A stretch of DNA of 64,000 nucleotides from an uncultured Elusimicrobia bacterium (GCA_903879915.1 CAIRNJ010000042.1:1-64000), one strand, 5' to 3'; shown: positions 1 through 64,000, counted from the stretch's first letter. A program made the numbers and translations. Notes: a model not told the origin generated them from the sequence alone.

Positions 1-103
1 GGGCTCGGCTTGCGTAAGCGCCGAGCCCGAGTGATGAGGGGCGGCCACGGTGTGGCCGACCCCGCGCCCGCCGAACCCGGTCACGGGACGGCCCGGCGCC
101 ACG
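1..103 (+). other. GC-rich hairpin-forming leader upstream of the desulfurase
   Basis: Three hairpins lie before the cysteine desulfurase start. Positions 1-9 pair with 20-28 (9 bp). Positions 38-63 form a 4 bp outer stem and a 6 bp inner stem closed by a GGT triloop. Positions 76-79 pair with 84-87. It could be the end of an upstream structured RNA, a terminator plus leader, or a regulatory leader. No known riboswitch consensus could be matched with confidence, and the window starts inside the region. Confidence 0.35.
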
Positions 104-111
104 AGGTAACT

Positions 112-1314
112 ATGGAAAAAGTTTATTATTTCGACAATAACGCCACCAGCCGCGTGGCGCCTGAAGTGGCCAAAGAGATGGAGCCGTTCTTCAACGAGCT
201 CTACGGCAACCCCTCCAGCATGCACTTTTTCGGCGGCGGCAACCAGAAATACATGGACCTTGCCCGGCAGCGCGTGGCCAGCCTGCTCGGCGCCGCTCCT
301 GAAGAGATCATCTTCACCAGCTGCGGCACCGAATCCGACTCCACCGCCATCTGGTCGACCATCCAGTCCTATCCCGAAAAAAACCATTTCATCACCACCA
401 AGGTCGAGCATCCCGCCGTGCTCAACCTGGCCAAACACATGGAGGCGAAGGGCTACCGCGTTACCTACCTGCCGGTGGACACTGCCGGGCAGATCAACCT
501 CGGCGACCTCAAGACCGCGCTGACCGCGGACACCGCGCTGGTCTCCATCATGTGGGCCAATAACGAGACCGGCGTCATCTTCCCCGTGGAAGAAGCCGCC
601 CGCATAACGCACGCCAAAGGCGCGCTGTTCCACACCGACGCCGTGCAGGCCGTAGGCAAAGTTCCCATCAACCTCAAAGAGACCAAGATCGACCTGCTTT
701 CCCTGTCCGGCCACAAGCTGCACGCCCCCAAAGGCATAGGCGCCCTGTACGTCCGCAAGGGCGTCCGCTTCTCGCCGTTCATGCTGGGCGGCCACCAGGA
801 ACACGGCCGCCGCGCCGGCACCGAGAACGTGCCGTATATCGCCGGGCTGGGCAAAGCGGCGGAGCTCGCCGCCGCCAACCTGGAAAAAGAGAACACTTAC
901 GTTAAAGAACTGCGCGACCGGCTCGAGACCGGGCTGCTCGCCATAAAGAATTCGCGCGTCAACGGCGGCGGCGCTCCGCGCCTGCCCAACACCACCAACA
1001 TCAGTTTCGAGTATATCGAAGGCGAGTCCATACTTCTGATGATCAGCGAAAAAGGAATCTGCGCCTCTTCCGGCTCGGCCTGCACCTCGGGCTCGCTGGA
1101 ACCGTCGCACGTGCTGATGTCCATGGCCGTGCCGCAGACCTACGCGCACGGCTCGGTGCGCTTCTCGCTGAGCGTCTACAACACGCGGGAAGAGGTGGAT
1201 TACCTGCTGAAAGAATTCCCGCCGGTAATAGAGCGCCTGCGCGCCATTTCGCCGTTCGCCGACGGCAAGCCGCTGTTCGGCATGGACGCCTGCGAGCCGC
1301 ACCACCGCCATTAA
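112..1314 (+). CDS. Cysteine desulfurase, NifS/IscS family
   Basis: PLP enzyme that takes sulfur from L-cysteine as a persulfide for Fe-S cluster and thiocofactor assembly; cytosolic. The 400-residue protein opens with a YYFDNNATSR segment typical of NifS. It has the PLP-lysine motif SLSGHKLHAPKG and the mobile catalytic-Cys loop SSGSACTSGSLEPSH near the C-terminus. The ATG at 112 is preceded by a GAGGTAA Shine-Dalgarno and begins the conserved domain; the reading frame stays open upstream from a TTG at 10, but that extension is low complexity and not family-like. No IscU/NifU scaffold follows, so the partner is elsewhere or upstream of the window. NifS versus IscS subtype is not settled; a selenocysteine-lyase role is possible but less likely. 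Confidence 0.93.
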   Translation: MEKVYYFDNNATSRVAPEVAKEMEPFFNELYGNPSSMHFFGGGNQKYMDLARQRVASLLGAAPEEIIFTSCGTESDSTAIWSTIQSYPEKNHFITTKVEHPAVLNLAKHMEAKGYRVTYLPVDTAGQINLGDLKTALTADTALVSIMWANNETGVIFPVEEAARITHAKGALFHTDAVQAVGKVPINLKETKIDLLSLSGHKLHAPKGIGALYVRKGVRFSPFMLGGHQEHGRRAGTENVPYIAGLGKAAELAAANLEKENTYVKELRDRLETGLLAIKNSRVNGGGAPRLPNTTNISFEYIEGESILLMISEKGICASSGSACTSGSLEPSHVLMSMAVPQTYAHGSVRFSLSVYNTREEVDYLLKEFPPVIERLRAISPFADGKPLFGMDACEPHHRH

Positions 1315-1321
1315 GGGGAAA

Positions 1322-2158
1322 ATGAAGATCCTGGCCGGTTTATTCCTGTTATTCGCCGTTCGGCTGACCGCCGCTTATGCCGCGGACGCGGAGGTCCGGA
1401 CCTTTCCCGCCGCCGAGCTGACGGGCCTCAGTTTCGCCGCCGGGCCGGGGGATATTGCCGTGGAGGGTTCGACCGGCGACGTCCGGGTGGAGATCACAGG
1501 GCACGACCCCGAAAAATGCTTTCTGACCATTAAGACCGAAGCCGGGCAGCTGGTGCTGCGGGCCGAGGACAGCGCCTCCGTGATAGCCGCGTTCAAACAG
1601 CGGGCCGCGAAACCCGCCGTGGCCGTATCCAGCGGCGCCTATGACGTCAGCGGCTGCCGCGCCGGCTTCAGGGCCTCCGCCCCGCCGGAGCTGCCCCTGA
1701 AAACGCAGACCACTTCCGGCGGCATAAAAATATCCACGCGCGCCGGCGAGGTCGGCGCCGATTCCGAAAGCGGCGAGATAATGGTGGACGGAATTTCAGG
1801 CGCCTTTAACGCGCGTACCGGCTCCGGAGGCATTTTCGGCTCGGTCTGCGCCCCCGGCGTGTACGTCCGCACGATGTCCGGCGAAGTGGCCCTTGCCGGC
1901 CTTTGCGGTTCCGCCGACGCCAAAGCCGGCAGCGGCGGTATAACCCTGCGCTGGGCGGATGTTCCGGTTCCCGGCGAGGCTCGCGTTCAAAGCGTCTCCG
2001 GCGATATCGTGCTGGTCTTCCCTCCGTCCGCGAAAATAGCCGCCAGGCTCGACAGCGGCTCCGGGGAAATAATCAACGAGTTCGACGATACCGGCGAATT
2101 CCAGGTGGCCGCCGGCGCCGGTTCGGGAGATATCTCCGTGCTGAAAGCCGGGAACTGA
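1322..2158 (+). CDS. Secreted DUF4097-like (putative adhesin) protein
   Basis: 278 residues starting seven bases after the desulfurase stop. Residues 1-20 are a signal peptide ending in AYA, so it is exported. The rest is built of short beta repeats rich in SGSGGI, SGEI and SGDI turns, the pattern of the DUF4097 (putative adhesin) right-handed beta-helix family. Members often sit beside ABC exporters or anti-sigma systems, and here an ABC exporter follows. No catalytic motif is visible. Function unknown; assignment is by repeat pattern only. Confidence 0.7.
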   Translation: MKILAGLFLLFAVRLTAAYAADAEVRTFPAAELTGLSFAAGPGDIAVEGSTGDVRVEITGHDPEKCFLTIKTEAGQLVLRAEDSASVIAAFKQRAAKPAVAVSSGAYDVSGCRAGFRASAPPELPLKTQTTSGGIKISTRAGEVGADSESGEIMVDGISGAFNARTGSGGIFGSVCAPGVYVRTMSGEVALAGLCGSADAKAGSGGITLRWADVPVPGEARVQSVSGDIVLVFPPSAKIAARLDSGSGEIINEFDDTGEFQVAAGAGSGDISVLKAGN

Positions 2159-2284
2159 AGAGCACTTGCGTCCCCGCCGCAGCTTAGTCGAAAAACCTCC
2201 CGCGAATTGTTTCATTTTGGAACGAAATGCTTTCAAAAGCGCTCCGCAAAGCCAATGATCCATAATTTATTTCAGGGAGAAAAA

Positions 2285-3049
2285 ATGACGACCGAAAATA
2301 ACAGCATCGCCGCGCTGAATATCGGCGGGCTGACCAAGAACTTCGGCGAGAAGCGCGCCGTGGACGGGCTGGACCTGGTGATCCCGCCGGGGGAATTCCA
2401 CGCGCTGCTGGGACCCAACGGCGCCGGCAAGACCACCACGCTGCGCATGGTGGCGGGCCTGCTGCGCCCCGACTCCGGCTCGGTCTCTATCTTCGGCCAC
2501 GATATCTCCGGTAAGGGTACCGCCGCGAAGAACGTTACCGCTTTTCTGCCCGACGACCCAATGCTTTACGGGAAATTGAATCCGCTGGAATATCTCGAGT
2601 TCGTGGCGGGCCTGTGGGGCATGCCCGCGGACGCCGCGGCCAAACGCGCCCGGGAGCTGCTCGAATGGCTGGAGCTTTGGGATAGCCGCGGCCAGTTCGC
2701 GGAAGGTTTTTCCCGCGGCATGCGCCAGAAGCTGGCGCTGGCCGGGGCTATGATACATGAACCGAAGCTGATGATCCTCGACGAGCCCCTGACCGGCCTG
2801 GACGCCCGCGCGGCGAAGTCGGTGAAGGACATGCTGGTGGGCTACGCGGCCCGGGGCAACACGGTGGTGCTTACCACGCACATCCTCGAGATAGCCGAGC
2901 GGCTGGCCGAGCGCATCAGCATCATCCTCAACGGCCGCATCGTGGCGCAGGGCACGCTGGACGAACTGCGCTCCCGCGCCGGCTCGGCCTTAGGCGCGAA
3001 CGGCGCAACGCTCGAAGACGTCTTCCTTACCCTTACGGAGCCGGCATGA
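2285..3049 (+). CDS. ABC transporter ATP-binding subunit (ABC-2 type)
   Basis: 254-residue nucleotide-binding subunit of a two-gene exporter. It shows Walker A GPNGAGKTT, signature SRGMRQKLALA, Walker B LMILDEPLTGLD and the H-loop histidine in VLTTH. The ATG at 2285 is chosen because AGGGAG lies 5-10 bases upstream; ATGs at 2207 and 2252 would add tails not seen in the family. The stop overlaps the permease start in ATGA, so the two are co-translated. It powers export of an unidentified substrate (drug, lipid or polymer precursor). Confidence 0.92.
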   Translation: MTTENNSIAALNIGGLTKNFGEKRAVDGLDLVIPPGEFHALLGPNGAGKTTTLRMVAGLLRPDSGSVSIFGHDISGKGTAAKNVTAFLPDDPMLYGKLNPLEYLEFVAGLWGMPADAAAKRARELLEWLELWDSRGQFAEGFSRGMRQKLALAGAMIHEPKLMILDEPLTGLDARAAKSVKDMLVGYAARGNTVVLTTHILEIAERLAERISIILNGRIVAQGTLDELRSRAGSALGANGATLEDVFLTLTEPA

Positions 3050-4575
3050 ACCCGAAACCCGGAAGCTGGCCGTGGCTGCTCATGCACGAGATGCGCGTGA
3101 GCTGGCGGGGCATCGGAGGCAGCCATAACGGGCTTATAGCCGTCTGCGCCGCGCTGCTGTGGGCGGCCATGCACTGGGGCGCCTGGGTGGCGCTGCCGGC
3201 AGTCTACGGCTTAATGGTGAAAGGCCTTCAGTCCCCCGTCATCCTCGGCGGCCTGTTCTGGATAATGGTTTCGCTGACGGTCTCGCAGACCATGATACAC
3301 ACCGTGAACGCCCTGATAGGCCGGGGCGACATGGACCTGCTCCTGTCGTCGCCGCTGTCCCAGCGCTCCATCTTTATGGTGCGCGGACTTTCCATCGCTC
3401 TCAGCGCGTGCCTCCTGCCGGCGTTCGCGCTGAGCCCGGTGGCGAATGTCGGGCTGCTCAGGGGTATGCCGGGGCTGGCAGCCATTTACCCGGTGCTGGC
3501 CGCCTCGGCGCTGGGCTGCGCGGCGGCGGGCATGCTGCTTACCATGACGCTCTGGCGCCTGCTCGGCGCACGGAGGGCCCGGGTGGCGGCGCAGGTCTTC
3601 GCCGCGTTCATCGGCGCGGGTTTTTTCCTCGTCTGCCAGGCGCCTAATTTCCTGTCCAGCGGCGCCAAGCTGGCGCTGGCGGCCTGGTTCAAGGCGGGCC
3701 TGCGGCCGGGCGGCTGGCTGGGCGCCGGCAGCGCGCTCTGGTGGCCGGTACGCGCTATGTTCGGCGAGCCGCTGCCGCTGCTGGCGGTGATGGCCGCCGG
3801 CACAGGCGGCTTCTGGCTGGTGCTCAATCTCACCTACCGCCGCTTTATCACCGGCACGCAGGAAGCCGTTGCCGGCGGGAGCGCGGCTCCGAAGACGGAC
3901 GCCGTGAATTCCGGGCCGGCTTTCCGCTCCGGTCTGACGCGGATACTTATTTTCAAGGAGTGGAAGCTGATAGCGCGCGATATGCAGGTGATCTCTCAAA
4001 CGCTGATACAGTTGCTGTACCTGGTCCCGCTTGTTTTCATCTGCGTCCGCTCGGGCCCGGAGAGCTGGCGGCTGCTCCCGCCCCTGGTGGCGTGCGCGGC
4101 CATGCTGGCCGGGAACGTGGCGTGGCTGACCATTAACGCCGAGGACGCCCCGGAGCTGGTGGCGACCGCGCCGGTCTCCCTGCCCCGCGTGCTGTGGATC
4201 AAAGCCGCCGCCGCCGTAGTGCCGGTGCTGGCGCTGCTGCTGCCGCTGGCCGCCTGGTGGGCGGTGCGCGATCCGCTGATGGCGGCCGTGCTGCTGCTGT
4301 GCGGCACGGGGGCCATGCTGTCCGCCGCGGCCATCCAGGTGTGGAACCTCCGCCCCGCCAGCCGCGGCGACATGAAAAAGCGGATGAAAAAAGGCGACGT
4401 CGTCGGGTACATCGAACTGCTGAGCACTGTGGGCTGGGCCGGCATAGTGGTGTGCGTCAACGGTTACTGGCGCTACCTTCCCGCGGCCGCGGCGGTGGTG
4501 GCAGTCTCCCTTCTGTCGGCCTGGCAGCTCGGGCGGGCGGCGCGCGAAGCCCTCTGTTACGGGCGAACGGCCTAG
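3046..4575 (+). CDS. ABC-2 type permease, twelve-helix-like
   Basis: 509-residue, strongly hydrophobic protein overlapping the ATPase gene by 4 bp (ATGA). Hydrophobic stretches are spread along the whole length in two halves separated by a polar linker near residues 265-300, suggesting a fused permease of about twelve helices. It should be the membrane partner of the upstream ATPase. The substrate cannot be read from sequence. Confidence 0.85.
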   Translation: MNPKPGSWPWLLMHEMRVSWRGIGGSHNGLIAVCAALLWAAMHWGAWVALPAVYGLMVKGLQSPVILGGLFWIMVSLTVSQTMIHTVNALIGRGDMDLLLSSPLSQRSIFMVRGLSIALSACLLPAFALSPVANVGLLRGMPGLAAIYPVLAASALGCAAAGMLLTMTLWRLLGARRARVAAQVFAAFIGAGFFLVCQAPNFLSSGAKLALAAWFKAGLRPGGWLGAGSALWWPVRAMFGEPLPLLAVMAAGTGGFWLVLNLTYRRFITGTQEAVAGGSAAPKTDAVNSGPAFRSGLTRILIFKEWKLIARDMQVISQTLIQLLYLVPLVFICVRSGPESWRLLPPLVACAAMLAGNVAWLTINAEDAPELVATAPVSLPRVLWIKAAAAVVPVLALLLPLAAWWAVRDPLMAAVLLLCGTGAMLSAAAIQVWNLRPASRGDMKKRMKKGDVVGYIELLSTVGWAGIVVCVNGYWRYLPAAAAVVAVSLLSAWQLGRAAREALCYGRTA

Positions 4576-4639
4576 CCGGAATATTTTGAATTGCGTCGTT
4601 TAATTGCTAAAATTAATAACTGGGTTGTAATCTGATTTC

Positions 4640-4713
4640 GGGCCCGTAGCTCAGTTGGTTAGAGCAAGCGACTCATAATCGCTGGGTCGTAGGTTCAAGT
4701 CCTACCGGGCCCA
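4640..4713 (+). tRNA. tRNA-Ile2 (CAT anticodon, lysidine type) or tRNA-Met
   Basis: Complete 74-nt cloverleaf. The acceptor stem 4640-4646 pairs perfectly with 4706-4712, with discriminator A at 4713 and no encoded CCA. The D-arm, a 5 bp anticodon stem with loop CTCATAA (anticodon CAT) and a TTCAAGT T-loop are all present. The anticodon arm and the GGTCGTAGGTTC T-arm resemble E. coli and B. subtilis tRNA-Ile2 more than elongator tRNA-Met. If so, the wobble C would be converted to lysidine by TilS to read AUA. Cloverleaf certainty is high; Ile2 versus Met is moderate. Confidence 0.93.
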
Positions 4714-4720
4714 GTAATTT

Positions 4721-4753
4721 AAAAAGACGTCCGCAGTACGCGGGCGTCTTTTT
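4721..4753. terminator. Bidirectional intrinsic terminator
   Basis: A 14 bp stem (one G-T pair) with loop AGTAC, flanked by five A on one side and five T on the other. It can stop both the tRNA transcript (+) and the convergent MORN-repeat gene (-). Confidence 0.85.
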
Positions 4754-4769
4754 ATTTCCGGCGCGGTCT

Positions 4770-5831
4770 TTACTGCTGCGCGAATTCCGTGGCCTTGCCT
4801 TCATGAAAGGTGTACGTGGCCCTCAGCGCGCCGCCGTCGTCGTACTGGCGCAGCGCTTTTACTTCGTTCTGCTTGAAGAGCATTTCTTTCTGCAGCTTGC
4901 CGTCCCTGCCGTAAACCCTGGCCGTGCCGTCGGGAACGGTGCCGTCCTGGCCGATAACGTTGAACTCCGCGTCCAGGCGGACTTTGCCGATGTATTTGGC
5001 GTTGAGCTTGAAGGCGATTATTTCGCCGCGCGCTACTTTGGTCGTCCTGCCGGTCACCAGGGAGTCCTGTTCCTGCGCCCGGGCGGCGGGCGCCGCCGCG
5101 GGTTTGGGCGGGTCGGTCACCCGGTCGTCCTCGTAGTAAGCCTCGTTCTTCAGCGCGCCGTCCGGCCCGTACTCCCTCTTCCAGCCGTTGAGCCGGTCGT
5201 TCTTGTAGGCGGCTTCCATCAGCGGCTTGCCGTTCTCGCCGAAATATTTAAAATCCCCGTCCTTGGCTCCGTCGAAATAGTAAGCCTCCAGCTGCGGCAC
5301 GCCCGCCGGGTAATAAGCCTTCAGCGAACCGCTCATCTTTCCGCCCAGCACGGTCTTTATCGTTTTCAGGTTCCCGTCCGCGTAATATTCGGAGTAGGTG
5401 CCGTTCTTGATGGCGCCTTCAAGCGAAACCGGGGAGCCGGCCGCGTCGAAAGTTTCGGTGGCTATAGCCACGCCGCTCTCGAAGTATACAAGCCGGCGGG
5501 TTCCGCCTTCCGGCAGGAGGGTGGAAAAGGTGAACTGCGCCCGGGCTTCGGGTAGTTCGGGGGGGGCGGCGGGCGCTTCGGCCGCGGCGGTGGAGACCGG
5601 CGCCTCGAGGCCGGCCGCGGGCTGCGCGGGAACCGCCGGAGCGGCCTGCCGCTCCGCTACCTCGGCCTTGTCTACTGTGAGCGAGCCGTACCGGGTCTTG
5701 ATGAGCAGGGTCTGGTCCATCTCGCCGGCCAATTCGCCGTCGAGCTTTGTTCCGTCCTTGAGCAGGAACGTGTCGGCCCGGCAGACCGCGGCGGTAAGCA
5801 GCAGAACGAAAGAAAAAATAGCTGGTTTCAT
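4770..5831 (-). CDS. Secreted MORN-like repeat protein
   Basis: 353 residues with an N-terminal signal peptide (cleavage near VCRA). A short beta segment around residues 20-60 (LKDGTKLDGELAG) is followed by an Ala/Pro-rich linker to about residue 95. Then come several repeats of the DG..Y..G....Y type (YADGNLKT, YYPAGVPQLEAYYFDG, YGPDGALKNEAYYEDD), the MORN_2/YwqK-like pattern. The start has a GGGAG Shine-Dalgarno. MORN_2 proteins are usually surface or periplasmic; no enzymatic motif is visible. It diverges from the Rrf2 gene and ends at the bidirectional terminator. Confidence 0.75.
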   Translation of the reverse strand: MKPAIFSFVLLLTAAVCRADTFLLKDGTKLDGELAGEMDQTLLIKTRYGSLTVDKAEVAERQAAPAVPAQPAAGLEAPVSTAAAEAPAAPPELPEARAQFTFSTLLPEGGTRRLVYFESGVAIATETFDAAGSPVSLEGAIKNGTYSEYYADGNLKTIKTVLGGKMSGSLKAYYPAGVPQLEAYYFDGAKDGDFKYFGENGKPLMEAAYKNDRLNGWKREYGPDGALKNEAYYEDDRVTDPPKPAAAPAARAQEQDSLVTGRTTKVARGEIIAFKLNAKYIGKVRLDAEFNVIGQDGTVPDGTARVYGRDGKLQKEMLFKQNEVKALRQYDDGGALRATYTFHEGKATEFAQQ

Positions 5832-5916
5832 AAAAAATCTCCCATCGGAATGATTATTCTACAAAAAAGGCGGGGCCTGATACAGCGGCCCGACCCCGGG
5901 CCGCATAAAATACCTC

Positions 5917-5951
5917 TTGACAGAATGACACTTATCTGGTATCATTATAAT
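5917..5951 (+). promoter_or_regulatory. Promoter and candidate operator of the Rrf2 gene
   Basis: TTGACA at 5917-5922 and TATCAT at 5940-5945 are separated by 17 bp; a TATAAT lies at 5946-5951. An imperfect inverted repeat, AATGACAC (5924-5931) and GTATCATT (5939-5946), matches at 7 of 8 positions with a 7 bp spacer. It overlaps the spacer and -10, where an Rrf2 dimer could bind and repress. The predicted transcript start is only about 3 bases before the ATG at 5955, and no Shine-Dalgarno is present. Confidence 0.65.
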
Positions 5952-5954
5952 ATC

Positions 5955-6350
5955 ATGAAATTACTCAACAGGGAAGTTGATTATGCCGTCCGCGCCATGG
6001 TGCTGATGACGAGGGCCAACAAACCGACGGTTTCGGTGGCGCAGATGCAGGAAGGGGTGGGGGTGAACCGGCCTTTCCTGCGTAAAATACTGCAGAAACT
6101 GCATAAAGCGGGGCTGCTGCAGGCCTCTAAAGGCAAGGGCGGCGGGTTTTCGGCCGCGAAAGCGCCTGAGAACATACGCCTGTCCGACCTGATAGCCGCG
6201 CTGCAGGGGCCGGTGAAGCTTAACGACTGTTTCTTCCGGAAGAAGCTGTGCCGCAACCACGGCACCTGCCTGCTGCGCCGCAGGATAGGCGAAGTTGAAG
6301 CCCGCCTGGCGGAGGAAATGGAAAGGATAACGCTGAAGGACCTGGTCTGA
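5955..6350 (+). CDS. Rrf2-family Fe-S transcriptional regulator
   Basis: 131-residue winged-helix regulator starting MKLLNREVDYAVRAM, the canonical Rrf2 start. The DNA-binding helix region is followed by the wing GKGGGFSAAKAPENI. Three cysteines near residues 94-108 (C-X6-C-X5-C) match the Fe-S ligand cluster of IscR, NsrR and RsrR, so cluster-based sensing of NO, oxygen or iron is likely. A frame opening at 5850 is rejected as a start. The next gene is a 4Fe-4S protein 20 bases away, likely in the same operon and under autoregulation through the operator upstream. Which signal it senses is not readable. Confidence 0.92.
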   Translation: MKLLNREVDYAVRAMVLMTRANKPTVSVAQMQEGVGVNRPFLRKILQKLHKAGLLQASKGKGGGFSAAKAPENIRLSDLIAALQGPVKLNDCFFRKKLCRNHGTCLLRRRIGEVEARLAEEMERITLKDLV

Positions 6351-6370
6351 CCCGGTCCATTAAGGAATAC

Positions 6371-7213
6371 ATGAAGACAAAACGGCAGATAATAAAAATA
6401 GATCAGGAGAAATGCGACGGCTGCGGCAACTGCGTGACCGGCTGCCGCGAGGGCGCGCTGCAGGTGATAGACGGCAAAGCCCGCCTGATCAGCGACCTGC
6501 TGTGCGACGGGCTGGGCGCCTGCATCGGCGAGTGCCCGCGCGGCGCGATAAAGATAGAGGAGCGGGAAGCCGTTCCCTACGACGAAATAAAAGTTATGGA
6601 GGGCATGGCCGAACAGGGCCCCAACACCATAAAAGCCCACCTGCGGCACCTCCGGGACCACGCGCAGAAAGCGTTCTTGGAACAGGCTCTCGGCTATCTG
6701 GAAAAGAACGGCATCCCGAACCCGATGGAGGAAGAGATGAAAAAAGAACACGAACCCTGCGGCTGCCCCGGCGGCCGGATGATGGACCTGCGGGCGACCG
6801 CGGCGGAGGACGGGGACTCGCCCGCCGCCAGGTCGCGCCTGCGCCAGTGGCCGGTGCAGCTGCACCTCGCCTCGCCTCTGGCGCCGTATTTCCAGAAGGC
6901 GGACGTGGTGGTGGCGGCGGACTGCACCGCTTTCGCCTGCGGGAACTTCCACGAAGAGTTCATAAAAGGCAAAGCCATCGTGATCGCCTGCCCGAAGCTC
7001 GACGACGGGCAGGAGCTGTACCTGGAGAAAATACAGGCCCTGATCGAGGACGCGAAGATCAACACGCTGACCGTGGTGACCATGGAAGTGCCCTGCTGCG
7101 GCGGCCTGCTGGCGCTGGTCAAGCGCGCGCTGGAAGCCTCTAAGCGCAAAGTGCCGGTAAAGCACGCGGTGATAGGCATAGGCGGGGCGATAAAGAGCGA
7201 AGACTGGGTATGA
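6371..7213 (+). CDS. 4Fe-4S dicluster ferredoxin-like protein
   Basis: 280 residues with a tandem ferredoxin domain at the N-terminus: CDGCGNCVTGC and CDGLGACIGECP at about residues 15-58. A central Cys cluster CGCPGG lies near residue 130. The C-terminal domain has further cysteines (CTAFACGNFHEEF, CPKLDD, EVPCCGG) that could bind another cluster. Proteins of this layout are found next to Rrf2 regulators and hybrid-cluster-protein genes in anaerobes and are presumed electron carriers. The start has AAGGA upstream. The exact redox partner is unknown. Confidence 0.85.
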   Translation: MKTKRQIIKIDQEKCDGCGNCVTGCREGALQVIDGKARLISDLLCDGLGACIGECPRGAIKIEEREAVPYDEIKVMEGMAEQGPNTIKAHLRHLRDHAQKAFLEQALGYLEKNGIPNPMEEEMKKEHEPCGCPGGRMMDLRATAAEDGDSPAARSRLRQWPVQLHLASPLAPYFQKADVVVAADCTAFACGNFHEEFIKGKAIVIACPKLDDGQELYLEKIQALIEDAKINTLTVVTMEVPCCGGLLALVKRALEASKRKVPVKHAVIGIGGAIKSEDWV

Positions 7214-7250
7214 GGAAATGACTTGAACGGCGGCCGGCATTTTTCGCAAA

Positions 7251-7267
7251 TATACTATAATTAGTTC
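7251..7267 (+). promoter_or_regulatory. -10 element with predicted leaderless start
   Basis: TATAAT occupies 7256-7261, placing the predicted transcription start on the A of the ATG at 7268. There is no Shine-Dalgarno between. A TTGAAC at 7223-7228 is too far away (27 bp) for a standard -35. Confidence 0.45.
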
Positions 7268-8302
7268 ATGAAAATATGCGCGCTGCTGGCTCTTTTCCTG
7301 CTCCCTTCCGCCCTGGCGGCCAAGCCCTCGGCCAGGCACGCCCCCGCCCCGGCTAAGCCGGCCGCGCCCGCGGTCAAAGCCGCCGCGTCCCCGTCCGGTT
7401 TCTGCATTTTCGGCGCCCAGTCAGGCAAGCCTTTCGACAGCGAAGCGGCTTTTAAATCCGTTATCTGGAAAAGCGACGTGGTGTACGTGGGCGAAACGCA
7501 CGACGAGGCGCTGGACCACCTGGCGCAGCTGGAGGCCCTGAAAGCCATGCGCATAGCGCGCGGCAGCAAAATAGCAGTGGCTTTCGAGATGCTCAACCAG
7601 ACCCTTCAGCCGGTGCTGGACGATTACGCGGCCGGCAAGCTCACCGAGGCGGAGTTCCTCGACAAAGCGGACTGGAAAAAAGAATGGGGCTTCGACTTCG
7701 CCCTGTACAAACCGCTGTTCGATTTTATAGTGGCCAATAAACTGCGCGCGCTGGCGCTGAACGTGCCCAAAGCGGTGGTGATGAAGATAGCCCGCAGCGG
7801 CCTGGAAAGCCTGACGGCCGAAGAAAAGCAGTACCTGCCGGAAACCGTGACGATCTCGGCGCACAAGAAATACAACGAATTCCTCAAGGAGTCGTTCTCC
7901 GCCCACGGCGACTCCCCGATGGCCAAGCTGTTCACTTTCGAGAATTACCTGGCGTCCATGGCCGCCTGGAACGAGGGCATGGGCCTGCGCCTGGCCGGCT
8001 TCCTGACCGCCAACCCCGGCTATTCGGCGCTGGTGATAGCCGGCAACGGCCACGTGGTCTACAACGCGGCCATCCCCGCCTCCGTTAAAGAGCGGGTAAA
8101 GGGCGTGCGGCAGGCCTCGTTCTATACCGAAACAGCGGCGAGCTGCCCGGAAAAATTCCCCAAAGAGCATAAGGATATGGCGAACTATATCTGGTATCTG
8201 AACCACCCGCCCAAGCCGGCGCCCGCCGTACCGGCGGCCGGCAGCACGGCCGCGCCTGCCGCGCCTGCCGCGCTGCCCGCGGAAGTTCCCGAGCAGAAGT
8301 AA
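7268..8302 (+). CDS. ChaN-like (DUF399) exported protein
   Basis: 344 residues: signal peptide (1-17), an Ala/Pro-rich linker to about residue 45, then a ChaN/Tiki-like domain with VVYVGETHDEALDHLAQLEAL near the start and AGNGHVVYNAAIP near the end. The tail is a low-complexity Ala/Pro stretch. Known ChaN proteins bind heme and were proposed to act in iron uptake; the fold is related to erythromycin esterase and TIKI peptidases. There is no lipobox, so it is probably periplasmic rather than lipidated. Proximity to the Fe-S/Rrf2 pair fits an iron theme, but that link is inference. Confidence 0.8.
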   Translation: MKICALLALFLLPSALAAKPSARHAPAPAKPAAPAVKAAASPSGFCIFGAQSGKPFDSEAAFKSVIWKSDVVYVGETHDEALDHLAQLEALKAMRIARGSKIAVAFEMLNQTLQPVLDDYAAGKLTEAEFLDKADWKKEWGFDFALYKPLFDFIVANKLRALALNVPKAVVMKIARSGLESLTAEEKQYLPETVTISAHKKYNEFLKESFSAHGDSPMAKLFTFENYLASMAAWNEGMGLRLAGFLTANPGYSALVIAGNGHVVYNAAIPASVKERVKGVRQASFYTETAASCPEKFPKEHKDMANYIWYLNHPPKPAPAVPAAGSTAAPAAPAALPAEVPEQK

Positions 8303-8334
8303 CTTTCCGGCGGCGCGCCGCCCGGTCCGGGCCC

Positions 8335-9594
8335 ATGAAACTACCCACTGGAAAATACCTGGCCGCTTTTCACGAGCTGTCTCCCAACGCGCGGCGCTTC
8401 CTCGCGCTGTCGTTCCTGCTGGCTTTCGCGCAAAGCATGTTCGGCTTGGTCTTCAATCTTTATATCCTGAAGCTGGGCTATACCCGCGACTTCCTCGGGC
8501 TGCTCGGGTCGATGCCCTCGCTGGCGGTGGCGGCGCTGTCCGTGCCGCTGGCGCTGGCGTGTTCGCGGTTCCCGGCCCGGAAGGCGCTGCTGGCTTCGCT
8601 GGGCCTGAGCGTGCTGGCCATGGGCGGGCTTTCCGCCTTCAGCGGCCGGCTGCCTTTGGTCTTTTTCTCGGTTTTGTCCGGCGCGGCCGGGGCTTTTTTC
8701 GCGATAACCTCTTTCCCGCTGATGGCCCGCAGCTCCGAGGGCCACCGCCGCCAGTGGCTGTTCAGCGCCCAGTTCGGCGTTTCAATGGCAGCGTCGTTCG
8801 CGGGCAACCTGGCGGCCGGCTGGCTCAGCGGGCTGGGCGCGGCCCTGTTCTTCGGCGGCGAGGAGGGCGCGGGCGCTTACCGCCTTGCCATGGTCGCCGC
8901 CGGCGTGCTGGCGGCCGCGGCCGCCTGGCCGGCTTTGAAAATCCGGGAGGACGCGGCCGGGGCGGAAGCCGGCAGCGCGCTGTCCGGGATAAAACCCGCC
9001 CACGCGCTGACGGTCTTCGCGCCGCAGCTCATGATAGCTTTCGGCGCCGGCATGATAATGCCCTACCTGAATATTTTTTTCAAGAACGGTTTCGACCTGC
9101 ATATCGCCAGCCTCGGTTTTTACATGTCGCTGATGCCGCTGTCTATGGCGCTGGGCGCCATGCTGGGGCCCTGGCTGGTGAAGAAGCAGGGCACCGTCCG
9201 GGCCATAATAACTTTCCAGTCGCTGTCCATCCCGTTCCTGGCCACGATGGGCTTTTCAGGGCTGCTGCTGCCCACCGTGCTGGCGGCTTTCCTGCGCACC
9301 ATGCTGATGAACGCGAGCTGGCCGGTCTACAGCGTGTTCATGCTGGGCAATTTCCCGGCCGCGCAGCATACCGGCGCCAGCGCCCTGTATTCCTCCGGCT
9401 GGAACCTGGCCAACGCGCTGGGGGCGCGCCTGAGCGGGCGGCTGCAGATGGATTTCGGCTTTACGCTGCCTTTCCTCATCACCATAGTCTGTTACTGCGC
9501 CGCCACGCTGACGCTGTCGCGGAAATTCCTGCGCGCCGAAGAACGGAAAGCGGCGCAGGCCGGCCCGCTGCCGGCGCAGGCCCCCGAGATCTGA
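8335..9594 (+). CDS. MFS transporter, twelve-helix permease
   Basis: 419-residue hydrophobic protein with about twelve membrane segments. It has the MFS inter-helix features RDFLGLLGSMPSLAV after helix 1-2 and SRFPARKALLASLG after helix 2-3, and a central polar loop around residues 200-220. Substrate unknown. Only three bases separate it from the TMTC-like gene, suggesting one transcript. Confidence 0.85.
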   Translation: MKLPTGKYLAAFHELSPNARRFLALSFLLAFAQSMFGLVFNLYILKLGYTRDFLGLLGSMPSLAVAALSVPLALACSRFPARKALLASLGLSVLAMGGLSAFSGRLPLVFFSVLSGAAGAFFAITSFPLMARSSEGHRRQWLFSAQFGVSMAASFAGNLAAGWLSGLGAALFFGGEEGAGAYRLAMVAAGVLAAAAAWPALKIREDAAGAEAGSALSGIKPAHALTVFAPQLMIAFGAGMIMPYLNIFFKNGFDLHIASLGFYMSLMPLSMALGAMLGPWLVKKQGTVRAIITFQSLSIPFLATMGFSGLLLPTVLAAFLRTMLMNASWPVYSVFMLGNFPAAQHTGASALYSSGWNLANALGARLSGRLQMDFGFTLPFLITIVCYCAATLTLSRKFLRAEERKAAQAGPLPAQAPEI

Positions 9595-9597
9595 ACA

Positions 9598-11739
9598 ATG
9601 CCCCGCTCTTTCCCCGATAAAAACCTGACGGCCCGGCTGATGCCGCTGCTGGTCCCGCTGTTCACGGCCGCCGTTTTCCTGCCGGCGCTGAAGAACGGTT
9701 TCGTGAACTGGGACGACATCTATAACCTGGTGGAGAACACGAAATACCGGGGCCTCGGGCCCGAACAACTGAAGTGGATGTTCACTTCGTTCAGGCTGGG
9801 GCCGTATACGCCTCTGACCAGCATGAGCTTCGGGCTGGATTACCTGGTCTGGGGCGGGGTGGACGCTTTCGGCTACCATCTTACCAGCGTGCTGCTGCAC
9901 AGCTTCAACGCGCTGCTCTTTTATTTCTTATGCGTGAAACTGCTGTCCCTGGCCTTCAGGCCGCCGCCCGGCGGCGCGGAGCCCGGGACGGAGGTCCCGC
10001 TGGCGGCGGGCTTCGCGGCGCTTTTATTCGCGGTGCATCCGCTGCGGGTGGAATCGGCGGTGTGGTTGTCGGGCCGCCATGACGTCCTTTGTTGTTCGTT
10101 CTGCCTGCTGGCGGTCCTTCTATACATACAGCCGCGCTCTCCGGGTGGGGAGGCCGCGCCGTTCTGGCGCCGGCACCTGCTGCCGCCCGCCGCTTTCCTT
10201 TTAGCGCTGCTGGCCAAAGGCATGGCCGTCAGCATCCCCGTGCTGCTGGTGGTGCTGGATATCTACCCGCTCAGGCGGCTGCCCGGCGACCCGCGGCGCT
10301 GGTTCCTGCCGGAGTACCGGCGGACCTGGCTGGAGAAGATACCTTTCTTCGCGCTGGCCGCGGCTTTCGGCGCGCTGGGCTACGTCTGCCAGGAGAAGGC
10401 CGGCGCCCTGACCTCCTACCAGGCTTTCGGTTTCGGCGCCCGCGCCGCCCAGATCTTGTTCTCGCTGTTCTTCTATATAAAGAAAACCCTGGTCCCGCTG
10501 GACCTGTCGCCGCTTTACCGGCTGCCCGACGGGTTCGGCCTGCTGAGCCCGCAGGCGGTCCTGGCCGGGCTGGTCGTGGCGGCCGTCACCGCCGCCGCCG
10601 TGGTGCTGCGCCGCCGCAGGCCGGCCGTGGCGGCGGTCTGGGCCTGTTACCTGGCCGTGCTGGCGCCGGTGATCGGCATAGTGAAGATAAATACGCAGGC
10701 CGCGGCCGACCGCTACACTTATCTCGCCTGCCTCGGTTTCGCGGCGCTGGCCGGCGCCGGGCTGCTGGCCTGCCGGCGGGCCGCCGGGCCGCGGCTGCGG
10801 GCGCTCTGCCTGGTACTGGCGTGTTCGGTAATAGCCGCGCTGGCCGCGCTGACCTGGCGGCAGGAAGGCGTCTGGCGCGATTCCGAAACCCTGTGGACGC
10901 GCGCGCTGGCGCTTAACCCTGAACTGGATTTCGCCCACAATAACCTCGGGCTGGTGCTGGCCGCGCAGGGCAAGCTCGAGGCCGCGGAGCGGCATTACCG
11001 CGAAGCGCTGCGGCTGAACCCCGGGTTCGCCGAGGCGCACAATAACCTCACCGGCATCCTGGTGGCGCGCGGCAGGCTCGACGAGGCCGCGGCGCACAAC
11101 AGCGGCGGGGCGCGGCTCAACTCCGCTTATAATCTGGGCGTGATAGCGGCCGCGCAGGGCAGGCCGGACGCCGCGGCGGCGTATTACCGGGCGGCGCTGA
11201 AGATTAATCCCGGGTTCGCCGAAGCGCACGGCAATCTCGGCAGTATTCTCGCCGGCCAGGGGAAACCTGCCGAGGCCGAGGCGCATTACCGGGCGGCGCT
11301 GCGCGTCAACCCGGAATTCACGGTGGCGCATTACAACCTGGCCGGCCTGCTGGCCGCGCGGGGCGAGCCCGCCGCCGCGGCGGCGGAGTACCGCGAGGCG
11401 CTGCGCCTGAGCCCGAACCTGGCGGAGGCGCACAATAACCTGGCCGGTCTGCTGGCGGCGCAGGGCAGGCGCGATGAAGCCGCCGGCCATTACCGCGAGG
11501 CGCTGCGCGCCAACCCGTCGTTCACGCTGGCGTATTACAACTTCGCCGGCCTGCTGGCCGCGCAGGGGAAGTTCGGGGAAGCGGAAAAAAAATATCTTGA
11601 AGCGCTCAGGCTCAGCCCCGGCCTGGCCGAGGCGCATTACAACTTAAGCCGCGTGCTGGCGGCGCAGGGAAAGACCGGCCAGGCGGAAAAGCATTACCGG
11701 CTGGCTTTGCAGTTTAACCCGGCGCTCGGCCGGCGGTGA
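9598..11739 (+). CDS. TMTC-like GT-C membrane protein with C-terminal TPRs
   Basis: 713 residues. The first 430 form about eleven helices with the GT-C glycosyltransferase-like NWDD motif in the first periplasmic loop and AVHPLRVESAVWLSGRHD further on, as in TMTC/PMT-type proteins. Residues about 435-710 are eight 34-residue TPRs (pattern AHNNLAGLLAAQG..AEA..HYREALRLNP). The second repeat is shortened by a few residues. Eukaryotic TMTC proteins are O-mannosyltransferases; bacterial homologues are common and mostly uncharacterised. A role in envelope protein or glycan glycosylation is inferred. Confidence 0.85.
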   Translation: MPRSFPDKNLTARLMPLLVPLFTAAVFLPALKNGFVNWDDIYNLVENTKYRGLGPEQLKWMFTSFRLGPYTPLTSMSFGLDYLVWGGVDAFGYHLTSVLLHSFNALLFYFLCVKLLSLAFRPPPGGAEPGTEVPLAAGFAALLFAVHPLRVESAVWLSGRHDVLCCSFCLLAVLLYIQPRSPGGEAAPFWRRHLLPPAAFLLALLAKGMAVSIPVLLVVLDIYPLRRLPGDPRRWFLPEYRRTWLEKIPFFALAAAFGALGYVCQEKAGALTSYQAFGFGARAAQILFSLFFYIKKTLVPLDLSPLYRLPDGFGLLSPQAVLAGLVVAAVTAAAVVLRRRRPAVAAVWACYLAVLAPVIGIVKINTQAAADRYTYLACLGFAALAGAGLLACRRAAGPRLRALCLVLACSVIAALAALTWRQEGVWRDSETLWTRALALNPELDFAHNNLGLVLAAQGKLEAAERHYREALRLNPGFAEAHNNLTGILVARGRLDEAAAHNSGGARLNSAYNLGVIAAAQGRPDAAAAYYRAALKINPGFAEAHGNLGSILAGQGKPAEAEAHYRAALRVNPEFTVAHYNLAGLLAARGEPAAAAAEYREALRLSPNLAEAHNNLAGLLAAQGRRDEAAGHYREALRANPSFTLAYYNFAGLLAAQGKFGEAEKKYLEALRLSPGLAEAHYNLSRVLAAQGKTGQAEKHYRLALQFNPALGRR

Positions 11740-11755
11740 ATCTTTTGGAAGGTTG

Positions 11756-13210
11756 TCAGGGCAGCGGCTGCGTCCACACGGCGTAGCGCTCGCCGCTGGC
11801 GGCCAGCGTCCAGCCGGCGCCGGGGTTCCAGCCCCAGTTGCGGCCCAGCTTCAGCACTACTCTCTGGCGCTCCCCGTCTATCACGGCGGCGTAAAGCTCG
11901 TTGGTAGCGGCCATTATCGCCATGCGGCTGGTGGAGGTTATGCCCGCCGCTCTCCTTATGTCCATCAGCGCCTGGATGCTGTTCCTGTAGGCCTGGCCCC
12001 AGTCGAAGAAATGCGGCCAGAACACGCACGGTATGCCGGGGTGCGTAAGTATGTAGGCGTAGCCCATCAGGCGCTGGGTCTTGTACTCGGCGGAGGCGGT
12101 GGCTATGAAATTGGGGTCGCGCGGCGTGGTGTCGTGGTTCTCCACGAAAGTCACGGCCTTGGCCGGCCACCAGCCGATGATCCCGGAAGGGCGGCCGTTG
12201 TCGTTGAGCGTTTCGAAGCGCTCGGTCTCTATAGCGGAAATAAGATTGAACTTGGTGGGGAAGTCGAAGGCGCTGGACGCGTTAGTTTTGTCGGACCCGC
12301 TGTCGGTGCCGTCTATCCAGTTGGCTACCAGCTGCCGGTTGCCGTCGTACACCTCGCCCACGGAGAACACCGGGCTGGATGCGTCGTTGTAATCCTCTAT
12401 GTGCTGCGGCGCGTAGCCTTTCACCATGTCGAAGCGCCAGCCGTCGAAGCCCATGGTGTTCTTCAGCCAGCGCATGAAAATTTTCGATTCCTCCTGCACC
12501 AGCGGGTTCTTATGGTCCAGGTCCCGGCAGCCGCTGTCGTTCTGGCCTTCGTCGTAATTCATGCTCTTGCCGTTGTACGGCGCGTCTGGCACGCCGGGCC
12601 ATTCGTCGTTGCGCGTGATAGCCGTGGCCGGCCAGTCGGGGTTGGTGAAATCGGCCCAGTCTTTTGTGCCGTTGCGGTGGTTAAGCACCACGTCGGCCAC
12701 CACCTTCACGCCCTCCGCGTGCATGGCGCTTATGGCCCTGGTGAGATTAGCCCTGTTCCCCCACTGCGAATCCAGGTTGTACCATTCTTTGGGATAGTAG
12801 CTGCCGTTGGAAACGGGCGGGAACCAGATCAGGTCGAAGCCGGCCTTGCCCACCTCCGGCGCCTTGTCGGCCAGCACGCCCCACCAGCCGTTGGGGGGGT
12901 GTATCCAGTAATTGTCGGCGTACCAGTGGAAGCCCTGCAGCATTATCAGCTTGCTGTTGTTCGTGTCCACGCGGTGCTGGGGCTTGGGGGTGAAGACCTT
13001 GTCTGAGTATTTTTTTGAAGCGCTGAGCCATTCCGTCCGGGCCGGGTTCAGGGGGGAATTCTCCAGCCTGCCGCCGGAGGGCTCGGGCAGGATAAAATAA
13101 ACGACCGGCGCTTTGGCTTTCAGCGCGTCTAAAGCGGGAACGGCGGTTGCGGCGGTAATAAAGGGAAAGTAAAATACGGAAGCCAGCCAGAATAGTTTTA
13201 AAGCGCGCAT
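11756..13210 (-). CDS. Secreted alpha-amylase (GH13, GH13_6/7-like)
   Basis: 484-residue glycoside hydrolase that cuts internal alpha-1,4 bonds in starch or glycogen. Signal peptide at residues 1-23. The four GH13 motifs are visible: DVVLNH (173-178), GWRFDMVKG with nucleophile Asp261, GEVYD with acid/base Glu286, and FVENHD with Asp360. The wording of motifs II-IV is closest to plant and archaeal amylases. The start has a GGGAGA Shine-Dalgarno. It converges with the TMTC-like gene, with only 16 bases between them. Confidence 0.93.
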   Translation of the reverse strand: MRALKLFWLASVFYFPFITAATAVPALDALKAKAPVVYFILPEPSGGRLENSPLNPARTEWLSASKKYSDKVFTPKPQHRVDTNNSKLIMLQGFHWYADNYWIHPPNGWWGVLADKAPEVGKAGFDLIWFPPVSNGSYYPKEWYNLDSQWGNRANLTRAISAMHAEGVKVVADVVLNHRNGTKDWADFTNPDWPATAITRNDEWPGVPDAPYNGKSMNYDEGQNDSGCRDLDHKNPLVQEESKIFMRWLKNTMGFDGWRFDMVKGYAPQHIEDYNDASSPVFSVGEVYDGNRQLVANWIDGTDSGSDKTNASSAFDFPTKFNLISAIETERFETLNDNGRPSGIIGWWPAKAVTFVENHDTTPRDPNFIATASAEYKTQRLMGYAYILTHPGIPCVFWPHFFDWGQAYRNSIQALMDIRRAAGITSTSRMAIMAATNELYAAVIDGERQRVVLKLGRNWGWNPGAGWTLAASGERYAVWTQPLP

Positions 13211-13294
13211 GCGTTCTCTCCCGGAAACCGTTTCTAGTGTCCAATATTATACCCTGTTTCGGCGGCATGGCAAGTCCCAAAAGACCAAAGCGCC

Positions 13295-13315
13295 ATAGGC
13301 CTTTAGACCTATAAT
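13295..13315 (+). promoter_or_regulatory. -10 box embedded in an imperfect palindrome
   Basis: ATAGGCCT (13295-13302), TT, and AGACCTAT (13305-13312) match at 7 of 8 positions. A TATAAT at 13310-13315 overlaps the right arm. It is a candidate promoter/operator for the kinase operon that starts at 13381. No good -35 is visible, which would fit an activator-dependent promoter. Confidence 0.4.
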
Positions 13316-13380
13316 GATTATTTTCAGAATAAAGTGGAAAACAGGGCGCAAAATTGAGTAGGATAGACCGAAGGGGTTCA

Positions 13381-16338
13381 ATGGGTAAGGCCATAAAGTC
13401 TTTTATTGAAAGGACCGCCGCGTTCTTCACTTTTGCCGGGAAATTATCCCGCAAAGAGGCCGGCGCTTTGCTGCTTACGCTGGCGGCGGCGCTGGCGCTG
13501 TGGCTTTTTGTGGCGGCGAATTTGCGCCGGGATGCGGTCAAAGAGATCAGCAGAAGCCTTGAAACCATAAATTCCTACAAAATAAACGAGATCTCGGATT
13601 GGCGGGAGGACAATATCCGGGAAGCCGTGCGGCTCAGCCGCCACCCTTTTCTGGGCGAGATAGTTTCCGAGGAACTAGCCCGGCCCGGCTCGAGGCGCGC
13701 GCAGCTTATTGCCTGGGCCGGGGACCATTCGCGGCAGAAGCGGTACGGTACCATGGCTTTTCTGTCGCAGGAAGGGGGGGTAATAACGGCCACTCCCGGT
13801 TATCCGGCCGGAACCGAGAAAGAATTCGCCGAAGCTTTCGCGAGGGCGAAAAAAGGAACGGCGCTGCTGACCGATCTTTATCTGGCCGCGGACGGCCGGC
13901 CGCGCCTGAGCATGTTCAGTCCCGTTTCGGCCGGCGGACGCGGCGGGAAAACGCTGTGCCTGCTGGTCATAAATATAGACCCGGAAACGGAGTTCTATCC
14001 GCTGCTGAAGGCGGCGCCTTTGTTCTTCGCGAAAGCCGAGACTATGCTTGTGCGCAAAGAAGGGAGCTCGGTGCTTTTCCTCAACGAGCTGGACTACAGT
14101 AAAGGCTCGGCCCTGAAATTGACGCGCCGGCTTACGGATGAAAATTCGTCGGCGGCCGCGGCGACGGGGGGGTATGCCGGGTTCTTTGCCGGAGTGGACT
14201 ACCGCGGCGTAAAGGTTTTCAGCGCCATAGGGCCGGTAGAAGGCTCGGGCTGGGCTGTCATTACCAAGATAGACAGAGAAATAATCCTCTCCCCGGTCAG
14301 GACCAGGGAAGGCCTGGCGCTGGCGCTGCTGCTGCTGGCGGCTATAATACTCTACGGCAGCGCTCTTTTTATGCTGCGCTACAGGGACCGGGCCGGGCAG
14401 CGACAGGCGGAAGAACAGCTCGCCAAGATAAATGAGCGGCTTTTGCTGGCCGCGCGGGCCGGGCGTTTCGGGATCTGGGACTGGGACGTGGTCAATAACC
14501 GGATAGTCTGGGATGACCGCATGTACGAGCTGTACGGTCTGAAGAAAGAGGATTTCGCGGGAGTCTATGAGGCCTGGCTCAAAGCCACGCATCCGGACGA
14601 CCGGGCCCGCTGCGGAGAAGAGGTACGGCTTGCGCTGAACGGGGCAGGCTACGACACCGAGTTCCGCATTGTGTGGCCGGACGGGACTATAAGGCACATC
14701 AAGTCCAACGCGGATATTTTTTGTGACGCGGACGGAAAAGCTCTGCGCGTGCTGGGCGTCAACCTCGATCTAACCGGGCGCAAGCGGGCGGAAGAGGCGC
14801 TGCGGACCAGCGGGGAACGGCTTTCCCTGACATTAGAAGTGGGCAATGCCGGAGTATGGGAATGGGACCGGCAGAACGACACGGTGTCTTTTGACGCCAG
14901 GTTCCATTCCATGCTGGGGTATGATCCGGGGGAACTGCCCGCCACCATTAAGGAATGGTTAACCTACCATAACCAGGAAGATGTGCCGGTATGGATGGCG
15001 AAAGTTGAAAGTTATCTTCGGGGAGAGACGCCTGTTTACGAGAGCGAGCATCGGATCCGCGGCAAAGCTGGGACATGGGAATGGGTTTTTACCCGGGGTA
15101 AGTTCATTCAAGCCACAGATGCGGGTTCGCCCGAGCGATTCGTCGGCATAGCGATGAATATTACCGGGCGCAAACTGGCGGAGGAGAAGCTGGAGGAGGC
15201 CGCAAAGAACTGGCGGGACACTTTCGACGCTATCGACGACATCGTGTGGATGATGGACGCCGACAACCGGATAATGCGCGTGAACAAAGCCACGGAAAAA
15301 ACGTTCCATCTCCCGGCCGGGGAGATAATGGGCCGGCACTGCTGGGAAGTCGTGCACGGCAGCAGCCGGCCCATTGCGCAATGCCCCGCGCTGCCGGCTA
15401 AAAAGAACATGCGCCGCGAAACCGCGGAATACGCTCTGAACGGCAAAATTTACGAGATAATAGTGGACCCCATAGTAGGCGCGGACGGGAAATACGCGGG
15501 CGCCGTGCATATCCTGCGCGACATCACCGTGCGCAAGCTGGCGGAGCTGGAAAAAGAAAAGCTCAGCAAGAACCTCGTTGAGAAAAAACAGGAGCTGGAG
15601 AATTTCCTTTACATCACCACGCACGACCTGCGCAGCCCGCTGGTGAACATCCAGGGCTTCAGCCAGAACCTGGAGCGCTACCTGGTTGAGCTGCGGCGGC
15701 TGCTGTCCGCGCCGGCGCTGCCGCAGGAGACCGGGCGGGAGCTGGAGAAACTGACGGAGCGAAGCATCCCGGAGGCGCTGAAATTCATGCTGGAAAGCTC
15801 GCGCAAGATGGACGGGCTTATCTCCTCGCTGCTTAAAGTGTCGCGCATAGGCCGGGTGGAAATGAAGCCGGAAACGGTGGAGATGAACGCCCTGATGAAG
15901 AACGTAACGGATTCTCTGTTCTACCATCTGGAGGAAGCCGGCGGAAAAATAAACTGCGGCAGCCTGCCGACGTGCAGGGCGGACCTGGCGGCCGCGGGGC
16001 AGATCTTCACCAACCTGCTGGACAACGCCGTGAAATACAGGCAGAAGGACCGCCCCCTGGTGGTGAACGTCGCCGGCGAAGTTAAAGGGAATATGGCGGT
16101 ATACACAGTGGCCGACAACGGCTCAGGCATACCGGCGGCCGACTTGGAAAAGGTCTGGAGCGTGTTTTACCAGGGGCGGGCGGCCAGGACGTCCGGGAAG
16201 AAAGGGGAAGGCATCGGCCTGCACATGGTGAAGCTTATGATAGAAAAGAACGGCGGCGGCATCACCGTGCAATCCAAAGAGGGAGAAGGCACCGTGTTCC
16301 GCGTGGAACTCCCCTGCGTGCCGGAGAGAAAGCCATGA
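13381..16338 (+). CDS. Membrane sensor histidine kinase with three PAS domains
   Basis: 985 residues. TM1 lies at about 27-47 and TM2 at about 315-335, enclosing a Cache-like periplasmic sensor with PGSRRAQLIAW and LLTDLYLAADGRPRL. PAS domains follow at about 352-466, 479-597 and 608-720. HisKA has phospho-acceptor His748 in ITTHDLRSPLVNIQGFS, and HATPase_c (872-975) has NLLDNAVKYR, DNGSGIP and GEGIGLHMVK boxes. The ATG at 13381 follows AAGGGG; a TTG at 13354 would add nine unlikely residues. It is the first gene of a four-gene operon overlapping the next by ATGA. Its sensor closely resembles that of the kinase at 29066-31588. Confidence 0.93.
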   Translation: MGKAIKSFIERTAAFFTFAGKLSRKEAGALLLTLAAALALWLFVAANLRRDAVKEISRSLETINSYKINEISDWREDNIREAVRLSRHPFLGEIVSEELARPGSRRAQLIAWAGDHSRQKRYGTMAFLSQEGGVITATPGYPAGTEKEFAEAFARAKKGTALLTDLYLAADGRPRLSMFSPVSAGGRGGKTLCLLVINIDPETEFYPLLKAAPLFFAKAETMLVRKEGSSVLFLNELDYSKGSALKLTRRLTDENSSAAAATGGYAGFFAGVDYRGVKVFSAIGPVEGSGWAVITKIDREIILSPVRTREGLALALLLLAAIILYGSALFMLRYRDRAGQRQAEEQLAKINERLLLAARAGRFGIWDWDVVNNRIVWDDRMYELYGLKKEDFAGVYEAWLKATHPDDRARCGEEVRLALNGAGYDTEFRIVWPDGTIRHIKSNADIFCDADGKALRVLGVNLDLTGRKRAEEALRTSGERLSLTLEVGNAGVWEWDRQNDTVSFDARFHSMLGYDPGELPATIKEWLTYHNQEDVPVWMAKVESYLRGETPVYESEHRIRGKAGTWEWVFTRGKFIQATDAGSPERFVGIAMNITGRKLAEEKLEEAAKNWRDTFDAIDDIVWMMDADNRIMRVNKATEKTFHLPAGEIMGRHCWEVVHGSSRPIAQCPALPAKKNMRRETAEYALNGKIYEIIVDPIVGADGKYAGAVHILRDITVRKLAELEKEKLSKNLVEKKQELENFLYITTHDLRSPLVNIQGFSQNLERYLVELRRLLSAPALPQETGRELEKLTERSIPEALKFMLESSRKMDGLISSLLKVSRIGRVEMKPETVEMNALMKNVTDSLFYHLEEAGGKINCGSLPTCRADLAAAGQIFTNLLDNAVKYRQKDRPLVVNVAGEVKGNMAVYTVADNGSGIPAADLEKVWSVFYQGRAARTSGKKGEGIGLHMVKLMIEKNGGGITVQSKEGEGTVFRVELPCVPERKP

Positions 16339-19190
16339 GCGATACGGCCCGGGAAAATGGCCCCCCGCCCGTTAACGGGGAAACGGGCCTTATAAAGTTC
16401 GAGGAACTCTTCGACCTGGAAGAGATCCAGACGATACAGGACCAGTTCGCGAAAGCGACCGGAGTGGCGTCCATTATTACCAGGCCCGACGGAACGCCCA
16501 TCACCGAACCAAGCAATTTCTGCGGGCTTTGCAGGCTGATACGCAGGACCGGCAAGGGACTGAAGAACTGCCATAACTCCGACGCCGCGCTGGGGAAAAG
16601 CAGCCCTGCCGGGCCCATCATGCAGCCGTGCCTGAGCGGGGGGCTCTGGGACGGCGGGGCCGGCATTTCCGCGGGCGGCAAGCATATAGCTAACTGGCTG
16701 ATAGGCCAGGTACGCAATGAGACGCAGAGCGAAGAGAAAATGCTGGCATACGCGCGGGAGATAGGCGCGGACGAGGATGAGTTCCGGGCCGCGCTGGCCG
16801 AAGTGAAAATTATGCCTACCGCCCAGTTCCGGGAGATCTGCGGCGCGCTTTTCCTGTTCGCGAACCAGCTTTCCAAAACAGCTTACCAGAACTACCGGCA
16901 GAAGCGGCTGCTCGCCGAGCGCGAGCGGGCGGAAGAAGCGCTGAGGCAAAGCGAGGAGAAGTTCAGGCTGCTCACCGAAAAGTCCCTGGTCGGCGTCTAC
17001 ATCTTCCAGGACGCCAGAATAGTTTATGTGAACCCGAGCCTTGCCGGGACTTTCGGCTATTCGCCCGAAGAAGTGACCGGCAAACTCGGCATCAGCGACC
17101 TCTTCGGCCCTGACCACGTCGGGCTCGCTGCGGAAAGGCTCAGGGAGAGGCTGGACGGAAAGAGCGGGGATACTATCGTCTATAAAGTCCTGAAAAAGGA
17201 CGGCACCCCGTTCTTCGTTCAGAGCCATGCAATGCGCGTCGACTATCAGGGCAGGCCCGCCGTGATGGGCACCATGGTGGACATCACGGAGACCCGACGG
17301 GCCGAGGCGGCGCTGCGGGATTCGGAAGCCCGGTACAAGACGCTTTTTTCCGACGCGGCGGAAGGCATGCTGGTGGTGGATCTGCGGACGAAGCGCTTCC
17401 TGTACGGCAACCCGGCCGTCTGCAGAATGCTGGGCTATAAGGAAGAAGAGTTAATGCGCCTGGCCGTGATGGATATTCACCCCAAAGAGAAAGTGGCCGG
17501 CGTACTGGACGTGCTGGCGGCCCAGGCGCGGGGGGAAAAGAAAACCGCGGAGGTCCCGTGCATGCGCAGCAACGGCGAGGTGTTCTGCGCCTCCGTCACT
17601 ACGGCGAAAATAACCATTGACGGGCGCGAGTGCGCCCTGGGGTTCTTCACCGATATAACCGAACGCAAACAGGCGGAAGAGGCGCTGCTCGAAAGCGAGA
17701 CCCGCTACCGGGAAATAGTCGAGCTGGCCGTGGACGGGATACTTATGGGCTCCGCCGATGGGAAAATAATAGACGCGAATTCCCGGATGCAGAAGCTGGC
17801 GGGCAGGCCTTTGGATAAGCTTCTCGGCCTTCCGGTAGACGAGCTGTTCGGTCCCGCGGAACTGGGCGCCGAACCGCTGAGATTCGACCTGCTGAAAGAG
17901 GGCCGGACCGTTATCACCGAGCGGAATTTGCTCCGTCCCGACGGGACTACCCTGCCCGTGGAAATGCATTCGAAAATGATGCCCGGCGGCACCTATCAGT
18001 CCATCTACCGCGACATCTCCGGGCGCCGGCTGGAGCAGGAGACGCAGCTCCGCTTCGAGCTGCTGTTCCGCAATAACCCGGCCCTGATGGCGCTCACCAC
18101 CCTGCCGGACCGCATATTTTATGACGTCAACGACGCGTTCCTTAAAGCGCTCGGCTATGCCAGGGACGAGGTGATAGGCAAAACCTCCGCCGAGCTCGGC
18201 CTTTTCCCTAAGCCGGAGCAGCAGGCCGAAACGGCGGAGGAACTGAAGGCGCAGGGAAAGGTCTCCGGCCTGGAGCAGTTGGTCAGGCGCAGGGACGGGG
18301 CGGTGCTCTCCGGCCTCTTTTCCGGAGACGTGGTAAGCATCCGGGGGCGGCAATACTTCCTTACCGTGATGACCGATATTACCGAACGCAAGAGGCTGGA
18401 GGAGGAGAAGGAGCGGCTCAACGCTTCACTGCTGGAAAAGAACAGGGAGATGGAGAATTTCCTGTACATCACCACGCATGACCTGCGCAGCCCGTTGGTT
18501 AACATCCAGGGCTTCAGCCAGAACCTGGAACGCTATCTCGGTGAGCTGCGGCGGCTGCTGGCCGCGCTTACGCTGCCGCCCGGGACCGGCCCGGCACTGG
18601 AGAAACTGACGGCGGGAAGCATGCCGGAGGCCTTAAAATTCGTGCTGGAAAGCGCGCGTAAGATGGACGCGCTGATCGCTTCCCTGCTTGCGGTGTCGCG
18701 CCTAGGCCGCGTGGAAATGAAGCCGGAAACGGTGGAGATGAACGCCCTGCTGAAAACCATACTGGCTTCGCTGCGCTACCATCTCGAGGACGCGGGGGGC
18801 GAGGTAAAGTGCGGAAGCCTGCCTCCCTGCAAAGCCGATAAGGCGGCGGTGAGCCAGATCTTCACCAATCTGCTGGACAACGCCGTGAAATACAGGGATA
18901 AAGACCGGCCCCTGGTGGTGAACGTCACCGGCGAAGTTAAAGGGAATATGGCGGTCTACACGGTGGCCGACAACGGCTCCGGCATACCGGCAGCCGACCT
19001 GGAAAAGGTCTGGAGCGTGTTTTACCAGGGGAGGGCTGCCAAGGCGCCCGGGAAGAAAGGGGAAGGCATAGGCCTGCACATGGTGAAGCTTATAGCCGAA
19101 AAGAACGGCGGCGGCATTACCGTGGATTCAAAAGAGAGGGAAGGCGCGGTGTTCAGCGTGCGGCTGCCGGCGGCGGGGGAGGGCTTATGA
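16335..19190 (+). CDS. Soluble PocR-PAS sensor histidine kinase
   Basis: 951 residues without membrane helices. A PocR ligand-binding domain spans about 15-190 (FEELFDLEEIQTIQDQFAKA, FCGLCRLIR, paired cysteines at CRL and NCHNSD). PAS domains lie at about 205-322, 325-445, 455-560 and 575-685. HisKA has His715, and the HATPase has NLLDNAVKYR and GEGIGLHMVK. PocR domains are known or proposed to bind small organics such as propanediol, some with a Cys cluster. The gene overlaps both neighbours by ATGA. Its kinase core is almost identical in DNA sequence to that of the previous kinase, indicating recent duplication or gene conversion. Confidence 0.92.
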   Translation: MSDTARENGPPPVNGETGLIKFEELFDLEEIQTIQDQFAKATGVASIITRPDGTPITEPSNFCGLCRLIRRTGKGLKNCHNSDAALGKSSPAGPIMQPCLSGGLWDGGAGISAGGKHIANWLIGQVRNETQSEEKMLAYAREIGADEDEFRAALAEVKIMPTAQFREICGALFLFANQLSKTAYQNYRQKRLLAERERAEEALRQSEEKFRLLTEKSLVGVYIFQDARIVYVNPSLAGTFGYSPEEVTGKLGISDLFGPDHVGLAAERLRERLDGKSGDTIVYKVLKKDGTPFFVQSHAMRVDYQGRPAVMGTMVDITETRRAEAALRDSEARYKTLFSDAAEGMLVVDLRTKRFLYGNPAVCRMLGYKEEELMRLAVMDIHPKEKVAGVLDVLAAQARGEKKTAEVPCMRSNGEVFCASVTTAKITIDGRECALGFFTDITERKQAEEALLESETRYREIVELAVDGILMGSADGKIIDANSRMQKLAGRPLDKLLGLPVDELFGPAELGAEPLRFDLLKEGRTVITERNLLRPDGTTLPVEMHSKMMPGGTYQSIYRDISGRRLEQETQLRFELLFRNNPALMALTTLPDRIFYDVNDAFLKALGYARDEVIGKTSAELGLFPKPEQQAETAEELKAQGKVSGLEQLVRRRDGAVLSGLFSGDVVSIRGRQYFLTVMTDITERKRLEEEKERLNASLLEKNREMENFLYITTHDLRSPLVNIQGFSQNLERYLGELRRLLAALTLPPGTGPALEKLTAGSMPEALKFVLESARKMDALIASLLAVSRLGRVEMKPETVEMNALLKTILASLRYHLEDAGGEVKCGSLPPCKADKAAVSQIFTNLLDNAVKYRDKDRPLVVNVTGEVKGNMAVYTVADNGSGIPAADLEKVWSVFYQGRAAKAPGKKGEGIGLHMVKLIAEKNGGGITVDSKEREGAVFSVRLPAAGEGL

Positions 19191-20596
19191 GTAACTTGAA
19201 ACTGCAGGACCGGGATCATCTTATCGACGGTAAATACGGCATCGCCGACCTGGTGGACCTGGACCGGCTGCGCGGCATCTTCGAAAAATTCACCAAGGCC
19301 ACGGGGTTCACCATCGGTTTCCTCGACCATCCCGGGCTTAACATCCTTGCCGCCACCGGCTGGCGGGATATCTGCACCAAATTCCACCGGGGCTGTCCGG
19401 CCTCCGCGGAGATCTGCACCAAAAGCAACAGGCATCTGCTGGACGCGCTCAGCGAGCCCGGCCAGATAGTGGTGGAGGCCTGCGAGAACGGGCTGGTGGA
19501 CTGCGCCACGCCCATCATCATCAAGGGCAAACATATAGCCAGCCTGGCCACCGGGCAGCTGCTGCTGGAACCTCCGGACCTCGAACGCTTCAAGCGGCAG
19601 GCCGGCCTGTACGGCTTCGACGAGCGGGCGTACCTGGCCGCTCTCGCCGAGATCCCGGTGGTCTCGCGGGAGACCCTGCGCGACGTGACGCTGTTCCTGG
19701 GCGAGATGGCCTACGTGATCTCGGAGATGGGGTACACCAATCTCGTGATCAAAGAGGAGTCCGGCAAGCTGGCCGGGGAGATAGTGGAGCGCAAGCTGGC
19801 CGAGCTGGAAAAAGAAAAACTTAACGCCGAACTGACCGTAAAGAACCGGGAGATGGAGAATTTTCTTTACGTCGCCACGCACGACCTGCGCAGCCCGCTG
19901 GTGAACATCCAGGGCTTCAGCAACAACCTTGCGGCTTACCTGGACGAGGTGCGGACCATGCTGGCGGCGGCGCCGCTGCCGCCGGAGACCAGGCAGGCGC
20001 TGGACAAGCTGACCGCGGAGCGTATCCCGGCGGCGCTGAAATTCATAATCGGCAGTTCGCGCTCCATGGACGCGCTTATCACCACGCTGCTCAAGGTGTC
20101 GCGCATAGGCCGCGTGGAAATGAAGCCGGAAACGCTGGAGATGAACGGCCTGCTGAAGACCATACTGGATTCCCTGCACTGCCAGCTTAAAGACGCGGGC
20201 GGGAAGATAACCTGCGGGAACCTGCCGCGCTGCAAGGCCGACCCGGTGGCGGCGAACCAGATCTTCACCAACCTGCTGGACAACGCCATAAAGTATAGGC
20301 ATAGGGACCGCGCCCTCGCGGTGAACATCTCCGGGAAGGTGAAAGGCGGCATGGCCGTTTATACGGTGTCGGACAACGGCGCGGGTATTCCGGAGGCCGA
20401 TCTGGTCAAGATCTGGAGCGTTTTTTTCCGCCCCGAAGCGGCGCCGGAGAGGAAAGGCGAAGGCATAGGCCTGCACACGGTGAAGCACCTGGCCGAAAAG
20501 AACGGCGGCGGCGTCACGGTTGAATCCAAAGAGGGAGAAGGCACCGCGTTCTGCGTGCGGCTGCCGGCAGTAGAGGAGGAGAAGAATGGGAACTAA
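19187..20596 (+). CDS. Soluble PocR sensor histidine kinase (short)
   Basis: 469 residues: a PocR domain (about 10-190) with ICTKFHRGCPASAEIC and VVEACENGLVDCATPI, a short linker, HisKA with His232 in VATHDLRSPLVNIQGFS, and HATPase_c ending GEGIGLHTVKHLAEKNGGG. There are no PAS domains. It reads like the preceding kinase with its PAS block removed. Its stop overlaps the receiver gene by 11 bp, so a shared phosphorelay is likely. Ligand unknown. Confidence 0.92.
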   Translation: MSNLKLQDRDHLIDGKYGIADLVDLDRLRGIFEKFTKATGFTIGFLDHPGLNILAATGWRDICTKFHRGCPASAEICTKSNRHLLDALSEPGQIVVEACENGLVDCATPIIIKGKHIASLATGQLLLEPPDLERFKRQAGLYGFDERAYLAALAEIPVVSRETLRDVTLFLGEMAYVISEMGYTNLVIKEESGKLAGEIVERKLAELEKEKLNAELTVKNREMENFLYVATHDLRSPLVNIQGFSNNLAAYLDEVRTMLAAAPLPPETRQALDKLTAERIPAALKFIIGSSRSMDALITTLLKVSRIGRVEMKPETLEMNGLLKTILDSLHCQLKDAGGKITCGNLPRCKADPVAANQIFTNLLDNAIKYRHRDRALAVNISGKVKGGMAVYTVSDNGAGIPEADLVKIWSVFFRPEAAPERKGEGIGLHTVKHLAEKNGGGVTVESKEGEGTAFCVRLPAVEEEKNGN

Positions 20597-21032
20597 TGAC
20601 AACGGCGTAACCATACTGATGGCAGAGGACGACGACGGCCACGCCACGCTGGTGCGGGAGCGGTTCGAAAGCGTGGGCGTGAACAATCCCGTGATCAGGT
20701 TCAAGGACGGAACGGAAACCTGGAATTTCCTTTCAGGGTCCGGCGCCGGCCTGGAAACAGGCAGCGGCTACCTGCTGCTGCTGGATATACGCATGCCCGG
20801 CCTGGACGGCATAGAGGTGCTGCGGCGCGTAAAGAAAGATCCGCGGCTGAAGAACATGCCGGTGATAATGCTCACCACTACCGACGATCCCAAGGAGATC
20901 GCCACCTGCTATGAGCTGGGCTGCAACAATTACCTGATCAAGCCGGTGGAATTCGAGAAATTCGCGGAGGTTATAAAGAGGCTCGGGCTGTTCCTGATGA
21001 TAGTTAAAGTCAGCAAGCTCAAGGCGGGATAG
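20586..21032 (+). CDS. Receiver-only response regulator, Rcp1-like
   Basis: 148 residues, receiver domain only. The acidic pocket is AEDDDGH, the phospho-acceptor is Asp67 (LLLLDIRMPGLDG), the switch Thr lies in MLTTTDDPKE, and the Lys is in YLIKPVEFEKF. The long segment between the acidic pocket and Asp67 (RFKDGTETWNFL) is typical of Rcp1-type regulators paired with bacteriophytochrome-like kinases. It has no output domain, so it acts by protein contact or as a phosphate shuttle. Translationally coupled to the kinase upstream (GAGGAG Shine-Dalgarno). Confidence 0.93.
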   Translation: MGTNDNGVTILMAEDDDGHATLVRERFESVGVNNPVIRFKDGTETWNFLSGSGAGLETGSGYLLLLDIRMPGLDGIEVLRRVKKDPRLKNMPVIMLTTTDDPKEIATCYELGCNNYLIKPVEFEKFAEVIKRLGLFLMIVKVSKLKAG

Positions 21033-21058
21033 TTGATTCCCGGCGGCCTAGCGGCAGG

Positions 21059-21583
21059 TCAGCAGACGATAAGCTGCGTGGAAAAGGCCGTTTCGTTGAG
21101 CACCAGGTTCAGGGCGGAGCCGGAGGCCTCGCCGAAGACATAGTTGGATTCCTGTATCGCGGCGGTCCAGCGGGCGAACTCCTCCCTGGGCCAGGCCCAC
21201 ACTTCCACTTTCTCGCCTTTCGAGATCTCTTTCTGTATCACCTTGCGCATCCGGAAGCCTTCCTCCGCGCTTTCTTTCAGTATGACCAGCCGGCCGCCGC
21301 GCAGGCGCCTGGCCACCTTGGTAAGCTTGTTCACGGCCACGTTGCCGCATTCTATCCATACGCCGATGCCGCCCTCCCCGTCGGGCACCACCAGGTCGGG
21401 AAAAAAGCCGATGTCCGCCACCAGCGGGTCGGACGGTCCCGTTTCCAGCGCGGGTTCCCGGTCGAAAAAAAGTATGGCCGCGGTCAGCCGCAGCGCCACG
21501 TGCTCGGGGGTTTCCTCGTCCTTGGCCGCCAGCAGGATGCGCCGGGAGCCGCCGTTTATGTTAAGTTCGCTTCTTACGTTCAT
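21059..21583 (-). CDS. YaeQ-like family protein (PD-(D/E)XK fold)
   Basis: 174 residues. The pattern ETPEHVALRLTAAILFF, PDLVVPDGEGGIGVWIECG and NKLTKVARR matches YaeQ, whose fold is a PD-(D/E)XK nuclease-like domain of unknown biological role. The candidate acidic pair and lysine lie in the DLVV...WIECG...K stretch. The start is one base after the U32 gene stop, so the two are co-transcribed. Divergent from E. coli YaeQ; the family call is moderate. Confidence 0.72.
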   Translation of the reverse strand: MNVRSELNINGGSRRILLAAKDEETPEHVALRLTAAILFFDREPALETGPSDPLVADIGFFPDLVVPDGEGGIGVWIECGNVAVNKLTKVARRLRGGRLVILKESAEEGFRMRKVIQKEISKGEKVEVWAWPREEFARWTAAIQESNYVFGEASGSALNLVLNETAFSTQLIVC

Positions 21584-21584
21584 T

Positions 21585-23459
21585 TCAGTCTTCCAGTCCT
21601 TCCTGCTCTTCCTGTTCTTCCGGCTCTCCGGCCGGGGCCGCCGCGCGCGCGGCCGCTTCCCTGAACAGCCGCATCCGGCAGGCGGCGCAGTCGAACTCCA
21701 GGCGGAAGCGCGAGCCCTCCGCGTCCTCGAGGTACAGCGGCTCCACCGCCTTTCCTTTCTTGCACAGCCCGAGCCGGCGGCGCAGGCAGAAGCGCGTGAC
21801 CATCAGCGGGCGCCCGGTCAGGTCGGCCCCGGCCTCCGCCGCTTTGCCTATCTCCGTGACGCCGTGGCGCTTATAGAAGCCCGCGGCGCGCGAATTCAGC
21901 ACGTTGGCCGTGTAGTCCAGCTTCGTCTCCGGGTAGGGGAAGTTGTTGGGGGAAAGCTTTATTTCCTCGCGCGCCGGCGCGGCCGCGCCGGCGTTCTCCA
22001 GCGCCGTCAGCGCGTCGCGGCGCAGGTCGTTGAGCGCGGATACCGGGATGAAGTAGGGCGTTGAAAGCTTTACGTCCAGCGCCTCGAGGTAAAAAGCCGT
22101 TTCGCCCAGCTTCGAGAGCTGCTTCTTTATGGTGTCCAGCGCCTGCTCGGGTTTTTTGGCGGCTTCTTTCTTATAGGGCAGGTTTTTCGTTACGGCCGCG
22201 CCGCGTTCGTCCGAGGCCTTCAGGGCGAAGCCGTCGGCCGTCTCCAGGAATTCCAGCTTCACGGCGAACCTGCGCTGCGCGCCGTCGCGCTCGACGCTCT
22301 TTAAAAATTCCCTGTCCAGGTTGCGGAATACGGAGCTACCGTTCTCCAGGCCTTTGAGGTTGTCGGCCCGCACGCGCCCGTCCTTCACGCCGTTGACCAG
22401 CGAGCCGGTCAGCGTGCCGGTCTTGTCGAAGAAGGTGATGCCGTCGCCCGGGTGGACCTTGTCGGCGTTGTGTATCTTGAAGGACCCTTCCTTCACGTCG
22501 AAAACGCGCCCCAGCGGCTCGCCCGCGAACTTCGGGGTGTCCGGGGAAGCCACTTCCAGCGGGTTGCCGTCCAGGAAATATTCGGTATAGCCGCGGTTGA
22601 AGGTCTTGGCGGGGTCGGGCGTGAACGCGGCGAAACTTTTCCCCGCGGACGCGCGCGCGTAGCCTTTTTTCTCGATGAGCTTATCCAGCTCGCGGCGGTA
22701 CAGGGAAACTATGTTGCGCACATAGGCCCGGTCCTTGAGCCGGCCTTCTATCTTGAAGGAGGTTATCCCGGCCGCGGCCAGGTGCGCGAGCCGGCGCGAA
22801 AGGTTCAGGTCCTTGAGCGACAGCTGGTGCTTGTTCGCCTCGATGGTCTCGCCGGCGGCGTCCGACAGCCGGTAGGGCTTGCGGCAGGGCTGGGCGCAGT
22901 CGCCGCGGTTGCCGCTCCGGCCGCCCAGCTCCTGGCTGAGGTAGCACTGGCCGCTGTAGCACACGCACAGCGCCCCGTGCACGAAAAATTCAAGCTCTAC
23001 GGCGGTTTTGGCCCGTATGGCCTTTATTTCCTCGAGCGTCAGCTCGCGGGCCAGTATCACCCGCTTGAAGCCGGCCTTCTCCAGGAACAGCACTTTTTCC
23101 GGCGTGGTGTTGTGGGTCTGGGTGCTGGCTATCAGCGGAATCGGAGGCAGGTTCGTCTCGAGCAGCCCCATGTCCTGGATGATGACCGCGTCGGCGCCGG
23201 CTTCCCAGAGGCTGGTTATAAGCTTCTGGGCGCGCGGCAGCTCTTCGTCGGTCAGTATGGTGTTGACCGCGGCATAGACCTTCGCCCGGTACTTGTGGGC
23301 GTGGGCGGCCAGTCTGCCTATGTCGGTCACGGTATTGGCGGCGCCGGCGCGCGCGCCGAAGTGTTCGGCGCCTATGTAGACGGCGTCCGCGCCGCAGTTC
23401 ACGGCGTCAATGCCGGTATCCAGGTCTCTGGCCGGGGCCAGCAGTTCGAGTTTTTTCAT
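21585..23459 (-). CDS. rlhA: U32-family peptidase / RlhA-type RNA hydroxylase
   Basis: 624 residues. The N-terminal half is a U32 TIM-barrel (LLAPARDLDTGIDAVNCGADAVYIG, FVHGALCVCYSGQCYLS) with the Cys set HGALCVCYSGQC, GDCAQPC that binds Fe-S in RlhA/TrhP. A central DUF3656 region follows. The C-terminal MVTRFCLRRRLGLCKKG and CAACRMRLF segments are typical of full-length RlhA (E. coli RlhA is 653 residues), which hydroxylates C2501 of 23S rRNA. Cytosolic. Substrate specificity (23S rRNA versus tRNA) is inferred from length and C-terminus. Confidence 0.85.
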   Translation of the reverse strand: MKKLELLAPARDLDTGIDAVNCGADAVYIGAEHFGARAGAANTVTDIGRLAAHAHKYRAKVYAAVNTILTDEELPRAQKLITSLWEAGADAVIIQDMGLLETNLPPIPLIASTQTHNTTPEKVLFLEKAGFKRVILARELTLEEIKAIRAKTAVELEFFVHGALCVCYSGQCYLSQELGGRSGNRGDCAQPCRKPYRLSDAAGETIEANKHQLSLKDLNLSRRLAHLAAAGITSFKIEGRLKDRAYVRNIVSLYRRELDKLIEKKGYARASAGKSFAAFTPDPAKTFNRGYTEYFLDGNPLEVASPDTPKFAGEPLGRVFDVKEGSFKIHNADKVHPGDGITFFDKTGTLTGSLVNGVKDGRVRADNLKGLENGSSVFRNLDREFLKSVERDGAQRRFAVKLEFLETADGFALKASDERGAAVTKNLPYKKEAAKKPEQALDTIKKQLSKLGETAFYLEALDVKLSTPYFIPVSALNDLRRDALTALENAGAAAPAREEIKLSPNNFPYPETKLDYTANVLNSRAAGFYKRHGVTEIGKAAEAGADLTGRPLMVTRFCLRRRLGLCKKGKAVEPLYLEDAEGSRFRLEFDCAACRMRLFREAAARAAAPAGEPEEQEEQEGLED

Positions 23460-23486
23460 AAGATCCTAGTGCGCCGCTCCGGTGTC

Positions 23487-24521
23487 CTATAAAGACCTTA
23501 CGGAGCCGGCGTCGGCGGCGCGGGACTGAGCGAAGTCGGCTTCGATGCGGTAATACTTGTAGGTCAGGCTGGCTACGCGGGCGATGAATTTTTTCGCGCT
23601 CGAATAATCCGGCACTTCCGAGGTCAGCACCACGATAACGTAGTCGCCGCGCGGGGAGAACACTATGCCGGCGTCGTGGCAGGCTTTCCTGAGCAGGCCG
23701 GTCTTGTGGCCTATCTCCCAGCCCAGCGGCAGGCCTTTGCGCAGGCGGCTGCGGCTTTTGTTGTGCTTGAGCACGTCCAGCATGAACTCGCTGGATTCCC
23801 GGCTGATCAGCTCGCCGGCGTAGATCCGCTCCAGCAGCTCGGCCATCTCCCGCGCGGTGGTGTAGTTCTCGTTCTTGATGGGGCCGGAGGCCAGGCTCAT
23901 GCCGTCCATCGAAATATTGGTGTGCACCAGTCCCAGCTTGGTGAAAGCGCCCTGCAGGTACGCCATCCCGACGTAGTCTATCAGCATCCTGGTGGCGGTA
24001 TTGTCACTTTCAGTGATCATCTTGTAAATGATCTCCATTACGGAGAGCGACGTGCCGTTGCGCACCCATTTGAGCGTGCCGGAGCCGCCCACGCGGTCGG
24101 CGCTGGTAAGTTTTATCTGCGTGTTAAGCGTTATATCGCCGCTGTTTATCTTGTCGAACACCGCGGCCATGATGGGCATTTTCACCAGGCTGGCCGAGGT
24201 GAACAGGCGGTCGGCGTTATAGTCCCAGGTGCGCCCGCTCTGCAGGTCCTTCAGGTAGATGCCGGCGTTGGCTCGCCAGGCGCCGGCGGCGGATTCCAGG
24301 CCGGACACCATCGCCTGCCATTCCACGTCGTTGATAGGCGACTGCACCGTCTTCTTCAGGTCCTCGGGCGGCGGGTTCAGCTGGCGGTTAAGCCAGACGC
24401 CGCCGCTGTAAAGACCGAAGACGACCGCGGCCAGGCCGCCGGCAAGGGCCGCAAAAGCCCAGCCCGACAGCCTTCTGGGCGGAGGCGGAACATGCCGCGT
24501 GGGTACGTGATGCCGGTGCAA
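23487..24521 (-). CDS. Membrane-anchored class A beta-lactamase-fold serine hydrolase
   Basis: 344 residues starting from a TTG with GGGAG seven bases upstream; no in-frame ATG fits before residue 71. A Pro-rich cytosolic tail is followed by one helix (about 19-43), so the catalytic domain is periplasmic. Motifs: Ser111-x-x-Lys114 (SLVK), Ser172-Asp-Asn (SDN) and Lys273-Thr-Gly (KTG). An ExxLN omega-loop motif equivalent to Glu166 of class A beta-lactamases is not apparent. It may therefore be a peptidoglycan peptidase or another acylating hydrolase rather than a resistance enzyme. Lies 19 bases downstream of clpC. Confidence 0.82.
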   Translation of the reverse strand: MHRHHVPTRHVPPPPRRLSGWAFAALAGGLAAVVFGLYSGGVWLNRQLNPPPEDLKKTVQSPINDVEWQAMVSGLESAAGAWRANAGIYLKDLQSGRTWDYNADRLFTSASLVKMPIMAAVFDKINSGDITLNTQIKLTSADRVGGSGTLKWVRNGTSLSVMEIIYKMITESDNTATRMLIDYVGMAYLQGAFTKLGLVHTNISMDGMSLASGPIKNENYTTAREMAELLERIYAGELISRESSEFMLDVLKHNKSRSRLRKGLPLGWEIGHKTGLLRKACHDAGIVFSPRGDYVIVVLTSEVPDYSSAKKFIARVASLTYKYYRIEADFAQSRAADAGSVRSL

Positions 24522-24540
24522 ACTGAGCTCCCTCGGGGGT

Positions 24541-27015
24541 TTATTTGCGGACGCCCATCGTCAGCGCGTCGCCCTCTCCCTTGTAGTCCACCATTATGGT
24601 GTCGCCCTTCTTCAGGGAACTGTTGAGCAGGAATTCGGACATGGGGTCTTCCACGTATTTCTGCACGGTGCGCAGCAGCGGGCGGGCGCCGTAATTCGGG
24701 TCGAAGCCTTTCTTGCAGAGGAAATCCTTCGCGGCCTTGGTGATCTCGAAGGAGACTTCCTTGGCTGAAAGCTTCGCGCCCACTGTCTTAAGGCGCAGCT
24801 CGAGGATCTTCTCGGTGTCCAGTTCGGTGAGCGGCCGGAACACGATGGTTTCGTCGATGCGGTTGATGAATTCGGGATTGAAGACGCGCTTGACCTCTTC
24901 CATCACGGTGTCCTTCATCTCCTTGTAATCCTTCTCCTTGTCGTCGGCGGGCATGAAGCCCAGCGTCTTGCCCTTGGAGATCAGCCGCGCGCCCACGTTG
25001 GAGGTCATGATCAGGATGGTGTTCTTGAAGCTCACCTTGTGGCCGAGGCTGTCGGTCAGCGTGCCCTCGTCCATGATCTGCAGCAGGATGTTGAAAACGT
25101 CGGGGTGCGCCTTCTCTATCTCGTCGAGCACCACCACGCAGTAGGGCTTGCGGCGCACGATCTCGGTGAGCTTGCCGCCTTCCTCGTAGCCCACGTAGCC
25201 GGGAGGCGCGCCGATAAGGCGGGAGACCGAGAACTTTTCCATGTATTCCGACATGTCCACGCGGACCATGGCCTCTTCGTTGCCGAACAGGAAATCGGCC
25301 AGCACGCGGGCCAGCTCTGTCTTGCCCACGCCGGTGGGGCCCAGGAAGATGAAATTGCCGATGGGGCGTTTGGCGTCCTTCATGCCGGTGCGGCTGCGTT
25401 TGATGGCCTGCGAGATGATCCTCACTGCCTCGTCCTGGCCTATCAGGCGCTTGTGTATCTCGCCCTCCATGTTCTGGAGCTTTTCGGTCTCGCTCTGCGT
25501 CATGCGGGTCACGGGGATGCCGGTCCACTTGGAAGCTATCAGCGCTATGTCCTCTTCCGTCACCTCGGGGACCATCTTGTCGCGGCCCTCGCGCCATTTC
25601 TTGCGCGCTTCCTCGAGCGCTTTCTTCAGCTCTTTCTCTTTGTCGCGCAGCTTCGCGGCCTTCTCGTATTCCTGGCCGTAGATGGCGGCGTTCTTCTGCT
25701 TTGACACTTCCTCTATCTCGGTCTCTTTTTCCTTGAATTCGGAGGGCGCGACGGACAGCTTCAGGCGGGCGCGGCTGCCGGCCTCGTCGATGAGGTCGAT
25801 GGCCTTGTCCGGCAGGGCGCGGTCGGTTATATATTTCTCGCTGAGCGTGGCCGCCGCGAAGATGGCGGGGTCGGTGTACTTGCACTTGTGGTGGCTCTCG
25901 TACTTCTCCTGCAGCCCTTTGAGGATCTCTATGGTCTCCGGGGCGGAGGGCGGCTCCACTATCACGGTCTGGAAGCGGCGCTCCAGCGCCGGATCGTGCT
26001 CGATGTGCTTGCGGTATTCGTCGAAGGTGGTGGCGCCGATGCACTGCAGCTCGCCGCGGGCCAGGGCGGGCTTGAGCATGTTGGAGGCGTCTATGGCGCC
26101 CTCGGCCGCGCCCGCGCCTATCACGGTGTGCAGCTCGTCGATGAACATGATGATGTTGTTCTTGGCCTTGCGGATCTCCTCGATGATGCCCTTAAGGCGC
26201 TGCTCGAACTCGCCGCGGTACTTGGTGCCGGCCACGATGGAGGCCAGGTCCAGGCTTAAAAGCCGCTTGCCCACCAGGGTGTCGGAGATCTCGCCGGCGG
26301 CTATCTTCTGCGCCAGGCCCTCCACGATGGCGGTCTTGCCCACGCCGGGCTCGCCCACCAGTACGGGGTTGTTCTTGGTGCGGCGCCCGAGCACCTGTAT
26401 CACGCGCTCGATCTCGTCGATGCGGCCGATCACGGGGTCCAGGCGGCCTTCGCGCGCCATCTGGGTCATGTCGCGGGCGAACTCGTCCAGAATGGGGGTT
26501 TTGGTCTTGCCTTTCGGGCCGGCGTGCGCCGCATGTCCCTTGGGCTGGGGGGGGTCCTTGGGGGAATCTTTCTGTTCCATCTCGCCGAGGATGCTCAGCA
26601 CCTCCTCGCGTACGGTCTCCAGCTTCAGGCCCAGGTTCTCCAGCACGCGGGCGGCCACGCCTTCCTCTTCGCGGATCAGGCCCAGCAGGATGTGTTCGGT
26701 GCCGATGTAGGAATGGCCCATGTGCTGGGCCTCTTCCACGGCGTATTCCAGCACTTTCTTGGCGCGGGGGGTGAAAGGGATCTCGCCCAGCAGCATCATG
26801 TTGTCGCCGGTGCCCACGATCTTTTCGATCTCGGCCCTGACCTTGCGCAGGTCTATGCCCAGGTTCTGGAAGACCTGGGAGGCCACGCCCTCCGAAAGAG
26901 CTATCAGGCCCAGCAGGATATGCTCGGTGCCGACATAGTCGTGGTTGAGGCGCTTGGCCTCTTCCTGCGCTATCAGTATCACGCGCTGCGCCCTGTCAGT
27001 AAATCTTGTTCCCAT
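24541..27015 (-). CDS. clpC: ATP-dependent Clp protease ATP-binding subunit ClpC
   Basis: 824-residue AAA+ unfoldase that feeds substrates to ClpP. Two Clp-N repeats (FTDRAQRVILIAQEEA, YVGTEHILLGLI and again YIGTEHILLGLI) fill residues 1-145. AAA1 carries GEPGVGKT, the middle domain is a UVR-like coiled coil (KDKEKELKKALEEARKKWREG), and AAA2 carries GPTGVGKT and VVLDEIEKAHPDV. The M at 27015 is preceded by GGAGG nine bases upstream. The alternative M at 27042 overlaps that site and is rejected. No CtsR or McsAB gene is adjacent, unlike Firmicutes. Confidence 0.96.
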   Translation of the reverse strand: MGTRFTDRAQRVILIAQEEAKRLNHDYVGTEHILLGLIALSEGVASQVFQNLGIDLRKVRAEIEKIVGTGDNMMLLGEIPFTPRAKKVLEYAVEEAQHMGHSYIGTEHILLGLIREEEGVAARVLENLGLKLETVREEVLSILGEMEQKDSPKDPPQPKGHAAHAGPKGKTKTPILDEFARDMTQMAREGRLDPVIGRIDEIERVIQVLGRRTKNNPVLVGEPGVGKTAIVEGLAQKIAAGEISDTLVGKRLLSLDLASIVAGTKYRGEFEQRLKGIIEEIRKAKNNIIMFIDELHTVIGAGAAEGAIDASNMLKPALARGELQCIGATTFDEYRKHIEHDPALERRFQTVIVEPPSAPETIEILKGLQEKYESHHKCKYTDPAIFAAATLSEKYITDRALPDKAIDLIDEAGSRARLKLSVAPSEFKEKETEIEEVSKQKNAAIYGQEYEKAAKLRDKEKELKKALEEARKKWREGRDKMVPEVTEEDIALIASKWTGIPVTRMTQSETEKLQNMEGEIHKRLIGQDEAVRIISQAIKRSRTGMKDAKRPIGNFIFLGPTGVGKTELARVLADFLFGNEEAMVRVDMSEYMEKFSVSRLIGAPPGYVGYEEGGKLTEIVRRKPYCVVVLDEIEKAHPDVFNILLQIMDEGTLTDSLGHKVSFKNTILIMTSNVGARLISKGKTLGFMPADDKEKDYKEMKDTVMEEVKRVFNPEFINRIDETIVFRPLTELDTEKILELRLKTVGAKLSAKEVSFEITKAAKDFLCKKGFDPNYGARPLLRTVQKYVEDPMSEFLLNSSLKKGDTIMVDYKGEGDALTMGVRK

Positions 27016-27098
27016 TTCGAAGCCTCCGTGGCAATTTGACAAATAAATCTAGGTCCCGCGCGCAGAACCACGCGGAAAAAACACCGTCACGCAATACT

Positions 27099-27127
27099 AT
27101 TATGACAAATGTGTAATTGTTATACAA
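27099..27127 (-). promoter_or_regulatory. Predicted clpC promoter
   Basis: On the minus strand TTGTAT (27122-27127) and CATAAT (27099-27104) are spaced by 17 bp, about 85 bases before clpC. No CIRCE or CtsR box was seen. Confidence 0.45.
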
Positions 27128-27148
27128 ATACGCGCTGTATAAGCGGTA

Positions 27149-28510
27149 TCAGGCCTCTCGGGCGGCGTGGCGGACGCGGACTTTAAAGCCCTGCACCGCG
27201 GTAACCGCCACGGCCGTTCCGGCGGGGATGTCCCCGGAGGCGCTTTCGGCCTCCCAGAGCTCTCCCTCCACCAGCACGGTGCCGTGGGGCGACAGGGCGG
27301 TCTTGGCCAGGCCTTTCTTGCCCACCAGGCTTTCAATGCCCGTCACTACCTTCCTGAGCTGGGCGCGCACCACTATGTACGCCAGCGCTGCAACTACCGC
27401 TATAAGCCCTATTATGGTCGAGATAAGCATATTTATTGAAACGGAAAGCCCGCCCAGAGGCTGCTGAGGGAACAGCAGCAGCCCGCCGAACAGCATGGAC
27501 GCGGCGCCGGCCAGCGTAAGCAGGCCGTAGCTGATCACCTTGATCTCGGCGATGAAGAAAACGAAGCCGAGCGCTATCAGCGCCAGGCCCGCCGTGCTGG
27601 CCGACAGCGTCTGGAAAGAATAGAACGCCGTGACCAGCGAGACCGCGCCCACCACGCCGGGCAGGATCAGGCCGGGATTGTAAAGCTCTATGAAAAGCCC
27701 GGCCGCGCCCAGGCTCATCAGGATCATGGCGATGTCGGGGTTGGTTATCGTCGCGAGTAACTTTTGCCGGCGGGTCTGGGCGAAGCGTTCCACCGCCGGG
27801 CGCGCGGCGCGCAGCGTGCCGAATTCCCCGGCCCTGGCCCCGTCGGCCTTGGCGAGGAACTCCTCCAGGTTGGCGGCCATAAAATCGGCCACGCCGGTCT
27901 TTACCGCCTCCTGCGCGGAGATGGAATCGCTCTTGGTAACGGCTTTCATCGCCCAGGCCGCGTTGCGTCCGGTCTTCTGCGCTATGGACTGCATATAGGC
28001 CGTGGCGTCGTTGAGCGTCTTGGCCTCCATCGGGTCTTTCTTTTCTGTTTTCCTGTCGCCCAGGCCTAAAGGGATGCCGCCGAGCATCACAGGGTGCGCG
28101 GCGCCGATATTGGTGCCCGGGGCCATGGCCACCAGCGGCGAGGCCATGGCGATGAACACTCCGGCCGAAGCCGCGCGGGCGCCCTGCGGCGAGACGTAGA
28201 CCGCCACCGGCTTTTTGGAGGCCAGCATCGCCTGTATGATGGCGCGCATGGAAACGTCCAGCCCGCCGGGCGTGTCCAGGGCTATCACCAGCAGGTCGGC
28301 CCCGCCGGGCCCGTTGACCCTGGCGATGGCGGCGCCGAGGAACTCGGCCGCCGCGGGCGTGATAACGCCGGAATACGGCGCCACCAGCACCGTCTTTACC
28401 TCGTAAATTCTCGCCGGCGCGGCGGACACTTTTTTAGCAGCGCCCGCTCCGGCCGGCAGCGCCAGCATGCCGGCCGAGACCAAAGACAGAAATAAGATCT
28501 TAACGTTCAT
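27149..28510 (-). CDS. NfeD-family membrane serine protease (long form)
   Basis: 453 residues. Signal peptide 1-24, then a ClpP-class (crotonase-fold) protease domain with catalytic Ser115 in GARAASAGVFIAMAS and APGTNIGAAHPV. Four or five helices follow (about 265-385). A C-terminal NfeD OB-fold domain has GLAKTALSPHGTVLVEGELWEAES. Long-form NfeD proteins usually pair with stomatin/flotillin (SPFH) genes in membrane quality control; no SPFH gene is next to it here. The start at 28510 is backed by GGAGAAC; a frame start at 28540 is rejected. Confidence 0.88.
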   Translation of the reverse strand: MNVKILFLSLVSAGMLALPAGAGAAKKVSAAPARIYEVKTVLVAPYSGVITPAAAEFLGAAIARVNGPGGADLLVIALDTPGGLDVSMRAIIQAMLASKKPVAVYVSPQGARAASAGVFIAMASPLVAMAPGTNIGAAHPVMLGGIPLGLGDRKTEKKDPMEAKTLNDATAYMQSIAQKTGRNAAWAMKAVTKSDSISAQEAVKTGVADFMAANLEEFLAKADGARAGEFGTLRAARPAVERFAQTRRQKLLATITNPDIAMILMSLGAAGLFIELYNPGLILPGVVGAVSLVTAFYSFQTLSASTAGLALIALGFVFFIAEIKVISYGLLTLAGAASMLFGGLLLFPQQPLGGLSVSINMLISTIIGLIAVVAALAYIVVRAQLRKVVTGIESLVGKKGLAKTALSPHGTVLVEGELWEAESASGDIPAGTAVAVTAVQGFKVRVRHAAREA

Positions 28511-28563
28511 TTTAGTTCTCCAGCGGGGCTGAACTCGCAATTTAAATTATACATAGAAAAGAC

Positions 28564-28594
28564 GACAGGCTACTTTTAAATAAAGCAGCCTGTC
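28564..28594. repeat. 31-bp palindrome, possible REP-like element or terminator
   Basis: GACAGGCT (28564-28571) pairs with AGCCTGTC (28587-28594). One mismatch, then CTTT/AAAG extends the stem, leaving loop TAAAT. On the minus strand the stem is followed by GTCTTTTC, so it can terminate the receiver/kinase transcript. The sequence resembles REP-type palindromes. Confidence 0.6.
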
Positions 28595-28602
28595 CCCGTT
28601 AT

Positions 28603-29046
28603 TTATTTAGCAGGGCTTCCGACTTTTACTATCATCAGGAAAAGGCCCAGGCGCTTTATCAGTTCGGAGAATTTCTCGAACTCCACCGGCTTTACCAGGT
28701 AGTTGTTGCAGCCCAGCTCGTAGCAGCGGCCGATCTCCTTCGGGTCGTCGGTGGTGGTCAGCATTATTATCGGTATGCTCTTCAGGCACGGGTCGGCCTT
28801 CATGCGCGTCAGCACTTCTATTCCGTCCATGACTGGCATGCTTATGTCGAGAAGCAGCAAGTAATGCCGTTCCGGCTCAAGGCGGGGTTCGCTTCTGCCC
28901 GAGACGAAATTCCACGCCTCATCCCCGTCCCGGAACCGTATTACAGGGTTGAACACTCCCACTTCCTTGAAACGTCTTTGTATAAGATGTGCGTGCCCGT
29001 CGTCGTCGTCGGCTATCAATATCGTTATCTGTTCGGCGTTTTCCAT
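28603..29046 (-). CDS. Receiver-only response regulator, Rcp1-like (second copy)
   Basis: 147 residues, receiver only, phospho-acceptor Asp67 (LLLLDISMPVMDG), Thr in MLTTTDDPKEIGRCYELGCNNYLVKPVEFEKF. Sequence and spacing closely match the receiver at 20586-21032, including the WNF insertion, so they are recent paralogues. It is the second gene after the kinase (19-base gap) in a minus-strand pair. Confidence 0.93.
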   Translation of the reverse strand: MENAEQITILIADDDDGHAHLIQRRFKEVGVFNPVIRFRDGDEAWNFVSGRSEPRLEPERHYLLLLDISMPVMDGIEVLTRMKADPCLKSIPIIMLTTTDDPKEIGRCYELGCNNYLVKPVEFEKFSELIKRLGLFLMIVKVGSPAK

Positions 29047-29065
29047 GGTTCACCTTCCCTGTCAG

Positions 29066-31588
29066 CTAGGCGGGCAGCTCTACAAAGAACTTAGTGCCCG
29101 CTCCCTCTTTCGATTCTACCCGGATACTGCCCCCGCTCCTTTCCACCATGCGCTTTATCATGGTCAGGCCTATGCCTTCGCCTTTTTCTACTCCGGGTTG
29201 CCGCGCGTGTCCTCTGTAAAAAAGCCGCCAGATCCTGGCCAGGTCGGCTTCTTTTATTCCCAGGCCGTTGTCGGAAACGGTATAGAGCGCTGTTTTTTCG
29301 TCCTTCCTTTCACCGCTCACGGTTATCTCCAGCTTCCGGTCGCGGTTCCGGTATTTTATGGCGTTGTCCAGCAGGTTCGAAAAAAGCTGGCCGACAATGC
29401 CGGGGTCGCCGGTGCAGGGCGGCAGCGGCCCCGCGGTCACCGCGCCGCCGGCCCGCTCCAGCTGGTAGGAGAGCGAGGTCAGCACCAGCTTCAGCGTCGC
29501 GTCCATATCCACCGGCTCGGAGCGCAGCGGCATGCGGCCGAGGCGGGACATTTTAAGCAGCACGTTCAGCATCTCGCCCATCCTGATCGCGCTGGATTCT
29601 ATGATGCGCAGCGCCTGCGGGATGCTTTCTCTCATAAGTTCGGACGTTCTGCTTTTCGGCTCTCCGGGCAGGGATGCGGGAGCTGCTGTTTCCTGCAGCT
29701 CTTTGTAATAGTTGTTGAGTTCCTGGCTGAACCCCTGGATGTTTATCAGCGGGCCGCGCAGGTCGTGCGTTGTGATGTGGAGGAAGTTCTCCATGTCCTC
29801 TTTCTTCGCGGCCAGCTCACGGTTCAGCCTGTCCCTCTCCAGCTCCGCCAGTTTGCGCTCCGTTATAACTTCAAAAATGGCCACGAAGCAGTCCCTGGCG
29901 GGGCTGTAAACCGAGATGTGGAGCCACATCTTCAGGGCCTCCAGCCGCAGCTCGAAGGTTTCCGGCGGGCCTCCGCGCGCCACGCGGCCGTAGATCTCGA
30001 ACAGCGCGCTGTCGGATTCCCGTGCCCCCGGTATCAGCTCCGTGACTTTTTTCCCTGTGACGTTCCTGAGCCCGGTCAGTTTTTCAAAAGCCTGGTTCAC
30101 TTCCAGGTACACGAAATCGGCCGGCCGGTCTCCTTCGTAGATCATCCGGCAGTAGGCCAGGCCGTTGAGCATGTTTCCGAACAATGCGCGGTAGCGCGTT
30201 TCGCTTTCACGCAGCTTTTCCTCCGCCAGCTTGCGGTCGGTTATGTCCTGGAAGGAGCCCCTGACCTTGCCCTGTTCCCGCTGAATTCTCGCGACGGCGT
30301 GCACCCAGCGCCTGTTCCCTTTGGCGGTGATTATCTCCCATTCCTGATCGTAGGGCTCGCCCGCTTCCATAGCCCGCCGCACGGCCAAGTCAGCCTTTTC
30401 ACGGGACGCCGGGGCGAGAATGTTCATGCCTTGCGGCACTTGCGGCGCGCCTTTCCCCAGGTCCATCTCGAGTATCCGGAACATTTCGTCGGTCCAGGTC
30501 TGGGCCAGGGTTTTCGTGTCTATTTCCCAGCCGCCTATCCTGCCCGCTTTTTCGGCCTCGTCCAGCAGCTGCCGGGTGCTTCTCAGCGCGGAGTCAACGG
30601 CTTTCTTCCTGGCGGCTGAAACGGCCAGGAAGCCGGCCCAGGCCAGCCCCGCCGCCAGCAGCAGTACCGCCAGCCTGAAGTATTCAGTGGTAGTGACCGG
30701 CGCCAGCAGCGCATCCCGGTCTATCTTGGTCACAACCGCCCATTCCGGGCTTTTAAGGTGCGCTATGGCGCTGAAAACCTTCACGCCGCGGTAATCGGTG
30801 CCTTCGAAAAAACCTGTGCGCCCGCTGAGCGCGGCGACGGCCGGCAGGTGAGTGTCCGAAAGCGGCAGCGTCAATTTCAGCGCGGAGCCTTTCCTGTTCT
30901 CTAGCTCGTTGAGATAAAGAGCGTATTCCCCTTCTTTGCGCACCAGCAGGGTTTCCGCGGTCGGCACCAGCAGCGGCAGCGCTTTCAGCAGCGGGTAGAA
31001 TTCCGCGTCGGGGTCTATGTCGGTGACCAGTACGCACACCGGCTTCCCGCCGCTCCTTCCGCCGGCAAAAAGCGGGCTGAGCATGGCCAGGCGCGGCCGC
31101 CCGTCCGCGGCCAGGTAAAGGTCGGTGAGCAGCGGCGCACCTTGCGCCGCTTTCGCGAAGGCTTCCAGGAAAGACTTTTCCGTTCCGGGCGAGTAGCCGG
31201 GGGTGGCCGCGATAACGGCGTTCTTCACTGACAGGAAAGCCATCGCGGAATACCGCTCTTTCTTAATGTAATCCTTGCTCCAGGAGATGAGCTGCGCGCG
31301 CCTCGAGCCCGGGGCCGCTATTTCTTCCTGTATGATCCCGCCCATGAAAGGATGGCGGCTGAGCCGCGCCGCCTCCCGGCCGTGCGCGTCGAGCCAGGCG
31401 GCCATCTGCGCGGCTTTGTAGGAGTTCACCGCCGTAAGGTTGCGGGCTATCTCGGCCATGGCGGTACGCCTGTGCGCCGCGGCAGAAACGAACCAGAGGC
31501 CCAGCAGCGCCGCCAGTATAAGCAGCAGAATACCGGCCTCTTTGGCCGGTGATTTTCCGGCCGGAAAAAAAGTTTTAAGCGTGAACAT
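29066..31588 (-). CDS. Membrane sensor histidine kinase with two PAS domains
   Basis: 840 residues. TM1 lies at about 17-37, followed by a Cache-like periplasmic sensor with PGSRRAQLISW, ATPGYSPGTEKSF and LLTDLYLAADGRPRLAM, and TM2 at about 305-325. Two PAS domains follow at roughly 330-460 and 465-590. HisKA has His608 in ITTHDLRGPLINIQGFS, and the HATPase has NLLDNAIKYR, DNGLGI and GEGIGLTMIKRM. The sensor is nearly the same as in the kinase at 13381. ATG at 31588 is preceded by GGGG; a GTG at 31600 is a possible alternative. A TATAGT -10 lies about 11 bases before the ATG. Confidence 0.92.
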   Translation of the reverse strand: MFTLKTFFPAGKSPAKEAGILLLILAALLGLWFVSAAAHRRTAMAEIARNLTAVNSYKAAQMAAWLDAHGREAARLSRHPFMGGIIQEEIAAPGSRRAQLISWSKDYIKKERYSAMAFLSVKNAVIAATPGYSPGTEKSFLEAFAKAAQGAPLLTDLYLAADGRPRLAMLSPLFAGGRSGGKPVCVLVTDIDPDAEFYPLLKALPLLVPTAETLLVRKEGEYALYLNELENRKGSALKLTLPLSDTHLPAVAALSGRTGFFEGTDYRGVKVFSAIAHLKSPEWAVVTKIDRDALLAPVTTTEYFRLAVLLLAAGLAWAGFLAVSAARKKAVDSALRSTRQLLDEAEKAGRIGGWEIDTKTLAQTWTDEMFRILEMDLGKGAPQVPQGMNILAPASREKADLAVRRAMEAGEPYDQEWEIITAKGNRRWVHAVARIQREQGKVRGSFQDITDRKLAEEKLRESETRYRALFGNMLNGLAYCRMIYEGDRPADFVYLEVNQAFEKLTGLRNVTGKKVTELIPGARESDSALFEIYGRVARGGPPETFELRLEALKMWLHISVYSPARDCFVAIFEVITERKLAELERDRLNRELAAKKEDMENFLHITTHDLRGPLINIQGFSQELNNYYKELQETAAPASLPGEPKSRTSELMRESIPQALRIIESSAIRMGEMLNVLLKMSRLGRMPLRSEPVDMDATLKLVLTSLSYQLERAGGAVTAGPLPPCTGDPGIVGQLFSNLLDNAIKYRNRDRKLEITVSGERKDEKTALYTVSDNGLGIKEADLARIWRLFYRGHARQPGVEKGEGIGLTMIKRMVERSGGSIRVESKEGAGTKFFVELPA

Positions 31589-31610
31589 GTTTTTCCCCAC
31601 TATAATTCGA

Positions 31611-31681
31611 GTGACACAGAACTTATCTGTTTAAGTCCCGGTGATACAGTGCCTACTTGTCAGAATTAAGTATGGTGTCAC
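31611..31681. repeat. Imperfect inverted repeat related to the 45.9-kb palindrome
   Basis: The left arm at 31611-31629 begins GTGACACAGAACTTA, and the right arm at 31661-31681 reads as GTGACACCATACTTA on the other strand. Arms match at about 16 of 19 positions with a 2-base gap. A degenerate copy (GTGATACAG) sits between. The left arm also matches the perfect palindrome at 45896-45945. It fills the gap between the lipoprotein operon end and the kinase start. Confidence 0.65.
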
Positions 31682-31686
31682 CAGAT

Positions 31687-32748
31687 CTATTGGTTCTCTA
31701 GATAAGCCGAGACGGCGCGGAGGATCTCCGCGGACAGTTTTTTGCCCAGCGCGGTCTCCGTTTTGAAACGCGCTTCTCCGGCGGAAGCCGAGGCCTCTTT
31801 GGCGGCGGCGCTGAAATTCAGGAAGGTCTTATCTGTTTTAACTTCTTTGAGCGCCACCGAGCCCGTGCCCCGGTGCCAGTGCCAGCGGGATTCTGGGTCG
31901 GCGTCCGCCACGGCGGAAAGCTTTACCTCGCACTCCGCGGCTATGTCGGCGCCGCCGGCCGCCGCGGCCACCCTGGCCTCTATGCCAATGCCGTTGAGGG
32001 CTTTGATCACGGCCGCGGTCACCTGGGCCGAGTTGTCCGCGGTCATTATCAGCGCCATGTCCACCGCGGCCAGCGCCCTGACCGCGTCCCGGCGGGCCGC
32101 GTTCACGTCCTGCCCCGGCGCCGAGGCGCCGGCGGGGTCCAGCACACGCATGTCCGCGGCCAGGTCCGCCCGGTTCTTAAGGAGCCCCAGCAGCTTCAGC
32201 GCGTATTTCGCCTTCTGGAGCTTTTCCGCGGCGCCCGCCAGCTGCGCCGCCAGGTCGCGCGTCCGGGCGTCCGTCTCCCGCACTCTTTCCTCCAGGGAGG
32301 CCAGCGCCTTGGAGCGCTCCAGCACCGCCAGCGCGAAGTACTGGCCGTTGGTGGGGTCGCGCCAGGCGGCCGCTATTTCCACGCCTTCGAGGTTCTTCTG
32401 CGAGACCGCGCGCACGTTCTGCGAGGCGTTCTGCGACGAGGAGGTGAGGGTCTTGCCCTGCGTTTCCGAAGTGTATTCGGCCGCGGCCACGGCGGAGTTC
32501 ACCGTGACCTGGGCGGAGAAAACCTTGGAGATCTCGCCCCGCGCCCGGTCCTTGGCCGCGTTCAGGTCGTCCGCAGAGGAAACGCCGGTAAGGAAGCGGC
32601 TCCGTGGATACCCGGAGTCGGCGCCGTCCACCCAGGCGGGGCGCGGCGTAGGCGCAGGTATGGCTGCGGCGCGCTGCGGCCTTGCGCTGGTAGAAGCGCA
32701 GCCCGCCAGCAGCGCCGCGCAGAGAACGGCGGCAAAGATCCTAGGCAT
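31687..32748 (-). CDS. LPP20-like lipoprotein with long C-terminal extension
   Basis: 353 residues with lipobox LLAGC (Cys17). An LPP20-type domain starts at PAWVDG and contains SAKDRARGEI-like spacing (AAKDRARGEISKVFSA). A helical segment (about 195-235) and a C-terminal domain with VDMALIMTADNSAQVTAAV follow, rather like a FlgT/CsgG-associated module. The ATG at 32748 has a strong AGGAGG Shine-Dalgarno; the open frame further upstream lies inside the COG3014 gene and is rejected. Last gene of a four-gene lipoprotein operon, probably outer-membrane anchored. Confidence 0.78.
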   Translation of the reverse strand: MPRIFAAVLCAALLAGCASTSARPQRAAAIPAPTPRPAWVDGADSGYPRSRFLTGVSSADDLNAAKDRARGEISKVFSAQVTVNSAVAAAEYTSETQGKTLTSSSQNASQNVRAVSQKNLEGVEIAAAWRDPTNGQYFALAVLERSKALASLEERVRETDARTRDLAAQLAGAAEKLQKAKYALKLLGLLKNRADLAADMRVLDPAGASAPGQDVNAARRDAVRALAAVDMALIMTADNSAQVTAAVIKALNGIGIEARVAAAAGGADIAAECEVKLSAVADADPESRWHWHRGTGSVALKEVKTDKTFLNFSAAAKEASASAGEARFKTETALGKKLSAEILRAVSAYLENQ

Positions 32749-32759
32749 AAAAGAACCTC

Positions 32760-34094
32760 CTACAGGGCCGTGCGGTATTGCAGGTACGTCCGCCGGCCTT
32801 TTATCACTTCCACGTCCCTGAAAATTATGTTGCCCGTCGGGTTGCCGGCGCGGTCGGTAAATGTGATGATGACGTCCTGCCGGCCGGGCGCCACCGCCAG
32901 GCGCGCCATGCGTATCTGCGCGGGCAGGGTGGTCCAGCCCCGGGTGTCCGCGGTCTCGGTGGCCGCTCCGGCGGCGCTGGTGATCATCTTGGCCAGCAGC
33001 CCCAGGCCGGCCCCGGCGCGTTTCTCCACCTCGGCGGACGCCGCCCTGGCCAGCGCGAATTTTATGGCGGCCCGGGCTATGGCGCGCAACCTGATGGCCG
33101 CGTTCTTCTCTTCGAGGCACTGGCGGGCGATGCCCGAGATGTCCTCCATCAGCAGGGAGTCCGTTTCCGCTCCGCCCGCGGCTATGCGCGACCCGGCGAT
33201 GGTGTACGGGTCCTGCACGTATTCCGGGTAAGCTACGGTTATGGCGTCGCCCAGTATGCCGGTGTTCACGGCGTTCCTGAAGCGCGCGGCGTCCGGCTCG
33301 TCCTGGCCGCTCTGGTTCACCGCCAGCATGGCCTCGTTCCAGGCCACCTGGAAAGTGCGCGAGACCTTCATGGGGGAGGGGCCGTTGTAGTGCAGGAACA
33401 CTATCTCGCCCAGGCCCAGTTTCTCGAGCTTGGAATAGGGCGGTACTTTGAACTGCGGCTCGGGCGTAGCGTAATCCGCGGCGTAATCCTTGAAGGCCGC
33501 CTCCGCCGCTTTGTATGAAATGCGCGCGTCGTCCCGGCTGCCGCTCTGCTCGAAGAGCATGGCGCTCAAGTACTGCGCGAAAGCGCTGTCCTTGTAGCCG
33601 CTTTTGCCCTGCATGAATTCATTGAAGCGGGCGAGGTAGGCCGTCACTTTCCTTGCCTCCACCAGCGCTTCGTCCGTGTTGCCCATGAAAACGAAGTTCA
33701 GCGCGCGGAAAGCGTTTAGCAGCGCCCGCTCGAACACCTCGCCGGCGTATTTGGTGGTGTTGTCGTTGAGCAGGAAAGTGCCCGCGCCGCGGCTTACGCT
33801 GCGGGTGAACAGTTCTTCCATCCTGCCTTCCGCCGTTTCCAGGTCCCGGTCGCTTTCGGCGTATTTCGCCGCGTCGTGCAGCACCATGCCCCGGTCGAGG
33901 TAATACAGCACGGCGTTCTTCTCGCCGTATTCGGAGGTCTTCGCGCCCTCTATCTCCGCCTGCGCGCCTGCGTAGTCGTAGGCGGCCAGGCGGGCGTTGA
34001 GCCCCGTCCTGTACGAGCGCGACGGCCCGGCGCAGGCCGTCAGAACGACGGCCGCGACGGAGAGCACGCAACGCGCGGGGCGGGGGAGGGTCAT
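32760..34094 (-). CDS. COG3014-family lipoprotein
   Basis: 444 residues with a signal peptide and lipobox VVLTAC. TPR-like helical content covers residues 30-200 (YYLDRGMVLHDAAKYAESDRDLETAE, ALLNAFRALNFVFMGNTDEALVEARK), followed by a beta-rich C-terminal domain (GLGEIVFLHYNGPSP). This matches the COG3014 family, which is regularly found beside LpoB-like and LPP20 genes in Gram-negative bacteria. Role unknown; envelope biogenesis suspected. Eleven bases separate it from the next gene. Confidence 0.8.
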   Translation of the reverse strand: MTLPRPARCVLSVAAVVLTACAGPSRSYRTGLNARLAAYDYAGAQAEIEGAKTSEYGEKNAVLYYLDRGMVLHDAAKYAESDRDLETAEGRMEELFTRSVSRGAGTFLLNDNTTKYAGEVFERALLNAFRALNFVFMGNTDEALVEARKVTAYLARFNEFMQGKSGYKDSAFAQYLSAMLFEQSGSRDDARISYKAAEAAFKDYAADYATPEPQFKVPPYSKLEKLGLGEIVFLHYNGPSPMKVSRTFQVAWNEAMLAVNQSGQDEPDAARFRNAVNTGILGDAITVAYPEYVQDPYTIAGSRIAAGGAETDSLLMEDISGIARQCLEEKNAAIRLRAIARAAIKFALARAASAEVEKRAGAGLGLLAKMITSAAGAATETADTRGWTTLPAQIRMARLAVAPGRQDVIITFTDRAGNPTGNIIFRDVEVIKGRRTYLQYRTAL

Positions 34095-34112
34095 CGGCGG
34101 CTTACCCGGCGG

Positions 34113-34712
34113 TTACCAGGTAGAGCCTGACCGCTTAACCGCTTTCTTTATCTTCTTCTGGCCGGTCCAGGCTATCTGGTTGTTCTTCATGTTCAGCAGC
34201 TTCAGGTTGACCTGATAAAGGATGACGGATTTGCCGCCTTCTTTATCCTCAATGGAGCTCATGTTGCCGCTCAGCATGAAGTCCGCGCCGGTCTCCTGGC
34301 CGTGGGCCTTCTTGGTCTCTTCGGAGGCGTTGGTATCCTGGTCCAGCCGCTCGTCGCGCACGTCGCCGCGCTCGTCCTTGCTGGCCACGAAGGTGACGCG
34401 GCCGGAGTTGATCAGCGCGCGCTGCAGGTCCTCCACGAACACGCCGGTGTTGATGTGTTCGCTGCTCTGGTTGCGGACGGAGCCTACTATCACCGTGGGG
34501 TTCTCGCCGGACGCCCCCGAGGCGGAGCTCAGCCACGGGCGCGCGAGACAGTCGGAGATCATCTCTTCGGCCGTCAGGCGGGAGTCCGTGTCGTTCCATT
34601 TGCCGCTGATGTCCACCACCGCGGCGGTGTCGATACGTTTTACCTGCGTGCCGCCGCAGCCCGTAAGGACGGGCAGCGCCAGCAGCGGGGCCAATAATAG
34701 ATACTTTTTCAT
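34113..34712 (-). CDS. LpoB-like penicillin-binding-protein activator lipoprotein
   Basis: 199 residues: signal peptide with lipobox VLTGC, then a single LpoB/TolB-N-like domain (AEEMISDCL, PTVIVGSVRNQSSEHINTGVF, ADFMLSGNMSSIED, YQVNLKLLNMKNNQIAWTGQKKIKK). In E. coli LpoB is an outer-membrane lipoprotein that activates PBP1b. The homology is to the family; whether a PBP is the partner here is inference. Middle gene of the lipoprotein operon. Confidence 0.85.
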   Translation of the reverse strand: MKKYLLLAPLLALPVLTGCGGTQVKRIDTAAVVDISGKWNDTDSRLTAEEMISDCLARPWLSSASGASGENPTVIVGSVRNQSSEHINTGVFVEDLQRALINSGRVTFVASKDERGDVRDERLDQDTNASEETKKAHGQETGADFMLSGNMSSIEDKEGGKSVILYQVNLKLLNMKNNQIAWTGQKKIKKAVKRSGSTW

Positions 34713-34748
34713 AAAGCCCTGTCTCCTTGTCCGATATTAGCGCGCGGC

Positions 34749-35336
34749 TCAGTGCTTGGCTTCTTCGGCGGCCAGGTCGTCGAAGGCCTTGTCCGCGTTG
34801 GCCTTCACGTAATCGCGCACTTTGGAGTCCAGCTCCTTGGCTTTATCGAGCTGCGCTTTCACGCCGGCCACGTCGAGCTTGGCCAGCGCGAACATGGAGC
34901 CGTCGGAGGAGTCTATCCAGTGGTCCACGATAACGACGCCCGAGAGGTTCATCTGGGTGAAGCTCTTAAGCGAGTTGGTGACGTTCTGCTCCTCGCTGGA
35001 GCTTTTCATGTCGCCGGCCGTGGTGGAGGCCATGTAATCTTTGGTCAGCTTGGCTATGTAGGTATTGAAAACCTCGGCGATCTTCGCGCGCGCGCGGCCG
35101 TCGGCCGTGTCTATGGCCAGCGCCCTGTTCCGGATGCCGGTGGCTATGCCGACGCCGTAGAAGTTGCCGTCCTTGAAGGCGCCGGAGCCCTGGTTCACCC
35201 AGGCCGGGCCGGAGGCCGCGATGGGCGCGGCTACGGCCGCGGTCTGCACGTTCTTGTTGCCGCCGCCGCAGCCGGCGAGAGCGATAACGGCGCTGACGCA
35301 GAATAGTACCTTCACCGAACTGTTGATATTTTTCAT
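34749..35336 (-). CDS. LPP20 family lipoprotein
   Basis: 195 residues with lipobox ALAGC and a compact LPP20 domain starting GPAWVNQGSGAFKDGNFYGVG and containing TADGRARAKIAEVFNTYIAKL. First gene of the minus-strand operon LPP20, LpoB-like, COG3014, LPP20-like. LPP20 proteins are outer-membrane lipoproteins first described in Helicobacter; their function is unclear. Shares its opening motif with the other LPP20-like protein and with the lipoprotein at 35717. Confidence 0.85.
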   Translation of the reverse strand: MKNINSSVKVLFCVSAVIALAGCGGGNKNVQTAAVAAPIAASGPAWVNQGSGAFKDGNFYGVGIATGIRNRALAIDTADGRARAKIAEVFNTYIAKLTKDYMASTTAGDMKSSSEEQNVTNSLKSFTQMNLSGVVIVDHWIDSSDGSMFALAKLDVAGVKAQLDKAKELDSKVRDYVKANADKAFDDLAAEEAKH

Positions 35337-35716
35337 TTTTTAACCCCTTTTTTGAAAGAAATTACCGGCTAGCTTGCCAACCCAAAAATTAGCAATTAAT
35401 GCCTTTATTGTCAAACAGGTAGAGAGAGGATAAGGATGGAACGATAAAGGACTTGCGCGGTCACCGGCTCTCCCGGACGGGAAGCCGCGTGAAGGTCCGT
35501 GAAAAAAGTCCGCCTTTTTTGTATCATAGCCAGAATGGACGGGAGGGGCGCGCGTTTTGCATTTTTTTTAGTAGGCCGGACAGAGGCTGGACGAAATAAA
35601 CCGTCTTGTAAACCACGGTTTTTAACGTCCGGTCCCGTACCGGCGCGGCCGGCCGTCTTTCGCCCCGGCGGTAAGACCCGGGCGGGAACACGCGGGTCCT
35701 AAGGAGAACGGTGTAA
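35337..35716. other. 380-bp divergent intergenic region
   Basis: It carries back-to-back regulatory signals for the lipoprotein operon (-) and the DUF4384/CHAT pair (+). A strong minus-strand promoter lies at 35386-35414. A weak plus-strand promoter candidate is GTGAAA (35499-35504), 17 bp, TATCAT (35522-35527). A short hairpin (35502-35520) and a GC-rich untranslated leader with AAGGAG before the ATG at 35717 complete it. I see no convincing gene; a 67-codon frame at 35499 starts with GTG and has no ribosome site. Confidence 0.55.
35386..35414 (-). promoter_or_regulatory. Predicted promoter of the lipoprotein operon
   Basis: On the minus strand TTGACA (35409-35414) and TAATTT (35386-35391) are separated by exactly 17 bp, about 50 bases before the LPP20 start codon. 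Confidence 0.6.
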
Positions 35717-36706
35717 ATGAAAAGAACAGCCATTCTGATATGCTGCGCGCTGGCCGCCGCGGCCTGCTCCACGCCCCAGACCGCGGAAAGGCCGGGATTC
35801 AAAGCGGAAAAGCCGGCCTGGTTCGAGAAGACCATAGTGCCGCAGGGCGCGGAGATCCTGGCCGTTGGCCATTCCGGGCCGCAGGCCGATGAGCAGAAGG
35901 CAAAGGACGAAGCCCTGGCTAACGCCACGAAGGAATTTGCGCGTTACTGCAAAGCGGACGTGGATTCGCTGGACAGGATCTATGAGACCTATTCCCGCGA
36001 GAACGCGAAAACGAACGAAACCCTGAGCGTTGAGAACCGCAACCAGGTGCGGGTAAAGGCCTTCGTCAAACGCGCGGTGCCGGACGACTGGTATGTGCGG
36101 CGGGAGAAGAAAAACTGGCTGGCCTCCGTTCTGCTCAAAGTGCCCAAAGAGGAATTCGACAGGATCTCGACCGAGAAGAACGTCAAACTGTCCCTTGATA
36201 TAGGGTTCTATTTCGAGGACGCGGATAAAAAAATGCAGCCGCTTGGCGACGGCAGCGTGCTGAGGTCCGGCGACGGCTACGCCGTCTATGCAAAGCCCAG
36301 CGACACCTGCTTCCTGTACGTCTACCAGGTGGACGCGCTGAATAAATCGTTCCGGCTGTTCCCGAACCCGCAGTTCAAGACCGCGGAAAACCCCGTGCCG
36401 GCCGCGTCCGTCCTGTGGGTGCCCAATGACAAGGAGGTGCTGTTCCTTGACGAAACCACGGGCAAGGAGTCTTTTTATATCTTCGCCTCCCCGGAAAGAA
36501 TACCCGATTTCGAGGGGGAGAAAGGCGTGAACCTTACGCGCGGCGATATGGACCTGCTGGGCAAAAAAATGGGTGCGGCGGGCGTGCGGCGCAAGCTCGA
36601 TACGTCCACGGTAGCGCCCCCCGCGAAAAGCGACGTGGTTGAAGTGAAGAAAAAACTGCAGGCCGAAGGCGCTTTCGTCTACGAAACCTGGTTCTGGCAC
36701 AAATAG
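35717..36706 (+). CDS. LPP20/DUF4384 lipoprotein
   Basis: 329 residues. Signal peptide with lipobox AAAACS. An LPP20-like N-terminal domain follows (KPAWFEKTIVPQGAEILAVGHSG, DEALANATKEFARYCKADVDS). A DUF4384-like beta domain covers about 165-270 (GYAVYAKPSDTCFLYVYQVDA, FRLFPNPQF). DUF4384 domains commonly accompany caspase-fold and CHAT-fold proteases in bacteria. Start ATG has AAGGAG eleven bases upstream. Only 25 bases separate it from the CHAT gene, so they should be one operon. It may be the envelope partner or adaptor of the CHAT protein; inference. Confidence 0.78.
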   Translation: MKRTAILICCALAAAACSTPQTAERPGFKAEKPAWFEKTIVPQGAEILAVGHSGPQADEQKAKDEALANATKEFARYCKADVDSLDRIYETYSRENAKTNETLSVENRNQVRVKAFVKRAVPDDWYVRREKKNWLASVLLKVPKEEFDRISTEKNVKLSLDIGFYFEDADKKMQPLGDGSVLRSGDGYAVYAKPSDTCFLYVYQVDALNKSFRLFPNPQFKTAENPVPAASVLWVPNDKEVLFLDETTGKESFYIFASPERIPDFEGEKGVNLTRGDMDLLGKKMGAAGVRRKLDTSTVAPPAKSDVVEVKKKLQAEGAFVYETWFWHK

Positions 36707-36731
36707 AAGCGAAGTATACGGGGGGTTGCTT

Positions 36732-39700
36732 ATGAAAAAAACGCTTTGGGCGGCGGTGCTGCTTTGCGCGAACGTGTTCGCCGCGCAGCTGCATGCCGCG
36801 GATATAATGGCTCTGATGGAAAAAGGGAATGAAAGCTTCCGGGTTTCCGATTACCAGGGGGCGCGGGAAGCGTGGCAGGCGGGGCTTGAAGAAGCGAAGC
36901 GCCAGCGCAATAAGCAGGGAATAGGCGCGTTTACCGGCAACCTCGGGGTCGTTTATGAAAAGTTAGGCGACTACCCGAAGGCTTTGGAGTATGATCTGCA
37001 GGGGCTTGCGAACTTGCGCAATGCCGGTGATAAAACGGGCGAAGCCAATATGCTCGGCAACATCGGGAACGTTTATATGCGCCTGGGGGATTTCCCCAGG
37101 GCGCTGGAGCATCAGCAGCAGGCGCTTAAGCTCGACAGGGGCCTGGGCAACAAAAAAGGCGAAAGTTCCGATCTTGGCAACATCGGGCTTATCTATGAGA
37201 AACTGGGCGACTATCTAAAAGCGTTGGACCACTGCCAGCAGGCACTTAAGGGCGCCCGGGAACTGGGCAACAAAAAGATCGAAAGCAATAACCTCGGCAC
37301 CATCGGGAATATCTACTCCGACCTGGGCGACTATCCGAAAGCTTTGGAGCACCACCTGCAGTCGCTTGCGATCAAGCGGGGAATAGGCGACAGGAACGGC
37401 GCGGGCAACAGCCTCAACAATATCGGGAATGTTTATGATAGTCTGCTGGACTATCCGAAGGCGCTGGACTACTACCAGCAGGCGCTTGAAAGCAAACGGG
37501 AGATAGGCGATAAAAAGGGCGAAGGCGCCAGCCTCGGGAACATAGGGCTTGTCTATGAAGAGCTCGGCGACTATCCGAAGGCGTTGGAGCTCTATCAGCA
37601 GGGGCTTAAAATTGAACGGGATATCGGCGACAGAATGAGCGAAGGCGATACCTTCACCAACCTCGGGAATTTATATAACAGGCTGGGCGACTATCCGAAG
37701 GCGCTGGAGCACTATCAGCAGGCGCTTGATCTTGCCCGTGAAATAAGCGACAAAAAGAACGAAAGCAAAAACCTCGCCAACCTCGGGGTTCTCTATGAGG
37801 ATCAGGGCGACTATCCGAAAGCTCTGGATCACTTTCAGCAGGCGCTTGGCGTGCAGCAGAAGATAGGCGCGCCCATAGAAAAAATCGAACTCAATATCGG
37901 CGATGTTTACCTGGACCGGGGCGAGTTCGACCGCGCGTTTTCGCTCTACTCCAAATATGACGCCCCTTTGCGGCTTGGCCGGTATTACCTGGCAAAAAAG
38001 GACTTCTCCAGGGCGAAAGAAACGCTGGTTGGCTATCTCGCTGACGCCGAGAAGAAAAAGAACAGCAGCCTCCTTATGGCCTGGTACACGAACCTGGGGT
38101 TGGCGGAGGAGGGGTTGAAGAATAACGGCCCTGCCCTGCAATATTTCCGCAAGGCGGCGGAAACGCTTGAAGAAATACGCTCCTCCCTGACCGAATCTCA
38201 GCGCGCCAACTTTTTCGGGGCCAAGACGGAAGGCGTTCCGCGGCTGGAAGTTTACGAGGGGCTTGTCCGGACCACGGCAGCGTCGCAGGAAGGCGCAAAA
38301 GGGGCTTTCTATTACGCGGAGTTCACGCGCGGGCGGCTGCTGGCGGAATCTATTTCAAAAAAATACGGCGGAACGAAGCCGCGGATACCGCAGGCTGCCG
38401 GAGAAAAAGAAACCGAACTGACCGACAGGCTCGCCTCGGCGTACAAACAGCTGCAGGCGGCTTTTGAGAAGAATAATGCCGACAGGTACAAAGAGCTGCA
38501 AGGCGAGCAGGCCGCGCTGAAAAAAGAGCAGGCGGCGTTCGTAGCCGGGCTGCGCAGGGACTACCCTGAATATGCCGCCATCGTCTATCCCGAGCCGATA
38601 GCGGCCGGAAGCGTCGCGCTTTCGCCCGACGAAACGCTGCTGGAGTTCGAGGTGACCGGGAACGAAACGCTGCTTTTCATCCTGAGCGGAAAAGATAGAA
38701 CCCTGAAGCTCCGCCGGATCCCCGTCGCACGCGAACAGCTGGCCGAAACCGTCGGCAAATACCGCGGCGCGTTCGCGAACGTGGAATCAGCGCAGGACCT
38801 GGCGAAATACGATGCCGCGGGCGGTAAAAATATCTACGACCTGCTGTTCGGGGGCGAACTGAAGAGCCTGCCGGCCGGCGCGAAGCTTATCATAGCCCCG
38901 GACGAGGTGCTGGGCGTCCTGCCGTTCGAGTCGCTGGCGGTGGAGGTGCCCGCCGCGGAAAAGATCGGCGAGGGGAAACACGGCCCTTTCCCCGTAGGCG
39001 TCAAATACCTTGGCGACAAGTACGCCGTAAGCTACGCGCAGTCGGCCACTTCGCTGACCATGCTGCGCACGCTGAAGAAAGGCGGGGCCGGGGCCGATAC
39101 CGCGCTGGCCGTGGTGGACCCGGTGTTTTCCGCGGGTGACAGCCGGGCGAAGAAACTTTCGGCCGCCGCGAAGCCGGAAGAGGGAGGCATGAAGCTGATG
39201 GGCGCGCTGACGCGCTGGAAAACCATGGGCGCGGCGGGGACGAGGGGGCGGGGTGAGGGCAACAGCGAAGCCGCGGACGCGGACGCCGTCTTTCCAAGGC
39301 TGGAGAAGACCGCCGAGATAGGCCGGCAGCTCAAAGAGCTGTTCGGCGGCGCAGCCGCCGTGGTTTCGGACGAAAAAGCGCGGAAAGAGGATATTCTCAA
39401 GCTGCCGCTCGATAAATACAAATATCTTGTTTTCGGCACGCACGGCATCCTGGACGGGGCGGTGCCTTACATCCGGCAGCCCGCGCTGGTCCTGAACCAG
39501 GTTGGCAACAGGGCCGCCGAGGACGGCTTCCTGACGATGACGGAGGTAATGGGGCTGAAGCTGGGCGCGGAAGTGGCCGCGCTTACGGCCTGCGAAACAG
39601 GGGTGGGCAAGTACGTGTCCGGGGAAGGCGTGATGGGGATGGGAAGGGCGTTCCAGTTCGCCGGGGCGGGCAACGTGCTTATGAGCTTGTGGTCGGTTTC

Positions 39701-39857
39701 GGAGGACGCGACGGTGGCCTTGTCGGGAGAATTCTTCAAACAGTTGAAAGCCGGCAGAACGCCCGCCGAAGCGCTGGCGCTGGCGCGGACCGAAATACGC
39801 CGGCAGGGCTACGAGCATCCGTTCTACTGGTCGGCTTTCATACTGATGGGGAACTGA
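36732..39857 (+). CDS. Secreted TPR-CHAT protease-like protein
   Basis: 1041 residues. Signal peptide 1-23 (ends LHA). Residues about 60-390 contain eight consecutive 40-residue TPRs (pattern LGNIGNVY..LGDYPKALE..QQAL) that lie on an exact 120-bp DNA period. A helical region with YFRKAAETLEEIRSSLTESQR and FYYAEFTRGRLLAESI leads to the CHAT domain. The catalytic pair is His904 (VFGTHGILDG) and Cys954 (LTACETG), and the end GYEHPFYWSAFILMGN is canonical. CHAT proteases cleave partner proteins when activated through TPR contacts; most characterised ones are cytosolic, so a signal peptide is notable. An ATG at 36732 is used, not a TTG at 36726. Confidence 0.9.
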   Translation: MKKTLWAAVLLCANVFAAQLHAADIMALMEKGNESFRVSDYQGAREAWQAGLEEAKRQRNKQGIGAFTGNLGVVYEKLGDYPKALEYDLQGLANLRNAGDKTGEANMLGNIGNVYMRLGDFPRALEHQQQALKLDRGLGNKKGESSDLGNIGLIYEKLGDYLKALDHCQQALKGARELGNKKIESNNLGTIGNIYSDLGDYPKALEHHLQSLAIKRGIGDRNGAGNSLNNIGNVYDSLLDYPKALDYYQQALESKREIGDKKGEGASLGNIGLVYEELGDYPKALELYQQGLKIERDIGDRMSEGDTFTNLGNLYNRLGDYPKALEHYQQALDLAREISDKKNESKNLANLGVLYEDQGDYPKALDHFQQALGVQQKIGAPIEKIELNIGDVYLDRGEFDRAFSLYSKYDAPLRLGRYYLAKKDFSRAKETLVGYLADAEKKKNSSLLMAWYTNLGLAEEGLKNNGPALQYFRKAAETLEEIRSSLTESQRANFFGAKTEGVPRLEVYEGLVRTTAASQEGAKGAFYYAEFTRGRLLAESISKKYGGTKPRIPQAAGEKETELTDRLASAYKQLQAAFEKNNADRYKELQGEQAALKKEQAAFVAGLRRDYPEYAAIVYPEPIAAGSVALSPDETLLEFEVTGNETLLFILSGKDRTLKLRRIPVAREQLAETVGKYRGAFANVESAQDLAKYDAAGGKNIYDLLFGGELKSLPAGAKLIIAPDEVLGVLPFESLAVEVPAAEKIGEGKHGPFPVGVKYLGDKYAVSYAQSATSLTMLRTLKKGGAGADTALAVVDPVFSAGDSRAKKLSAAAKPEEGGMKLMGALTRWKTMGAAGTRGRGEGNSEAADADAVFPRLEKTAEIGRQLKELFGGAAAVVSDEKARKEDILKLPLDKYKYLVFGTHGILDGAVPYIRQPALVLNQVGNRAAEDGFLTMTEVMGLKLGAEVAALTACETGVGKYVSGEGVMGMGRAFQFAGAGNVLMSLWSVSEDATVALSGEFFKQLKAGRTPAEALALARTEIRRQGYEHPFYWSAFILMGN
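36926..37885 (+). repeat. Eight tandem 120-bp units coding TPRs
   Basis: GGCGACTA-type segments recur every 120 bp from about 36966 to 37806, one per TPR. The DNA copies are similar enough to have arisen by recent in-frame duplication, so copy number may vary between strains. Confidence 0.85.
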
Positions 39858-39923
39858 AGTCCGGGCCGGGGGAGCTTCTCCGCGCTATTGCCGCCGCCGG
39901 CGGGGCGGTCCGGGGGAAGCTCC

Positions 39924-40277
39924 TCAGGTCAGGGCCCGGGCCACGGTTTTCATGAAGCTTTCCGGCTCCAGCGGCTTGGGCAGGCATTCCAGCACCGCGT
40001 AGGCGGCGAGGGCGCCGGGTTCGGGCGGGGAGCCGGTAACCAGCAGGCTTTTGGCGCCGGCGGACCTTTCCGCGAACAGGCGCGTCAGCTCCGTGCCCAG
40101 CCCGTCGGGGAACATCAGGTCCGTCACCAGCAGATCGTAATGGTTCTTTCCTATCAGGGCCGCGGCCGCGGCTACGCTTTCAGCGTAAGTGAGCTCGTAA
40201 TCCCTGCCGGAGAACAGGCCTGCATAGACCCGGAGCATCGCGGGGTCGTCGTCGGCTATCAGTATCTTTCGGGGCAT
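39924..40277 (-). CDS. Receiver-domain response regulator
   Basis: 117 residues, receiver only: acidic pair ADDDP near the start, phospho-acceptor Asp in LLVTDLMFPDG, Lys in ECLPKPLEPESF. It is not of the Rcp1 type. The ATG at 40277 follows AAGGCGG; an M at 40295 is possible. It converges with the CHAT gene and its partner kinase is not adjacent. Confidence 0.85.
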   Translation of the reverse strand: MPRKILIADDDPAMLRVYAGLFSGRDYELTYAESVAAAAALIGKNHYDLLVTDLMFPDGLGTELTRLFAERSAGAKSLLVTGSPPEPGALAAYAVLECLPKPLEPESFMKTVARALT

Positions 40278-40329
40278 GATCCGCCTTCTCAGCACAGAAT
40301 GCCCTCACCCTTTCAAGGCCCCCCGGCCT

Positions 40330-41202
40330 TTAATTGAACAGCTTAAGACTTACCCGCCGCGGCCCGGAGCCGAATTTCGCGACGGATATGCCGTCAAAGA
40401 ACAGTTCAAAAGCGTAGCGTGCGGTGTCCACCGGTTCGCCCATGCGGTAGCCGGGGTTGTCCGCCTGATTAGTAAGAGGATGGCCGAAGCCGGCGGCGTC
40501 GTCCGTTGAAGTGGGAAAGGTGTCCGTGAGGAAGAATGATTCCGGAAAACGGTCGAAGACCTTGCGGATGGCGGCCGGGGAGGCGGTTTTGGGGTCGAGC
40601 GCCAGCAGCTCTTTATATACGCCGGCGTCCTCCTCGTAAAAATAGATGGCCTTAAGCGGCATGTTCACGGTGAACGGCTTGCCGGAGGCCTCGAAATGCA
40701 TGCGTATGGCGTCGCGCGCGGCCAGCGTCTGGCAGCCGCGGGCGCCGTCGTAGCTGCCGAAAAAGCCGCCGATTATAGTAACTTCGCCGGCGGCCAGAGG
40801 CAGGTTGTGTTCGCCGCCCGCCGAGAACAGCTCGTAATCGGGGGCGCGGTCGGCCGGGTACCAGTCGGAGTAGCCCTGCGCTGACTGGTCGTTGAGCAGA
40901 TAGATCACCGGGCGGCCGGCGGCCTTGTAGCCGGCCACCACGGCGTTTATGCCGCCGGCGGCCGAGGCGGTCTCGTCAAAAGCGCGGCTGGCGTGCACCA
41001 CTATAAGGGGATCGTCCGGCAGCCGGGAGGGAAGTTCGTTCTTCGGGTTGCGGGGTGCCAGCGCGGCCGCCGCCGGGGCGGGGGGCGGAACTTTCAGGCC
41101 GGAGCCCAGTATCTCGGCGGCGGTTATGGCGCGCAGCTGGGCGTGCGCCGGTAAATTCAGGGCGGATAAGAACAGGGCCAGGGTCAGCGCGCAGCGGTTC
41201 AT
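40330..41202 (-). CDS. Secreted protein of unknown function
   Basis: 290 residues: signal peptide (1-21, ends AHA), then PLIVVHASRAFDETASAAGG, GRPVIYLLNDQ, GEVTIIGGFFGSYDGARGCQTLAARDAI and a C-terminal FDGISVAKFGSGPRRVSLKLF. The alternating alpha/beta pattern could be a small hydrolase or isochorismatase-like fold, but I recognise no catalytic motif. The start lacks a Shine-Dalgarno. A minus-strand TAAATT (41210-41215) lies 13 bases before the ATG, fitting a leaderless transcript. Confidence 0.6.
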   Translation of the reverse strand: MNRCALTLALFLSALNLPAHAQLRAITAAEILGSGLKVPPPAPAAAALAPRNPKNELPSRLPDDPLIVVHASRAFDETASAAGGINAVVAGYKAAGRPVIYLLNDQSAQGYSDWYPADRAPDYELFSAGGEHNLPLAAGEVTIIGGFFGSYDGARGCQTLAARDAIRMHFEASGKPFTVNMPLKAIYFYEEDAGVYKELLALDPKTASPAAIRKVFDRFPESFFLTDTFPTSTDDAAGFGHPLTNQADNPGYRMGEPVDTARYAFELFFDGISVAKFGSGPRRVSLKLFN

Positions 41203-41306
41203 TGATTACAATTTACCAGTAAAGACGGGAAGATATAAGGGCGGGAGTCCCGGGCCGGCGGGAGCATTGGGCCTAGCTCCGGCTGGGCCGCCCAGCCCCG
41301 CTATTT

Positions 41307-41321
41307 GATAATATAGCGGTT
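41307..41321 (+). promoter_or_regulatory. -10 element abutting the GGQ hydrolase start
   Basis: GATAAT at 41307-41312 places the transcript start about three bases before the ATG at 41322. There is no Shine-Dalgarno in between. Confidence 0.4.
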
Positions 41322-41726
41322 ATGACAGATACAGGCTTCCGGCTCGCGCCCGGCTCTTTCGAGGAAAAATTCATCCGCAGCGGCGGGCACGGCGGGCAGA
41401 ACGTGAACAAAGTGGCCACCACCGTGCAGCTGCGGTTCTTTCCCGCCCTGTCCGGCCTGCCTTACGAGGCGCAGCAGCGGCTGAAGGCGCTGGCGGGCTC
41501 CAAGCTTACCGACGACGGCGACGTTATAATAATCGCCAGCGAATACCGGACGCAGGAACAGAACCGGCAGGCCGCCCGCGCCCGCCTGAACGAACTGGTG
41601 GAGCGCGCCCTGCGCCCGCCGCGCCGCCGCCGGCCCACCAAGCCCTCTTACGGCTCCAAACTCCGCCGCCTTGACGAGAAAAAACACCGCTCGGATATAA
41701 AAAAAACGCGCCATTCGGAGGAATGA
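41322..41726 (+). CDS. arfB: ArfB-like peptidyl-tRNA hydrolase (stand-alone GGQ)
   Basis: 134 residues, the length of ArfB/YaeJ. The catalytic GGQ lies at residues 24-26 in SGGHGGQNVNK, followed by the family's TTVQLRF beta strand. The basic C-terminal tail (RPPRRRRPTKPSYGSKLRR) enters the empty mRNA channel of stalled ribosomes. It frees nascent chains on non-stop ribosomes. Single gene; convergent with the downstream hydrolase. Confidence 0.9.
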   Translation: MTDTGFRLAPGSFEEKFIRSGGHGGQNVNKVATTVQLRFFPALSGLPYEAQQRLKALAGSKLTDDGDVIIIASEYRTQEQNRQAARARLNELVERALRPPRRRRPTKPSYGSKLRRLDEKKHRSDIKKTRHSEE

Positions 41727-41768
41727 CGCGCCGCCGCGGCGGGCCCGGACAGCGCCCGTACGGATAGT

Positions 41769-42500
41769 TTATTTCTTCCCGGGGGTCAGCACCCAGTCTA
41801 TTATTTCCGCCGTAAGCCCCGAGCCCTTGAACATGTTCACGCCGTGCCCGCTGCGGCCGGCTTTAAAGACCGCGGGCAGGCCCTGCCTGGCCGCGGCTAC
41901 GGCCAGGTAATTGCCGCTTTGCCAGGCGTAGCCGTCGTCTTCGGCGGCCGCGATAAAAATGCGCGGCGGCCGCGCGGCGGCAAAATAAGGTTCGGTCTTC
42001 ACGCCGTGGTATTCCACGCCGGGCGAAAGCAGCACCAGCGCGGCCGGCTTTATGGCGCCCTCAGCGGCCGCTTTAGCGGAAAGGTTCGCGCCTATACTGG
42101 CGCCGCAGAACACCATTTTCGCGGCCGGGACCTTTTTTTTCAGCAGCCAGGCGGCGGCCGCTTCTATGTCCCCGGAGGCGGCGTTCCACTCAGCGTCGGA
42201 AAAAGCACGGTAAGAGACCTCTTTGCCGGCGCAGCCGCGGCTGCCGCCGTGGCCGCGCATGTCGAGCGCCAGGTAGCCCAGCCCGCGCTTTTTCAGCGCG
42301 GCGTGCAAAGGTTCCCATTCGTTCCTGTCCGAGCCCAGGCCGTGCGTGTTTATGAAAACGTAAGAGCCCCTGGCCGGGGCCAGGTAGAAGGCCTCGATAG
42401 AGCAGCCGTCGGTGGTTTCGAAACGCACGGTGCTCTGTCCGGCCCCCGCGTCCGCGCAGGGCAGCAGCGCCAGCGCCGCCGCAAATATTAACTCGCGCAT
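41769..42500 (-). CDS. Exported alpha/beta hydrolase
   Basis: 243 residues with a signal peptide ending near ADAGAG. It has the alpha/beta hydrolase oxyanion segment INTHGLGSDRNEW, nucleophile elbow GASIG and a late YAWQSGNY...GHGVNMF stretch that carries the catalytic His. BAAT/dienelactone-type in overall order. Substrate unknown. Its start abuts the stop of the OPA transporter gene, so the two form one transcript. Confidence 0.78.
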   Translation of the reverse strand: MRELIFAAALALLPCADAGAGQSTVRFETTDGCSIEAFYLAPARGSYVFINTHGLGSDRNEWEPLHAALKKRGLGYLALDMRGHGGSRGCAGKEVSYRAFSDAEWNAASGDIEAAAAWLLKKKVPAAKMVFCGASIGANLSAKAAAEGAIKPAALVLLSPGVEYHGVKTEPYFAAARPPRIFIAAAEDDGYAWQSGNYLAVAAARQGLPAVFKAGRSGHGVNMFKGSGLTAEIIDWVLTPGKK

Positions 42501-43874
42501 TTATCTGTCCTCCTTGTGGTGCACGTTCCAGGTAAGGGCGAACAGGACCACCGAGATAACGCAGGCCGCCAGCAGCAGTTCGAAGCCGCCGTCCCAGCCC
42601 CAGCGGTCCACTATCCGGCCCAGGCCCAGTTCGGCTATGACCGCGCCGAAAACGTAGCCGAAGAAGCCGGTGAAGCCCGCGGCCGTGCCGGCCGCTTTCT
42701 TGGGCGCCAGGTCCACGGCGCTGACGCCTATCAGCATGACCGGCCCGTAGATAAGGAACCCGATGGCGAACAGCGCCATGGAGTCCACCAGGAAATGCCC
42801 GGCGGGGTTCTTCCAGTAGATCCACACGGCTATGGTCACCAGCACCATGAAAATACACGACACCGGGCTCCTGCGCCCGCCGAACACTTTATCCGACAGC
42901 CAGCCCGCCAGCAGCGTGCCCGGGATGCCGGCCACCTCGTAAAGGAAGAACAGCCAGCGCGAGGTGTCGGCGGGGCAGGCTTTCGCCGCGGTAAGGTACG
43001 TCGGGGCCCAGTTCAGCACGCCGTAGCGCACCACGTAGATGAAGATATTGGCGATGGCGATTATCCACAGCGGCTTATTCTTCAGCACGTAGGTGACGAA
43101 GATCTCTTTCGCGCTGAGCTCCCGCTCGGGGTCGTCCACGCCGGTGGCGGGGTGGTCGTTCTTGTAATCCTCTATGGACGGCAGGCCGCAGCTCTGCGGC
43201 GTGTCGCGCAGGAAGACAAGCAGCAGCACGCCCATTATTATGGCGAGCACCGCGGGCACGTAGAAAATTATATGGAAAGTGAGCCCCGAGCTCAGGGCCG
43301 CGCCGGCGGCCAGTATCGCTGCCAGCGCCAGCGCGCCGTTGACCACCGCGCCCACCAGCCCGCCGCCCAGGTTATGCGCCAGGTTCCAGGTGGCGAAGAT
43401 GGTGCCGCGCTCGTGGTCAGAGAACCAGTGCGTGAGCGTGCGCGCGCACGGGGGCCAGCCCATGCCCTGCGCCCAGCCGTTGGCGAACCAGAGTATGAAC
43501 ATCATCCCCACCGAGCCGGCGAATGAGGGAAATATCAGGTTTATGACTCCGGACAACAGCAGGCCGGTGGCCATGAAATAGCGCGGGTTGGAGCGGTCCG
43601 ACACGTTGCCCTTTATGAACTTGCTCAGGCCGTAGGAGATGGCCAGCGCCGTGGCTATCAGGCCCACGTCGCCCTTGCTCATGCCGTAGTCCTTTATCAG
43701 GTAGGGCTTGGCCAGCGAGAAGCTGTTCCTGACGAAGTAAAAGAAGGTGTAGCCGGCGAAGATGGAGAGCATCATCCGCCAGCGCATGCGCGTGTAAGCG
43801 GCCGCAACGCGTTCGGCGGGCAAAGGCTCCGTAAAAGGCGCCGGCTTATAGATCCCGAACAGTTTTTTAAACAT
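42501..43874 (-). CDS. OPA-family organophosphate:phosphate antiporter
   Basis: 457-residue MFS protein of the GlpT/UhpT/PgtP class with about twelve helices. Family-typical stretches are FFYFVRNSFSLAKPYL, GLSKFIKGNVSDRSNPRYFMATGL and NGWAQGMGWPPCARTLTHWF; the Arg/Lys in helix 1 and 7 binds phosphate. It likely imports glycerol-3-phosphate, hexose phosphate or phosphoglycerate in exchange for phosphate. The exact substrate cannot be set. The start has a GGGGA Shine-Dalgarno. Confidence 0.9.
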   Translation of the reverse strand: MFKKLFGIYKPAPFTEPLPAERVAAAYTRMRWRMMLSIFAGYTFFYFVRNSFSLAKPYLIKDYGMSKGDVGLIATALAISYGLSKFIKGNVSDRSNPRYFMATGLLLSGVINLIFPSFAGSVGMMFILWFANGWAQGMGWPPCARTLTHWFSDHERGTIFATWNLAHNLGGGLVGAVVNGALALAAILAAGAALSSGLTFHIIFYVPAVLAIIMGVLLLVFLRDTPQSCGLPSIEDYKNDHPATGVDDPERELSAKEIFVTYVLKNKPLWIIAIANIFIYVVRYGVLNWAPTYLTAAKACPADTSRWLFFLYEVAGIPGTLLAGWLSDKVFGGRRSPVSCIFMVLVTIAVWIYWKNPAGHFLVDSMALFAIGFLIYGPVMLIGVSAVDLAPKKAAGTAAGFTGFFGYVFGAVIAELGLGRIVDRWGWDGGFELLLAACVISVVLFALTWNVHHKEDR

Positions 43875-43883
43875 AGTTCCCCT

Positions 43884-45170
43884 TTATCCCTGCCGGCAGG
43901 CCGCGTCTTTTTCTTCTTTCCCGCCGAAAGACAGCGCCAGGTTCATCACTACCGCGAACACCGTGCCGAAAGCTATGCCCGCTATGTTCACCGTGCCCAG
44001 CGTGAAGCCTTTCACGCCCAGGCCGGTGGCGAGTATGATGGAGGAGCCGGCCACTATCAGGTTCCTGTGCTCGCAGAAATCCACTTTGGCGTCCAGCCAG
44101 ATCTTTATGCCCATCATGGCTATCAGGCCGTAAAGTATCACTGTGACGCCGCCCAGCACCGGGTTGGGGATGGACTGGATGACGGCGCCGAACTTGGGGC
44201 ACAGCCCCAGCAGCAGCGCTATGCAGGCCGCGGCTATGAAATTGTAGACGCTGAACACGCGGGTGATGGCCATCACGCCCATGTTCTCGGCGTAGGTGGT
44301 CTGCGGCGTGCCGCCGCCCATGGCCGACACGAAGCTGGCCGCGGCGTCGCCCAGGTAGGCGCGGCCCAGGTGGGGGTTCATGTCGCGCTGCATGTAGCCG
44401 CCTATGGCCTCCAGGTGGCCTTTGTTCTCGGCCACCAGTACCACGAACACCGGCGCTATCACCAGCAGCGCCTCGAAACTGAAGGCGGGCGTGATGAAAG
44501 GCGGCAGGCCCAGCCAGGCGGCGTTCTTTATGGCCTCGATGTGCGCCGGATCGATGATGCCCAGCGCCAGCGACAGCACGTAGCCGCACACCACGCCGGT
44601 GAGTATGGGCAGCAGGCGCATAAAACCTTTCAGGTAAAGCGAGACCGCGGCGGCCACGGCGAACGTCACAACGGCTACCAGCAGCAGCACGGCGTCCGCA
44701 GAGGTAGCCAGGCGGAAATACGAGTTCAGGAAATTGGAGACCGCCGAGGAGGAAAGGTTAAGGCCGATGATGGCCACCACCGCGCCCGTTACCAGCGGCG
44801 GCATCAGGCGGTCTATCCATTTCGAGCCGTATTTGAGCGTGGCCGCGCCGGCAAGGGCGTACAGCACGGCCGCGCCGGCTATGCCGCACAGCGCGAAAGG
44901 GATCTTCTCGGCGGCGCCTCCGGTCACGGCCAGCACGGGGCCGATGAAGGCGAACGAGGAGCCCAGGTAGCTGGGCACCTTGGCGCGCGTTATAAGGATG
45001 AACAGCAGCGTGCCCACGCCGGAGAAAAAGATGGCGGTCTGGGGATTGAAGCCCATCAGGATGGGCGCCAGCACCGTGGCGCCGAACATGGCCACCACGT
45101 GCTGCATGCCCATGGGGATAAGGCGGGCCAGCGGCAGCTTGTCTTCGGGGTAGTAAATTTTGTTTTCCAT
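43884..45170 (-). CDS. uraA: Uracil permease (NCS2 family, UraA-like)
   Basis: 428 residues with fourteen-helix NCS2 pattern. Helix 3 region ITRAKVPSYLGSSFAFIGP and the QTTYAENMGVMAITRV signature of uracil/xanthine permeases are present. Wording of the helix-1 region (GMQHVVAMFGATVLAP) is closest to UraA. Takes up uracil with protons. It has no Shine-Dalgarno; a minus-strand TATTAT (45181-45186) lies 16 bases before the ATG. Divergent from the PilZ gene. Confidence 0.9.
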   Translation of the reverse strand: MENKIYYPEDKLPLARLIPMGMQHVVAMFGATVLAPILMGFNPQTAIFFSGVGTLLFILITRAKVPSYLGSSFAFIGPVLAVTGGAAEKIPFALCGIAGAAVLYALAGAATLKYGSKWIDRLMPPLVTGAVVAIIGLNLSSSAVSNFLNSYFRLATSADAVLLLVAVVTFAVAAAVSLYLKGFMRLLPILTGVVCGYVLSLALGIIDPAHIEAIKNAAWLGLPPFITPAFSFEALLVIAPVFVVLVAENKGHLEAIGGYMQRDMNPHLGRAYLGDAAASFVSAMGGGTPQTTYAENMGVMAITRVFSVYNFIAAACIALLLGLCPKFGAVIQSIPNPVLGGVTVILYGLIAMMGIKIWLDAKVDFCEHRNLIVAGSSIILATGLGVKGFTLGTVNIAGIAFGTVFAVVMNLALSFGGKEEKDAACRQG

Positions 45171-45180
45171 AATTTATGGA

Positions 45181-45199
45181 ATAATAATACAATTTTAAT
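45181..45199. promoter_or_regulatory. Divergent -10 elements for uraA and the PilZ gene
   Basis: TACAAT (45188-45193, +) puts the predicted start exactly on the A of the PilZ ATG at 45200. TATTAT (45181-45186, -) lies 16 bases before the permease ATG at 45170. Both starts lack Shine-Dalgarno sites, and only 29 bp separate the two start codons. Confidence 0.45.
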
Positions 45200-45517
45200 A
45201 TGAGAGGCAACGACCAGCGCGGCGCACGGCGCGACCGGCACGATTCCGTGGTGGAGTTCTTCAGCGCGGCCGGAAAGCTTTTAGGCTCCGGGCGGCTGGT
45301 GGATTTTTCCAGCACCGGCGCTTCATTTTCTTCCGCTTATGTGATGGCGCCGGGCGGCAGGCTCAAGCTGCGCGTCCGGCTGCTGGAAAAGGGCGTGCTG
45401 GATATCTCGGCGAAGATAGTCTGGGCCAGGAAGGAAGGCGCCGGCCGCCTTTACGGAGTGCAGTTCGATTCCGTGAACAAAGTGGGTTCCGGCGGGCAGT
45501 TAAGAAAGCTTTTCTGA
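45200..45517 (+). CDS. PilZ-domain protein
   Basis: 105 residues, one PilZ domain. The c-di-GMP binding signature is RRDRH near residue 10 and DFSSTGASF around residue 36, and VQFDSV ends the barrel. It should bind cyclic di-GMP and act through protein contacts. No diguanylate cyclase is in the window. Its last 18 bp overlap the 3' end of the convergent GGQ gene. Confidence 0.85.
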   Translation: MRGNDQRGARRDRHDSVVEFFSAAGKLLGSGRLVDFSSTGASFSSAYVMAPGGRLKLRVRLLEKGVLDISAKIVWARKEGAGRLYGVQFDSVNKVGSGGQLRKLF

Positions 45518-45889
45518 CGGGCCTGCGTCTTTCAGTCTGTTGCGCTTCCCGGCGCTGCGCGCTTTCCTGCGGCGTATTTTTTCAATTTCTTTCAGCCGTT
45601 CGGAGGTCTCAGGCGAGATCCTGACCTCTATCTCGTCCACCAGCTCGCGCAGGGCCAGGAAGCGGTTAAGAGAGCGCTTCCGTTCGCGCTGGCAGCGCAC
45701 CACCAGGCCCAGGGCGGGGTAGCGCAGCTGCACGGCGTTGGAGGTTTTGTTTATCTTCTGGCCGCCGTTGCCGGAGCCGCGGATGAACTGCTCGTCCACC
45801 AGCCGCAGGTCCAGGCCCAGCCGCGCGATGCGCGCCTTCAGCGCCTCCACCTTGGCCGGCGTGATCTCGGAGAATTCGTTGAAATTCAT
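45500..45889 (-). CDS. Release-factor-like GGQ protein
   Basis: 129 residues with GGQ at residues 42-44 (IRGSGNGGQKINKTSNAV), an RF-type N-terminal helix, and a Lys/Arg-rich helical tail (KEIEKIRRRKARSAGKRNRL). It lacks the RF codon-recognition domains. This is the class of bacterial RF-homology proteins related to mitochondrial MTRFR and PrfH, involved in ribosome rescue. It differs from the ArfB-like protein at 41322. The ATG at 45889 lacks a Shine-Dalgarno and lies seven bases from a perfect palindrome. An extended start at 45925 would run into the palindrome and is rejected. Confidence 0.85.
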   Translation of the reverse strand: MNFNEFSEITPAKVEALKARIARLGLDLRLVDEQFIRGSGNGGQKINKTSNAVQLRYPALGLVVRCQRERKRSLNRFLALRELVDEIEVRISPETSERLKEIEKIRRRKARSAGKRNRLKDAGPSEKLS

Positions 45890-45895
45890 ATTAAT

Positions 45896-45945
45896 TAAAG
45901 TGACACACAACTTAATTGCCAGCAATTAAGTTGTGTGTCACTTTA
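45896..45945. repeat. Perfect 23-bp palindrome with 4-base loop
   Basis: Positions 45896-45918 pair perfectly with 45923-45945 around the loop CCAG. The stem includes AGTGACACACAACTTAATTG. It separates the end of rel from the start of the GGQ gene, both on the minus strand. The stem shares 17 of 20 bases with the left arm at 31611. Not followed by a strong T-run, so terminator function is uncertain; a mobile REP or MITE-like palindrome is more likely. Confidence 0.75.
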
Positions 45946-45947
45946 TT

Positions 45948-47390
45948 TCAGTCCTGCAGCTGGCCGTGCTCGCGGAGATATTTGCGGATGTGGCTGCGCG
46001 CGCCGGCGGTCTTGACTATGCCCAGCCAGTCCTTCTTGGGCGCCGAGCTTCTGCGGGTGATGATCTCGCACAGGTCGCCGCTCTTCAGCGGGTGGTCCAG
46101 CCGGGACATCTTGTTATTCACCTTGGCGCCGATGCAGGTGTTGCCGATGTCCGTGTGGATCATGTAGGCGAAATCCAGCGGGGTGGCGCCCTCGGGCAGC
46201 GGCTTCACCTCGCCTTTCGGCGTGAAAATAAAGATCTGGTCCAGCTCCAGGTCCGTCTTGAAACTTTCTATGAACTCGCGCGGGCTCGAAAGGTCCTGCA
46301 GCCACTCCATCCACTGCCGCAGCCAGTTGAGCTTCTCGTCGAGGTGGCGGTCGGCGCCCTTGTCGCCCATCTTATAGCGCCAGTGCGCCGCGATGCCGTA
46401 CTCCGAGGTGCGGTGCATGTCCTCGGTGCGGATCTGTATCTCTATTATTTCGCCGGAGGCCGCCATCACGCTGGTGTGCAGGCTCTGGTAAAGGTTCATC
46501 TTGGGCACGGCGATATAGTCGGTGAACGAGCCGGCCACCGGCTTGAACACGGAGTGCACCGTGCCCAGCAGCGCGTAGCAGTTCACTATGGAGTCCGTGA
46601 TGATGCGCACGCCCAGCGCGTCCTGGATCTCCTCGAACGGCTTTTCCTGGCGCAGCATCTTGCGGTAGATGGAGTAAAGGTTCTTCGCGCGGGACAGCAC
46701 GCGGTGCGGTATCTGCGTGCCGCCCAGGTGCGTTTCCACCGCCAGCTTGAAATCCTGCAGCAGCTTCTCCCGCATGGCGTAGCGCAGCTGCACCTTGGTC
46801 AGCAGGCTCTGGTACTCGTCGGGAAACAGGTATTTGAAGGAAAGGTCCTCCAACTCCGATTTCAGCTGGAAGATGCCCAGCCGCTGGGCCAGCGGCGCGT
46901 AGAGGGAAATGGTCTCGTGGCTGATCTCAAGCTGCTTCTCCCGGGGCAGGAAGTTCAGCGTGCGCATGTTGTGCAGGCGGTCGGCCAGTTTGATGACGAT
47001 AACGCGGATGTCCTTGGCCGTGGCCAGGATCATCTTGCGCCAGTTCTCGGCCTGCGCCTCGTCGCGCGAGGAGAACCGCAGGGTCTCTATCTTGGTCACG
47101 CCGGTCACCAGGTTGAGGATCTCACTACCGAACTCCTTGCCGAACGTTTCCGGGGAGATCTTGGTGTCCTCCAGCACGTCGTGCAGCAGGCCGGCCGCCA
47201 CCGTTTCCTGGTCCATTTTGTAATCCACGAGTATTTCGGCGACGGCCGCGCAGTGCACGAAATACATCTCGCCGGAGGCGCGGTGCTGCTCGTTATGGGC
47301 TTCGCTGGAATAGCTCCAGGCGTATTCCAGCACGGTGGTGTCCTGCGCGGAGTATTCTTTGAATTTTTTCAGCAGTTCTTCGAGTTCCAT
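45948..47390 (-). CDS. rel: Short RelA/SpoT homologue (HD-synthetase-TGS)
   Basis: 480 residues. An N-terminal HD hydrolase domain has a conserved His in HCAAVAEILVDY and LLHDVLEDT. The synthetase domain (about 235-350) has SRAKNLYSIYRKM, ALGVRIITDS, YQSLHTSV and IEIQIRTEDMH. A TGS domain follows (about 395-455). The helical, zinc-finger and ACT domains of normal 700-750-residue Rel are missing. Hydrolase motifs are intact, so it may be bifunctional, with altered ribosome regulation. The ATG at 47390 has GGAG eight bases upstream. Confidence 0.9.
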   Translation of the reverse strand: MELEELLKKFKEYSAQDTTVLEYAWSYSSEAHNEQHRASGEMYFVHCAAVAEILVDYKMDQETVAAGLLHDVLEDTKISPETFGKEFGSEILNLVTGVTKIETLRFSSRDEAQAENWRKMILATAKDIRVIVIKLADRLHNMRTLNFLPREKQLEISHETISLYAPLAQRLGIFQLKSELEDLSFKYLFPDEYQSLLTKVQLRYAMREKLLQDFKLAVETHLGGTQIPHRVLSRAKNLYSIYRKMLRQEKPFEEIQDALGVRIITDSIVNCYALLGTVHSVFKPVAGSFTDYIAVPKMNLYQSLHTSVMAASGEIIEIQIRTEDMHRTSEYGIAAHWRYKMGDKGADRHLDEKLNWLRQWMEWLQDLSSPREFIESFKTDLELDQIFIFTPKGEVKPLPEGATPLDFAYMIHTDIGNTCIGAKVNNKMSRLDHPLKSGDLCEIITRRSSAPKKDWLGIVKTAGARSHIRKYLREHGQLQD

Positions 47391-47392
47391 GA

Positions 47393-48118
47393 TCAAGCTC
47401 CAAGCCGGTGTATCAGCCAGACCGTAGCGAAGCCCAGCGGGAAGATGACCGGGGTAAGGCGGTCGTAGGTTTTGTGCAGCCGGGGCAGGATATCCGCCAT
47501 GGCTATGTAAAGGAAAGAGCCGCCGCTAAGGCCCAGCGCGAAAGCTTCCGCGCCGGGGGGGATGCCTTTCAGGATGGGCGCGGCCAGCAGCGCGCCGAGC
47601 GGCGTGGCGGTGGCCAGGCACAGGCTGAACAGCAGGGCCGCGCGGCGGCTTTTCCCGGCGTGCAGCAGCAGCGAGACCAGCGTTATGCCGTCGGCGAACT
47701 TGTGCAGCACCACGCCCAGCGCCACGTTCAGGCCGGCCACCGTGCCGGGCGCGAAGCCGACCGCTATGTTGAACCCGTCCAGCAGCGAATGCAGGCCCAT
47801 CGCGGCGAACGCAGCCACGCCCAGGTGATGCACTTCCACTTCGCAATCCTCCATGAACTCGTTCGAGGAGCTGTGCGCCGCGAAGGTCTCCAGCGTGAAA
47901 AGGAAGAAAAGGGCGAACAGGGCGCCGCAGGACAGCTCCGGGGCGCTGAGGAGGATGCCGGCGGGCAGGATGTCCATAAGGGCGGCCGCGGCCAGCACGC
48001 CGGCCGCGTACGCCAGGGCGCGGCCCAGGAAAGTTTTGCTGAAGCCGCCGAAATGCAGCACGGCCGCGGCGCCGGCCAGCGTGAAGATCACCGCGAGGAT
48101 GCTGAAAATTATGACCAT
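47393..48118 (-). CDS. ZIP-family divalent metal transporter
   Basis: 241 residues, about eight helices. The two ZIP metal-site helices are recognisable: HSLLDGFNIAVGF and HKFADGITLVSLLL. A polar, acidic loop with His (CEVEVHHL) lies between helices 3 and 4. It probably imports zinc or iron. Its stop lies two bases before the rel start, so the two are coupled. Confidence 0.88.
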   Translation of the reverse strand: MVIIFSILAVIFTLAGAAAVLHFGGFSKTFLGRALAYAAGVLAAAALMDILPAGILLSAPELSCGALFALFFLFTLETFAAHSSSNEFMEDCEVEVHHLGVAAFAAMGLHSLLDGFNIAVGFAPGTVAGLNVALGVVLHKFADGITLVSLLLHAGKSRRAALLFSLCLATATPLGALLAAPILKGIPPGAEAFALGLSGGSFLYIAMADILPRLHKTYDRLTPVIFPLGFATVWLIHRLGA

Positions 48119-48139
48119 AGAAATCTTCGGCGCGCCGCC

Positions 48140-48268
48140 GGCCGCGCGACGGCAGGGTTATCAAAAACGGCGTCGCGCACACCGTGCGCGCGCCTCCCGC
48201 TCTCAGGCTCGGCGCTGCGCAATCCTCGCCTTCCGAGAGGGTTTTGCTAACCCTGTTGCCGCGCGGCC
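48140..48268. repeat. 27-bp imperfect inverted repeat enclosing 75 bp
   Basis: Arms 48140-48166 and 48242-48268 match at 23 of 27 positions, beginning GGCCGCGCG and ending CAAAA. The interior has a further hairpin around GCGCAC/GTGCGC. It fills the gap between msbA and the ZIP gene, both on the minus strand. It could be a MITE-like element or a structured transcript end. No coding potential is seen. Confidence 0.6.
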
Positions 48269-48278
48269 TGCTGGTCTC

Positions 48279-50051
48279 TTAGCTCTGCGCCTCGTAGAGC
48301 CCCTTGTAAATGCCGCCCAGGGCCAGCAGCTGCTCGTGCGTGCCGGTCTCGGCCAGCTCGCCTTTCTTGAGCACGAAGATCTTGTCCGCGTTCCTGACGG
48401 TGGACAGCCGGTGCGCCACCATCACCACGGTGCGCCCGCCCAGGATGCGCTCGATGGCGCCCTGCACGGCCTGCTCGCTGGCGGTGTCCAGGTTCGAGGT
48501 GGCCTCGTCCAGCAGCAGGATCTTCGGGGATTTGATGATGGCGCGCGCTATGGCCAGGCGCTGGCGCTGGCCGCCGGAAAGCTTGACGCCGCGCTCGCCG
48601 AGAACGGTGTCGTAGCCCAGCGGCATGGCGGAGATGAAGGAGTGGGCGTCGGCGGCCTTGGCGGCCTCGATGACCTCTTCCATGGAGGCGCCGGGCCGGC
48701 CGATGGTGACGTTCTTATAGACGGTGTCGTCGAAGAGGATGGTGTCCTGCGTCACCAGGCCCATGTGCGCGCGCAGGTCCGTGGTGTCCAGGTCCAGCAT
48801 GTCGTGCCCGTCCACTTCCACGCGGCCGCTGACGGGGTCGAAGAACCGCAGCAGCAGGTGGATGATGGTGGTCTTGCCGGAGCCGGAGGGCCCGACGAAC
48901 GCCGCCACTTCGCCCGGGTTGATGGTGAAGGACAGGTCGTTGAGCACCTGGGTGTCGCGCGACGGGTATTTGTAGCTCACTCCCCTGAACTCTATCTTCC
49001 CGTCCAGGTGTTCTATGTTGCGGGTGGTCGGCTTTATTATTACGGTGGGCTTCTCTTCCAGTATCTGGTAGATGCGCTCCCAGGCCGCCAGGCCCTGCTG
49101 CAGTTTGGAGTTCAGGTTGGCGATGTTCTTCAGAGGCACGTAGGCCGTAACGTAGGCCGCTATAAAGGAGAAGAACTGGGCGGTGGTCATGGTGCCGTGG
49201 AAGATGGCCCTGCCGCTCATGTAGATGATGCCTATCAGCACCAGGCCGCTGATGAATTCCATCACCGGGCCGCTCATCGCGGTGGCGCGCAGGTAGCGCA
49301 TCATCTTATTGAAGTAAGCGTCGTTGGACACCTTGAACTTGGCTATGGCCTGCTCCTCGTAGTTGAAGGCCTTCACCACGGTGATGCCCTGCAGGCTCTC
49401 CTGGAACTTGTGCGAGATCTCGCCCACTATCACGTTGCTCTCGGCCGAGGCCTTGCGCATCTTTTTGCCCAGCACGCCCAGGATGACGGCGATCAGCGGC
49501 AGCACTATCAGCGAGATCAGCGCCAGCTTCCAGTTGATGTAGAACAGCAGCCCCACGCAGGCCACCACGGTCAGCACGTCGCGGATGCCGTACAGCGGGA
49601 TGAACTGCACGGTGCTCTGCACGTTGTTGAGGTCGTTGATCACGCGGCTCATCACGTCGGAAGAGCGCTTGCGCCAATAGAACTCTATGGACAGGCGGTG
49701 GATGTGAGTGAAGAGGTCCGCGCGGATGTCCTGCACTACCCGCTGCCCCACCCAGCTCATCAGGTAGCCGTTGGTGTACTCCACGAGCATCCGCAGCAGG
49801 AACAGCCCCGGCAGGCCGATGACGATCATGTTCAGCAGGTTCATGTCCTTGTTGACGAACACGCCCTGCACGACCGGGCCGGAGATGTAGATGACGGCGT
49901 TCTTTATAATGGCCAGCACCACCATGGAAACGGCGGCCTGGCCCAGGCGGACCTTGTAAGGCTTAAGGTATTGCAGCAGCGCTTTGGCCAGTACTTTGAA
50001 CCGGGCTTTGTCGGCCGCCTTGCGCGCGTCGGGTTGTGCGGGTTGCGTCAT
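48279..50051 (-). CDS. msbA: MsbA-like lipid A/ABC exporter
   Basis: 590-residue half-transporter: six membrane helices (about 35-330), then an ATPase domain with GPSGSGKTT, signature KLSGGQRQRLAIARA, Walker B LLLDEATSNLD and HRLSTV. It flips lipid A core or another lipid. The ATG at 50051 starts the conserved protein; the open frame to 50393 lies inside lpxB and is rejected. Location directly downstream of lpxB supports the MsbA call. Confidence 0.88.
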   Translation of the reverse strand: MTQPAQPDARKAADKARFKVLAKALLQYLKPYKVRLGQAAVSMVVLAIIKNAVIYISGPVVQGVFVNKDMNLLNMIVIGLPGLFLLRMLVEYTNGYLMSWVGQRVVQDIRADLFTHIHRLSIEFYWRKRSSDVMSRVINDLNNVQSTVQFIPLYGIRDVLTVVACVGLLFYINWKLALISLIVLPLIAVILGVLGKKMRKASAESNVIVGEISHKFQESLQGITVVKAFNYEEQAIAKFKVSNDAYFNKMMRYLRATAMSGPVMEFISGLVLIGIIYMSGRAIFHGTMTTAQFFSFIAAYVTAYVPLKNIANLNSKLQQGLAAWERIYQILEEKPTVIIKPTTRNIEHLDGKIEFRGVSYKYPSRDTQVLNDLSFTINPGEVAAFVGPSGSGKTTIIHLLLRFFDPVSGRVEVDGHDMLDLDTTDLRAHMGLVTQDTILFDDTVYKNVTIGRPGASMEEVIEAAKAADAHSFISAMPLGYDTVLGERGVKLSGGQRQRLAIARAIIKSPKILLLDEATSNLDTASEQAVQGAIERILGGRTVVMVAHRLSTVRNADKIFVLKKGELAETGTHEQLLALGGIYKGLYEAQS

Positions 50052-50059
50052 GTTCGGGG

Positions 50060-51208
50060 TCAGCGCAGGTACGGCAGGATGCGCTCGGCGGCGCGCTCGG
50101 CGGCGCCGCGGTTGCCCAGCAGGGCGCGCAGGCCGGTAAGTTCCTTGCGGCTCGCGCGTATGCGCGGCGGGTTGTTGAGGAAGGAGAACGCCTCCTGGGC
50201 CAGCAGTTCCACCGTGGCTTTTTCCTGCAGCAGTTCCTTTACGGCGGGCCGTTTCAGCAGGATGTTGACCAGCGACACGTACTGCACGTTGGCCACGCGC
50301 TTGGCTATTTCCCAGGAGAAGCGCGGCATCCTGTAGGCCACGGCCATGGGCACGCCCAGCAGCGCGTTCTCGAGGGTGGCGGTGCCGGAGCATGTGAAGG
50401 CGAAGTCGAGCTTGGCGCGCTGCCTGTAGTCCTGCTCGCGCACTATCTCCACGTCCTTGGACCAGTACTTCTCCACGCTTTCCAGCTCGGGCACCAGGCG
50501 GTCGTCGGGGAATTCCGGCACCGCGAAAACGAAGGCTTTGGCCTTGGGGTGCACTTCCTTGATGCGGTAGAAGGCTTTCAGGAAGATGGGCAGGTGGCGG
50601 GCTATCTCGCCCTTGCGCGAGCCCGGCAGGATGCCTATGTTCCAGGCGCCGTCGGGCGGCGGGATCTCGCGCTCCGCGGGCTCGGGGATGAGGTCCAGCA
50701 GCGGGTGCCCCACGAAAGTGGCGTTGCCGCCGGCTTTCTTGTAAAGCGCCTCCTCGAAGGGGAAAATGACGAAGATCTCTTTGGTGAGCTTGGCGATCTT
50801 CCCCGCGCGCCCGGGGCGGGAGGCCCAGACCTGCGGGCTGATGTAGTAGAACGCGGGGATCTTGCGGTGCGCGGCCAGGCCCAGCACCTGGTGGTTGAAG
50901 CCGTAGAAGTCCACGGCTATCACGCAGGCGGGGCGCTTCTCTTCCATGTAATGGCGCGCCAGCTTTATCAGCTTAAGCCACAGGAAGAAATTCTTGAACG
51001 GCTCGGCGAAGCCCACCGCCCCGACGGAGACCAGGTTGTAGATGAAATGCGTGGAAACTTCCTGCATGCGCACCCCGCCCATGGAGGTGACGGTGAGCTC
51101 GGGGTCCTTGGCGCGCAGCGCGCGGATCAGCGCCGCCGCGTGGAGATCGCCGGAGGGATCGCCGGCTATGACCAGGATGTTCTTCGTTGTGGGAGCTGTT
51201 GTAGCCAT
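50060..51208 (-). CDS. lpxB: Lipid-A-disaccharide synthase
   Basis: 382 residues. Transfers 2,3-diacylglucosamine from UDP to lipid X, making the lipid A disaccharide, at the inner membrane. Motifs: AGDPSGDLHAAALI at the start, SPQVWASRPGRAGKI, FEEALYKKAG...FVGHPLLD and ILPGSRKGEIARHLP, all highly characteristic of LpxB. Gap of eight bases to msbA. Direct evidence for LPS. Confidence 0.95.
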   Translation of the reverse strand: MATTAPTTKNILVIAGDPSGDLHAAALIRALRAKDPELTVTSMGGVRMQEVSTHFIYNLVSVGAVGFAEPFKNFFLWLKLIKLARHYMEEKRPACVIAVDFYGFNHQVLGLAAHRKIPAFYYISPQVWASRPGRAGKIAKLTKEIFVIFPFEEALYKKAGGNATFVGHPLLDLIPEPAEREIPPPDGAWNIGILPGSRKGEIARHLPIFLKAFYRIKEVHPKAKAFVFAVPEFPDDRLVPELESVEKYWSKDVEIVREQDYRQRAKLDFAFTCSGTATLENALLGVPMAVAYRMPRFSWEIAKRVANVQYVSLVNILLKRPAVKELLQEKATVELLAQEAFSFLNNPPRIRASRKELTGLRALLGNRGAAERAAERILPYLR

Positions 51209-51227
51209 AAATGGTCCTGCCGCGCCG

Positions 51228-52298
51228 TCAGTGCTTGTCGATGCCGGCGTTCTTCAGGCCTTCATCCATCATCACTTTCGCCACCTTGCCGATATCGGCC
51301 AGGGAGCGGGCCAGGGATTCGCGGCCGTCCTCGGCCTTGGTCCCGGAAACCTCGAAGCGCCGCATGCGGTCCGTGATGCTCAGCGCGAGGCGCAGGGCCT
51401 TAAGCCCCTTCTCGCCGCTGGGCGTGGGGGTCTTGGAGGTCTTGATGCAGTCGATGAAGTGCAGCAGCTCTTCCTGGATGGGCTGTTTCCTTTCCAGCTT
51501 GGGGAAGGTCACTTCGATGTCGGCCAGGCTGCGTATCACCGGGCTTTTTTTGCTGTAGATCTTCAGGCGCGAGCTGACGTAATCCACCGAGATATAGGCG
51601 TCCTGCTGGTAGATGCGCATGCGGCGCGAGGCTTCCATGGTGGCGCGGCTGGCGGTGATGTCGGCCACGCAGCCGTTCTTGAACTTCAGGCGGACGTTCG
51701 AGATGTCCTCGTGGTTGGAAAGCACGCTCGCGCCGATGGCCTCGAAAGACTCCACCTCGCTGTCTATCATGGTAAGGATGATGTCGAGGTCGTGGATCAT
51801 CAGGTCCAGCGTAACGCCGGTGGCCGCCACTCGGGGGTCGTACGGCCCCAGGCGCTCTATGGTGACGTAGCGGGGGTTCTTCACGTGCTTCATGGTCTCG
51901 ACCACGGCGGAGTTGAACCGCTCGGAATGGCCCACCTGCAATACCAGTTTTTTCTTTTCCGCCAGCTCCAGCAGTTTGCGGGCGCCTTCCTCGGAATTGG
52001 TGATGGGTTTTTCCATCAGTATGTGTACCCCGGCCTCCAGGGCTTTTATGCCTATTTCGGCGTGGTATTCGGTGGGGGCGGCCACCACCAGCGCGTCCAC
52101 CTGGCTGAAAAGTTCCTCGTGGCTTTTGTAGGCCACGCAGTTATGCTCCCAGGCCAGGCCCTGCGCGCGCACCAGGTCGGGGTCCGAGATGCCCACCAGC
52201 TCCACTCCGGCCATTTTTGAAAGTGTTTTCGAATGGAAACCGCCCAGTTTGCCGGCTCCCACCACACCGAAACGTATTTTCTTTTCTTTTTCAGCCAT
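51228..52298 (-). CDS. Gfo/Idh/MocA-family oxidoreductase in the lpxB cluster
   Basis: 356-residue NAD(P)-dependent dehydrogenase. Rossmann motif GVVGAGKLGGFHSKTL at the N-terminus, the EKPITNSEEGARKL motif, and LMIHDLDIIL. It lies 19 bases upstream of lpxB. In several bacteria a Gfo/Idh gene in this spot is gnnA, which with aminotransferase gnnB makes UDP-GlcNAc3N for amide-linked lipid A. No gnnB is visible, so GnnA is a hypothesis. The start (52298) has a GAGGG Shine-Dalgarno. Confidence 0.85.
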   Translation of the reverse strand: MAEKEKKIRFGVVGAGKLGGFHSKTLSKMAGVELVGISDPDLVRAQGLAWEHNCVAYKSHEELFSQVDALVVAAPTEYHAEIGIKALEAGVHILMEKPITNSEEGARKLLELAEKKKLVLQVGHSERFNSAVVETMKHVKNPRYVTIERLGPYDPRVAATGVTLDLMIHDLDIILTMIDSEVESFEAIGASVLSNHEDISNVRLKFKNGCVADITASRATMEASRRMRIYQQDAYISVDYVSSRLKIYSKKSPVIRSLADIEVTFPKLERKQPIQEELLHFIDCIKTSKTPTPSGEKGLKALRLALSITDRMRRFEVSGTKAEDGRESLARSLADIGKVAKVMMDEGLKNAGIDKH

Positions 52299-52466
52299 GA
52301 TGCCCTCAAAATGTGAAGAATGACCGCTCCCGGCTTTTAGATCCGGGCCGGCTATAATTATTATTCTACTAAATATGGCAAAGGTATGGGCAATAGCGGC
52401 TGCGCGCAATTTTCTGTGGAATTCAGGTCAAATAATTGGGATAATGGCTGTAAGAGGGAAAATATC

Positions 52467-54113
52467 ATGAATAATGTATTTCTAGCCGCCGCGGCCTTCC
52501 TTTTATCTTTCGCGCAGGCCGGGGCCGCCGCCGATAAATGGGATTTCAGGAACGAAAGCATTTATTTCGTCATGACGGACCGGTTCGTGGACGGCGACTC
52601 CGGGAACAATAATATCTACGGGGACGAATATAAGCCGGGCAACCTTAAGTATTACCAGGGCGGGGACTTCAAAGGCCTGATGGATAACCTGGACTATATC
52701 AAGGACCTGGGGTTCACCGCCATCTGGATAACGCCGCCGGTGATGCAGCCCCCGGGCAGGTACATGAACCTGGAAGGCTCCTACGACGCGGCCGGCTACC
52801 ACGGCTACTGGGGCTGGGATTTTTCGAAGATAGACCCGCACCTGGAATCGCAGGGGGCGTCCTACTCCGACCTTATCGCGGCGGTGCACGCCAAAGGAAT
52901 GAAACTGATACAGGACGTGGTGCCCAACCACGGGCACGGCGGCTACGTTAACCAGTCCGTGAAATGGTACGGCCAGAAGGGAAAGATTTTCGGCCTGGGC
53001 AGGGTTTACGATTACGATAACGACACCCAGAACTGGTTCACTCACAGCGGCCCGGTGATAGCCGACCTGCTGGACCTCAACGACAGCAACCCGGAAACGG
53101 CGAAATGGCTGATAGATATCTACAAAAATTACCAGAACATGGGCGTGGACGCTTTCCGCATAGACACCGTGGCCTGGATGCGGCCGGAATTCTGGAAGAA
53201 CTTCACCGACGAAATGCACAGGAACAGGAAGGATTTCTTCATGTTCGGCGAGGTCTGGACCAACGGCGATTTCAACTGGCTGGCCAGCTTCACCAACCTT
53301 TCGCCCGGCGACCCCATGAACTCGGCCATGAGCGTGCTGGACATGCCTGGCTCGTCCATGGGCACCTGGGGGCAGTTCGAGACCATCTTCAAGGGCGGAG
53401 AGTATACCAAGGCCGACGCCGTGCTGTCGCAGGATTCCAAGTACAAGGACGCCACCTATCTGGTGACCTTCCTCGATAACCACGACAAGCCGCGCTTCAA
53501 CGGGCCGGGCTGGGACGGCAGCTCAGCCGCTACCGAGCAGTATTTCGACGCGCTGAACTTCTATTTCACCGCGCGCGGCATTCCGTGCATTTATTACGGC
53601 ACCGAGGTGCAGATGGTGGGCGGCAACGACCCCGACAACCGGAAAATGCTGGGGCCGGACGGCATCCGGGCCGCGAAGTCGGACCCGGTGTACCTGCACC
53701 TGAAAAAGCTCAACGCCGTGCGGCGCGCGAGCCCCGCCCTGCAGAAGGGCGTGCAGACGCGGCTGTACGCGGCCCGCGACCAGTACGCTTTCAAGCGCGA
53801 ATATAACGGGCAGGCCGTGTATGTGGCGCTCAACAAGGACCGCAACGGCGCGGCCGTTTCGCTGGGGCTGCCGGCGGGTTCTTATACCGATCTGTTCACC
53901 GGCGAGACTTTCAATGTTTCGGGCAAGCGGTTCGCCGTAAATATCCCCGCGCACGGAGCGCGGGCGCTCACGCGCAGCGCCGTACAGGGCAGGCCGTGGG
54001 AAATGAAGGAAGCCGGCAGCTACCTCCGCCCGCCGGTAAAAACGGCGGTCGAGAAGTCCGCGGTAGATATGCGCGGCGTTGAGTCCGAAATAGCGAAGCT
54101 GCTGGGTTTATAA
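52467..54113 (+). CDS. Secreted GH13 amylase/glucanotransferase-like enzyme
   Basis: 548 residues. Signal peptide 1-22. GH13 motifs: DVVPNH (150-155), FRIDTVAW with nucleophile Asp233, GEVW with acid/base Glu262, and DNHD ending at Asp340. The opening IYFVMTDRFVDGDSGNNN is typical of secreted cyclomaltodextrinase or glucanotransferase-like GH13 proteins. The C-terminal beta domain and a 40-residue tail end in IAKLLGL. Start ATG 52467 with GAGGG. Not closely related in motif wording to the amylase at 11756, so the two are not recent duplicates. Confidence 0.9.
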   Translation: MNNVFLAAAAFLLSFAQAGAAADKWDFRNESIYFVMTDRFVDGDSGNNNIYGDEYKPGNLKYYQGGDFKGLMDNLDYIKDLGFTAIWITPPVMQPPGRYMNLEGSYDAAGYHGYWGWDFSKIDPHLESQGASYSDLIAAVHAKGMKLIQDVVPNHGHGGYVNQSVKWYGQKGKIFGLGRVYDYDNDTQNWFTHSGPVIADLLDLNDSNPETAKWLIDIYKNYQNMGVDAFRIDTVAWMRPEFWKNFTDEMHRNRKDFFMFGEVWTNGDFNWLASFTNLSPGDPMNSAMSVLDMPGSSMGTWGQFETIFKGGEYTKADAVLSQDSKYKDATYLVTFLDNHDKPRFNGPGWDGSSAATEQYFDALNFYFTARGIPCIYYGTEVQMVGGNDPDNRKMLGPDGIRAAKSDPVYLHLKKLNAVRRASPALQKGVQTRLYAARDQYAFKREYNGQAVYVALNKDRNGAAVSLGLPAGSYTDLFTGETFNVSGKRFAVNIPAHGARALTRSAVQGRPWEMKEAGSYLRPPVKTAVEKSAVDMRGVESEIAKLLGL

Positions 54114-54129
54114 GCGGCGTTATAAAAAC

Positions 54130-54164
54130 GGAACGGCCCGGGGGGTAAACTCCCGGGCCGTTCC
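54130..54164. terminator. Intrinsic terminator (shared core with 55.35 kb)
   Basis: A 15-bp GC-rich stem with loop TAAA, followed on the minus strand by GTTTTTAT. It ends the lipoprotein transcript and can also act on the convergent amylase. Its core GGCCCGGG..CCCGGGCC is repeated at 55346-55374. Confidence 0.85.
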
Positions 54165-54184
54165 ATTTCAGCGGCAGGAAAGCC

Positions 54185-55237
54185 CTAGATTCTCCGTATC
54201 TTGAAATTCCTGAAGTTAACGGCGTTCGTCAGCCATACCCTTACCCCTACGCGCGCGGGGGAGGGGTACAGGTCGTTCTCTGCCTGGATGACCTGTTCTC
54301 CGTCGAGATAGCACTTTATGCTCCTTCCTTTTGCCTGCACTTTTAATTGATACCATTGGTTGGTCCGGGCTATCCGCAGCAGGGGCGGGACCAAACGCTC
54401 CCAGCCGGCTTCCGTCATCAGGGCAAGCTGGTTGCGCTGCTCATTTGACCCGTCGGAATACCATTCGTACTGGTAAAAGCCCCCTTTCTCCGCGGTCCTG
54501 AATATCAGCCCGCCGGAGGACTCCATGCCGGTGAACATCATCTCTATGGAGGCCTCGAAGTCCCCGTAGACGCTGTCCGTAAGAAATTTTTGATCGTGGC
54601 CGTAAAGCGTAAAAGCGTTCTCGGGCGCGGCCCAGGCAGGAGCGGGCGCCGGGGCAAAGGGAGCCTGTGCGGGCACGGGCCGGGGCCGCGCCTGTATTGC
54701 CGGCCGCGTCGTCCCGTGGGGCTCGGTTTCCCAGTCCACTGGGACCACGGCGGACGCCGCGGCGAGCACCGCGCCGGTCTCTACGCGCACCAGCCTGGCG
54801 TTAACTTCGATATTCCCGTTCTTTACGCGGTAAAGACTGCCGGTAACGACCTCGCCCGCCCCGAGCATTTTGCCGAGGCTGTAGATGGAATCCGGGTCCA
54901 TAATACCCGAACGCTGCAGGCGGAGTTCTTCCAGCATCTTCCGGAGCAGGGCGCGTTCCACCAGCTGCATCCCGCTTTTCTGCGTCATACGGGTCAATAC
55001 CCGTTCCGATATTATATCCCCGTCCGCGGATCCCGCGCGGTCGGAATAAAAGAAAGGCAGCACCGCCACTTTGCAGTCGGCTTTTTTGTCGTGGCCCGTG
55101 GAAAGTTTTTCGGCGATAAAATCCAATGGGTCTCCGTAAAGCGGGGCTAAAGCGTTCTTTTTCCGCACGTTCCCGTGACAGCCTGTAAAAAATATGAGAC
55201 AGGCCGCGAGCAGCGACAGCGCATGTTTTTTTCTCAT
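54185..55237 (-). CDS. Two-domain lipoprotein (FlgO/CsgG-like plus LamG/DUF1080-like)
   Basis: 350 residues with lipobox FFTGC. The N-terminal half is a FlgO/CsgG-like domain (CKVAVLPFFYSDRAGSADGDIISERVLTRM, LGKMLGAGEVVTGSLYRV). A Pro/Ala linker (about 190-210) precedes a C-terminal domain with DFEASIEMMFTGMESSGGLIFRT and QYEWYSDGSNEQRNQLALM, as in LamG or DUF1080 sugar-binding folds. Lies downstream of the clostripain gene, probably on a separate transcript. Confidence 0.72.
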   Translation of the reverse strand: MRKKHALSLLAACLIFFTGCHGNVRKKNALAPLYGDPLDFIAEKLSTGHDKKADCKVAVLPFFYSDRAGSADGDIISERVLTRMTQKSGMQLVERALLRKMLEELRLQRSGIMDPDSIYSLGKMLGAGEVVTGSLYRVKNGNIEVNARLVRVETGAVLAAASAVVPVDWETEPHGTTRPAIQARPRPVPAQAPFAPAPAPAWAAPENAFTLYGHDQKFLTDSVYGDFEASIEMMFTGMESSGGLIFRTAEKGGFYQYEWYSDGSNEQRNQLALMTEAGWERLVPPLLRIARTNQWYQLKVQAKGRSIKCYLDGEQVIQAENDLYPSPARVGVRVWLTNAVNFRNFKIRRI

Positions 55238-55345
55238 AGACCCCGCCCCTCCGCCGCTACCGCTTTTTCAGGTCTTGTATTATAGCGGTAGAGCCGCGGG
55301 TTCTGCAAATCATGGCGGGGTGCCTGCGGGCCGGCGGGAAATAGA

Positions 55346-55374
55346 ACGGCCCGGGAGTTAAGCTCCCGGGCCGT
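55346..55374 (-). terminator. Intrinsic terminator of the clostripain gene
   Basis: A 12-bp stem with loop TTAAG, then TTCTATTT on the minus strand. Almost the same stem sequence as 54130-54164. Confidence 0.8.
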
Positions 55375-55393
55375 CTTGTCTGCCGGCCGCGCT

Positions 55394-56812
55394 TTACTTG
55401 CGCCACACGCCGTCGGCCCAGGTCACGAACTCGTCCCACTGCGAGGCCTGCGAAAGGGAGAGCTCGGGGTATTTGGTCTCGTAGATATCGTTCACCGCCG
55501 CGGGCAGCTCCTTTATTTTCATCGTCATGTTTATGGCTATGCCGCCTACTTTGGTGTAGTCGTAGCCGTTCTCGGCGTCCGCGTTCAGGCCCACGCTGCG
55601 CATCACCAGCTTCGTTTTTATGAAGTCCATCAGCGCCGAGGCGGCCTGCTTGGTCTCCTGCGCCGCCGCGTTCGCGCCCACTACGGCCGCGAAGTCGTAA
55701 AGGTCCACGTAAGGGGCAATCAGTTTTTTCTTGTCCTTGTCGGGGGCGAGGCTCGAGAACCGTACGGCCGACTCTATTGCCTTCTTCACGGCTTCGGCCT
55801 CGTTGTTGGCCATGGCGGCGTCGGCGAAAGCGCTCAGGTAGGGCGGCAGGTCATTGAGCGCCTGCGGGCGCACCGTGGAAAGGGTGGCGCCCACGCTGCC
55901 CAGCGGCACGTTCAGCGGGCCGATGATGTGCATGCCGTCGGCCATGAACTGGCGGTACCAGCTCATCATGAAATCGCTGAGCTGTTCGCTGGTGAAGGCC
56001 GGGTCGGCGTTCATGAAGTTCAGCAGCTTCTCGTAGTCGAAGCCCTGCGCCAGCATGGTCTCTTCGGAGCCCAGTATCAGGCCGGTATAGTCTTTGACCT
56101 CGTAGCCGATCTCGGCCATCTGCATCAGGCAGGCGTTCATGGCGAACACGTCGACATAGCCCGAAGTTTTCAGGATCTCGCCCAGCTGTTTCGTGCGCAC
56201 GTAGTTCTTGGTCTCGTCGTCGAACAGGATGCCTTTCTGTTCGGCGCCGGTGCCGGCGGTCTGCAGCTTCTGGCTGGGGTCTATCCAGCCCAGGCCGTGG
56301 TTCCAGAGCACCAGCATATAATGCCTGGCGGGGAATTCCGTCTTCGCCCATTTTACGAACTCTATCACGCGCTTATAGTCGCCCATGTCGGCGGCGGGAT
56401 ACTCGCCGTAAACCGTTTCGCCCGAATTCAGGAAGCCGCTTTTCTGTATCAGCAGGCGGCGCGAGCCTTTGCCTTTTATGCCGTGTTCTACCACCACGTT
56501 GACCGCGCCGGTGGTGCCCACTTTTTTCATCTCGGCGATGTCCTGGACCGCGAATTTGCCGGTAAGGCCCAGCAGCTGGCTGTCGCTCAGGTTGTTCTTG
56601 GCGTTCATGAACACCATCACGGTCCATTCTTTGGTCGTTTTTGCCTGGGGTTTAGGCGGGTTTGTGAAATCGAAAAGCCCTTTGTCTGCGCCCGCGGAGT
56701 TTATATCGGCGGCGCGCACGGCGTTCAGGCTGAAATCCTGGGCCTTCAGGGCGGAGCTGCCGAGAAGAACGAAAGAGACGGCCAGCGAGGCCAGTTTTAA
56801 AGGTTTATTCAT
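55394..56812 (-). CDS. Secreted clostripain-family (C11) cysteine peptidase
   Basis: 472 residues. Signal peptide 1-24, then a C11 peptidase domain starting EWTVMVFMNAKNNLSD. The catalytic pair is His172 (LVLWNHGLGW) and Cys228 (FAMNACLMQMAEIGY). Clan CD, as is the CHAT protein at 36732. Such enzymes cleave after basic residues; the precise target is unknown. The start has AAGGA. It converges on no neighbour and is divergent from the M3 peptidase gene. Confidence 0.88.
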   Translation of the reverse strand: MNKPLKLASLAVSFVLLGSSALKAQDFSLNAVRAADINSAGADKGLFDFTNPPKPQAKTTKEWTVMVFMNAKNNLSDSQLLGLTGKFAVQDIAEMKKVGTTGAVNVVVEHGIKGKGSRRLLIQKSGFLNSGETVYGEYPAADMGDYKRVIEFVKWAKTEFPARHYMLVLWNHGLGWIDPSQKLQTAGTGAEQKGILFDDETKNYVRTKQLGEILKTSGYVDVFAMNACLMQMAEIGYEVKDYTGLILGSEETMLAQGFDYEKLLNFMNADPAFTSEQLSDFMMSWYRQFMADGMHIIGPLNVPLGSVGATLSTVRPQALNDLPPYLSAFADAAMANNEAEAVKKAIESAVRFSSLAPDKDKKKLIAPYVDLYDFAAVVGANAAAQETKQAASALMDFIKTKLVMRSVGLNADAENGYDYTKVGGIAINMTMKIKELPAAVNDIYETKYPELSLSQASQWDEFVTWADGVWRK

Positions 56813-57015
56813 TGTATTTCCTTATCGCGAAGCGTAAATATCCAGTATATAGTTTAAATCTAAAATAGTATCCGTTAATAGAGACTAAAGTCCCGCAAAG
56901 ATCCGCTTTAAGGCCTATTCCGGGCATGGGCCCCCGCCAGGCCGCCGCTTTATAAAGGCGAAGTAAATTATTTTGATACAATATTACCTGAACAACCCGC
57001 GTTATTGGAGGCGTC

Positions 57016-58962
57016 ATGTCGAAAGCCCCGGAATTTTCGTACACCCCTGAACAGGTCAGGGCCCTTTCTGAAAACCTGATCAAGGACCTGGAAGAGAAGC
57101 TCGGGGTCCTGGCGAACATTCCCGGCCCCCAGCGCAATTTCCGCAATACCATGCTGGCTTTCGAGAACGCCGTCACCGGCTTCGGCGAGGCCGTGCAGGT
57201 CCAGATCTTCCTCGCTTACGTTTCAGGCGACGCCGAACTGCGCAAGGCCGCGCAGGAGCTGGAGCTGAAGATCAGCCAGTACTCGGTCGACCTGTTCACG
57301 CGCGAGGACGTTTTCAGGGCGCTCACCGAGTATTCCGATAAGGGCGAGAAGCTGGACCCCGTGGATGCGCGCCTGCTGGAAAAAACGCTGCTGGATTTCA
57401 GGCACAACGGCCTGGGCCTCGAGCCGCGCGCCCGCAACCGGGTGAAGAAACTTAAAAAAGAGCTGATAGGCCTGGAGCTTAAATTCTCGCAGAACCTGCG
57501 CGAGGTCGGTGACGCGCTGGAAGTGTCGGAAGACGAGCTGAAAGGCCTGCCGGCCGATTTCAAAGCGCGCCTGCGGCGCAGCGAAGCCGGGAAATACCTG
57601 GTGACCATGGACTACCCGGATTATATGCCGTTCATGGACAACGCCGATAGCGGCGACGCCCGCCGCCGGCTGGAGATGATGTACAACCGGCGCTGCGTGC
57701 CGGGCAACATTGAACTGATGGAGGCCGCCATACAGCTGCGGCGCAAGATCTCAAAACTTCTGGGCTACCCCACTTTTGCCGACTACGTGCTGGCCGACCG
57801 CATGGCCGCCAACAGCGGCAACGTGTCCGCTTTCCTCGAGCGCACCCGCGTGAAGCTGGTGAAAAAAGGCAGGAAGGAACTGCGCGAGCTGGGCAAGCTG
57901 AAGGGCGGGGAAGACAGGACCATCAGTTCCTGGGACTGGCGCTATTACGTCAACCTGCTGAAAAAAACGAAATACTCCATAGACCACGAAAAAATAAAGG
58001 AATATTTCCCGCTGGAGACCGTGGTTAAAGGCATGTTCGAGGTTTTCGGTGGTGTGTTCGGCGCGAGCTTCGTGCCGGCCCCGCTGCCGGTCTGGCACGG
58101 CGACGTGCGCGCCTACGAAGTGAAGAACCCGGACGGTTCGCTGGCGGCCTATTTCTATTTCGACCTGTTCCCGCGCGACGGCAAGTACAAGCACGCCGCC
58201 TGTTTCGGGCTGCGCGGCGGCCGGGAGCTCGAGGACGGCGCCTACGAGCTGCCGGCGGCCGCTATCGTGGGCAATTTTCCGGCGCCTTCCGGGGGGAACC
58301 CGGCGCTGCTTAAGTTCGCCGACGTGGTCACGCTGTTCCACGAATTCGGGCACGTTACGCATAATATCTTCACCCGGTCCAAATACGGCAAGTTCTCCGG
58401 CACCAGCGTGTCGCGGGACTTCGTCGAGGTGCCCTCCAAGATGCTGGAGAACTGGGCCTATGACCCCGCGGTGCTCCGGCGCATTTCCGGGCATTATAAG
58501 AATCCCGGCGAGAAGCTGCCGGAAGCGCTGATAAAGAAGATCATTGAGGCCAGGAACATGGATTCCGGGCTGGGCTATCTGCGCCAGGTGTTCCTGAGCG
58601 CGGTGGACATGCGCTACCATACCGCCCGCGGCAAAGTGGACACCACGGGGCTTTACGGGAAGCTGCGGAAAAAGATCTCCCTTATCCCGCTGAGCCCGGA
58701 GAATTATCCGCAGGCTAATTTCGGGCACCTGATGGGCGGCTACGAGGCCGGCTATTACAGCTACCTGTGGTCGGAGGTGATAGCCGCGGACCTCTTCGGC
58801 GCGTTCGAGGCCGCGGGGGTGATGAACCCGGAGGCGGGGGCGAAATACAGGGAGCTTATCCTGGCCCCGGGCCGCAGCTTCGACGAAGCCGGGCAGGTGC
58901 GGAAATTCCTGGGCCGGCCGGCCGCGGAAGACGCGTTCCTGAAAAGCATAGGAGCAGCGTGA
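57016..58962 (+). CDS. M3-family oligopeptidase
   Basis: 648-residue zinc metallopeptidase. Active site HEFGH (His442, Glu443, His446) and downstream Glu in the DFVEVPSKMLENW stretch. No signal peptide, so it degrades peptides in the cytosol. The ATG at 57016 has TTGGAGG upstream. A TACAAT -10 lies about 40 bases before. It overlaps the next gene start (GTGA). Confidence 0.93.
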   Translation: MSKAPEFSYTPEQVRALSENLIKDLEEKLGVLANIPGPQRNFRNTMLAFENAVTGFGEAVQVQIFLAYVSGDAELRKAAQELELKISQYSVDLFTREDVFRALTEYSDKGEKLDPVDARLLEKTLLDFRHNGLGLEPRARNRVKKLKKELIGLELKFSQNLREVGDALEVSEDELKGLPADFKARLRRSEAGKYLVTMDYPDYMPFMDNADSGDARRRLEMMYNRRCVPGNIELMEAAIQLRRKISKLLGYPTFADYVLADRMAANSGNVSAFLERTRVKLVKKGRKELRELGKLKGGEDRTISSWDWRYYVNLLKKTKYSIDHEKIKEYFPLETVVKGMFEVFGGVFGASFVPAPLPVWHGDVRAYEVKNPDGSLAAYFYFDLFPRDGKYKHAACFGLRGGRELEDGAYELPAAAIVGNFPAPSGGNPALLKFADVVTLFHEFGHVTHNIFTRSKYGKFSGTSVSRDFVEVPSKMLENWAYDPAVLRRISGHYKNPGEKLPEALIKKIIEARNMDSGLGYLRQVFLSAVDMRYHTARGKVDTTGLYGKLRKKISLIPLSPENYPQANFGHLMGGYEAGYYSYLWSEVIAADLFGAFEAAGVMNPEAGAKYRELILAPGRSFDEAGQVRKFLGRPAAEDAFLKSIGAA

Positions 58963-59942
58963 AAGCCAGACTTTCCATTATCGCGGGGCTCCTGGTAGGC
59001 GCCGGGCTCTTTTACCTGGCGTTCCGGAACATTAATTTCGGCGAGCTGCTGGAGATCTGCCGCGGCGCGAATTCCCTGTATCTCGTCCCGCTTTTCTTTA
59101 CCGTAGTGGCGGAGCTTTTTTTAAGGGGCGTGAAGTGGAAGCTGCTGCTCGATCCCGCGCGGCCGGTGCGCGCCTGGGACGCCTTCCGCCTTGAGGCCGC
59201 GGGCCTGGCGCTGAACAATATCCTGCCGCTGCGCCTGGGCGAGATAGTGCGCGGCACCTCCGGGGCGAAGCTTTTCGAGATCCCCGTAATGACGGTCTTC
59301 GCCACCATCCTGGTGGAGCGGGCCCTGGATACGATAGTGCTGCTGATCCTGGCGTTCGCGGCGGCCTCGCTGGGCGGCCTCACCGGGGGCTTCCTGGACC
59401 GCTGGACGTATCTGTGGCCGGTGATCGCGGCGCTGGCGGCCGCGGTGTTCGGCCTCGTGTTCGTGGATGAGATAGTTTCACACCAGTTCTTCTCCGGGTT
59501 TTTCGAAAGGTTCCCCCGGGTTAAAAAAATGCTCGGCCACCTGGCGCTGGGCGTGCGGGCCTTTCATTCTTTCAGGGGCGCCGTATCGCTGTTCGTGGTG
59601 GCGGTCGCGCAGTGGCTGCTGGACGCGCTGACTTTCTTCTGGATGGCGAAAGCGTTCTCGATAGGCCACGTGATCGGCGCGGCTAAAAGCGTTATCCTGA
59701 TCTTTACCGCCGCGGTCGCCTGTTCGGTGCCCGGCATGCCCGGCTTTTTCGGCAATTTCGAGGCCACCATCGCCAGGGTCGTAACGGCCTGGGGTGTGCC
59801 GAAGGAGACCAGCCTCGCCTTTGCGGCCTACGGGCATGTGGCCGGGTACGTCACAGTGACCACCATCGGCCTGGTGTTCGCTTATCAGATGGGGCATTCG
59901 CTGGGCCGGATCTGGACCCAGTTCAGCGGCGAAAAAAAATAG
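58959..59942 (+). CDS. YbhN/LPG-synthase-type membrane protein (UPF0104)
   Basis: 327 residues, about eight helices, DUF/UPF0104 pattern (GVKWKLLLDP, LNNILPLRLGEIVRG, VPGMPGFFGNFEA). The GTG at 58959 overlaps the previous stop and has GGAG eight bases upstream. These proteins are flippase-like relatives of the MprF transmembrane domain; here followed by a glycosyltransferase, so a lipid-linked sugar role is possible. Confidence 0.82.
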   Translation: MKARLSIIAGLLVGAGLFYLAFRNINFGELLEICRGANSLYLVPLFFTVVAELFLRGVKWKLLLDPARPVRAWDAFRLEAAGLALNNILPLRLGEIVRGTSGAKLFEIPVMTVFATILVERALDTIVLLILAFAAASLGGLTGGFLDRWTYLWPVIAALAAAVFGLVFVDEIVSHQFFSGFFERFPRVKKMLGHLALGVRAFHSFRGAVSLFVVAVAQWLLDALTFFWMAKAFSIGHVIGAAKSVILIFTAAVACSVPGMPGFFGNFEATIARVVTAWGVPKETSLAFAAYGHVAGYVTVTTIGLVFAYQMGHSLGRIWTQFSGEKK

Positions 59943-59972
59943 GCCGGGCGGCGGGTTATCAGGGAATGAGCT

Positions 59973-61136
59973 ATGGGCGGCAAAATAAACTCGGTGCTGA
60001 TGATAAGCCAGACTTTTTACCCGGTGCTGGGGGGCGCCGAGAAGCAGGCTTTCGAGCTTTCGAAAGCGCTGGTGAAAAAGGGCGTGAAGGTTTCCGTGAT
60101 AACGCGCCGCCCGCCGGGGCTGCCGGCGCGGGAAACGCTGGAGGGCGTGAAGATAACGCGGTTCTGCGTTTTCGGTTCCGGCGCGCTGGATTCCCTGGTT
60201 TTCCTGCTGAAGGTTTTTTTCTATATGCTGGCGCACCGCGCGGATTACGATGCCGCGCACGTGCACCTGGCGTCCTCGCCCGGGGTGGCCGCGGTGCTGG
60301 CCGGCCGGCTGACCGGGAAAAAAGTGGTGATCAAGCTCGGCCGCGGCCGCGGTCTCGACGAGCTCACCCTTTCGCGGAGAACTTTTCTCGGCCGGCTGAA
60401 GCTTAAATTCTTCTGTCTCTCCGGGCCGGAAGTGCTGGTGCTCAGCCGCGAGGCATATGAGTGGCTGAAGAGCAGCCCCGAGTTCCGGGGCCTGAAGCCG
60501 CGCCTGTTCCGCAACGGTGTGGACACCGGGCGCTATACGCCGCCGCTGTACCACGAGAAGATAGCCGCCAAGGCCGCGGTGGGGCTGGAGAACGAAACGG
60601 TGTTCCTGGCCGTCGGGCGCCTGGTGCCGGAGAAAAGGCTGCGGGAATTCGTGGAGCTGTGGGCGGAGCTGCTGGCCGAGGCCCCGGCTGCGCGCAAGGT
60701 CCGCCTGGTGATAGTTGGCAAAGGCCCGGAAGAGAATAATTTAAAGGACGCCGTGGCCAAGCTCGGCGTGGGCGCCAGCGTCACGCTGGCCGGCCCCAAG
60801 GACGACCTGCTGCCCTATTACCGGGCGGCGGACGTGTTCGTGCTGCCGTCGCTCACCGAGGGCATGTCCAATTCCATGCTGGAAGCCATGGCGACCGGCG
60901 TGGCCATCATGGCCAGCCGCGTGGACGGCGCCAAAGACGCGGTGGCCGACGGCGAGAGCGGCGTCCTGTTCGACCCGCTGAACCCGGCCGAGATAAAGCA
61001 ATGCCTGCGCCGGTTCCTGGCCGACCGCGGCCTGGCGCTGCGGATGGGCGAGAAGGCCAGGGCGGCCGCGGTGGAGCGGTATTCCATGGCCCGCGTGGCC
61101 GACGAAGTTATGAAAATTTACGAGGGGCAGGACTGA
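59973..61136 (+). CDS. Glycosyltransferase family 4
   Basis: 387 residues with a GT-B fold. The N-terminal donor region starts LMISQTFYPVLGGAEKQAFELSKAL. The C-terminal GT4 signature is DDLLPYYRAADVFVLPSLTEGMSNSMLEAMATG, with the conserved EX7E pattern. Acceptor and sugar are unknown. Located between a flippase-like gene and asnB, suggesting surface polysaccharide synthesis. Confidence 0.9.
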   Translation: MGGKINSVLMISQTFYPVLGGAEKQAFELSKALVKKGVKVSVITRRPPGLPARETLEGVKITRFCVFGSGALDSLVFLLKVFFYMLAHRADYDAAHVHLASSPGVAAVLAGRLTGKKVVIKLGRGRGLDELTLSRRTFLGRLKLKFFCLSGPEVLVLSREAYEWLKSSPEFRGLKPRLFRNGVDTGRYTPPLYHEKIAAKAAVGLENETVFLAVGRLVPEKRLREFVELWAELLAEAPAARKVRLVIVGKGPEENNLKDAVAKLGVGASVTLAGPKDDLLPYYRAADVFVLPSLTEGMSNSMLEAMATGVAIMASRVDGAKDAVADGESGVLFDPLNPAEIKQCLRRFLADRGLALRMGEKARAAAVERYSMARVADEVMKIYEGQD

Positions 61137-61139
61137 ACT

Positions 61140-63050
61140 ATGTGCGGCATCTGCGGCATCTATAACTACGGCTCGACGCAGCCCGTCACGCGGGAGGCGC
61201 TGAAGGCCGTCAACGACCTGCTCATCCACCGCGGCCCCGACGCCGAGGGCTTCTACACCGCGGGCGGCGTCGGCCTGGCCATGCGGCGGCTGTCCATCAT
61301 CGACCTGTCCACCGGCAACCAGCCTATTACCAACGAGGACGGCTCGGCCTGGATAGTTTTCAACGGCGAGATCTATAATTTCCAGGAGCTGCGCGCCGGC
61401 CTGCAGGCGAAAGGCCACGTCTTCAAAACGAAGTCAGACACCGAAACGATCCTCCATCTTTACGAGGAGAAGGGAACGGAGTTCCCGAAGTATCTCCGCG
61501 GCATGTTCGCCGTGGCCATCTGGGACGTGAACCGGAAAAGGCTGGTGCTGGCCCGTGACCGCATCGGCAAGAAGCCGCTGTACTACGCGGTTACCCCGCA
61601 TTGCCTGGCCTTCGCCTCGGAGCTGCGCGCGCTGCTGGCCGCCCCCGGCCTGCCCCGGGAAATAAACCCAGCGGCCATCGACGCCTATCTTACGCTGCAG
61701 TATATCCCCAGCCCCATGAGCGTGTTCAAAGGGATAAACAAACTCGAGCCGGCCTCGGTGCTGGTCTTCGAGAACGGCGCCGCCCGCTGCGAAAAATACT
61801 GGGACCTGCCGGTTGGCGAGCCGAAGCTTTCAGGCGCGAGCGTAGGCGAGCTGAAGGAGCGGCTTTGCGCGGAGCTGTCGGAGGCGGTGAAGATACGCCT
61901 GGTCTCCGAGGTGCCGCTGGGCGCTTTTCTGTCCGGCGGCATAGATTCCTCCATCGTGACGGCGCTGATGGCGCGGCAGTCCGACGCGCCCGTAAAGACC
62001 TTTTCCATCGGCTTCAAGGAAGAGAAGTTCTCCGAGCTGGGCTACGCGCGGCAGGTGGCGCGGATGTACGGCACCAAGCACACCGAATTCACCGTGGAAG
62101 CGAACATGGCGGACATGCTGGAGACGCTGGCCCGCAATTACGGCGAGCCTTACGCCGACCCCAGCGCGCTGCCGTCGTATTTCGTGTCGCGCGAGACGCG
62201 CCGGCACGTTACGGTGGCGCTCAACGGCGACGGCGGGGACGAGGCTTTCGGCGGCTACCTGCGCTACACGGCCATGAAGGCCGAGCGGCTTATCTCGGGC
62301 GCGCCGGCCTGGCTGAAGAAGGCGGGGCTGCGGAGCATCCGCGGCTTTCCTAAGACCGCGCCGTTCGATTTTTTCTGGCGGCTGGAGAAGTTCCTGCGGA
62401 TGTCGCTTAAAGAGAACATCGAGGGCCGCTATCTTTCGGCCATGTCCTTCTTCAACCCGGAGGAGGCCTCCGGGCTTTACAGCGCGAAATTCACCGCCCT
62501 GCTCGGCGCCGACAGGAATTACGCGCAGCGCTACCTTTCCGGTTTTTTCGCGCGCACCGCCGGCGACGACCTGCTTAACCGGCTGGTCTACACGGACATG
62601 CGGTCCTACCTGCCGGAATGCCTGATGACGAAGATGGACATAGCCTCCATGGCCAATTCGCTGGAGGCGCGGTCCCCTTTCCTGGACCAGAAGGTGCTGG
62701 AATTTGGTTTCCGCCTGCCGGGCAGCGTGAAGCTCAAGGGGCTGGGCGGCACCAAGTGGCTGCTGAAAGAGACCTTCCGGGACATGCTGCCGCCCGACAT
62801 CTATAAGCGCGGCAAGATGGGTTTCGGCGTGCCGCTGGGGCCCTGGTTCCGCGGCGAACTGAAGGAGTACTGGGCGGGGACCTGTCTTTCGGAGAAGGCG
62901 CTGGGCCGCGGTTATTTCAGGAAGGAAGAGCTGCTGCGTCTCTGGGACGAGCACCAGGGCGGCCGGCGCGACCACGGCTACAAGCTGTGGGCGCTGATGA
63001 TGCTGGAGCTGTGGCACAGGCAGTTCGCGGACGATTTTAAAGTAGGCTAG
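61140..63050 (+). CDS. asnB: Asparagine synthase (glutamine-hydrolysing)
   Basis: 636 residues. It begins MCGICGIYNYG with the Ntn nucleophile Cys2 (after Met removal). The synthase domain carries the PPi loop SGGIDSS. It makes asparagine from aspartate using glutamine and ATP. In polysaccharide clusters AsnB homologues also amidate sugar acids; with the GT4 three bases upstream that is possible, but the catalytic residues of a standard enzyme are present. Confidence 0.93.
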   Translation: MCGICGIYNYGSTQPVTREALKAVNDLLIHRGPDAEGFYTAGGVGLAMRRLSIIDLSTGNQPITNEDGSAWIVFNGEIYNFQELRAGLQAKGHVFKTKSDTETILHLYEEKGTEFPKYLRGMFAVAIWDVNRKRLVLARDRIGKKPLYYAVTPHCLAFASELRALLAAPGLPREINPAAIDAYLTLQYIPSPMSVFKGINKLEPASVLVFENGAARCEKYWDLPVGEPKLSGASVGELKERLCAELSEAVKIRLVSEVPLGAFLSGGIDSSIVTALMARQSDAPVKTFSIGFKEEKFSELGYARQVARMYGTKHTEFTVEANMADMLETLARNYGEPYADPSALPSYFVSRETRRHVTVALNGDGGDEAFGGYLRYTAMKAERLISGAPAWLKKAGLRSIRGFPKTAPFDFFWRLEKFLRMSLKENIEGRYLSAMSFFNPEEASGLYSAKFTALLGADRNYAQRYLSGFFARTAGDDLLNRLVYTDMRSYLPECLMTKMDIASMANSLEARSPFLDQKVLEFGFRLPGSVKLKGLGGTKWLLKETFRDMLPPDIYKRGKMGFGVPLGPWFRGELKEYWAGTCLSEKALGRGYFRKEELLRLWDEHQGGRRDHGYKLWALMMLELWHRQFADDFKVG

Positions 63051-63068
63051 CCGCCGGGCAAAAGTTAA

Positions 63069-63527
63069 ATGAAGATAGTCCTGATCAACCCCGACATCCC
63101 GTGGAACGCGGGCAATATAGGGCGCACCTGCGTGGCCACCGGCACGGAGCTCGCGTTCGTGGGCAAAATGGGCTTCGAGCTGAGCGCGAAGGAGATACGC
63201 CGCTCCGGCCTGGATTACTGGCAGTTCCTGAAGTACTCGGTGCACGCCGATCTCGAGGCTTTCCTCGGCACGCTGCCGGAAAACCCCTCGCTGCTGTTCT
63301 TCTCCACGAAGGGGGGGACGAATTACTGGCAGGCCCCGTACCGGGAGGATTCCTGCCTGGTGTTCGGGGCCGAGACCGCCGGCTTCCCGGACTGGATGTA
63401 CGAGAAATACGCCGACCGGCTCTACAGGATACCTATGTGGTCGGACCGCGTCCGCTCGATAAATCTTTCCACGGCCGCCGGGATAGCTCTCTATGAGGGG
63501 CTGAGGCGGACCGGCAAGCCGGTATAG
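63069..63527 (+). CDS. trmL: tRNA (cytidine/uridine-34-2'-O)-methyltransferase TrmL
   Basis: 152-residue SPOUT enzyme. MKIVLINPDIPWNAGNIGRTC at the N-terminus and LVFGAETAGFP, RIPMWSDRVRSINLSTAAGIALYE at the knot are diagnostic. Methylates the wobble ribose of tRNA-Leu. Cytosolic. Starts 18 bases after asnB. Confidence 0.95.
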   Translation: MKIVLINPDIPWNAGNIGRTCVATGTELAFVGKMGFELSAKEIRRSGLDYWQFLKYSVHADLEAFLGTLPENPSLLFFSTKGGTNYWQAPYREDSCLVFGAETAGFPDWMYEKYADRLYRIPMWSDRVRSINLSTAAGIALYEGLRRTGKPV

Positions 63528-63570
63528 CGGTTTTACCGGGCGATAGCCCGTCGGTTCCCGGATATGCTTA

Positions 63571-63582
63571 TTGTGATATAAT
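63571..63582 (+). promoter_or_regulatory. -10 promoter element
   Basis: TATAAT at 63577-63582 with TG just upstream, about 55 bases before the nucleotidyltransferase ATG at 63637. No -35 was confirmed. The region up to the ATG is AT-rich and holds no Shine-Dalgarno. Confidence 0.4.
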
Positions 63583-63636
63583 ATTATTAAAATAATACAT
63601 TATTGTCCGTTTTGATCCGTTTTTGTGCCGTTATCT

Positions 63637-64000
63637 ATGCCGGGAAAAAACCGCTGGAATAAAAAAATAATAGAAATTACCAGGTTGGCCGGGCGGCTGG
63701 AAAAACTGAAAGCCTCCGGCAAAAAGGTGGTTCTGTGCCACGGCTGCTTCGATCTGATGCATCCTGGGCATATCAGGCATTTTCAGGCCGCCAAGGACCT
63801 GGGCGATATCCTTGTGGTAACGGTGACGCCGGACAGGTTCGTGAATAAAGGGCCCGGCCGGCCGGTTTTCGAGGCCGAGCTCCGGGCTGCCAGCGTTGCG
63901 GCGCTGGAATGCGTGGATTTCGTGGCGATCAACGAATGGCCCGACCCCGTAGAGACGATAAAGCTGCTCCGCCCCGATATTTACGTGAAAGGCCAGGAGT
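63637..64000 (+). CDS. HldE/TagD-like nucleotidyltransferase (3' end cut)
   Basis: The first 121 residues are seen; the gene continues past the window edge. It contains the cytidylyltransferase HxGH motif in CHGCFDLMHPGHIRHF, then VVTVTPDRFVNKGPGRPVF and IYVKGQE, as in RfaE2/HldE and PCT-type enzymes. It probably activates a sugar phosphate, such as heptose for LPS core, with CTP or ATP. Which domain follows cannot be told. Confidence 0.85.
   Translation, partial: MPGKNRWNKKIIEITRLAGRLEKLKASGKKVVLCHGCFDLMHPGHIRHFQAAKDLGDILVVTVTPDRFVNKGPGRPVFEAELRAASVAALECVDFVAINEWPDPVETIKLLRPDIYVKGQE

Follow-up and report, generated by a model that had tools for sequence, protein, structure and literature searches.

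A putative extracytoplasmic TPR-CHAT peptidase and its recurrent DUF4384 partner in Elusimicrobiota

Introduction

Most of what is known about TPR-CHAT proteases concerns enzymes that are cytosolic and gated by RNA. What role, then, could be played by a TPR-CHAT protein that carries an apparent export signal, is encoded directly after a DUF4384 protein, and stands back-to-back with an operon of four lipoprotein genes, and do these six genes form a single system? The question is raised by a window of 64,000 nucleotides (the whole stretch of DNA analyzed here) from an uncultured Elusimicrobia bacterium, for which the initial annotation had suggested a periplasmic or outer-membrane proteolytic system in which lipoproteins may serve the protease as anchors, sensors, or regulators. 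This DNA belongs to contig C42, part of a genome of 3.37 Mb.

The TPR-CHAT protein

The TPR-CHAT gene (36732–39857, forward strand) was read from the ATG at 36732, judged to be the better start, which yields a protein of 1041 residues and sets the numbering of His904 and Cys954. The chain comprises a signal peptide (approximately residues 1–23), a TPR solenoid (approximately 25–480), a linker, and a CHAT domain (approximately 700–1041). The latter was identified with Pfam (PF12770, E 3e-51, 174.8 bits against the curated cut-off of 24), along with TPRs; the families matched are TPR-type and CHAT, with no anti-sigma family among the 25 matches listed. The N-terminus, MKKTLWAAVLLCANVFAAQLHAAD, reads by inspection as a type I signal peptide, and all statements on export made here, for both the CHAT and the DUF4384 proteins, are based on inspection and simple patterns.

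Of the two residues of the catalytic dyad, His904 (codon 39441–39443) sits in the motif THG and Cys954 (codon 39591–39593, also on the forward strand) in the motif ACETG, and both are invariant across 10 aligned homologues. The signal peptide and the intact His/Cys pair, as originally described, were thus borne out by inspection, Pfam, and the alignment. The dyad is present in all but one of 32 aligned CHAT rows. The exception, L168, is a clade member in which both catalytic residues are gone, so that at least one relative, judging from its sequence, has a role other than proteolysis.

The predicted structure (pLDDT 83) contains both TPR and CHAT elements, and its best fold matches, besides TPR proteins, are separase, DdvA, and the TPR-CHAT protein of Craspase. 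Since the TM-scores are low (about 0.3–0.5), only the fold class of the modeled protein is supported by these matches, and a sequence search of the PDB with the CHAT region gave zero matches. Taken together, the protein appears to be a putative extracytoplasmic clan-CD cysteine peptidase.

The DUF4384 partner

The DUF4384 gene (35717–36706, forward strand) encodes a predicted lipoprotein of 329 residues, and the gap of 25 bases that had been annotated between its end at 36706 and the start of the CHAT gene at 36732 was confirmed. The protein consists of an LPP20-like N-terminus, the DUF4384 domain (residues 182–260; Pfam E 1e-8, 35.5 bits against the cut-off of 27), and a conserved C-terminal end, AEGAFVYETWFWHK. 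Its lipobox, AAAC, is weaker than those of the four operon proteins. Partners with 52–57% identity to this protein adjoin CHAT in L057 and L060, and one in L058 is 3 kb away from CHAT. The predicted structure of DUF4384 is weak (pLDDT 61), and a fold search with this model gave no reliable match; matches to Tip-alpha and beta-sandwich folds were set aside as weak. A plasmid search with the DUF4384 protein found none. A PAW opening had initially been noted in three of the lipoproteins. Two of them, LPP20a and LPP20b of the adjacent operon, are indeed true homologues (hhalign 98%, E 1e-14), whereas the N-terminus of the DUF4384 protein shows no more than a weak match to either (32% and 8%).

Recurrence of the CHAT–DUF4384 pair

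Genomes were scanned with the CHAT region and PF12770; the full-length CHAT protein was rejected as a query because its TPRs gave only promiscuous matches. The CHAT-region scan returned 41 loci, and 29 CHAT places were found in 21 of the 341 Elusimicrobiota genomes. DUF4384 is directly adjacent at nine of these 29 places (G000, G139, G196, G199, G205, G230 twice, G231, and G233), a tenth adjacent pair is present in another record (L057), and in G212 the two genes are about 3 kb apart. Copy numbers alone would lead one to expect about 0.1 pairs within 4 kb, and the chance of such pairing is still about 3e-6 when only four independent lineages are counted. The gene pairing is thus real. G139, which belongs to the same family as the genome of the window, shares its CHAT–DUF4384 locus with L059.

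The pairs occur in three gene orders (DUF4384 first, CHAT first, and convergent), and the DUF4384 label changes at least six times on the CHAT tree, indicating from the sequences that the association formed or broke repeatedly and does not represent one frozen ancestral order. The N-terminus of the partner varies as well, being LPP20-like in the window type and FlgO- or CsgG-like in others. Full-length DUF4384 proteins of the window type are found in five of the 341 genomes, four of which also carry a window-clade CHAT. In the fifth, G324, where one copy of the partner is located at a contig end, no CHAT was found by the genome scan. In G189, the window-type partner is on a different contig from the two window-clade CHATs. 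Of the 17 rows that make up the secreted clade, nine are CHATs with no DUF4384 gene close by; judged by gene content, therefore, the partner is not always co-encoded with CHAT.

By inspection, signal peptides begin the window CHAT and most members of its clade. A lipobox is found in the CHAT protein itself in G230 and G233 (L147 and L151), and a lipobox-like motif is present in the DUF4384 proteins of the window, L057, L161, and L149, and absent from those of L058, L060, L062, L059, L147, and L157. Lipidation of DUF4384 is thus predicted to vary, with the lipid carried by either partner or by neither, and the earlier idea that lipoproteins anchor the protease does not hold as a general rule. 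With its predicted export signal and adjacent DUF4384 gene, the window protein does fall, by sequence, within the definition of an extracytoplasmic clan-CD peptidase with a DUF4384 partner, and the proposal of an extracytoplasmic TPR-CHAT protein with a recurrent exported partner is supported by the export signals and by the pairing. No paper mentioning both "CHAT domain" and DUF4384 was found in the literature searched.

The neighboring operon and the origin of the cassette

The four operon genes are all located on the reverse strand, in the order LPP20b (34749–35336, the first gene, assigned as a homologue of LPP20a by hhalign), LpoB (34113–34712), a COG3014-like gene (32760–34094, which comes after LpoB both in congeners and in family f2), and LPP20a (31687–32745; PF02169, E 5e-10). 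Clear lipoboxes are present in all four proteins. LpoB matches PF13036 (E 1e-41, 142.5 bits), has the lipobox LTGC by inspection, and falls just below the NCBIfam equivalog cut-off (TIGR02722, 107.5 against 110.6 bits); by domain and lipobox, its predicted product belongs with the LpoB activators of peptidoglycan synthases. No Pfam family above cut-off was found for LPP20b or for the COG3014-like gene, and COG3014 was unmentioned in the literature searched. Thus, all six genes of the original inventory are in place, with the operon divergent from the pair, although the label "COG3014" stays unconfirmed. A candidate promoter of the operon (35386–35414, reverse strand), recognized by eye, consists of TTGACA, 17 bases, and a weak TAATTT; it is absent from the promoter-scan list, and the region 35377–35416 aligns with that of G002 at 85%. 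As neighbors, the pair has the LpoB operon and a response regulator.

Comparison with G002, a sister species with LpoB 99% identical, delineates a segment of 4506 bases (35417–39922) that comprises the upstream region of the pair, DUF4384, and CHAT. In G002, the four operon genes are all present, as is the neighboring response regulator, and this segment is missing; in the blastn alignment, the G002 junction at 2843|2845 corresponds to 35416|39923 in the window, with the alignment resuming within 1–2 bases on either side. The presence of the cassette in one of two sister species and its absence from the other is thus a direct observation. The insertion lies just outside the candidate promoter of the operon, which stays intact. 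All four operon genes without CHAT are also found in G008. Three or more of them are present in other congeners, where LPP20b-LpoB-COG3014 is kept without CHAT, and family f2 preserves LpoB-COG3014. CHAT itself is absent from 147 of the 149 genomes of the order and present in two. The operon is therefore judged to be an older, independent neighbor; its assignment to the CHAT system was not supported, the operon being complete without the pair in G002 and G008, and the CHAT pair being found elsewhere without the operon.

GC3 is 0.74 and 0.77 in the two genes of the pair and 0.84–0.87 in the operon, a difference that would fit acquisition but is not proof of it, since a nearby histidine kinase gene also has 0.77. 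The motif CAGGT near both ends (35416 and 39925) was considered as a target-site duplication and rejected as too short to count. On these sequence comparisons, 35417–39922 looks like a horizontally acquired two-gene cassette, its gain beside an old operon being the simplest reading, and we infer gain rather than loss.

DUF4384 and exported caspases

DUF4384 also occurs next to exported caspases or at a short distance from them (L174, L175, L176, L218, L221, and L209, the last with a CHASE2 cyclase between the two genes), and in G002 the single DUF4384 gene is on the same strand as the single caspase gene, about 3.6 kb from it. No caspase was found in the genome of the window. In published work, DUF4384 is an accessory domain fused to cyanobacterial orthocaspases (PMC7475262, PMC8283722), and, alongside pseudo-orthocaspase and trypsin-like domains, it has been reported from a clade of alphaproteobacteria (PMC6426788). 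Since it stands beside CHATs and exported caspases and is fused to orthocaspases in these papers, DUF4384 looks like a partner domain of extracytoplasmic clan-CD peptidases. An extension of this idea, which we put forward tentatively and as somewhat more likely wrong than right, would make DUF4384 a general regulatory partner of bacterial extracytoplasmic CHAT and caspase peptidases, the envelope-side counterpart of the cytosolic caspase/CHAT systems. On this view, a partner that is exported, sometimes lipidated, and equipped with swappable N-termini (LPP20-, FlgO-, or CsgG-like) would control a TPR-gated protease.

Proposed mechanism and alternative explanations

The best overall explanation of the locus, which we rate as evenly poised, is that the acquired cassette encodes a putative partner-controlled envelope protease module, with the operon as an older and independent neighbor. 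We can speculate that the lipid would hold the DUF4384 partner at the membrane, and that the partner would bind TPR-CHAT in the periplasm or at the cell surface, both keeping the peptidase in place and gating it. Cleavage of an envelope protein through His904/Cys954 might then be released by a cue that either the TPR solenoid or the LPP20-like N-terminus of the partner senses. The TPR-gated step of this scheme is borrowed by analogy from Craspase and separase.

The recurrent pairing is also consistent with a different relationship, in which the DUF4384 protein would be a substrate or inhibitor of the protease and its cleavage would free an effector, in analogy with Csx30 in Craspase. A variable N-terminus joined to a constant DUF4384 would be expected of a cleavable effector or sensor, and Craspase cleaves its target protein Csx30 (PMC11106740). 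However, the fusion of DUF4384 to orthocaspases (PMC8283722) fits a regulatory domain better, and we consider this relationship unlikely. Somewhat less probable still is a function other than that of a protease, in which the protein would serve as an extracytoplasmic CHAT scaffold or signaling receptor, much like DdvA, a transmembrane anti-sigma factor. The top fold matches include two DdvA structures (8ROT and 8RW5), the CHAT of G329 (L145) stands beside what by eye appear to be anti-sigma and sigma genes, and L168 is devoid of the dyad, but the window protein and nearly all homologues read have both His and Cys in place, and no sigma or anti-sigma gene is found beside the window pair.

The patchy distribution of the cassette and its position adjoining an unrelated operon could reflect a role in anti-phage defence or in another kind of conflict, with the cassette being mobile and its protease triggered at the envelope; the effectors of bacterial conflict systems include CHAT and caspase domains (PMC10907252). 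Yet PADLOC yields only TPR-containing or generic models with no system-specific match, an exported protease would be unusual for known intracellular defence, and no other defence genes adjoin the pair, which leaves this a very improbable reading. The least probable is the one from which the question arose, namely that CHAT, DUF4384, and the LPP20/LpoB/COG3014/LPP20 operon constitute one envelope proteolytic system with lipoproteins that anchor, sense, or regulate. In its favor, the operon divergently adjoins the pair in the window, cytosolic-type CHATs of G180, G188, and G193 have LPP20b-like genes no more than about 4 kb away (3 against 0.08 expected, in one CHAT clade), and about ten DUF4384 genes elsewhere are each followed by an LPP20b-like gene. 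Some link of LPP20 proteins to CHAT or DUF4384 is possible, the window's own operon being no evidence for it. Against a single system stand the full operons without CHAT in G002 and G008, the partial ones in other congeners and family f2, the insertion point just outside the candidate promoter, and the absence of the operon beside every other exported CHAT–DUF4384 pair found.

If the cassette is indeed a partner-controlled module, the recurrent mobile pair would place a TPR-CHAT protein outside the cytoplasm alongside a DUF4384 partner. The pair suggests caspase-like proteolysis in the bacterial envelope and, together with DUF4384 beside exported caspases, offers a concrete, testable role for a domain of unknown function.

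Comparison with known systems

The neighboring operon, with its LpoB homologue and two LPP20 proteins, resembles the LpoB/LPP20 operons of Helicobacter, where HP1457 is described as an LpoB homologue that, in many enterohepatic species, shares its operon with the hp0018 homologue (PMC11394524); as far as those operons are described there, they contain no CHAT or DUF4384. DdvA (8ROT, 8RW5) matches the fold across the TPR-CHAT region, but it is, by its PDB titles, a transmembrane anti-sigma factor, whereas the window protein shows no anti-sigma family among the Pfam matches listed and has no adjacent sigma gene. Separase, a eukaryotic protease of cell division and a top fold match, likewise has a clan-CD protease placed after a long α-helical solenoid, although searching the PDB with the CHAT region revealed no sequence similarity between it and the window CHAT.

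The TPR-CHAT protein of Craspase (Csx29, type III-E CRISPR) shares with the window protein a TPR solenoid followed by a C-terminal CHAT domain with a His/Cys dyad (fold match with E about 1e-11 to 1e-13), again with no sequence match to the CHAT region in the PDB search. Csx29 is cytosolic and bound to the RNA-guided gRAMP, whereas the window CHAT has a predicted signal peptide and a DUF4384 partner, and no Cas7-11/gRAMP, Csx30-type, or CRISPR genes are adjacent to the pair. Orthocaspases (Peptidase C14), in turn, are clan-CD peptidases linked to DUF4384, as is the window CHAT, but they contain a caspase rather than a CHAT domain, and DUF4384 is fused to them in the papers, whereas it is encoded by a separate gene in the window. 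While the fusion of DUF4384 to orthocaspases has thus already been reported, no account of its pairing with CHAT was found in the literature searched.

Comparison of the window with the sister species that lacks the cassette (G002) revealed a second indel adjoining the cassette, in which approximately 870 bases are missing in G002. A gene at this place, at window positions 40330–41202, encodes a 290-residue protein with a signal-peptide-like start, for which a Pfam search gave no match.

Among the relatives of the exported CHAT protein, the window-clade member at L168 (positions 3981–7085, genome G323) has Asn and Ser at the positions aligned with the catalytic His and Cys, and DUF4384 was not found in a search of that genome. 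Six DUF4384 domains lie in series within about 5 kb of one contig in Desulfomonile (G346; L126, L134, and L143), three of them in a single protein of 540 residues.

A gene for an LPP20b-like lipoprotein is located at most ~2.5 kb from a gene for a cytosolic-type CHAT in three loci (L150, L154, and L167), followed in the latter two by one for a PEGA-domain protein. FecR and CHASE2 recur near the CHAT or caspase peptidases, with gene rows consisting of a caspase, a CHASE2-cyclase, and DUF4384 (L209), of FecR, DUF4384, and an LPP20-like protein (L222), and, as judged by eye, of a CHAT gene with one resembling FecR and one resembling CHASE2 after it (L064).
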